Positions 1 through 33,553 of a stretch of DNA of 33,553 bases are shown piece by piece. Position 1 is the stretch's first letter. Each line of letters begins with the position of its first letter. The notes under the pieces were generated by a model that did not search any database, was not told the DNA's origin, and worked only from the letters and a program-made list of their open reading frames with translations. The translations under genes were made by a program, and so were the position numbers. This DNA comes from an uncultured bacterium (GTDB lineage: Bacteria > Patescibacteriota > Patescibacteriia > UBA1558 > GWA2-36-10): NCBI GenBank assembly GCA_903855135.1, contig CAINYB010000001.1:66740-100292 (forward strand), given 5' to 3'.

Positions 1-418
1 GCATCCAAATAGACAAAGCATTCACTACTGACACACCGACACCGTGCAAACCACCAGAGACCTTGTAGCCACCATCGCCAAACTTACCACCGGCGTGTAA
101 GGTGGTCATAACTGTTTCTAAAGCAGATTTTTTAGTAACTTTGTGAGTATCGACAGGAATACCACGGCCATTATCAGACACTGATACTTTGCCTTCGGGT
201 AATAGTCTCACTTCGATAGTGTCTGCGTGTCCAGCCATGGCTTCATCGATACCATTATCGACTACTTCCCAAATCAAATGATGCAAACCAGCGGAAGCGG
301 TATTACCAATATACATGCCAGGACGTTTACGGACTGGATCCAAACCTTCTAAAACAGTGATCTGATCAGCGCCATAAGCATTTGATTTTGCAGCTTTTTT
401 TAAGTTTTCTTTTGCCAT
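1..418 (-). CDS. gyrB: DNA gyrase subunit B, N-terminal part (gene runs off window start)
   Basis: Reverse-strand translation from 418: [70 protein letters not shown]...[12 protein letters not shown]...[19 protein letters not shown] ATPase motifs. Confidence 0.96.
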
Positions 419-438
419 AAAGATTTTTACTATATTTT

Positions 439-455
439 CCCCACCTACGGTGGGG
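439..455. repeat. Compact GC hairpin upstream of gyrB
   Basis: CCCCACC-TAC-GGTGGGG followed by AATAAACAGAT. Confidence 0.9.
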
Positions 456-508
456 AATAAACAGATTAAACATACTAATGATATAGATATTTTAGCATAA
501 AAAAGACT

Positions 509-541
509 AAAAAACAACCCCGTTTTGCGGAGTGTTTTTGG
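509..541 (-). terminator. Rho-independent terminator downstream of pheT
   Basis: Reverse strand AAAACACTCCGC-AAAA-CGGGGTTGTTTTTT: hairpin then T-tract just after the pheT stop. Confidence 0.6.
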
Positions 542-557
542 GCTAATATTAGCCTAA

Positions 558-2993
558 TTATTGCCTTAAAATCGCTGAAAATTTGGAATTTAATAATTGT
601 TTTATCTCTGCTAATAAATTATCCGCATCCTCAGACTCCAAGGTCTTGTCTGTACTCTTAAACTCCAAATGAAAGGCTAAAGATTTTTTACCATCAGGGA
701 TACCAGTACCTGTAAAAACATCAAAAGGCTCGACTTTGATAAGCAAAGGTGAAACTTTTTTCAACTCTTTTTCTAAATCTTCCCACAAAATATTTTTATC
801 GATCAAAATAGCCAGATCACGATTGATACTAGGAAATTTAGATAGAGATTGATAAAATTTATTTTGACTAATATATTTTAAAACTGTCGAGAAATCAAAA
901 TCCCACCAAGCAATTTTTACTTTAAACTTATTATCAGCAAGTATTGCATCATTAAATATCCCACAAGTACCTAAAATCAAACCTTGATTTTTTAATTGAA
1001 AAGCTACCTGACTATGAACTAACTCAATTTTTTCCCAAGTCCAATCAATCTGCCAAAGATGCTGTAAACTTTGCAAAGTACCCTTCATCTGTAAAAAAGC
1101 TCTTTCTGAACTAGTGGCTGATACTTCTAGACCACTAAGATGTTTATTTTGTAAAGGTAAAAACTTATCTTGATTTGCATCTGTAGCAAAAGCACTTTTT
1201 TTACTTTTATCAAAAGTTCTTTCTAACTCAAAAATTTTAAAATTTTTAAAAAATCTTAAGTTCTCCTCAGCTCTGGCTAATAAGTTTGGTAGCAAAGATA
1301 AATTTAAATACGCCAAATCTTGGGTCAAAGTATTAGTCATCTTCAAATGCTGGCTGACTTTTAAGTCCAACTTTTCTGCCCAGAGCATATTAGCAAAGGG
1401 ATAAGTATAGACTTCGTTGTAGCCTTGTGACAAAGCCAAATAAAATCGCACACTCTTGGCCGCGTCATGCTCTACGTCCAAAATCGGCTGTCTCAAGGCC
1501 ACTTGAGGCAAACTAGGAGTAAGATTGTCATAGCCATAGCATCTTGCTACTTCCTCCACGATATCCTCTGGAATAGAAATATCTTTAGTAGCACGAAAAG
1601 ATGGCACAGAAATAGTAAAAATTTTCTTTTTATACTCTACGCCAAATTGTAAACGCGTCAAAATATCTTTAATATCTTTGGTGGGAATGATTTGCCCAAA
1701 ACGCGCATTGATCAAATCTTCTGGCACTTCTAAAGTCAATTTAGCAAAAGGATTGTTATCGATATCTACTACTGCGCTAGCTAAATATGCTTCTTCATTT
1801 AAATTTAAAATCAATTCTACAGCTTTTTGTAAAGCTAATTCTGTCAATCTTGGATCTAAAGATTTTTCAAAACGACTAGAGCTTTCAGAGCGTAAAGCAA
1901 TCACTGTCGAGGCTTTACGAATCGAACTTGCTTTAAAATTTGCTACTTCTAAAATAATATCTTTAGTCGCCGAATTTATCTCACTATTTTGTCCACCCAT
2001 CACCCCAGCCACAGCTAAATACTTCTCGCTATCGGCAATCATCAAACAATCTTCTGTCAAACGACGTTTGACACCGTCCAAAGTGACGAACTTGTCGCCT
2101 TTTTTGGCAGAAATAACTCTCAACTGATGACCAACGACTGCCTGAGCGTCAAAAGCATGCATCGGCTGACCTAATTCATACATGACATAATTAGTCACAT
2201 CAACAATATTATTGATGGATCTAATACCAACTGCTTTGAGCTTATTTTTTAGCCACCAAGGTGAAGGAGCAACGGTGACATTTTTTAAAGCTACTGTTAA
2301 ATAACGATAGCACTTGTCCTTGGCTTCCACTTCGGCTTTGAGCTTAATTTCTGATTTTGGATCTGGTAAATCTTTGACTGTATAGCTGTTTAGTTTTAAA
2401 CGATAAATAGCCGCTAACTCTCTAGCTAGGCCGTATTGTCCCCACAAATCAGGACGATGATTGATAGACTTGTTATCAATGTCAATAATAATATCATTTA
2501 AGTCTAAAGCTGTGCTTAAATTTTGGCCCACTTTAAAATGAAAATGAGTCAAATCTAAAATTTCTTTTTCGTCAGTGCTGGGAAACAAATCGCCTAAACC
2601 AATTTCTGAAGAAGCAGCAATCATACCATTGCTTTCAATGCCACGGATTTTGACAGTTTCTAAAGTGACTAATTCACCCTGACCATGCCATTTGACCTGA
2701 GAACCAACTTTGGCTACTGCTACCAGCATACCCTTGCTCAAGTTTGAACCACCGCAAACAATCTGTTCAGTAGTTTCTCCCAGATCTACCTGGCAGACTT
2801 GTAGACGATCAGCCTGCGGATGAGCGCTTAGCTCTTTGATCTTGCCGACTACAATTTTATCCAAATTTTTACTTTGGTCAATAATTTCTTCGACTTCAAC
2901 AGTAGACATAGTCAAAGCATTAGCTAAATCATGAGGATTTAAATCTTTCGGTAGCTTTAGCCACTCTTTGACCCAATTTAAAGATAAATACAT
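558..2993 (-). CDS. pheT: Phenylalanyl-tRNA synthetase beta subunit
   Basis: 811 aa; tRNA-binding domain, B3/B4, B5 and C-terminal FDX-ACB-like region (SKFPSINRDLAILID). Confidence 0.97.
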   Translation of the reverse strand: MYLSLNWVKEWLKLPKDLNPHDLANALTMSTVEVEEIIDQSKNLDKIVVGKIKELSAHPQADRLQVCQVDLGETTEQIVCGGSNLSKGMLVAVAKVGSQVKWHGQGELVTLETVKIRGIESNGMIAASSEIGLGDLFPSTDEKEILDLTHFHFKVGQNLSTALDLNDIIIDIDNKSINHRPDLWGQYGLARELAAIYRLKLNSYTVKDLPDPKSEIKLKAEVEAKDKCYRYLTVALKNVTVAPSPWWLKNKLKAVGIRSINNIVDVTNYVMYELGQPMHAFDAQAVVGHQLRVISAKKGDKFVTLDGVKRRLTEDCLMIADSEKYLAVAGVMGGQNSEINSATKDIILEVANFKASSIRKASTVIALRSESSSRFEKSLDPRLTELALQKAVELILNLNEEAYLASAVVDIDNNPFAKLTLEVPEDLINARFGQIIPTKDIKDILTRLQFGVEYKKKIFTISVPSFRATKDISIPEDIVEEVARCYGYDNLTPSLPQVALRQPILDVEHDAAKSVRFYLALSQGYNEVYTYPFANMLWAEKLDLKVSQHLKMTNTLTQDLAYLNLSLLPNLLARAEENLRFFKNFKIFELERTFDKSKKSAFATDANQDKFLPLQNKHLSGLEVSATSSERAFLQMKGTLQSLQHLWQIDWTWEKIELVHSQVAFQLKNQGLILGTCGIFNDAILADNKFKVKIAWWDFDFSTVLKYISQNKFYQSLSKFPSINRDLAILIDKNILWEDLEKELKKVSPLLIKVEPFDVFTGTGIPDGKKSLAFHLEFKSTDKTLESEDADNLLAEIKQLLNSKFSAILRQ

Positions 2994-3010
2994 AGTTATT
3001 TCTTAGTTTT

Positions 3011-3027
3011 TCCCCGCGATGCGGGGA
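3011..3027. repeat. Compact GC hairpin upstream of pheT
   Basis: TCCCCGC-GAT-GCGGGGA followed by ATAAACAGAT, same flank as 439-455. Confidence 0.9.
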
Positions 3028-3060
3028 ATAAACAGATATTTTAATAGTTATATTCAGTGT

Positions 3061-3084
3061 TTTTCCCCGCGTACGCGGGGAAAA
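3061..3084. repeat. Perfect 24-nt palindrome between pheS and pheT
   Basis: TTTTCCCCGCGTACGCGGGGAAAA. Confidence 0.95.
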
Positions 3085-3104
3085 AGCAAATATACTTAAT
3101 TAAT

Positions 3105-4109
3105 TTAAAACTGCTTTAAAAATCTTAAATCGCCTGACTCTAATAATCTAATATCATCAATGCGATACTTCATCATCACCATGCGTGTCAAACCTAAACC
3201 AAAAGCAAAGCCAGAATATATCTTACTATCGATATTGCCAGCCTCTAAAACTTTTGGATGTACCATACCGCAAGGCATCAGCTCTACCCAGCCAGATTGC
3301 TTACAAACTGAGCAGCCTTTGCCTTCACAGACTAAACATTTGATATCCATCTCAAAACCTGGCTCCACAAAAGGAAAAAAACCAGGACGTAAGCGGACAT
3401 CCACTTCTCGCTTAAATACTGCGGACAATAAAGCTTTCATGGTAGCGATCAAATTACCGATCGTAATATCTTTGTCCACCATCAAACCTTCAAGCTGAAA
3501 AAAAGTATGATCATGGGAAGCGTCAGTAGATTCATAACGGGACACTCTACCAGGAAAAATACCACGAAATGGTGCACCGTATTTTTGTAGCATTCTCACC
3601 TGAAGATTTGAAGTATGAGTACGCAAAAGATTGTTTCCTTCTAACCAAAAAGTGTCTTGAGTATCGCGAGCTGGATGATCAGCGGGAATATTTAAAGCCG
3701 TAAAATTATAATAATCTGATTCAAGCTGAGGTCCGTCATAAACTGCAAAACCCATCTGGCTAAAAGCTGACTCAATCTCATATTGCACTAAAGTCGATGG
3801 GTGCAAAGTACCAACTTCATTTTTGATACCAGGCAAACTCGGGTCTAAATCTTCTGCTTGGCCTTTACTTGACCAAACTTTTTCTGATTTAGCAAACAAA
3901 ACAGCCAACTCCTCTTTTACTTCATTGGCTAATTGGCCTAAACGTGGTCTTTCTGACTCTGCCAAATCTTTCAAGCCTTTTAAGATTTGATTCAATTCAC
4001 CTTTACGACCTAAATATTTATTTTTTAATTCTTCTAATTTTCCGCTATCTTTGATTTCTTGCAATTCACGCTCAATCAAGTTGCGTAAAGATTTGAGTTT
4101 ATTTTCCAT
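3105..4109 (-). CDS. pheS: Phenylalanyl-tRNA synthetase alpha subunit
   Basis: 334 aa; class II motifs (HPARDTQDTFW, GRVSRYESTDASHDHTFFQLEG, GFAFGLGLTRMVMMKY). Confidence 0.97.
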   Translation of the reverse strand: MENKLKSLRNLIERELQEIKDSGKLEELKNKYLGRKGELNQILKGLKDLAESERPRLGQLANEVKEELAVLFAKSEKVWSSKGQAEDLDPSLPGIKNEVGTLHPSTLVQYEIESAFSQMGFAVYDGPQLESDYYNFTALNIPADHPARDTQDTFWLEGNNLLRTHTSNLQVRMLQKYGAPFRGIFPGRVSRYESTDASHDHTFFQLEGLMVDKDITIGNLIATMKALLSAVFKREVDVRLRPGFFPFVEPGFEMDIKCLVCEGKGCSVCKQSGWVELMPCGMVHPKVLEAGNIDSKIYSGFAFGLGLTRMVMMKYRIDDIRLLESGDLRFLKQF

Positions 4110-4114
4110 AAAAT

Positions 4115-4519
4115 TTAATACTTGTGTTTATTTAAACTTTCATCTTGGCTAAACAATAAAAAAAGAAATTCACAAAAAGTGGCTGTCAAGATCAAAAGCA
4201 TCAAAACCCACCAGTGTAAAATACCATTTTTTTGTAATAATAAAGCGATGATAAAACCAATGGCCATAATAATGGCCTGTCGAAAAGACTGACTAGCCAG
4301 CTTGTCTAAATGTTCTTTTTGTTTAAAGATCAGCTGTCGGCCCCAAAATAAAACTAAAGACATCAGGCCCAAAATAGCTAAAAACAAAGTCAAACAAAAA
4401 AATACCACCGGTAATAGACCGTCTTTTTGGGGATCAAAACTATTGACTACTACCAAGAGGCCGATAATGGCCAAAATTGAGGCGCCTATTAAAAAATAAT
4501 TGAAAGTTTTTAATTGCAT
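4115..4519 (-). CDS. Small multi-TM membrane protein, first gene of the pheST transcription unit
   Basis: ORF track gives start 4555, but a promoter (4527-4555) overlaps that N-terminus; start at 4519 (MQLKTFNYFLIGAS...) is more consistent. Several hydrophobic helices. Confidence 0.7.
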   Translation of the reverse strand: MQLKTFNYFLIGASILAIIGLLVVVNSFDPQKDGLLPVVFFCLTLFLAILGLMSLVLFWGRQLIFKQKEHLDKLASQSFRQAIIMAIGFIIALLLQKNGILHWWVLMLLILTATFCEFLFLLFSQDESLNKHKY

Positions 4520-4526
4520 TGTTTTT

Positions 4527-4555
4527 ATTATACCAATCACTTCTCTAAAAATCAA
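4527..4555 (-). promoter_or_regulatory. Sigma70-like promoter for 4115-4519/pheS/pheT
   Basis: Reverse strand TTGATT-17 bp-TATAAT; 7 nt from -10 to ATG at 4519. Confidence 0.65.
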
Positions 4556-4574
4556 TCCCGCTTCCAGCTATAAT

Positions 4575-4868
4575 TTAAGCCAAAAAGCGTAGATTCCAGA
4601 CCATTCTTTGCTCTTCATCCTTATTTAAAAGCGCTAAAAACTCCTCTTTTCTCACCTCTAAATCAGTCTGTATTTGTGGCACCAAGACAGCCACTGTCAA
4701 AACGCCTTGATAAAGCAAAACTGCCTGCGCTTGACTGGCTACTTTCTCACCAAACCATAAATTTAATAAATCGTTAGCTTTTTTGACTACAACTAACTCA
4801 CTGGCTTGTTGCCAAGTCGTACTTTTTTCTACTTTATATTTAGCCACATCTTTAAAGCTGTTCCACAT
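4575..4868 (-). CDS. DUF721/DciA-like small protein
   Basis: 97 aa; pattern A(Q)AVLLYQGVLTVAVLVPQIQTDLEVRKEEFLALLN...MVWNLRFLA resembles DUF721 C-terminal part. Confidence 0.5.
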   Translation of the reverse strand: MWNSFKDVAKYKVEKSTTWQQASELVVVKKANDLLNLWFGEKVASQAQAVLLYQGVLTVAVLVPQIQTDLEVRKEEFLALLNKDEEQRMVWNLRFLA

Positions 4869-4881
4869 ATATTTATATCAG

Positions 4882-4955
4882 TACCCCCTCTCGGTCTCCC
4901 CCTAATTTAGGGGGAGAAGACGAATCCGCCGTAGGCGGATTTGGCAGAGGGGGTA
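4882..4955. repeat. Compound palindrome: outer 10-bp inverted repeat enclosing two hairpins
   Basis: TACCCCCTCT(4882-4891)...AGAGGGGGTA(4946-4955); inner TCTCCCCCTAATTTAGGGGGAGA(4895-4917) and AATCCGCC-GTA-GGCGGATT(4923-4941). Confidence 0.85.
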
Positions 4956-7871
4956 TTAACTACGTTTAGCAAAAGGGCAAATTTTATTAAAATCACAAGT
5001 CGCGCAAGACCAACCTGGCGTAGCCGTAAAATCTCCTGACAAAATCTTAGCAATAGTTTCTAAAATCCAAAGTTTAGTTTTTTCTATTTCTTTATCGGTA
5101 CCGACAAAAGAAACTGGTGTATTATTACTCAAATAATAAAAAGTTAAATTGCTTACTTTGGTTTGAAAAACTTCTTCAGCTGCTATCTGATAAATCAATA
5201 ACTGTTTTTTATCTTCAAAAGTAATTTTATCATCTTTAGCATTACCAGTTTTGTAATCAATGATCTCCCAAGTATTATTTAGCACATCTACTCTGTCTAG
5301 TACGCCTTTCAAAGAATAATCTTTGACTTTGATATTAAAACCTTTTTCCAAAAACAATGGCACCGGCCAATTGCCTGCAAACTTTTGATAAAACTCTTTC
5401 AAAATTCTTTCTCCGTCTTGGCGATATTTTTCTTTTTCTTCAGCATTGCGATACCAATCATCAATCCAAGACTCTTGGTAAAAATTTAATAACTCTTTTA
5501 AAGTCGGTACTGCTCCACTGCTATCTTCTGTAAATAAACTAGCTTGTTTTTTTTCATTGTTATTAATAATACTTTGAAAAAACTTTTGTAAGGTGGCGTG
5601 CATAGTTTTACCAAAACTAAAGCTAGCCTTGCCTTTGCTTTGCAGTTTTATCACATGCGAATAATAATATTGTCGCGGACAAGTTTCATAAGCTTTAAGC
5701 TGGGAAAAAGAAAAAACTTTAGGGATCGGGTGAATGACTTTTTCTTGGCGACTTTTTATCGTCTCCGGCTCTTTGACAGTATTACTCTCAATGTCTTGGA
5801 CAGCTAGATTCACTTCATTGATAAAACGAGAGGCTTTACGCTCTCTGACTCCGCCATAATCTTTGGCATAAGTGAGATAAGCGGCCAGCTTAGCTCTAGT
5901 CAAAGCCACATAGAACAAACGTCTTTCTTCTTGTAGATGCGCGTCACCTTGAGGCAATTGCTCTTTGATAAACTGCACTGGTAGCTCGATCGGATCTTGT
6001 CTTTCTGTACTAGGGAACTTAAGATGCGCTAAATTGGTGATAAAAACATATTTAAACTCCAAGCCTTTAGAGGCATGGACAGTCATGATCTTGATTGCAT
6101 CTGGTCCAGCTTCAGTATCTATACTCAAAGCACCAGTTTCACCAGCCTCCTGCTCTAGGGACATCATTTGTAAAAATTCCAGTAAACTGCGAGACAAAGT
6201 CTCCTCTTCCCAAGCTCGAACTTTTTTAAAAAACTGTTGTAAAAAATTTAATTGTTCTCTGTTATATTGATTTTCTTCTAAAGTCAAAAGTGTCAAATAG
6301 CCACTTTCTTCTAAATAAGTATAAATCACTTTGGAAACTGGCTCAGTTTTTACTAATTGCGTATGTGAACTAATTTGTGCTAAAAGCTCGGTGATTATTT
6401 TTGTCTGACCCACAGGCAAAGTGATATGACCATGATAATTTTGGCAAGTATAATATAGGCTCCAAGCTTTTTTGTAAGCTAAATGATTTAAGTCAATAAT
6501 AGTTTTGGTATCCAGGTTCACATAGGGTAAAGATAAAATGCGAAACATCGCTGGCGACTCATGATAATTGTCTAACAATTTCAAATAAGCTAAAACATCC
6601 AAAACAATGTCTTGATTATATAAACCTCTGGAGGCTAAAAACTGATGTGGCCAGCCAGCCTTACGCAACATCGAGACAAAACCACTAGCTTGATCATTGG
6701 CCCGCACCAAAATAGCAAAGTCTGACCAAGCTAAATCTTTGTCTTTTTTCTTTAAAGCCAAAATTTCATTTAAAACGCCATCGATTTCTGAATTTTTATC
6801 TGGATAAGATAAAACTTTTACTTCACCAGGATCTTCTAAATGCGCGATTAATTTTTTGTTTAATTTCTTTTTGCCGACTTTCAAAGTCGCTTCTAATCTG
6901 TCAGGATTATTGCCTTGAATAAAACTATAAGCTACGTCCAAAATCTTTTGGCCAGATCTGTAATTGTCTACTAAAAATATTTCTTTTAAATCTGGATAAT
7001 CATGCCTAAAAGTTAGAATATTAGAAACGGCTGCTCCTCGAAAACGATAAATAGACTGATCGTCATCGCCGACTACCATCAGATTATTTTTTGGGGCAGC
7101 TAAAATCTTGATCAATTCATATTGGGCCCAATTGGCGTCTTGAAACTCATCAACTAAAATATATTTAAACTGCTCGCGATATTTAGCTAAAATCTTTGGT
7201 CTAGTTTGTAAAAGTTTTAAAGTATAGTTTATCAAATCACCAAAATCTAAAGCATTTTTTTCTAGTAATAATTGCTGATAGACATGATAAGCGTTAGCTA
7301 GCTCATTGATACGCTTGATTTCTAAATCTTGCTCGGTATTTACATCATCAGAATCTAGTTTTACATTTTGCGCATAAGCTAAATAATCTTCTGGATAAAC
7401 CACTTCATCTTTACAGCGAGAAAAATGTGCAAGTAAAGCGTGAATAAATTTAGTCGGATTACCCAAAGGGCGATAATAATCAAGCTCAAATCTATCGAGA
7501 TTTTCTTTCACTAGCATCCAAGCAGCTGTTTGATTCAAAAGTTTAAACTCATTTGGTAAGCCAATATCTAAAGCATGACTTTTCAAAATCTTTTCCGCAA
7601 AAGCATGAAAAGTACTGATGTACAAATCAGCATAGCCCAAAGGCAAAAGTTTATCGACACGTTCTGCCATCTCCCCGGCCGCTTTATCAGTAAAAGTCAA
7701 AGCCAAAATATTTTCTGCACCGGCCTTTTTTTGGGCAATCAAATAAGCAATCCGTTGGGTAATAACCATAGTTTTACCAGTACCAGCCCCAGCAATCAGC
7801 ATCACTGGCCCCTGGTCGTGCAAAACCGCCTGTTTTTGAGCTTTATTTAATTGTGTTAAGTCTATTGCCAT
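4956..7871 (-). CDS. UvrD/PcrA-type superfamily 1 helicase fused to a C-terminal RecB/Cas4-like PD-(D/E)XK nuclease with Cys cluster
   Basis: 971 aa; Walker A GAGTGKT, VDEFQDAN, GDDDQSIYRFRGA, VALTRAK; nuclease GVLDRVDVLNNTWEIIDYKTG; cysteines CPRQYYY and CATCDFNKIC. Confidence 0.93.
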   Translation of the reverse strand: MAIDLTQLNKAQKQAVLHDQGPVMLIAGAGTGKTMVITQRIAYLIAQKKAGAENILALTFTDKAAGEMAERVDKLLPLGYADLYISTFHAFAEKILKSHALDIGLPNEFKLLNQTAAWMLVKENLDRFELDYYRPLGNPTKFIHALLAHFSRCKDEVVYPEDYLAYAQNVKLDSDDVNTEQDLEIKRINELANAYHVYQQLLLEKNALDFGDLINYTLKLLQTRPKILAKYREQFKYILVDEFQDANWAQYELIKILAAPKNNLMVVGDDDQSIYRFRGAAVSNILTFRHDYPDLKEIFLVDNYRSGQKILDVAYSFIQGNNPDRLEATLKVGKKKLNKKLIAHLEDPGEVKVLSYPDKNSEIDGVLNEILALKKKDKDLAWSDFAILVRANDQASGFVSMLRKAGWPHQFLASRGLYNQDIVLDVLAYLKLLDNYHESPAMFRILSLPYVNLDTKTIIDLNHLAYKKAWSLYYTCQNYHGHITLPVGQTKIITELLAQISSHTQLVKTEPVSKVIYTYLEESGYLTLLTLEENQYNREQLNFLQQFFKKVRAWEEETLSRSLLEFLQMMSLEQEAGETGALSIDTEAGPDAIKIMTVHASKGLEFKYVFITNLAHLKFPSTERQDPIELPVQFIKEQLPQGDAHLQEERRLFYVALTRAKLAAYLTYAKDYGGVRERKASRFINEVNLAVQDIESNTVKEPETIKSRQEKVIHPIPKVFSFSQLKAYETCPRQYYYSHVIKLQSKGKASFSFGKTMHATLQKFFQSIINNNEKKQASLFTEDSSGAVPTLKELLNFYQESWIDDWYRNAEEKEKYRQDGERILKEFYQKFAGNWPVPLFLEKGFNIKVKDYSLKGVLDRVDVLNNTWEIIDYKTGNAKDDKITFEDKKQLLIYQIAAEEVFQTKVSNLTFYYLSNNTPVSFVGTDKEIEKTKLWILETIAKILSGDFTATPGWSCATCDFNKICPFAKRS

Positions 7872-7878
7872 ATAGTCT

Positions 7879-7907
7879 ATTCTAGCTAAAAATAGCCTTT
7901 TTGACCA
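7879..7907 (-). promoter_or_regulatory. Sigma70-like promoter of the UvrD-like gene
   Basis: Reverse strand TGGTCA-17 bp-TAGAAT, 7 nt before ATG at 7871. Confidence 0.5.
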
Positions 7908-7939
7908 GCCGTTAAAAAACTATAAAATATCAAACTAAC

Positions 7940-7954
7940 CCCACCGAAGGTGGG
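7940..7954. repeat. Compact hairpin upstream of UvrD-like gene
   Basis: CCCACC-GAA-GGTGGG. Confidence 0.85.
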
Positions 7955-7978
7955 CTTACTAGCTCAAAAAAATGCAAA

Positions 7979-8007
7979 GAAAAAAGGCGGTGCCCGTAGG
8001 TACCGCC
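7979..8007 (-). terminator. Rho-independent terminator of the 34-aa ORF/carbonic-anhydrase-like unit
   Basis: Reverse strand GGCGGT-ACCTACGGGC-ACCGCC followed by TTTTTTCTTT. Confidence 0.75.
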
Positions 8008-8014
8008 CGTGTGG

Positions 8015-8119
8015 TCAATTGTGCCAAATGTCTTGGTTAAAATCGCCACGCTTGAGCTTGCGCCAAGCAGCCACGATATACAGCAGACACAAAGCTGCCA
8101 CAATGAAACGACCTTCCAT
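8015..8119 (-). CDS. 34-aa single-TM peptide, second gene of a bicistronic unit
   Basis: MEGRFIVAALCLLYIVAAWRKLKRGDFNQDIWHN*; strong SD TAGGAGG overlapping the upstream gene's TAG stop; terminator follows. Not in the ORF track (too short). Confidence 0.6.
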   Translation of the reverse strand: MEGRFIVAALCLLYIVAAWRKLKRGDFNQDIWHN

Positions 8120-8127
8120 GAATCCTC

Positions 8128-8649
8128 CTACAATTTCAAAGCCACACAATGTTCTGGCCCAGCAAAAGGCTGAGTAAAGTCTGACGGACAAAGCAAAATT
8201 GGGTGAATCCTGAGTCCATTATCAGCCACATGCTGAATATTTCTCATCTTCAGACCGTGATACAAATTTGGAGAGTGCAAGATTTCCTGCAAGTGATACT
8301 GGATGGCTCTCTGCAAAATATTGGTACTGTTCCGCAAATGCTCTAAGTGAACATCGCGCTCTGCTTCGGGTCCAGCAAAAGCTTGACTGCCACCATAAGC
8401 ACCACAATCCCAATGATTGCACAAAACAATGTCTTTGACGCCGTGTAAACCAACTGAAACCCGCACAAATTTGTCTATCAGATCTTCTGTCACATGACAA
8501 CCATGATTAATAGTCTTGGCTGCACCTGGACGTGTATAAAGATCAATGGTTTGACCTCCTAGAATTTCGCCAGCAACTTGCATGATCCTGCTCGTCCACC
8601 AACCATCAACACAAGTGATGAGGGCACCGTTGTAAAGTTTATGTGACAT
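8128..8649 (-). CDS. Beta-carbonic-anhydrase-like protein (divergent paralogue)
   Basis: Zn-ligand motifs CVD... and HWDCGAYGG; start corrected to 8649 (MSHKLYNGALITCVDGWW) because of SD AAAGGAGC and a promoter overlapping the track start (8730). Confidence 0.7.
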   Translation of the reverse strand: MSHKLYNGALITCVDGWWTSRIMQVAGEILGGQTIDLYTRPGAAKTINHGCHVTEDLIDKFVRVSVGLHGVKDIVLCNHWDCGAYGGSQAFAGPEAERDVHLEHLRNSTNILQRAIQYHLQEILHSPNLYHGLKMRNIQHVADNGLRIHPILLCPSDFTQPFAGPEHCVALKL

Positions 8650-8702
8650 GATACGCCAGCTCCTTTGTTTTTGACAAGTGATTTTATGTACGAAGCTAGC
8701 AT

Positions 8703-8730
8703 ATTCTACACCAAACACAAAATATGTCAA
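8703..8730 (-). promoter_or_regulatory. Sigma70-like promoter of the carbonic-anhydrase-like/34-aa unit
   Basis: Reverse strand TTGACA-16 bp-TAGAAT. Confidence 0.7.
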
Positions 8731-8753
8731 TAGTCTTTCTTTTTTATAACAAA

Positions 8754-8780
8754 AAACAGCCCCACTTAAAGAGGCTGTTT
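8754..8780 (-). terminator. Rho-independent terminator at end of the ATP synthase operon
   Basis: Reverse strand AAACAGCC-TCTTTAAGTGG-GGCTGTTTTTT. Confidence 0.8.
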
Positions 8781-8790
8781 AACTATATTT

Positions 8791-9240
8791 TTATTCTAAA
8801 ACCGCATACTCTAAGCCTTGCGGTACAACTTTTGAATAAGCCAAAACAATTTCTAAATCAGCTGGTAATTCTTTAGCTAAAATATCTTTAACAGCACGTA
8901 AGTCTTTAGTGTATTGATCTTCTTCTGCTTGTGGCGAAGAAAAAGCTTTACTACCTCCATAACCACCACAATCCCAATGCCAGAGTAATAAAAGTTTTTT
9001 TATGCCGTGCAAACCAAGAGACACGTTAACAATTTTTTCTACTAAAGAAGTTTTAAAACCATTTTGTTTTAGCACTTCTTTAGCGGCACCTGGCCAAGAA
9101 AATAAATCAAAATCTGCATATCCTAAACCTTTTTCAACAAACTCTTGATCAGAACTACGAAAACGAAAATCAATACATTTGATGACCGCTAAAGGACATT
9201 CATGTTTTTTTAAATTATCATTAGGTATTGTATATTTCAT
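8791..9240 (-). CDS. Beta-carbonic-anhydrase-like protein, last gene of the atp operon
   Basis: 149 aa; CIDFR (CxDxR) and HWDCGGYGG (HxxCG) motifs; 12 nt downstream of atpC and upstream of the terminator. Confidence 0.75.
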   Translation of the reverse strand: MKYTIPNDNLKKHECPLAVIKCIDFRFRSSDQEFVEKGLGYADFDLFSWPGAAKEVLKQNGFKTSLVEKIVNVSLGLHGIKKLLLLWHWDCGGYGGSKAFSSPQAEEDQYTKDLRAVKDILAKELPADLEIVLAYSKVVPQGLEYAVLE

Positions 9241-9252
9241 ATTTTTAAAAAA

Positions 9253-9693
9253 TTATTGCAAATTACGTATACCTTTTTGTTTGTATTTTCTCGCTACTTT
9301 CAAACGATTTAATTCTTTTTCTAAAGTGGCTGACAACATCGCAAACTGTTCGCTATCCAGATGCTGTTCTTTTAAGGCTTCTTCAGCACGCTGTTTTGCC
9401 TCTTCAGCTCGTTTTTCATCGATATCAGCAGCATATTCAGCTCGGTCAGCCAAAATAATCACTTCTTCAGGTAAAACCTCGATAAAACCACCAAAAACCG
9501 CCATTAAGCTCTCTGCTTTATTTTGGTGCTTTACTATAATCTCTCCTGGGGCCAACTGGCTAATAAGTGGCAAATGATGAGGCAAAATGGTGATTTGGCC
9601 AGAAGTCGTAGAAACAGATAGTTGGTTGACCTCATCGGTCAAAACTACCTTTTCTGGAGTGACTATTTTTAGCTTAAATTTGTCCATATACAA
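9253..9693 (-). CDS. atpC: F-type ATP synthase epsilon subunit
   Basis: MDKFKLKIVTPEKVVLTDEVNQLSVSTTSGQITILPHHLPLISQLAPGEI; start may be 9687. Confidence 0.93.
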   Translation of the reverse strand: MYMDKFKLKIVTPEKVVLTDEVNQLSVSTTSGQITILPHHLPLISQLAPGEIIVKHQNKAESLMAVFGGFIEVLPEEVIILADRAEYAADIDEKRAEEAKQRAEEALKEQHLDSEQFAMLSATLEKELNRLKVARKYKQKGIRNLQ

Positions 9694-9717
9694 AGCTTGA
9701 ATATCTTAATCCTTATT

Positions 9718-12049
<2,332 letters not shown>

Positions 12050-12062
12050 ATATTATTTGCGT

Positions 12063-12162
12063 GTCATGCTGAATTTATTTCAGCATCTTTTAAACTATTT
12101 TTTAGATCCTGAAACTAGTTCTCCTCGAGTCTGAGCGATCTCGGAGTCGAAGACAGGATGAC
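12063..12162. repeat. About 100-bp MITE/REP-like element between atpA and atpG
   Basis: Terminal GTCATGCTG(12063-12071) / CAGGATGAC(12154-12162) inverted repeats; internal ATGCTGAA-TTTAT-TTCAGCAT and imperfect CTCGAG/CTCGGAG hairpins. Confidence 0.75.
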
Positions 12163-12172
12163 GAGTTTTAAA

Positions 12173-13693
12173 TTACTCTGTTTTAATAAAGTTAGCAGCT
12201 ACATCTTCAATCATCTTCTGCAAAACTTTTTCAATGTCTTCTGTCAAAGTACCTTCAGTTTCAATATGTTTCATAAAAGATTGACCATCATTATCCAAAG
12301 TGCTAAATAATTCTTTTTCAAATTTAGCTAAATCTTTTACTTCTATTTTATCCGTGTAGCCGTTGTTCACTGCATAAATGACAGCTACTTGTTTAGCCAC
12401 ACTTAAAGGCACAAATTGTGGCTGTTTCAAAATTTCTGTAATTCTTGCCCCTCTGTTTAACTGTTGTTTAGTAGCTTCATCAAGGTCAGAACCAAATTGA
12501 GCAAAAGCTTCTAGCTCACGATATTGAGCTAAAGATAATTTGAGTTTACCGGCTACTTTTTTCATAGCTTTGATCTGCGCCGCTGAACCGACACGAGAAA
12601 CTGACAAGCCAGCGTTTAAAGCTGGGCGCACACCTTTATAAAACAAATCAGTTTCTAAGAAAATCTGACCATCAGTAATAGAAATGACGTTAGTTGGAAT
12701 ATATGCGGAAATATCACCAGCTTGGGTCTCAATAATTGGCAAAGAAGTCAAAGAACCACCACCAAGCTCAGCTGACATCTTAGCAGAACGCTCTAGCAGA
12801 CGTGAGTGTAGATAAAAGACATCACCTGGATAAGCTTCACGTCCTGGTGGGCGGCGTAAGAGTAAAGAAATCTGACGATAAGCCACGGCGTGCTTTGATA
12901 AATCATCATAAATAACTAACACATCTTTACCTTGATCCATGAAATATTCACCCATAGCTGTACCTGAGTAAGGAGCGATATAAGACAAAGAAGCTGATTG
13001 TGAAGCGCCAGCTAAAACTACAGTGGTATAGTCCATAGCTCCAGTCTCTTGCAATTTAGCAACGATACGAGCAATCTTTGATTCTTTTTGGCCAATAGCG
13101 ACATAAATACAAATAACATCTTTGCCTTTTTGGTTGATGATAGTGTCAATTGCTAAAGCTGTTTTTCCAGTTTGACGGTCGCCAATAATAAGTTCACGTT
13201 GACCCTTACCGATAGGGATAATAGAATCGATCACTTTGATACCGGTTTGTAATGGCTGTGTCACAGCTTGACGAGTGATAACACCAGGAGCGATCTTTTC
13301 TACTGGATAAAAATCTTTAGTTTTGATGGCGCCCTGACCGTCTAAAGGCTCACCGAGTGGATTTACTACTCTGCCGATCACTACTTCACCCACTGGTACT
13401 TGTAAAATCTTATTGGTACGGCGGACAAGGTCACCCTCTTTTAAAGTCTGATATTCACCTAAAATAATAGCGCCAACAGAAAATTCTTCTAAGTTCAAAA
13501 CCACACCATAGATTTTTTCACCTTTGGCGTTTTCAAACTCTAACATTTCTGAAGACATCACATCAGCTAAACCAGAAATTTTGGCAATACCATCGCCAAT
13601 TTCGATCACTTCACCAACTGACTCTTCTTTGGTTTCGCTTTGAAAATTTTCTAATTGTTTCTGTAAATTTTTGACTAGATAATCGTAAGACAT
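12173..13693 (-). CDS. atpA: F-type ATP synthase alpha subunit
   Basis: [44 protein letters not shown]. Confidence 0.98.
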
Positions 13694-13704
13694 AAACGTA
13701 TTAT

Positions 13705-14109
13705 TTAATTGACTAAAGATTTATTTAAATTATTGATTTGTTTTTTAAGAGATAGATCTAAAACTTTATCTTGATACTTTATTTTCATACCGCCAAGTAG
13801 CTGCTCATCTATGGTTTCTGTGATCTCTAATGTTTGCGTGGATGTTTGCTGTAAATATTTGGTCGCTTCTGTGACACTATGTTTATCTAAAGCACGAGCA
13901 GAAACAATCTCGACAGCTAAAATATTTTTGTCTGCTTGCTCTAAAGCTTTTAGCTCCGCTAAAATCTCCCCCAATAATGGCAAAAAATGATGCTGTTTTA
14001 AATAAGCAACAAAATTATCGACAATACTTTCTGTCTCTTTCTTATTTTTATTAACTAAAGCTTGATAAACAGCTTTGGCTAAAATTTTTACTTGCGCTTT
14101 ATTTTTCAT
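13705..14109 (-). CDS. atpH: F-type ATP synthase delta subunit
   Basis: 134 aa; C-terminal [33 protein letters not shown]; operon position. Confidence 0.88.
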
Positions 14110-14605
14110 TTTTTTTCAAATCAGCTAAAGTTTGGTGAATATATTTTTTATCTATTTCTTGACTCACACTTTTGGATAAAACTTTGGTCAAACTTGTTTG
14201 TAATAAATTCGCAAACTCTTGTTTTGCCTCTACAAACATTTTTTCTTTTTCTTGTTCAATATGAAGTTTTGCTTTGTTCACAACCTGCTCCACCTCAAGC
14301 TTTGCCTTAGCTAAAGACTCTTGGCGATTTAATTCTGCTTGGCTATTGGCTTTTTCTAAAATCAACATGGATTCTTTTTTGGCTTCTTGTAGCTTAGCTT
14401 TAACATCTTTTTCTACTGCTTCTAAACGATCAGCAGCTGATTTCGCATCATCTAAACCTTGGCTAATTTCTTTATTTCTGGCTTCCATGGTCTTTAATAA
14501 TGGCTTAATCGCAAAGTGCCATAAAACAAAGAAAACAATAGCAAAGTTAAAAATCTGTGCTAGCATTAACTTCCAATTGACTCCAAATAAATTTAAAATT
14601 TCCAT
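14099..14605 (-). CDS. atpF: F-type ATP synthase b subunit
   Basis: N-terminal TM then long charged coiled coil; operon position. Confidence 0.92.
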   Translation of the reverse strand: MEILNLFGVNWKLMLAQIFNFAIVFFVLWHFAIKPLLKTMEARNKEISQGLDDAKSAADRLEAVEKDVKAKLQEAKKESMLILEKANSQAELNRQESLAKAKLEVEQVVNKAKLHIEQEKEKMFVEAKQEFANLLQTSLTKVLSKSVSQEIDKKYIHQTLADLKKNEK

Positions 14606-14680
14606 ATAAATAATTTTAATACTCTATTCTGACTTAAAACGCTTTCTGACGGCTATTTTAAGTCAGTAAGAATGCTCAAA

Positions 14681-14929
<249 letters not shown>

Positions 14930-15014
14930 TTAATTTTTTGTTTTTAGTCGACAAATTATTTTTTAATTAATACTTAATGTTTGGCTACTTAAATAAACAA
15001 ACAACAAATATCAA

Positions 15015-15902
15015 TTATGCATGAGCATGTTCAGAGTCATGAGAAGTAGAAGCAATAGTGAAATAAACCAAAGTCAAAACTGCGAAAATCAAAGCTTGAA
15101 TCACACCAACAATCACCTCTAAAAACATAAAAGGCAAAGGCACGCCCCAGGCTACCATGGCCGAAATAGAAGAAAGCAAAACTTCGCCGGCAAAAACATT
15201 ACCAAACAAACGGAAAGAAAGTGAAGCGATTTTTGCTACTTCAGAAATGATTTCTATCAAACCCACAAAAAAAGTAATGGGATTTACTAAAATAATAGTT
15301 GGTTCTTTGAAAACTTTTTTAGGTATCTCAAGTAAGGCTTTGATATTGATAAACTTATTAAAATACTCCCAAAGACCGACGGACATCACACCAAAAATAT
15401 TAGCCCCCACAACAGCAAAAATACCTAAAGCCAGAGTAGTATTTAAATCAGCGGTACCACCACGAAAAATATGATGGCCGTCAAAACTCACTGAACCAAT
15501 GCCCGGCACTAAACCTAGCCAATTATTTACCAAGACAAAGACAAAAATAGTAAAGACAATCGGAAAAGCTTTTTTGCTTTTCTCTCTATCATTAGTCACC
15601 AAGTCCATCATATCTAAAGCTCCTTCAACTACAATTTCTACGATACTTTGAAAAGCTGAAGGAATTCTTTTGGTTTTTTTACGAATAACTAAAGAAAGTA
15701 AAATAATAAAAAACACTGCCACCCAAGAGGTAATCAGTGAATTGGTTACAGGAAAAGATCCAATATGAAAAACTGGCTCAGCAAATAAAGTAATCTCGTG
15801 AGATTCTTTTGCTTCATGCTCAACTGCAGCTTCTGTATCATGACCAGTCAAGCCTTCCATGTTTTCTATATTCAGATTGGGATTAGTTTCTGTTACGCTC
15901 AT
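15015..15902 (-). CDS. atpB: F-type ATP synthase a subunit
   Basis: KIASLSFRLFGNVFAGEVLL...EVIVGVIQALIFAVLTLVYF. Confidence 0.96.
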   Translation of the reverse strand: MSVTETNPNLNIENMEGLTGHDTEAAVEHEAKESHEITLFAEPVFHIGSFPVTNSLITSWVAVFFIILLSLVIRKKTKRIPSAFQSIVEIVVEGALDMMDLVTNDREKSKKAFPIVFTIFVFVLVNNWLGLVPGIGSVSFDGHHIFRGGTADLNTTLALGIFAVVGANIFGVMSVGLWEYFNKFINIKALLEIPKKVFKEPTIILVNPITFFVGLIEIISEVAKIASLSFRLFGNVFAGEVLLSSISAMVAWGVPLPFMFLEVIVGVIQALIFAVLTLVYFTIASTSHDSEHAHA

Positions 15903-16183
15903 TATAATTTATTTTTCTCGTCACAATTATCCTTTGTCTTTGTTTTATTTATCTGATTTAAATATTTGACTCCCAAAACACCGATACTGACACAAGAAAC
16001 GATAAAGGCGACTAAAGTCAGAATAAAGAAATACAGATGGCCGGTTTGGTACTTTTGGTCCAAAAATCTGCCGACAAATAAAGCGATTAAAACTGGAAAG
16101 GCAATTGCTCCACTCATTTGAGCAAAAACATTTAGTCCTAAACGCCATAAATCTTTATCTTGGCTGTTTTTGAAATCAAACAT
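15902..16183 (-). CDS. AtpZ/AtpI-like membrane protein heading the atp operon
   Basis: Two TM segments, ...IALFVGRFLDQKYQTGHLYFFILTLVAFIVSCVSIGVL; start moved from 16204 to 16183 because the -10 lies 1 nt from the track start. Confidence 0.7.
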   Translation of the reverse strand: MFDFKNSQDKDLWRLGLNVFAQMSGAIAFPVLIALFVGRFLDQKYQTGHLYFFILTLVAFIVSCVSIGVLGVKYLNQINKTKTKDNCDEKNKL

Positions 16184-16205
16184 TTTTAAAAAGAATAGCG
16201 CCATC

Positions 16206-16234
16206 AGTATACATCAGGCGCTAAAAATAGTCAA
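16206..16234 (-). promoter_or_regulatory. Sigma70-like promoter of the atp operon
   Basis: Reverse strand TTGACT-17 bp-TATACT. Confidence 0.7.
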
Positions 16235-16280
16235 TATATTTTTTGTTAAATTTAGCTAAAAATAAGGAAAAATGGGCTAA

Positions 16281-17318
16281 TTACTCTATTCTTGGTTTTT
16301 CTATTTCCTCAAGCTCTAAAGCTCCGCCTTGGCCACTGATCTTCAAAACATCTTTATCTATTTTCTTAAACTCTTTATTACTTAGATTATAAGTATTTAC
16401 TACTGTACCAAGTTGTGCGCCAACTTTTTTATGATACTCTGCGTAAACTAATAAATGCGTGCTAAGTTTTTCCACATTGGCTCTGATTTCTTTAGCTGAT
16501 TCCTCTATCTGCAAAGCACGCAAACCTTGCAAAACAGTTTGCAAATAAGCAGCAAAAGTAGTCGGAGAAACAATGATGACTTTGCGTTCATTAAAAGCAT
16601 AGTCGATCAAACTGCGTGTATTTACTTTGACAGCACCCACTTCATTGATCAATAAATCATAATATATGCCTTCGGCTGGGATAAACATAAAAGCAAAATC
16701 TAAAGTACCTTCAGAAGGTCTGATATATTTAGCAGTTTCGTCAATGCGTTTTTTCAAATCATTTTTAAACTCTTTTTCTAAATCTTTTTTCTTGTCTTCA
16801 TCGGCCTCGGAAATAATGCGACGATAATTTTCTAAAGAAAACTTAGCATCGACTGGCAAAATTTTATCTTTGATTTTTACCGCGGCATCAACTGCTTCAG
16901 CGTTTTTAAAACGATATTGCATTTCATAGCTTTGCGGTGGCAAAATATTTGATAAAATCATTTCTAAACTCGCTTCACCTAAAGATCCTCTGTTTTTAGA
17001 ATTCGTCAAAACTTTTTCTAGATTTGAAAGCTGATCAGTAAAACTCACCACTTGTTTATTTGTTTCTTCAAGCTTTAATAATTTTTCTTTGACTTCTTGA
17101 GAAAGCCTAGAGGTTTCCATGAATTGGTCTTGCAACATTTTACTCGCATGATGAGAGCTATCATCCATTTTCTGACTTAACTGTTTATTCAAATCATTGA
17201 TTTGTTGTTGCAATAACAAAGCTGATTGATTATCTTGAGGCTTTTGTGATTGCTTAAATAACAAAAATATCACACTTGCAAATCCGATAATAAAAATGAC
17301 TAATAAAATTATATCCAT
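16281..17318 (-). CDS. rmuC: RmuC-family DNA recombination protein
   Basis: TM + coiled coil + KILPVDAKFSLENYRR..., FMFIPAEGIYYDLL, VIIVSPTTFAAYLQTVLQGLRALQIEESAKEI. Confidence 0.93.
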   Translation of the reverse strand: MDIILLVIFIIGFASVIFLLFKQSQKPQDNQSALLLQQQINDLNKQLSQKMDDSSHHASKMLQDQFMETSRLSQEVKEKLLKLEETNKQVVSFTDQLSNLEKVLTNSKNRGSLGEASLEMILSNILPPQSYEMQYRFKNAEAVDAAVKIKDKILPVDAKFSLENYRRIISEADEDKKKDLEKEFKNDLKKRIDETAKYIRPSEGTLDFAFMFIPAEGIYYDLLINEVGAVKVNTRSLIDYAFNERKVIIVSPTTFAAYLQTVLQGLRALQIEESAKEIRANVEKLSTHLLVYAEYHKKVGAQLGTVVNTYNLSNKEFKKIDKDVLKISGQGGALELEEIEKPRIE

Positions 17319-17367
17319 AAATTTTTAATTAATTTTTCTTGTGTGAATTTTGATTATCAAAACCTCC

Positions 17368-17398
17368 TATTTCCTCCCCGCAACGCGGGGAGGAAATA
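17368..17398. repeat. Perfect 14-bp-stem, 3-nt-loop intergenic hairpin
   Basis: TATTTCCTCCCCGC-AAC-GCGGGGAGGAAATA. Confidence 0.95.
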
Positions 17399-17411
17399 CC
17401 CAACTTTTATT

Positions 17412-18143
17412 TTAAGCTTTTATCTCTTTTAAATTTTTATAAATATTAAATATATAGGCCGTGAAAAATGGTGTTACTAATATAGAAAAAATAGATATAA
17501 CAAAACTATAGGCATTAGCAGCCTGACTCTTTGGCTCCACAAAACTACTTGGTATAATTATTATAAACATACTAATAAAAGGAATCATAAATTTACCAAA
17601 TACTGCCCACCAATAACCCTTTATTAATTCTTTACTTTTATTTAAAGCCTCTTTACCTTTTAAGCCTAGGTCTAAAAACACCCAAATGGAAAGGCTATAA
17701 TAAATCATAAAGATAATACCTGGAATTATAAACAACATTGTCCACAAGGCAACTAAAATACCACTTAAAAAAATCAACCACAAGTAACTACCAAAATATG
17801 GCTTAGATTTTTTTAACATAGCAATAATAGAAAATTTATCTGGATTTTCTTTAATAACTAAAAATAAGGCTATTTTACTTAAAATATTCACAAGAATACA
17901 AGCCAAAAACATTGTTGCGGCCAAAATAGAAAAAAGAATAATTACCGGCGAAGTTAAAATTGCGCCATTTGGCAACAAATCAGTTAGCAAAACAAAAAAC
18001 ACAAATAACACCAAAAATGTTAAGCCAGGAAAAACTACTAGACCCATTAAAGACCAGAATTTATTGTCATAAATTTTAAAAGACAAAGAAAATAATTCTG
18101 AAATTTTCATCATCTTTTTTGGCTTGACGATTATGTTTTCCAT
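17412..18143 (-). CDS. Multi-TM membrane protein of unknown function
   Basis: 243 aa, about 5-6 hydrophobic helices; cytoplasmic 'ISELFSLSFKIYDNKFWSL' N-terminus. Confidence 0.75.
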   Translation of the reverse strand: MENIIVKPKKMMKISELFSLSFKIYDNKFWSLMGLVVFPGLTFLVLFVFFVLLTDLLPNGAILTSPVIILFSILAATMFLACILVNILSKIALFLVIKENPDKFSIIAMLKKSKPYFGSYLWLIFLSGILVALWTMLFIIPGIIFMIYYSLSIWVFLDLGLKGKEALNKSKELIKGYWWAVFGKFMIPFISMFIIIIPSSFVEPKSQAANAYSFVISIFSILVTPFFTAYIFNIYKNLKEIKA

Positions 18144-18170
18144 AAAATTATATTAATAATAATACTTGTG

Positions 18171-18192
18171 AAACCCCGCGTCCGCGGGGTTT
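18171..18192. repeat. Palindromic hairpin between tatD and the next gene
   Basis: AAACCCCGCG-TC-CGCGGGGTTT. Confidence 0.95.
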
Positions 18193-18200
18193 AATTAAGT

Positions 18201-19016
18201 TCACTTAGATAAAAATAAATTTTTTGCATTTTCAAAAGTTTGTTCTATTACTTCCTCTTTAGTTAAATTTAAAATCTCTGCGATTTTTTCTGCTACATAT
18301 TGAGTATAAACTGGCTCATTTCTTTTACCCCTATGTGGCTGAGGCGTCAAATATGGCGCATCAGTTTCTATTAATATCCTATCAGCTGGCATAATTTTGA
18401 CAATACTTTCTAACACACCAGTTTTATCAAAAGTGATAATACCCGTAAAGCCTAAATAAAAACCAGCACTAATAAAATCTTGCGCATCCTTTAAACTACC
18501 ACCAAAACAATGAATAACAGCTTTTTTAACTTGCTGTTCTTTTAAAACACTTAAAATATCTTGGTAACAATTTAAAGAATTATTTTTGTCGTTGCGGCCA
18601 TGTACAACTAGCGCTAAATTATTTTCTTTAGCTAACTGAATATGTTTTACAAAAACTTCTTTTTGTTTAGCTACATAATCCGCAAAACTAACACGATACT
18701 TTTCTTCTACTTCATCAAAATGATAATAGTCCAAACCAGTTTCTCCCATGGCTACTACTTTATTTTTATTATCGCTGATTAATGCTTGATATTTATCAAC
18801 AGCAAAATCTTCATCAAAAACATGGATCGGATGTAAGCCAAGGCTGGCATAAAAATTTTGATTATTTTTAGCAAGCTCAATAGCTTTGACACTAGTGTCC
18901 AAAGCGGCGCCAATATTAACTAAGCTCATGGGAAAATCCTGACAGCGTTTGATGACCTCTGCTAAATCTTCGCTATAGGCTTGAAAATTTAAATGAGTAT
19001 GTGAATCAAATAACAT
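18201..19016 (-). CDS. tatD: TatD-family metal-dependent hydrolase/DNase
   Basis: DSHTHLNF, GETGLDYY, HGRND, IHCFGGS, ETDAPYLTP. Confidence 0.95.
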   Translation of the reverse strand: MLFDSHTHLNFQAYSEDLAEVIKRCQDFPMSLVNIGAALDTSVKAIELAKNNQNFYASLGLHPIHVFDEDFAVDKYQALISDNKNKVVAMGETGLDYYHFDEVEEKYRVSFADYVAKQKEVFVKHIQLAKENNLALVVHGRNDKNNSLNCYQDILSVLKEQQVKKAVIHCFGGSLKDAQDFISAGFYLGFTGIITFDKTGVLESIVKIMPADRILIETDAPYLTPQPHRGKRNEPVYTQYVAEKIAEILNLTKEEVIEQTFENAKNLFLSK

Positions 19017-19017
19017 G

Positions 19018-19524
19018 CTATAAAATAGATTTTAAACTCTTCACTGCTTCAGGAAGCAAAGGCTTCAAAATCACAGCGATTTTAACAGCAATGTCAGCGA
19101 TTCGCGAATCTTTCAAAACATCAGCAATATTTTGTGAAAAAGCAAATAAAGATAATAAATAAACCAAGGCAGAAATAAATAAGACACCGCCAACTAAGCC
19201 AATCAAAGCGCCAATAATTTTATTGGCAAAATTGATCAAAGGGATGACATGAAAAATAGTATTGATCAACCAAACAATCAAAGAAAAAATAATATTAACC
19301 GCAATAAAGATCAAAACAAAAGCTAAAATATTAGCTAGCGACTGATTGCTAAAATTAAAAAAACTAGTCAGCCAGCCCGCTACTTCGTCCATAAAATTTG
19401 AGCCCGCCCAAATACCGACAATCACGCCCAGCAAAGCACCGATGGCGCCGACTAAGCCCGCTTTAAAACCACGGAAGACAAAAAATAAAATGATAATTAA
19501 TAAAACGATGTCTAACCAATTCAT
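19018..19524 (-). CDS. CvpA-family membrane protein
   Basis: MNWLDIVLLIIILFFVFRGFKAGLVGAIGALLGVIVGIWAG. Confidence 0.88.
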   Translation of the reverse strand: MNWLDIVLLIIILFFVFRGFKAGLVGAIGALLGVIVGIWAGSNFMDEVAGWLTSFFNFSNQSLANILAFVLIFIAVNIIFSLIVWLINTIFHVIPLINFANKIIGALIGLVGGVLFISALVYLLSLFAFSQNIADVLKDSRIADIAVKIAVILKPLLPEAVKSLKSIL

Positions 19525-19561
19525 AAAATTTTGTTTTTAAAATTAAATTATATCTGTAAGT

Positions 19562-19580
19562 ATTCCCGCGTTGCGGAAAT
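19562..19580. repeat. Imperfect compact hairpin upstream of cvpA
   Basis: ATTCCCGC-GTT-GCGGAAAT, one mismatch. Confidence 0.75.
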
Positions 19581-19612
19581 ATCTTTGTGACTTTTTCATA
19601 CCTGACACCTGC

Positions 19613-19633
19613 TTTCCCGCCGAAGGCGGGAAA
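19613..19633. repeat. Compact hairpin between metG and cvpA
   Basis: TTTCCCGCC-GAA-GGCGGGAAA. Confidence 0.95.
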
Positions 19634-19651
19634 CGCTATATATATTTTGAT

Positions 19652-21133
19652 TTACTTTTCTAGGCGCTGAAATAGGCCAACTTCTGGTTTCTTTATTTTT
19701 TCGGCTTGCAAAATATCTAAAATCGCCTGAGAAGCTTGGGGCATAAAACTAGCTAGGGCTAAGGCAATGTTATACAAATTTGCGGTCATCAAGCTCAAGT
19801 CTTTTTTAAGCTCTTCTTTGTCTTTGGTGTCTTCTGACTTAGCTTTTACCCAAGGCTTGGTAGTATCTATCAAAGCATTAGAGTTTTGGATAGTTTGCCA
19901 GATTTTTAATAAAGCTCCGCGAAAATCTAAAGCTTCTATTTTAGCCTTTACTTCATTGACTAAGACTAAATTTTCATGATCAAAAGCTACTTGTCCGTCT
20001 AAATACTGCTCCACCATATTTGTGACTCGGCTGACGAGATTACCTAAACCGTTGACTAAATCAGCATTATATTTAGCAGGAAAATCCTCTACTCTGATAT
20101 CTGACTCGGCGCCAAAAGCAAACTGAGATAAAATCAAATATTTAGTAGCTTCAGCGCCATAGATAGCGACTAAATCATTCGGATTCACGACATTACCAAT
20201 AGTTTTGGACATTTTTTGACCATCTATTGTAAAAAAACCATGGATATTTAAAGTTTTAGGCAAAGGCAAATCTAGGCTCAACAAAATAGCTGGCCAATAA
20301 ATAGCATGAAATTTTAAAATATCTAAAGCTAAAAGCTGACAATCAGCTGGCCAAAACTTTTTAAAATTATCGCCCGCTGGATAATCTAAAGCACTAAGAT
20401 AATTTGATAACGCATCTACCCAAACATAAGCTTTTTGCGTATCATCCCAAGGTAAATCAATACCCCAAGGCACAGAAACACGAGAGCGAGAAATAGAAAA
20501 ATCTGGTAAATTTTGTTTTTCCAATAAGCCTAAAACTTCTTTTTTACGGTTCTCAGGAAAAATAACTAATTCATCTTTTTTGATTTTTTCTGTAATAATT
20601 GGCAAATAATCAGCTAACTTAAAAAACCAATTTTTTTCTGCTAACTTTTGTGGAGCTACTTTGTGATCAGGACATAAGCCATCAACTAGCTCACTTTCTA
20701 AAATAAACTTCTCACAGCCCACACAATACAAGCCCTCATAATCAGCTTGATACAAACAATCATTATTCAGCGGAGTTTTGGTAGATTTTAATTTGACTAA
20801 AATATCTTGGACAATTTTTTTATGTTTACTATCTGTCGTGCGGATAAATTGATCATAAGAAATATCTAGCTGAGCCCAAGCAATTTTAAACTGACTACTT
20901 ATTTGATCAGTAAAAGTCTGGGGATCGATATTTAGTTTAGCAGCACTGTCAGCGATTTTTGCACCATGCTCATCAGTCCCAGTCAAAAAATAAACATTAT
21001 CTTTGCCTAATTTTTGACGATAGTGTCGGGCTAAAACATCAGCTACAATAGTGGTGTAAGCGTGTCCAATGTGCGGTTTATCATTGACATAATAAATCGG
21101 CGTTGTTATGTAATATTTCGCTTTATTTTTCAT
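19652..21133 (-). CDS. metG: Methionyl-tRNA synthetase
   Basis: YYITTPIYYVNDKPHIGHAYTTI, zinc CVGC..., KMSKTIGN; start at 21133 (MKNKAKYY) preferred over 21154. Confidence 0.96.
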   Translation of the reverse strand: MKNKAKYYITTPIYYVNDKPHIGHAYTTIVADVLARHYRQKLGKDNVYFLTGTDEHGAKIADSAAKLNIDPQTFTDQISSQFKIAWAQLDISYDQFIRTTDSKHKKIVQDILVKLKSTKTPLNNDCLYQADYEGLYCVGCEKFILESELVDGLCPDHKVAPQKLAEKNWFFKLADYLPIITEKIKKDELVIFPENRKKEVLGLLEKQNLPDFSISRSRVSVPWGIDLPWDDTQKAYVWVDALSNYLSALDYPAGDNFKKFWPADCQLLALDILKFHAIYWPAILLSLDLPLPKTLNIHGFFTIDGQKMSKTIGNVVNPNDLVAIYGAEATKYLILSQFAFGAESDIRVEDFPAKYNADLVNGLGNLVSRVTNMVEQYLDGQVAFDHENLVLVNEVKAKIEALDFRGALLKIWQTIQNSNALIDTTKPWVKAKSEDTKDKEELKKDLSLMTANLYNIALALASFMPQASQAILDILQAEKIKKPEVGLFQRLEK

Positions 21134-21143
21134 AAAAATATGC

Positions 21144-21851
21144 CTAAATGACACCGCCCACAGGGCGGTCGCCCCGTGGGCGATAGTTATCTACAATAAT
21201 TACAAACTCTCCTTTTAATTGACTTTTGTCTTGCTGTAAAATCGCTAAAATATCACGAGCAAACCCTCGATAGATAGTTTCAAAATTTTTAGTCAACTCC
21301 CGGCCAACGATTAATTTTTTTTCACAATCTGCTAAAGATTCTAAAGCTTTTAAAATACGGTGGACTGATTCAAAAAATATCACTGGTCTTTTTGATTCTT
21401 TTATTTCTGTCAGTAAGGTCTGTCTACCTTTTTTGTGCGGTAAAAAGCCTAAAAATAAAAAGTCATCTAAAGCAATACCAGCAATAGACATGATAGCAGT
21501 CAAACTAGAAGCGCCAGGAATAGGAATTATTTTCACCGTTGGTAATTCCTCTGCCACTTTAGCTACCAATTGTCCACCTGGATCAGACACGCCTGGTGTG
21601 CCGGCATCAGTCACTAAAGCAATATTAGCACCTGTCTCAAAAATATTTTTTATTTTTTGCCAGTCATGCTCACTGCTGTGCTGATGCCAGGTCAAAGTTT
21701 TGGTAGAAATTTTATAATGATCTAACAATTTTTTAGTAACTCGAGTATCTTCCGCCAAAACAAAATCAACCTCAGCCAAAATATTTTTAGCTCGAAATGT
21801 AAGATCTTCTAGATTACCGATTGGTGTAGCGACTAAATATAAATTTGCCAT
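21144..21851 (-). CDS. rsmI: 16S rRNA 2'-O-ribose C1402 methyltransferase
   Basis: LYLVATPIGNLEDLTFRA, LAEDTRVTKKLL, LVTDAGTPGVSDPG, IPGASSLTAIMSIAG. Confidence 0.96.
   Translation of the reverse strand: MANLYLVATPIGNLEDLTFRAKNILAEVDFVLAEDTRVTKKLLDHYKISTKTLTWHQHSSEHDWQKIKNIFETGANIALVTDAGTPGVSDPGGQLVAKVAEELPTVKIIPIPGASSLTAIMSIAGIALDDFLFLGFLPHKKGRQTLLTEIKESKRPVIFFESVHRILKALESLADCEKKLIVGRELTKNFETIYRGFARDILAILQQDKSQLKGEFVIIVDNYRPRGDRPVGGVI
21153..21182. repeat. Tandem GC hairpins inside the rsmI 3' coding end
   Basis: ACCGCCC-ACA-GGGCGGT (21153-21169) directly followed by CGCCC-CGT-GGGCG (21170-21182). Confidence 0.9.
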
Positions 21852-21857
21852 TTGGTG

Positions 21858-22907
21858 TTATGCTAAACGATTTTCTTCTTTGGTTTTATTGTCGACTAAC
21901 TCTTCAAAATAAACAGATAAAGCGGTCGCCACTGGCACTGCTAAGATAGCGCCAACTGCCCCGCCGATACGAGCACCGATCAAAATACTCAAAATCACAA
22001 CGATCGGATTTAAACCTACTGATTTGCCCATCACTTTAGGTACAATCAAATGATTTTCGGCTTGTTGGATCAAAAAGTATAAGCCAATTACTACCAAAGC
22101 CTTAGTCGGACTTTCGGCAAAAGCAAAAAATACCGCTGGCACTGCTGACATCAATGGTCCTAAATAAGGAATAATTTCAAATAAACCAGCTGTCAAAGCC
22201 AAAATCAAGGCATATTTAACTCCAATGATACTCAAACCAAGATAGACCAAAGAAAAAACAATCAAGGATAAAAATAATTGTCCGCGCAACCAATAGCCCA
22301 TGCGATTTTGAATTTTATTGATCAACTGCATAGCATAAGGCTGGTTTTGCCAAGGCACAATATTACGAATAAAACGCTTCATACCATCTTCTTCGGCCAC
22401 GAGATAAAAAGTAATCACTAAAATAATAAAGAAAGAAATAATACCACCAAACAAAGAAACAATGAAACTAAAAATACCAGAGCTAGCTTTTGATAAACTA
22501 TTAGTAATCATTGATAAGCCCTGCGAACTTTGATTCGTGCCGTTTTTTACCCCGATTTGATTTAAATTTTGTAAACCTTCTTGTATTTTTTGATAAAAAT
22601 GTGCAGTATCAGAATCATAAGCAATATTTTTGACTTGTTGGACTACTGGACCGGCGAGCAAAATAATTGCTCCCGCCACTAAACCTAAAAAGATAATGTA
22701 AATCCCTAAAATGCTTAAAGCGCGAGGAATTTTTTTCTGATGCAAATAATCCACTAGCGGATCAAAAGCAGCGGATAAAATAATAGCCACAAATAATAAG
22801 GCTAAAACATCTTTGATAAGCCACAAAAATCCGAGCACTAACAATAAAACAATTGTTTTTAAGATAGTGCCAATAGAAATTGAGACTTGCATTTTTTCTG
22901 CCGACAT
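21858..22907 (-). CDS. AI-2E family (PerM-like) transporter
   Basis: 349 aa; many TMs; LFEIIPYLGPLMSAVPAV, ENHLIVPKVMGKSVGLNPIVVILSILIGARIGGAVGAILAVPVA. Confidence 0.93.
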   Translation of the reverse strand: MSAEKMQVSISIGTILKTIVLLLVLGFLWLIKDVLALLFVAIILSAAFDPLVDYLHQKKIPRALSILGIYIIFLGLVAGAIILLAGPVVQQVKNIAYDSDTAHFYQKIQEGLQNLNQIGVKNGTNQSSQGLSMITNSLSKASSGIFSFIVSLFGGIISFFIILVITFYLVAEEDGMKRFIRNIVPWQNQPYAMQLINKIQNRMGYWLRGQLFLSLIVFSLVYLGLSIIGVKYALILALTAGLFEIIPYLGPLMSAVPAVFFAFAESPTKALVVIGLYFLIQQAENHLIVPKVMGKSVGLNPIVVILSILIGARIGGAVGAILAVPVATALSVYFEELVDNKTKEENRLA

Positions 22908-22929
22908 AAAATTTTTTGTCTATTCTGTT

Positions 22930-22947
22930 TTCCGCCTAACGGCGGAA
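22930..22947. repeat. Compact hairpin upstream of AI-2E permease gene
   Basis: TTCCGCC-TAAC-GGCGGAA. Confidence 0.9.
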
Positions 22948-22984
22948 TAACCAGAACAGAAGTTAATCTTTATTTAAATTATAA

Positions 22985-24253
22985 TTAAGCTTGAATAAGC
23001 TTTAAAAATTTATTTTTATCTTTAAATGGACCGATCAAAGCAAGATTGCCTTGTGAGAATACAAAAACTTCTTTGGCCATATCATTGATTTGTTTTAAGG
23101 TAATTTTATCTACTTCTTTTAACAAATCTTCTAAAGTTTTTAGCTTTTGACCAAACAACTCTTGGTCAGACAAAAAGCCTAAATAAGCTGAAGGATTTTC
23201 TAAACGTAAAATCAAACGACCTCTGATATTTTCTTTGGCTTGAACTAATTCTTCGGCTGATACGCCGATAGTTTTGATTTTATTTATTTCTTCTTTGATA
23301 GCAATCAGCGCTTCCTCTATCTTATCTTTGTTTAAGCCTGCTTGAATATTAAAACTAGAAATATCTTCATAACCATTTACGCCGGCACGAATGGAATAAC
23401 AAAGACCTCTGCGCTCTCTAATCTGTAAAAACAAACGTGAGCTCATATTGCCCCCTAAAATATTGGCTAGCACTTGTAAAGGTAAAAACTTTTTGTCTTT
23501 TTTATTGACGCTCTTCCAGCCCCAAATCATTTGCGTCTGTTCTAGCGGCTGATTGATCAAACTGATTTGTGGAGATTTTTGCACTGATTTTTTGACAGCT
23601 TCGATTTTTACTCGTACTTTAGATTTTTTGACAGGAAAAAATTTGTTTAGCAAAGCTAAAGCCTCTTTGACTTTAAAATTACCAGCTAAACTCAAAACTA
23701 AATTACCAGAATAATAATACTTTTGATAATAAGCATACAAAGCATCACGAGAAATAGTTTTGATATTTATTTTCGGACCAGCGATTTCTTGGCCCAAGAC
23801 AGTGTCTTTAAAAATCAAACTTTCAAACACATCTTCGATGTGCATCAAAGGATTTTCTTCATACATTTTGATTTCCTCAATGATCACACCACGCTCTTTG
23901 TCCATCTCGGCTTTATCAAATTTAGAATTATGAAGCATGTCAGCTAGCATCTCGATAGCCAAGGCTAAATGTCTATTATCTGCCTTGATATAATAGCCAG
24001 TATGATCTTTACCAGTAAAAGCATTGTATTCAGCGCCGACACCGTCAAGCTCTTTGGAAATATCCATGGTGTTCGGTCTTTTTTGAGTGCCTTTAAACAT
24101 CAGATGTTCCACAAAATGCGAAACACCATTTAGTTTCTTGTCTTCATTGCGTGAACCGACTTTATAAAAAGTTTCAAAAGTTATTGCCTTTGTATCTGTC
24201 TTAGGCAATAAAATAATGACGCTGCCGTCTGCTCTTACTATTCTTTGGTGCAT
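22985..24253 (-). CDS. M16-family zinc peptidase
   Basis: Inverted zinc motif SHFVEHLMFKGT; M16 pattern ERGVIIEEIKMYEENP. Confidence 0.95.
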   Translation of the reverse strand: MHQRIVRADGSVIILLPKTDTKAITFETFYKVGSRNEDKKLNGVSHFVEHLMFKGTQKRPNTMDISKELDGVGAEYNAFTGKDHTGYYIKADNRHLALAIEMLADMLHNSKFDKAEMDKERGVIIEEIKMYEENPLMHIEDVFESLIFKDTVLGQEIAGPKINIKTISRDALYAYYQKYYYSGNLVLSLAGNFKVKEALALLNKFFPVKKSKVRVKIEAVKKSVQKSPQISLINQPLEQTQMIWGWKSVNKKDKKFLPLQVLANILGGNMSSRLFLQIRERRGLCYSIRAGVNGYEDISSFNIQAGLNKDKIEEALIAIKEEINKIKTIGVSAEELVQAKENIRGRLILRLENPSAYLGFLSDQELFGQKLKTLEDLLKEVDKITLKQINDMAKEVFVFSQGNLALIGPFKDKNKFLKLIQA

Positions 24254-24254
24254 T

Positions 24255-24899
24255 TTAGTTGTTAAATTGAAAGCTGTTTAAAATTTCTAAATTTTGATCT
24301 GTAATATCTGTGACATTATAAAACTGAATACTATAAGTCTTATCATCTTTATCAAATCTCACTTCGGTCATCGACTGTTCAAAAGTTCCTTCTCCACCAT
24401 GAGCATATTTACTAGCTAAAATGCCAGCAACATTTACAGTACCAAAATGCTCGAGATCATAGATAATGTTTGGGTCTTTTTTTGTAATCATTAATATAAT
24501 CAGATTACCATCTGAATCTTGCAACTGTATATTGTTTGATTTATCATCTGAGCGATCAGAAAGAACATAAGTCATTGGATAATTTAAAGAATAGTTATAC
24601 TTTAAATTACTATAAGTCAACATTTTTTTAGCTTCTTCTTCTTTTGACTTGTCCACATCAGCTAATTGTTGAGCTAAATTTTTGTTTTGGTTATCTAGCT
24701 CAGTCACTTTATTAGTAGCTTCGGTCAAAGCTTGATCTTTGACTTTGATCACCATGAAATTATCATAAGCCCAAACACCACCACCGATAATAATAGCGGT
24801 CAATAAAACTGCTACTACTTTACCACCAGAGCCACTCTTTGGTGATTTTTGATTAGCTTGATCTACCATTTTTTGTAAAACTTGATTATTTACTGCCAT
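24255..24899 (-). CDS. Single-TM protein with coiled coil and extracytoplasmic C-terminal domain, unknown function
   Basis: 214 aa; TM VVAVLLTAIIIGGGVWAYDNF then heptad-like TEATNKVTELDNQNKNLAQQLADVDK. Confidence 0.75.
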   Translation of the reverse strand: MAVNNQVLQKMVDQANQKSPKSGSGGKVVAVLLTAIIIGGGVWAYDNFMVIKVKDQALTEATNKVTELDNQNKNLAQQLADVDKSKEEEAKKMLTYSNLKYNYSLNYPMTYVLSDRSDDKSNNIQLQDSDGNLIILMITKKDPNIIYDLEHFGTVNVAGILASKYAHGGEGTFEQSMTEVRFDKDDKTYSIQFYNVTDITDQNLEILNSFQFNN

Positions 24900-24939
24900 A
24901 AAATTTTTGTTTCAAATTAAGTGATTAAAATTGATTTGC

Positions 24940-24952
24940 CCACCGCAGGTGG
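24940..24952. repeat. Compact hairpin upstream of the TM/coiled-coil gene
   Basis: CCACC-GCA-GGTGG. Confidence 0.75.
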
Positions 24953-24970
24953 AAAAAATATTATTTATTT

Positions 24971-26359
24971 TTAAAAATTAAATTTTTCTAAGAAATAAGC
25001 TTTGAGTTCAGCGATATCGACTAAATCTTGTTTCATTGTGTCACGGTCTCTGACAGTCACTTTATTATTTTCCAAAGTATCAAAATCAACGGTCAAACAA
25101 TATGGTGTACCGATTTCATCTTGACGACGATAACGTTTACCGATAGAACCCGTTTCGTCATATTGTACACGATAATGTTTACTTAGCTCAGTATAAATCT
25201 CATCAGCTTTAGCTGATAAATTTTCTTTTTTAGATAAAGGTAAAATAGCAATTTTTATCGGCGCTAACTTTGGATGCAGTTTCAAAACAACTTCTTTGGC
25301 TTTATTACTTTCCGTAGTAGTTGAGCGTCCACCCTCGATCTCAGTATAAGCTTCCAGCATAAAAGCTAAAAAGGCACGGTCAGCACCGATCGAAGTCTCG
25401 ACAACAGTTGCTAAATAATCATTATTTTCTTCGTCTTTGACCGTCAATTTCTGACCAGAATACTCTTGGTGACGAGCTAGATCCCAAGTGCCACGATGAT
25501 GCACGCCCTCTAGCTCTTTGAAGGCTTCTGTTTCGGAAAAACCAAAATTATATTCAATATCTAAAGCTTTTTTAGCATAATGAGCCAATTCATCTTTGGC
25601 ATGTTCACGGAAACGTAAATTCTTTTCACTGATTCCCAAAGATAAATACCATTGTTTTCGCAAATCTTGCCAAGTCTTAAAGGCTTTCATGCTTTCTTTT
25701 TCTTCCACAAAATATTGCATTTCCATTTGCTCAAACTCACGCATACGGAAAATAAAATTGCCAGGTGTGATTTCATTTCTAAACGCTTTACCGATTTGGG
25801 CAATGCCAAATGGTACTTTCAAACGCATGCTTTCTTTGACATTTAAAAAATTGACATAAATACCCTGAGCGGTTTCTGGACGTAAATAGATTTGGCCAGC
25901 ATCACTTTCTACTGGACCGATAAAAGTTTTGAACATCAAATTAAATTGTCTAATGTCGGTCAATTCGCCACCACATTCTGGACAAGATAATTTTTTCATG
26001 TCTATTTTTGAGCCAGGACTAAAGTCAGGTTTAATACCTAAACTTTCTAGCAAATGATCAGCTCTGAAACGGCTTTTACATTTTTTACAATCAACCAAAG
26101 GATCAGAAAAGCCAGCCACATGACCAGAAGCTTCCCAAATCTTTGGATGCATCAAAATACCAGAGTCTAAACCAACAATATTGCGATGACTCAACATAAA
26201 ATCCCACCAAGCTTTTTTGATGTTATTTTTGAGCTCTACCCCCAAAGGGCCATAGTCATTGATAGAGCCTAAACCGCCATAAATTTCTGATGAAGGAAAA
26301 ACAAATCCTCTAGCTTTTGCTAGGGCAACTACTTTATCAAATTTACGTTCATTTTCCAT
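24971..26359 (-). CDS. glyS: Glycyl-tRNA synthetase, single-chain dimeric type
   Basis: ARGFVFPSSEIYGGLGSINDYGPLGVELKNNIKKAWW; AFRNEITPGNFIFRMREFEQMEMQYF; anticodon-binding domain. Confidence 0.96.
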   Translation of the reverse strand: MENERKFDKVVALAKARGFVFPSSEIYGGLGSINDYGPLGVELKNNIKKAWWDFMLSHRNIVGLDSGILMHPKIWEASGHVAGFSDPLVDCKKCKSRFRADHLLESLGIKPDFSPGSKIDMKKLSCPECGGELTDIRQFNLMFKTFIGPVESDAGQIYLRPETAQGIYVNFLNVKESMRLKVPFGIAQIGKAFRNEITPGNFIFRMREFEQMEMQYFVEEKESMKAFKTWQDLRKQWYLSLGISEKNLRFREHAKDELAHYAKKALDIEYNFGFSETEAFKELEGVHHRGTWDLARHQEYSGQKLTVKDEENNDYLATVVETSIGADRAFLAFMLEAYTEIEGGRSTTTESNKAKEVVLKLHPKLAPIKIAILPLSKKENLSAKADEIYTELSKHYRVQYDETGSIGKRYRRQDEIGTPYCLTVDFDTLENNKVTVRDRDTMKQDLVDIAELKAYFLEKFNF

Positions 26360-26387
26360 ATAAAATTAATCCCGAATTATTATTTTA

Positions 26388-26408
26388 TAATCCCGCGTTG
26401 CGGGATTA
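26388..26408. repeat. 9-bp-stem, 3-nt-loop intergenic hairpin upstream of glyS
   Basis: TAATCCCGC-GTT-GCGGGATTA. Confidence 0.95.
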
Positions 26409-26450
26409 CGCTCAATCTTATTTAATTATTGAAGCGTAAAAACCACTAAA

Positions 26451-26479
26451 ATTATAACTAATATCAGCTCTTTTAGCAA
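26451..26479 (-). promoter_or_regulatory. Sigma70-like promoter of the glyS transcription unit
   Basis: Reverse strand TTGCTA-17 bp-TATAAT. Confidence 0.6.
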
Positions 26480-26512
26480 TATTGACAAAAGCTCTTATTT
26501 CTCATCTTTTAC

Positions 26513-26546
26513 AAAAAAATCCAACCCCAGTGGATGCCAGGGTTGT
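26513..26546 (-). terminator. Rho-independent terminator of the AAA+ gene
   Basis: Reverse strand CAACCC-N12-GGGTTG then GATTTTTTT. Confidence 0.7.
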
Positions 26547-26559
26547 CTTAATAAAATCT

Positions 26560-29277
26560 TTAATTTTTATAGCTCAAAGCTTTTTTGACACGAATTGCTC
26601 CACCCACATCATAAACCACAATATCTCGCCTATTTAAACCCCCTTGCAATAAAAACTTCGCCAAAGCATTATCTACTTGCTCTTGGATCACCCGCCTCAA
26701 AGGTCTGGCACCAAAGATTGGATCAAAGCCAGCTTTGGCTAATTCTGCTTGTGCCTCTTTGGTCACTTCAAAGAAAATACCTTTAGTTTCTAAACGTTGT
26801 TTGACTTTATTGAGCATCAAGCCCGCGATCGTAAATATCTCATCTTCAGTCAAAGGCTTAAATAAAATCACGCCATCAAAACGATTTAAAAACTCTGGAC
26901 GAAATACGCCTTGTAATTTATTTTTAACTAAATCATCTTTAAAGTCTTCAGTTTTCTTACCAGCGTTAATTTGCTCTTGAATATAAGCTGTGCCAGCATT
27001 TGAAGTTGCGACTATAATTAAATTCGTAAAATCTACGGTGCGACCTAAAGCGTCAGTTAAGCGTCCATCTTCCATCACTTGTAAAAAGACATTCAAAATA
27101 TCTGGGTGGGCTTTTTCTATTTCATCTAAAAGCAATAAAGCAAATGGCTGATGTCTGACAGCTTCAGTCAGTAAACCTGGAATATTAGCCGTCGCGGAGC
27201 CTAATAGTCTGTCCAAGCTATCTTGATTCTGATACTCTGACATATCTAAACGGATCATATTTTCTTCGTTGCCAAAATATTTTTCCGCTACGGCTTTAGC
27301 TAATTCTGTTTTACCCACACCAGTTGGTCCCAAAAATAACAAATTTACTATTGGACGCTTCTTGTCTCTTAACTCTGCTCTAGCTCTTTGCAAAGCAGTA
27401 GAAACTTGTTTAACTGCTTCATCTTGGCCAATCACGCGCTGGTGAATATCTTCAGCTAAATTCAAAAGTTTAGCTGACTCATCAGCCGAAATAGTAGTCA
27501 GAGGAATATTAGTCACACTAGACACATATTTAGCTACATCTTCAGCGCGGACTAATTTGTCTTGACGATCATTTTTGGCGACCTGCAAAGCAACCGCTTC
27601 TAAAATCTGTAAAGCTTTTTGGGGTAAATGCTGATCTGGTAAATATCTGTCTGCTAAATCAAAAATCTTTTCTAAAGAATTATAAGTAAAGTAGATTTTA
27701 TGTTTATTTTCTAAATAGCCCACATGTGACTCTAGGATCTGAATCGTCTGATTTTTATCTGTTTCTAAAATATTTACTTTGTGTAAAACTTGAGCTAACT
27801 GACGACCTTCTAAATACTTTGTATAGTCTTCATTGGTTGTGGTCGCGATCAAGATCACATTTTTATTAGCCACTGCAGTCGCTAATACTTCGGCTAGATC
27901 TAGGCCTTCAGAGCCTTGGGAACTGACACCAACGAGATTATGTATATTGTCGATAAATAAAATAATATTACCTGATACTGCCACCTCATTGAGCATGGCG
28001 GTCAATCTTTCTTCGAGATTACCTTGGCCACCCGAGCCAGACACTAAAGCTGGCACGGATAAACTCACCAGACGTTTGTCTTGGAAAATGTCTGGCATGT
28101 CTTCAGCCATCATCAGATTGGCAATTGCTTGGACAATATTTGTCTTGCCGGTGCCACCAGGGCCGACTAAAATCACCGAGTCTAGATTGCTCTCCATAGC
28201 ATCGATAATTTCTTTGATTTCTTTATCGCGAGCCACGACTAATGGCAAAAGTCCAGACTTAGCCGCTAAAGTCAAATCTTCAGAAAAACTATTCAAAACC
28301 GGCGTCGCAATAGCGGTATAAGAGCGATTGATGCCCGACTTTGGCTTAAATAAAGCACGGCCACGATAGCGATGATAGTTTTCTACTAGTTTGACATTGA
28401 TATCCATCCAGGCAATGACATTGTCCACTTTATTTTCATCGATATCAAAATCATAAAAAAAGTCTTTAATAGCATCACTTACCTGCGTCAAACCAGCTAA
28501 CAAATCTATCTCTTCTATTTTTTCACTGTGCCTGACTTTGATCGCATGATGATAGGCAAACAATAAAACGTCTTTGACTTCTGGGGTCAAATCTAGCTTT
28601 TCGGCTCTAGTTAGCTCTGTCTTCGTATCTTTTGTGGTCAATTCAGCTAAGCGCTGATCAATGATTTGCTGTAAATTTTGTGCGCCTACTCCCAAACGCG
28701 CTAGCACTACTTTGACATCTTTGTCTTCTAAAAGCACAAATAATAGGTGCCAGACTGTCACTGGCCAAGAGCCTTTACGCAAAGCATAAAGCCAAGCTCG
28801 GTCTAGCATCCACTCGGTTTCCTGATTTAAACTCTCGGCAATATTATATTTAAAAAATACTTGTTCGTTTTTTAATTTTTGTTTAATGATTGTTTGTTTT
28901 TGGGCAGGAATAGATAAACGATAATACAAATACATATTGACTATCACTAAAATCATCAGCCAAGTATTATTTTTACCGGGTGTAGTCAAAAAAGTAATCA
29001 GATTACGTGGATCAAACTCCACTTGATTCAAAATCTTATAAATCAAATAAACAGACGACAAAGTACCGATGATCAATAAACCATTGATCACTAAGTCAAT
29101 GATTTCTCTAGTTTCCCGTACGACGATGCTGGCGCGATTGATCAGCTTTTGCCAATAATAAAAATTATTATTTTCCACAAAAAAACGCTTCGCTCCAAAA
29201 CAAGCTGGACATTTACGTCCGCCCACTTCACCAGTGCCTCCACAGGCCTCACAAGTTTTGAAAACTATTTTTTCCAT
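26560..29277 (-). CDS. Membrane-anchored Clp/Hsp100-type double AAA+ ATPase with N-terminal DnaJ-like zinc finger
   Basis: CEACGGTG...CPACFGAK zinc motif; two TMs; Clp N-domain repeats; Walker A GPGGTGKT and GPTGVGKT; C-terminal FRPEFLNRFDGVILF. Confidence 0.88.
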   Translation of the reverse strand: MEKIVFKTCEACGGTGEVGGRKCPACFGAKRFFVENNNFYYWQKLINRASIVVRETREIIDLVINGLLIIGTLSSVYLIYKILNQVEFDPRNLITFLTTPGKNNTWLMILVIVNMYLYYRLSIPAQKQTIIKQKLKNEQVFFKYNIAESLNQETEWMLDRAWLYALRKGSWPVTVWHLLFVLLEDKDVKVVLARLGVGAQNLQQIIDQRLAELTTKDTKTELTRAEKLDLTPEVKDVLLFAYHHAIKVRHSEKIEEIDLLAGLTQVSDAIKDFFYDFDIDENKVDNVIAWMDINVKLVENYHRYRGRALFKPKSGINRSYTAIATPVLNSFSEDLTLAAKSGLLPLVVARDKEIKEIIDAMESNLDSVILVGPGGTGKTNIVQAIANLMMAEDMPDIFQDKRLVSLSVPALVSGSGGQGNLEERLTAMLNEVAVSGNIILFIDNIHNLVGVSSQGSEGLDLAEVLATAVANKNVILIATTTNEDYTKYLEGRQLAQVLHKVNILETDKNQTIQILESHVGYLENKHKIYFTYNSLEKIFDLADRYLPDQHLPQKALQILEAVALQVAKNDRQDKLVRAEDVAKYVSSVTNIPLTTISADESAKLLNLAEDIHQRVIGQDEAVKQVSTALQRARAELRDKKRPIVNLLFLGPTGVGKTELAKAVAEKYFGNEENMIRLDMSEYQNQDSLDRLLGSATANIPGLLTEAVRHQPFALLLLDEIEKAHPDILNVFLQVMEDGRLTDALGRTVDFTNLIIVATSNAGTAYIQEQINAGKKTEDFKDDLVKNKLQGVFRPEFLNRFDGVILFKPLTEDEIFTIAGLMLNKVKQRLETKGIFFEVTKEAQAELAKAGFDPIFGARPLRRVIQEQVDNALAKFLLQGGLNRRDIVVYDVGGAIRVKKALSYKN

Positions 29278-29280
29278 GGT

Positions 29281-29649
29281 TTAATGCATGAGATTACGCC
29301 ACAATTGCCAGACCACTAAAATCGGCGTGACAATCCAAAAAATTAAAATCAACCAATAAAATAAGAAAAATAAACTAAAAACAAAAAGTTTAGCGCCTAA
29401 TAAAATCAAACGCATAAAAAAACTGATGGCTCTACCGACTTTGTCTGACTGGCCATACATGGGTTTGAATAAATTTTTGAATAACAAACCCAAAGCTAAA
29501 TTGCGACTCGTGGCTTTGATATTAGCAAAGACAGCGAGTGTAGTTTTTTTCAAACCACTCGAATACCACCAGATCGGGAAATACAAAACTTCCATCAGCA
29601 AATCCCAAGCTAGTGTTTTAAAAGTTTTAACAAAAATATTTTCTGTCAT
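29281..29649 (-). CDS. Small membrane protein coupled to the AAA+ gene
   Basis: 122 aa with hydrophobic helices; 3 nt upstream of the AAA+ start; promoter immediately upstream. Confidence 0.7.
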   Translation of the reverse strand: MTENIFVKTFKTLAWDLLMEVLYFPIWWYSSGLKKTTLAVFANIKATSRNLALGLLFKNLFKPMYGQSDKVGRAISFFMRLILLGAKLFVFSLFFLFYWLILIFWIVTPILVVWQLWRNLMH

Positions 29650-29656
29650 TGAATAT

Positions 29657-29686
29657 ATTATAGCATTTTTTCCTACTTATTGACAA
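29657..29686 (-). promoter_or_regulatory. Sigma70-like promoter (extended -10) of the membrane protein/AAA+ operon
   Basis: Reverse strand TTGTCA-18 bp-TATAAT with TGC preceding -10; 7 nt to ATG at 29649. Confidence 0.7.
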
Positions 29687-29708
29687 AAAAATCAAAGCTC
29701 ACTATATT
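29680..29708 (+). promoter_or_regulatory. Near-consensus sigma70 promoter of the plus-strand 59-aa ORF
   Basis: TTGACA-17 bp-TATATT. Confidence 0.75.
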
Positions 29709-29743
29709 AATTAGTAAATCACGCACATTTTTTAGGAGCACAT

Positions 29744-29923
29744 CATGTCAATGTATAATGTCAAACCTGGCCCGGATGGAGAAGAAATCGTCACTGATGT
29801 CTTTTCCGGCTTTCCAGTACCAGCAGAAGAAGCTGCTCTGGTGATCTCTACCATGAAGGAAAAACCCTCGACTCCAAGAGTCGAAGAAACGGAGAAACCT
29901 AAGACACAGGACACACAAGCATG
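29744..29923 (+). CDS. 59-aa orphan protein
   Basis: MSMYNVKPGPDGEEIVTDVFSGFPVPAEEAALVISTMKEKPSTPRVEETEKPKTQDTQA*; promoter, SD AGGAG at 6 nt spacing, terminator downstream. Absent from the ORF track (below length cutoff). Confidence 0.6.
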
Positions 29924-29944
29924 AGCAGCAGCTCCTCAACCTAA

Positions 29945-29980
29945 AAAAGCGCCCCGCCCGCCGGTGCGCTTTTGACTTTA
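29945..29980 (+). terminator. Rho-independent terminator of the 59-aa ORF
   Basis: AAAAGCGC-CCCGCCCGCCGGT-GCGCTTTT then GACTTTATT. Confidence 0.7.
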
Positions 29981-30008
29981 TTGACAAAATAAAACTATTT
30001 GTTATAAT
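29981..30008 (+). promoter_or_regulatory. Consensus sigma70 promoter
   Basis: TTGACA-16 bp-TATAAT, both hexamers perfect. Confidence 0.75.
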
Positions 30009-30014
30009 GATTAC

Positions 30015-30070
30015 ATTATTACGAAAAAGACCCTGTTAAGGTTTGGCCTTAATGGGGGCTTTTTCTATTT
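30015..30070 (+). ncRNA. Candidate about 50-nt hairpin RNA (promoter directly feeding a terminator)
   Basis: Predicted TSS about 30015; hairpin AAAAAG..CCC..TTAAGG-TTTGG-CCTTAA..GGG..CTTTTT (30024-30064). Boundaries approximate. Confidence 0.4.
30024..30064. terminator. Bidirectional terminator hairpin between plus-strand unit and NYN gene
   Basis: Long near-perfect stem flanked by A-tract and T-tract; overlaps the NYN stop codon (30049). Confidence 0.75.
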
Positions 30071-30576
30071 AGACTTATTTTATTTTGCACATCACTTAGA
30101 TAAGTAATTGGTGCATTGGTTCTTTTTAATAAAATTGAACACAAATTATTAGCACTAGGTGATAATATAACTCTTAATTTATTTTTAGTTTGTAAAAATT
30201 TCACCAAACAAGCATAATCACCATCGCTAGTCACTAATACTAACTGCCTACAAGAATCTTCATAAACATCACTGACGGCTTGCAATACTAAGTCCGCGTC
30301 ACAATTACCCTTTGCTTCACCTTGGCCATTATACAAAACCTCTTTAAAAACTAAAGTAAAACCTGCCTCTTGCAAGGCTAAGTACAAATCTTTTTGTTGA
30401 GGTATTAAGCCAATAAAATAATAAGCTTTAATTACACCATATTTATTACTAAGCCATTTTCTAAATCTAACAAAATCTATTTTCCATCCAGAATAAGCTA
30501 CACCACGATAAAGATTGTTGCCGTCAATATAGGCGTAATTATTTTTCGCTTTCTTCATATTATCACTTTTCTTCAA
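30049..30576 (-). CDS. NYN/LabA-like (DUF88) PIN-fold ribonuclease
   Basis: YIDGNNLYRG, GNCDADLVLQAV, LVTSDGDYACLVKFL acidic motifs; start may be 30558. Confidence 0.88.
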   Translation of the reverse strand: MKKSDNMKKAKNNYAYIDGNNLYRGVAYSGWKIDFVRFRKWLSNKYGVIKAYYFIGLIPQQKDLYLALQEAGFTLVFKEVLYNGQGEAKGNCDADLVLQAVSDVYEDSCRQLVLVTSDGDYACLVKFLQTKNKLRVILSPSANNLCSILLKRTNAPITYLSDVQNKISLNRKSPH

Positions 30577-30650
30577 AAAGTTAATATTTTTATATTAAAA
30601 CTAGCTTGATATTTTGTCAATATTTTGACTTTATAAAAAATTTAATAAAA

Positions 30651-31208
30651 TTACATATACACTGCCCATTTAAATAAAAACAGAGACTCATCAAAAAATA
30701 AAGAATACCACACCAAAACTACTAATAATAAACATAAAATTATCCAAAATATCTCATAAAAATTTATTTGAACATAATAACTGCTAAACAAACTTAGTGG
30801 CGATTGCACTGTAGCAAAACCATGCTCAACCACAAAAAAATCTACCTCTTGCTCTCTTTTTTTATAATCAGCAAAAGAATGATCTTTTTTTAAATTATGA
30901 TCTAAATAAATATGCCCGATTTCACGCATAATAACATATTGCTGCTTTTTCTGGTCTAAAAGAAAAAAATTGGGATTTAAATAAATTATTTGCTTAGACT
31001 CCTTGCTATTTAGTACCGAAACATAAGCTAAATAATTCCTATAATTATCTCGTCCATCGATAAAAACTATCTCTTTGTCTATAAAATCTACCAAATCATC
31101 TGGCAGACTAGCTAAGACTCCGGCTAAGATCTTTTTTGTTTCTTTAGCCTGGACCTCTCTTTTGACAAGTAGTTTAGCAAATCTTTTTTCTTCCCAATTT
31201 TTAAACAT
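30651..31208 (-). CDS. Zincin-like (ImmA/IrrE-reminiscent) protein with degenerate HExxH motif and C-terminal TM
   Basis: YVIMREIGHIYLDHNLKK...EQEVDFFVVEHGF; hydrophobic IFWIILCLLLVVLVWYSLFF. Confidence 0.5.
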   Translation of the reverse strand: MFKNWEEKRFAKLLVKREVQAKETKKILAGVLASLPDDLVDFIDKEIVFIDGRDNYRNYLAYVSVLNSKESKQIIYLNPNFFLLDQKKQQYVIMREIGHIYLDHNLKKDHSFADYKKREQEVDFFVVEHGFATVQSPLSLFSSYYVQINFYEIFWIILCLLLVVLVWYSLFFDESLFLFKWAVYM

Positions 31209-31212
31209 ATGA

Positions 31213-32175
31213 TTATTTTTTTAAAATTAACAAAATCAAACCGATCATGCGCTCTTTATCTTTAGGATTACTCTCAGCTACTAGCAAAGTCAAAGCTGTC
31301 AAAGCACTTGGTGATAAACTCCTAATATCTAAAACTTTAGTTTTCTTCAAAAACCATACAAAAGCAAAGGCTGCACTTCTTTTATTACCATCCACGAAAG
31401 GATGATTTTTGATCATAAAATATAAAAGATGAGCTGATTTTTCTTCTACACTAGGATAAAGACTTTTACCGGAAAAAGTCTGAAAAACATTGCCCACAAT
31501 AGCAGCTAAAGAATCTTTTGATTTTTCTTGGCCAAATAAATCACTAGCTTCTTTTTGCTTTACTAACTCCGCCTTTAAACTAGCCAAAACTTCAGTCAAT
31601 TCACTGGCTGTAATTTGAACTTGTTTTTTAGTAATGCCTTTTTTGGGAAAACTAGCTTTATCATAGGCATTCAAAGAAAACCAAGTACTAGCAAATATTT
31701 TGACTAACTCCAAAGTATCACCAGCTTTTAGCTTATTATCTTGCGGTAAAATTTTTTTGACATCTTCCACTGCTTGTAAAAAAGCCTCATAATTTTTGGC
31801 TAATCTTTTTTTGTTGATCGTATAGCCTGATAAAATATGCTGTCTCAAAGTCTTAGTAGCCCACTGACGAAATTCAATAGCTACTTTTGAATTTGTTCTA
31901 TAACCGACAGACAAAATAACATCCAAACTATAAAAAACTACTGGTTTATCCGAATTTGCAATATGCATTTTTTGCATATTGCTTTTTTTATCTATTTCTC
32001 CGTCTCTAAAAATGTTGTTCACATGACGAGAAACAACTGACTGATCAACACCAAAAAGCTTGACTATTTGCATCTGATTAGCCCAAATAGTCTCTTTTTG
32101 AAAATCCCCCTTAAACTCTATGGCACCAGATTTGTTCTGGTAAACAATAATTTCACTTTTCATACTTTTCTTCAT
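31213..32175 (-). CDS. RhuM-family N-terminal domain fused to a Fic/Doc domain
   Basis: IWANQMQIVKLFGVDQSVVSRHVNNIF...KVAIEFRQWATKTLRQHILSGYTIN and HPFVDGNKRSAAFAFVWFLKK. Confidence 0.92.
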   Translation of the reverse strand: MKKSMKSEIIVYQNKSGAIEFKGDFQKETIWANQMQIVKLFGVDQSVVSRHVNNIFRDGEIDKKSNMQKMHIANSDKPVVFYSLDVILSVGYRTNSKVAIEFRQWATKTLRQHILSGYTINKKRLAKNYEAFLQAVEDVKKILPQDNKLKAGDTLELVKIFASTWFSLNAYDKASFPKKGITKKQVQITASELTEVLASLKAELVKQKEASDLFGQEKSKDSLAAIVGNVFQTFSGKSLYPSVEEKSAHLLYFMIKNHPFVDGNKRSAAFAFVWFLKKTKVLDIRSLSPSALTALTLLVAESNPKDKERMIGLILLILKK

Positions 32176-32249
32176 TAGTTAATAAAATATTATTTCTCAT
32201 TTTTTAATCGCCTGCCATATTTCTTTCATCAAATCTAAATAAGGTGTGA

Positions 32250-32819
32250 TTATTTTTTATTATGTTCTATTAAAATACCAACCACTGCCAAAGCTGAACT
32301 AAATGTCACAATATTCTCTAATTCTGGAGCAAAGATAAATAAACCAAAAATAGTTTTCACTAAAATACTAATACCTATAATAAGTAAAATACCACCAAAA
32401 TGTCTTTTGATAAAATTAGAAAATATCTGACAATACTTAATTTTTCTATTTAATACCAAAGCATCATTTATCTTTAACATAATGCCTAAACTAAATAAAT
32501 TCACTATTGGTGAGATAAGCCCCAAAGTATCTTCCATAGCCCACCAAGGCATATCATATGGATATTCACTGATCAAAAAACTACCTAACCCAAATAAATA
32601 AAATGCAATAAAAAACCAAACAAAAAATCTAAATACTTTATTTAATTTTTCTATACTAGCATTCTTATTTAAACGATAAAAAAATAAAATTAAAATTGGC
32701 ATTAAAATCAATAACATTAAAATAATACTCAAATCGTCATAACCACCTAAAATTGGCACTGACCAAATCAAAAGCAGTAATAATAATTTGATAGCTATCG
32801 CCTTTTTTTGTTTAGACAT
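32250..32819 (-). CDS. Multi-TM membrane protein, unknown function
   Basis: 189 aa with about 5 hydrophobic segments. Confidence 0.7.
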   Translation of the reverse strand: MSKQKKAIAIKLLLLLLIWSVPILGGYDDLSIILMLLILMPILILFFYRLNKNASIEKLNKVFRFFVWFFIAFYLFGLGSFLISEYPYDMPWWAMEDTLGLISPIVNLFSLGIMLKINDALVLNRKIKYCQIFSNFIKRHFGGILLIIGISILVKTIFGLFIFAPELENIVTFSSALAVVGILIEHNKK

Positions 32820-32845
32820 AAAATTATGTTAATTGATAAAATATA

Positions 32846-33553
32846 TTATTTCTCTACTTTTTTCACCGCTTGACGATAATCACAAAAATCACAGTCTAGC
32901 CCTGAAGCTGGTATCTGCTCACTCAACAAACACTGATGCGCCTCGATAATAGCCGACTCTACCCAAGAATCATCGCCAGTATAAGCGATCAAAGTAATAT
33001 CAAACTCTAGCTTGGCATCAAAAGCCTCCTTGTCTGTATCACCATTACAATAGACAAAATAGCCCACATCAGAAACCTTGTAGCCATTTTGGCGCAAGAG
33101 CCACTGATAAACTTCCATCTGTCTTTTATAACCAATTTGCCAGCCTTGATCCAAGGCGGTAATCTCCTCGTCTTTAGAAGTAGATTTATAATCCACGACA
33201 ATATATTCTTTTTTACTATTGATCCACAGATCATCTATCGCCCCGCTGATGATCAAGCCAGTTTTAGGATGCAAATACTGAATACCACAAAAATTATCCC
33301 GCCACTGATCTAAATCTTTGTGTGCTACTGGTTTAGCTGCTATTTTATATTTGGCTAATAAGGGGTGCTTTTTATTTTTCGCTCGATAAATATCAAACTC
33401 TTTTTTTAATAATTTATCGACAGCGGAATTTAAGTTAAAAGGAAAACTAGGCGGTTGTTTCAGGCCTAACTTATTGTCTAAATAAAAACAGCGCGGACAA
33501 CGCAAAAATAAATCTAATTTAGAACGACTAAGTTTAAAATTATTTCTGACATT
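32846..33553 (-). CDS. Cas4/RecB-like PD-(D/E)XK nuclease with Cys cluster (5' end beyond window)
   Basis: Frame open to window edge: NVRNNFKLSRSKLDLFLRCPRCFYLDNKLG...ISGAIDDLWINSKKEYIVVDYKST...GLDCDFCDYR; track start (33505) is an internal TTG. Confidence 0.85.
   Translation of the reverse strand, partial: NVRNNFKLSRSKLDLFLRCPRCFYLDNKLGLKQPPSFPFNLNSAVDKLLKKEFDIYRAKNKKHPLLAKYKIAAKPVAHKDLDQWRDNFCGIQYLHPKTGLIISGAIDDLWINSKKEYIVVDYKSTSKDEEITALDQGWQIGYKRQMEVYQWLLRQNGYKVSDVGYFVYCNGDTDKEAFDAKLEFDITLIAYTGDDSWVESAIIEAHQCLLSEQIPASGLDCDFCDYRQAVKKVEK

Follow-up and report, generated by a model that had tools for sequence, protein, structure and literature searches.

A carbonic anhydrase-like gene lacking the catalytic arginine beside the ATP synthase operon in a Patescibacteria genome

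Patescibacteria mostly have no respiratory chains, which raises the question of how they run an F-type ATP synthase. In the genome of an uncultured member of this phylum, a small GC-rich gene unit lies between the atp operon and a helicase gene, and encodes a carbonic anhydrase (CA)-like protein, CA1, in which the arginine of the catalytic dyad is missing. A second protein of the same family, CA2, with the expected catalytic motifs, is encoded immediately upstream. Here, we ask what such a gene is, where it came from, and what it may do next to CA2 and the ATP synthase. The window is the whole stretch of 33,553 nucleotides analysed (contig CAINYB010000001.1), and positions refer to it.

Structure and composition of the CA1 unit

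The F-type ATP synthase operon, atpB-E-F-H-A-G-D-C, occupies positions 9253..15902 of the minus strand. It was recognized from its ORFs and from Pfam matches for subunit c and ATPase_gene1, the remaining subunit names being assigned from sequence and gene order; an AtpI-like gene (15902-16204) lies beside it. The terminal gene of the operon is CA2 (8791..9240, minus strand), whose 149-aa Pro_CA_2 product retains both the CxDxR and the HxxC motif. It is followed on the same strand by a terminator with a 10-bp stem and a T tail (8754..8780). As the atp-CA2 operon is terminated at 8780-8754, CA1 starts a separate transcription unit.

This unit, also on the minus strand, begins with a sigma-70-type promoter at 8703..8730, comprised of the −35 box TTGACA (8730-8725), a 16-nt spacer, and the −10 box TAGAAT (8708-8703). 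It matches 11 of 12 consensus positions and is the promoter described in the original prediction. The 5′ leader of ~50 nt (8650..8702, minus strand) carries the Shine-Dalgarno sequence (SD) AAAGGAGC at 8659-8666, before the ATG at 8649; it matched no Rfam family, and hence no riboswitch or known RNA was found there. CA1 itself (8128..8649, minus strand) encodes a 173-aa beta-CA-like Pro_CA_2 paralogue, and is followed by a 34-aa ORF, MEGRFIVAALCLLYIVAAWRKLKRGDFNQDIWHN (8015..8119, minus strand), whose SD AGGAGG (8124-8129) overlaps the CA1 stop codon. The unit ends in an intrinsic terminator (7980..8008, minus strand), a hairpin at 8008-7986 followed by T6 (−16.1 kcal/mol, z −4.4). With the promoter, SD, and terminator all located in the sequence, the description of a self-contained unit between the UvrD gene and the atp operon proved accurate. 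CA1 of a related genome, G002, is likewise followed by a GGCGGT...ACCGCC-T6 hairpin equivalent to the CA1 terminator of the window. The right-hand landmark of the locus is a gene for a UvrD/PcrA-type helicase (4956..7871, minus strand; named from its sequence and from the original prediction), and this gene adjoins CA2 or CA1 in relatives too. A further hairpin, CCCACCTTCGGTGGG, whose loop contains TTCG, lies between the CA1 terminator and uvrD (7940-7954, minus strand).

The unit had been described as richer in GC than its surroundings and as using canonical SDs unlike its neighbours. Both observations hold against background statistics from a sample of ~186 kb of the genome. The GC content of CA1 is 0.443 (GC3 0.40), compared to 0.329 (GC3 0.16) in CA2 and to a mean of 0.349 ± 0.046 in 189 genes sampled from this genome, six of which have at least the GC content of CA1; its composition hence differs from the genome mean. 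A strict SD precedes four of 165 sampled ATG genes, CA1 being one of these, and on both strands of the ~186 kb scanned, the only AGGAGG-N3-9-ATG that opens a frame of at least 30 codons is that of the 34-aa ORF. CA1 is not the only such gene in the genome, where GC-rich genes led by an SD and a near-consensus sigma-70 promoter form a class that includes, for instance, G000:C7:7307-8371 (L122) and G000:C6:1140-2465 (L121). SDs are found at six of seven ORFs of the window genome with GC3 of at least 0.38 versus 15 of 165 other ORFs. The TTGACA-16-TAGAAT promoter of CA1 is shared by a TrpS-like ORF, whose leader measures ~120 nt. High expression was rejected as the source of the high GC3 of CA1, as EF-Tu, SD-led too, has GC3 of only 0.245.

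The 34-aa ORF encodes one short hydrophobic stretch, FIVAALCLLYIVAAW, and then a basic patch; a membrane peptide is a plausible product. Given its SD and position, the ORF is arguably translated. A search of 46 genomes yielded no homologues of the peptide, as the weak hits either fell within other proteins or did not match the reading frame, and no such peptide follows CA1 in G002, G013, G006, or G003, where the downstream DNA is present. A conserved operon of CA1 and the 34-aa peptide was rejected on these grounds. Membership in the DLW-39 family (NF038356, NCBIfam) was rejected as well, the score of 17.3 bits being below the 24-bit cut-off. As judged from sequence, the peptide is best called an orphan. 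Of the original prediction, the bicistronic pairing stands in the window, where the SD lies over the CA1 stop codon, but has so far been seen in this genome only; the lack of detected homologues weakens this part of the prediction.

Two paralogues of the Pro_CA_2 family and their active sites

Both proteins exceed the curated 30-bit cut-off of the PF20393 (Pro_CA_2) profile, CA1 with 41.2 bits (E 2.2e-10) and CA2 with 43.5 bits (E 4.4e-11), and their genes are the only two PF20393 genes in the window genome. They are 40% identical over 116 aa (BLASTP, E 2e-30). Together with the shared family match, this confirms the claim that CA1 and the 8791-9240 protein are paralogues. The family is described as ‘putative carbonic anhydrase’, and CA1 departs from it by the loss of the CxDxR arginine and by a longer C-terminus.

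In the alignment, the Cys-His-Cys zinc ligands are C13, H79, and C82 in CA1 and C22, H88, and C91 in CA2. The motifs of CA2, CIDFR and HWDC, conform to CxDxR and HxxC. CA1 has CVDGW and HWDC: Asp15 is kept, while the dyad Arg is replaced by Trp17, so that CA1 lacks the catalytic Asp-Arg dyad found in CA2. This agrees with the earlier reading of CA1 as a protein with preserved zinc ligands and a broken dyad.

The AF2 monomer models have pLDDT of 94.6 (CA1) and 92.2 (CA2). The best Foldseek matches in PDB are beta-CAs for both proteins with probability 1.00, although the TM-scores are only 0.41 for CA1 and 0.55 for CA2. All top matches of CA1 are beta-CAs, and the best match of CA2 is the beta-CA TvaCA1 (the TM-score of 0.55). 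The confident CA1 model contains an extra helix and strands, and the clade to which CA1 belongs (see below) has a clade-specific C-terminal extension of ~25 residues with a common pattern near P-x-D. CA1 and CA2 share with beta-CAs such as Rv1284, Coccomyxa CA, and TvaCA1 the Cys/His/Cys zinc motif and the Asp, and their predicted fold is probably of the same type, but they are smaller than most beta-CAs, the TM-scores are only 0.41–0.55, and CA1 additionally lacks the dyad.

The role of the Asp-Arg dyad of beta-CAs is to hold the Asp in the orientation needed for catalysis, and the active-site channel is formed by both chains of the dimer (PMC3230598). In Coccomyxa CA, Leu-93′ and His-92′, 10–11 positions before the zinc His, line the active site of the partner chain (PMC3230598). 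Changing the dyad residues to Ala impaired DabA2 (PMC13144422).

We compared 70 Pro_CA_2 sequences with the relevant alignment columns. The great majority retain CxDxR and HxxC. The Arg is missing in four sequences, all of them second copies (with W, L, D, and D at this site), three from the CA1 clade (W, L, D) and one from the unrelated genome G386 (CFDPD). Hence, the Arg is lost in four of nine second copies and in none of 61 other sequences (Fisher p 1.4e-4, shared ancestry being ignored). Outside this set, two single-copy genes, in G146 (CVDSP) and G353 (CSDRD), have no Arg either; the loss of the dyad is therefore strongly but not strictly tied to second copies. Moreover, three of the six clade members, from G013, G003, and G014, keep CxDxR, and so the CA1 class need not be inactive. 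The zinc ligands and the Asp are present in all six. Nearly all of the 70 sequences retain the zinc ligands and a His located 10 residues before the zinc His. Judging by the spacing, this His may correspond to the His-92′/Leu-93′ site of Coccomyxa CA, and its retention is as expected of a copy that is catalytically weak but continues to act as a partner in the dimer.

In several relatives, CA2 itself has changed. In G005 (98% complete; L048 3400-4300 with flanks; L192), the gene order is rmuC-CA2-uvrD, and the atp operon, which in the window separates rmuC from CA2, is gone as a whole. The F-type a subunit was not found in this genome, and V/A-type A and B subunits, encoded elsewhere in it, are its sole relatives of AtpD. 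CA2 of G005 has lost two of the three zinc ligands (H to N and C to S), yet is ~70% identical to CA2 of the window. In G016, a congener of G005, the F-type operon is kept and CA2 is intact. This one event suggests that the CA chemistry may matter only when the F-type enzyme is present. On the other hand, in CA2 of G002 (L033 5681-6103), the active-site loop around HxxC is deleted while the remainder is well conserved and the atp operon is intact, and in CA2 of G017, the Asp is changed to Asn, the F-type operon being kept. Such damage despite an intact operon means that selection may act on something other than CO2 hydration. In G002, the dyad-broken CA1 is ~2 kb from the HxxC-deleted CA2, and both copies look catalytically damaged.

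Second copies and linkage to rotary ATPases in related genomes

Second copies similar to CA1 were found in seven of ~18 loci of the family, the window included, and only where CA2 is present. They lie between CA2 and uvrD or slightly away. In all seven genomes, the GC content of the second copy exceeds that of its CA2 by 8 to 18 points, and all seven have a near-consensus promoter (10–12 of 12 positions) 45–132 nt upstream of the start, as well as a strong SD. With GC-rich, promoter- and SD-led copies at the same locus of six other genomes, the distinct composition noted in the original prediction does not mark a recent foreign insertion.

The original prediction left the choice between duplication and horizontal acquisition to phylogeny. 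Six of the seven copies are monophyletic (support 99/99), their clade being next to that of CA2 among the Pro_CA_2 sequences of the same order. In the best trees, the seventh copy, from G016, has a long branch and groups with CA2, so that it may have arisen by a separate duplication. As these trees set the G016 copy apart, a common origin of the seven was not accepted, yet a single clade is not rejected either (AU p = 0.31). As CA1 and CA2 belong to one order-level clade, the objection that the paralogues might not be sisters is moot. A recent one-off foreign insertion as the sole cause of the composition was rejected, given the conserved locus, the same style, and the clade in other genomes; an ancient duplication fits the sequence data better. 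We gave no weight to the absence of CA1 from G001, a genome of the same genus, as atpC and the uvrD orthologue are also missing there. The search for related loci with CA1 alone as a query gave no match, nor did the search for CA1 relatives in phages and IMG/VR viral sequences.

In the G003–G014 comparison, a pair that retains the Arg, dyad-broken members offering no close pair, omega is 0.152 for CA1, 0.025 for CA2, and 0.032 for AtpD. CA1 thus evolves several times faster, yet is constrained.

CA2, originally described simply as the adjacent protein, is indeed adjacent, but in nearly all relatives it also closes the atp operon: the order atpC-CA2-uvrD is seen in nearly all complete loci of the family (relatives of the Komeilibacteria group). 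We then considered a phylum-wide sample of 380 genomes, 49 of which have Pro_CA_2; in 46 genomes outside the family of the window, the gene was re-found with its flanks. Genes of F- or V/A-type ATPases lie within 2.5 kb of Pro_CA_2 in 25 of these 46 genomes, while the chance expectation is ~1% (13 kb in ~1 Mb), that is, less than one genome. No atp linkage was seen in the other 21, several of which have the gene at contig ends. The arrangements differ, Pro_CA_2 being located after atpC, before atpB, or in divergent or convergent orientation. In G180 (L130) and G137 (L131), the gene is 0.8–0.9 kb after V/A-type ATPase subunit genes, and so the linkage extends beyond F-type enzymes. Tandem Pro_CA_2 pairs beside atp genes recur in G386, G281, and G066; the odd copies in G386 and G281 are GC-rich too (0.55 and 0.50, respectively), and the one in G386 has a strong SD. 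A separate subgroup of five sequences (L125-L129, from G067, G318, G173, G360, and G376) is marked by CMDGR or CIDGR together with GHxxCA(G/A) and lacks neighbouring atp genes; this CMDGR/HxxCAGN subgroup scores best against the Pfam model.

Possible roles of the CA1–CA2 pair

We tentatively favour a reading in which CA2 is an ATP-synthase-linked CA and CA1 its catalytically impaired partner or regulatory subunit, although this is far from secure. In the mechanism that we infer, CA1 would have arisen as an ancient duplicate of CA2, the beta-CA-like protein ending the atp operon, and its own promoter, SD, and terminator would allow its dose to be set apart from that of the operon. CA1 keeps the zinc ligands and probably the beta-CA fold, with the Arg of the dyad gone in the window genome. 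CA2 would interconvert CO2 and HCO3−/H+ close to the F1Fo ATPase on its cytosolic side. These bacteria are presumably fermenters, and their ATPase probably works as an outward proton pump. CA1 may pair or compete with CA2 as a slow subunit that binds zinc and possibly senses bicarbonate, so that the CA activity would be lowered or tuned. The idea of pairing follows from beta-CAs being dimers in which both chains contribute residues to the active sites. Should the 34-aa peptide be translated, it would represent a membrane add-on of this lineage. The structure of the locus, the paralogy, the clade, the constraint, the loss of the dyad, and the atp linkage are seen in the data, while the activity of CA2, a hetero-oligomer, regulation, and the role in proton handling belong to the proposed mechanism.

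Several other explanations should be weighed against this one. CA1 could be an active specialized enzyme, acting on another substrate such as COS or CS2, which are substrates of known beta-CA-related hydrolases, or hydrating CO2 with a rewired site, the extended C-terminus shaping the pocket. The zinc ligands and Asp retained throughout the clade agree with this, as do the clade-specific extension and the confident model with its additional elements, but the varying residue at the Arg site (W, L, or D, depending on the member) argues against one new common chemistry, and we consider a specialized enzyme unlikely, though deserving attention. It is rather unlikely that CA1 came in by horizontal transfer as an accessory cassette, with the GC content, SD, and promoter style stemming from a donor or from an exchanged pool of single genes, and with little host-specific function. 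GC and GC3 well above the genome level would be explained in this way, as would the other GC-rich, SD-led genes with the identical promoter of the TrpS-like ORF among them, and the similar style of second copies in unrelated lineages such as G386. However, the position next to CA2 is repeated in six other genomes, six copies form one clade within the order's own group, and no match was seen in phages or viral contigs; while acquisition retains some weight, the fixed locus and the clade indicate long residence of CA1.

That neither protein is mainly a CA, Pro_CA_2 being a structural or regulatory factor of rotary ATPases with dispensable catalytic residues, appears improbable to us. It would account for the loss of HxxC (G002) and of the Asp (G017) in CA2 next to intact atp operons, and for the linkage to F- and V/A-type enzymes alike, but not for the retention of CxDxR and HxxC in most of the 70 sequences, nor for the zinc-site loss in G005 coinciding with that of the F-type enzyme. 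Least probable in our view is a decaying duplicate heading to a pseudogene: long branches, repeated loss of the Arg, and patchy presence could be signs of decay, but the open frame, promoter, SD, and terminator are retained in seven genomes, the fold is confidently predicted, the zinc ligands persist at ~60% divergence, and the omega of the G003/G014 pair indicates constraint.

The preferred reading, an ATP-synthase-linked CA with an impaired partner, has some parallels among known systems. The tandem beta-CA of Porphyridium purpureum is comprised of two homologous CA units acting as a pair; in this protein (1ddz, one of the Foldseek matches), the halves are fused and both are catalytic, whereas here the genes are separate and one product is dyad-broken. 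The CA-atp locus can also be likened to DAB2 (DabA2/DabB2), where a beta-CA-type site is tied to the proton-motive force and driven by the membrane potential (PMC13144422). However, DAB2 is a complex embedded in the membrane and includes a proton channel subunit of its own, while in our case a soluble CA-like protein is linked to a rotary ATPase by gene order, and no DabB-like gene is present within the locus. Our literature search, with scant coverage of subscription papers, retrieved nothing on PF20393, on CA genes in Patescibacteria atp operons, or on dyad-broken CA twins there. The fold family is already known, and with such coverage, the absence of a published CA-atp linkage from this search is weak evidence of novelty.

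In a broader and more speculative form, which we regard as unlikely but worth stating, the Pro_CA_2 CA of Patescibacteria would be an accessory of rotary ATPases, and an adjacent, dyad-broken pseudoenzyme regulator with a separate promoter would have evolved independently in several lineages, yielding a proton/bicarbonate feedback module for minimal fermentative energy metabolism. The recurrence of a CA beside rotary ATPases and the loss of its zinc site in the one F-type-less relative examined point to a direct link between CO2/bicarbonate chemistry and the proton cycle, and the recurrent dyad-broken twin offers a minimal-genome setting in which regulation of an enzyme by its own pseudoenzyme derivative can be tested.
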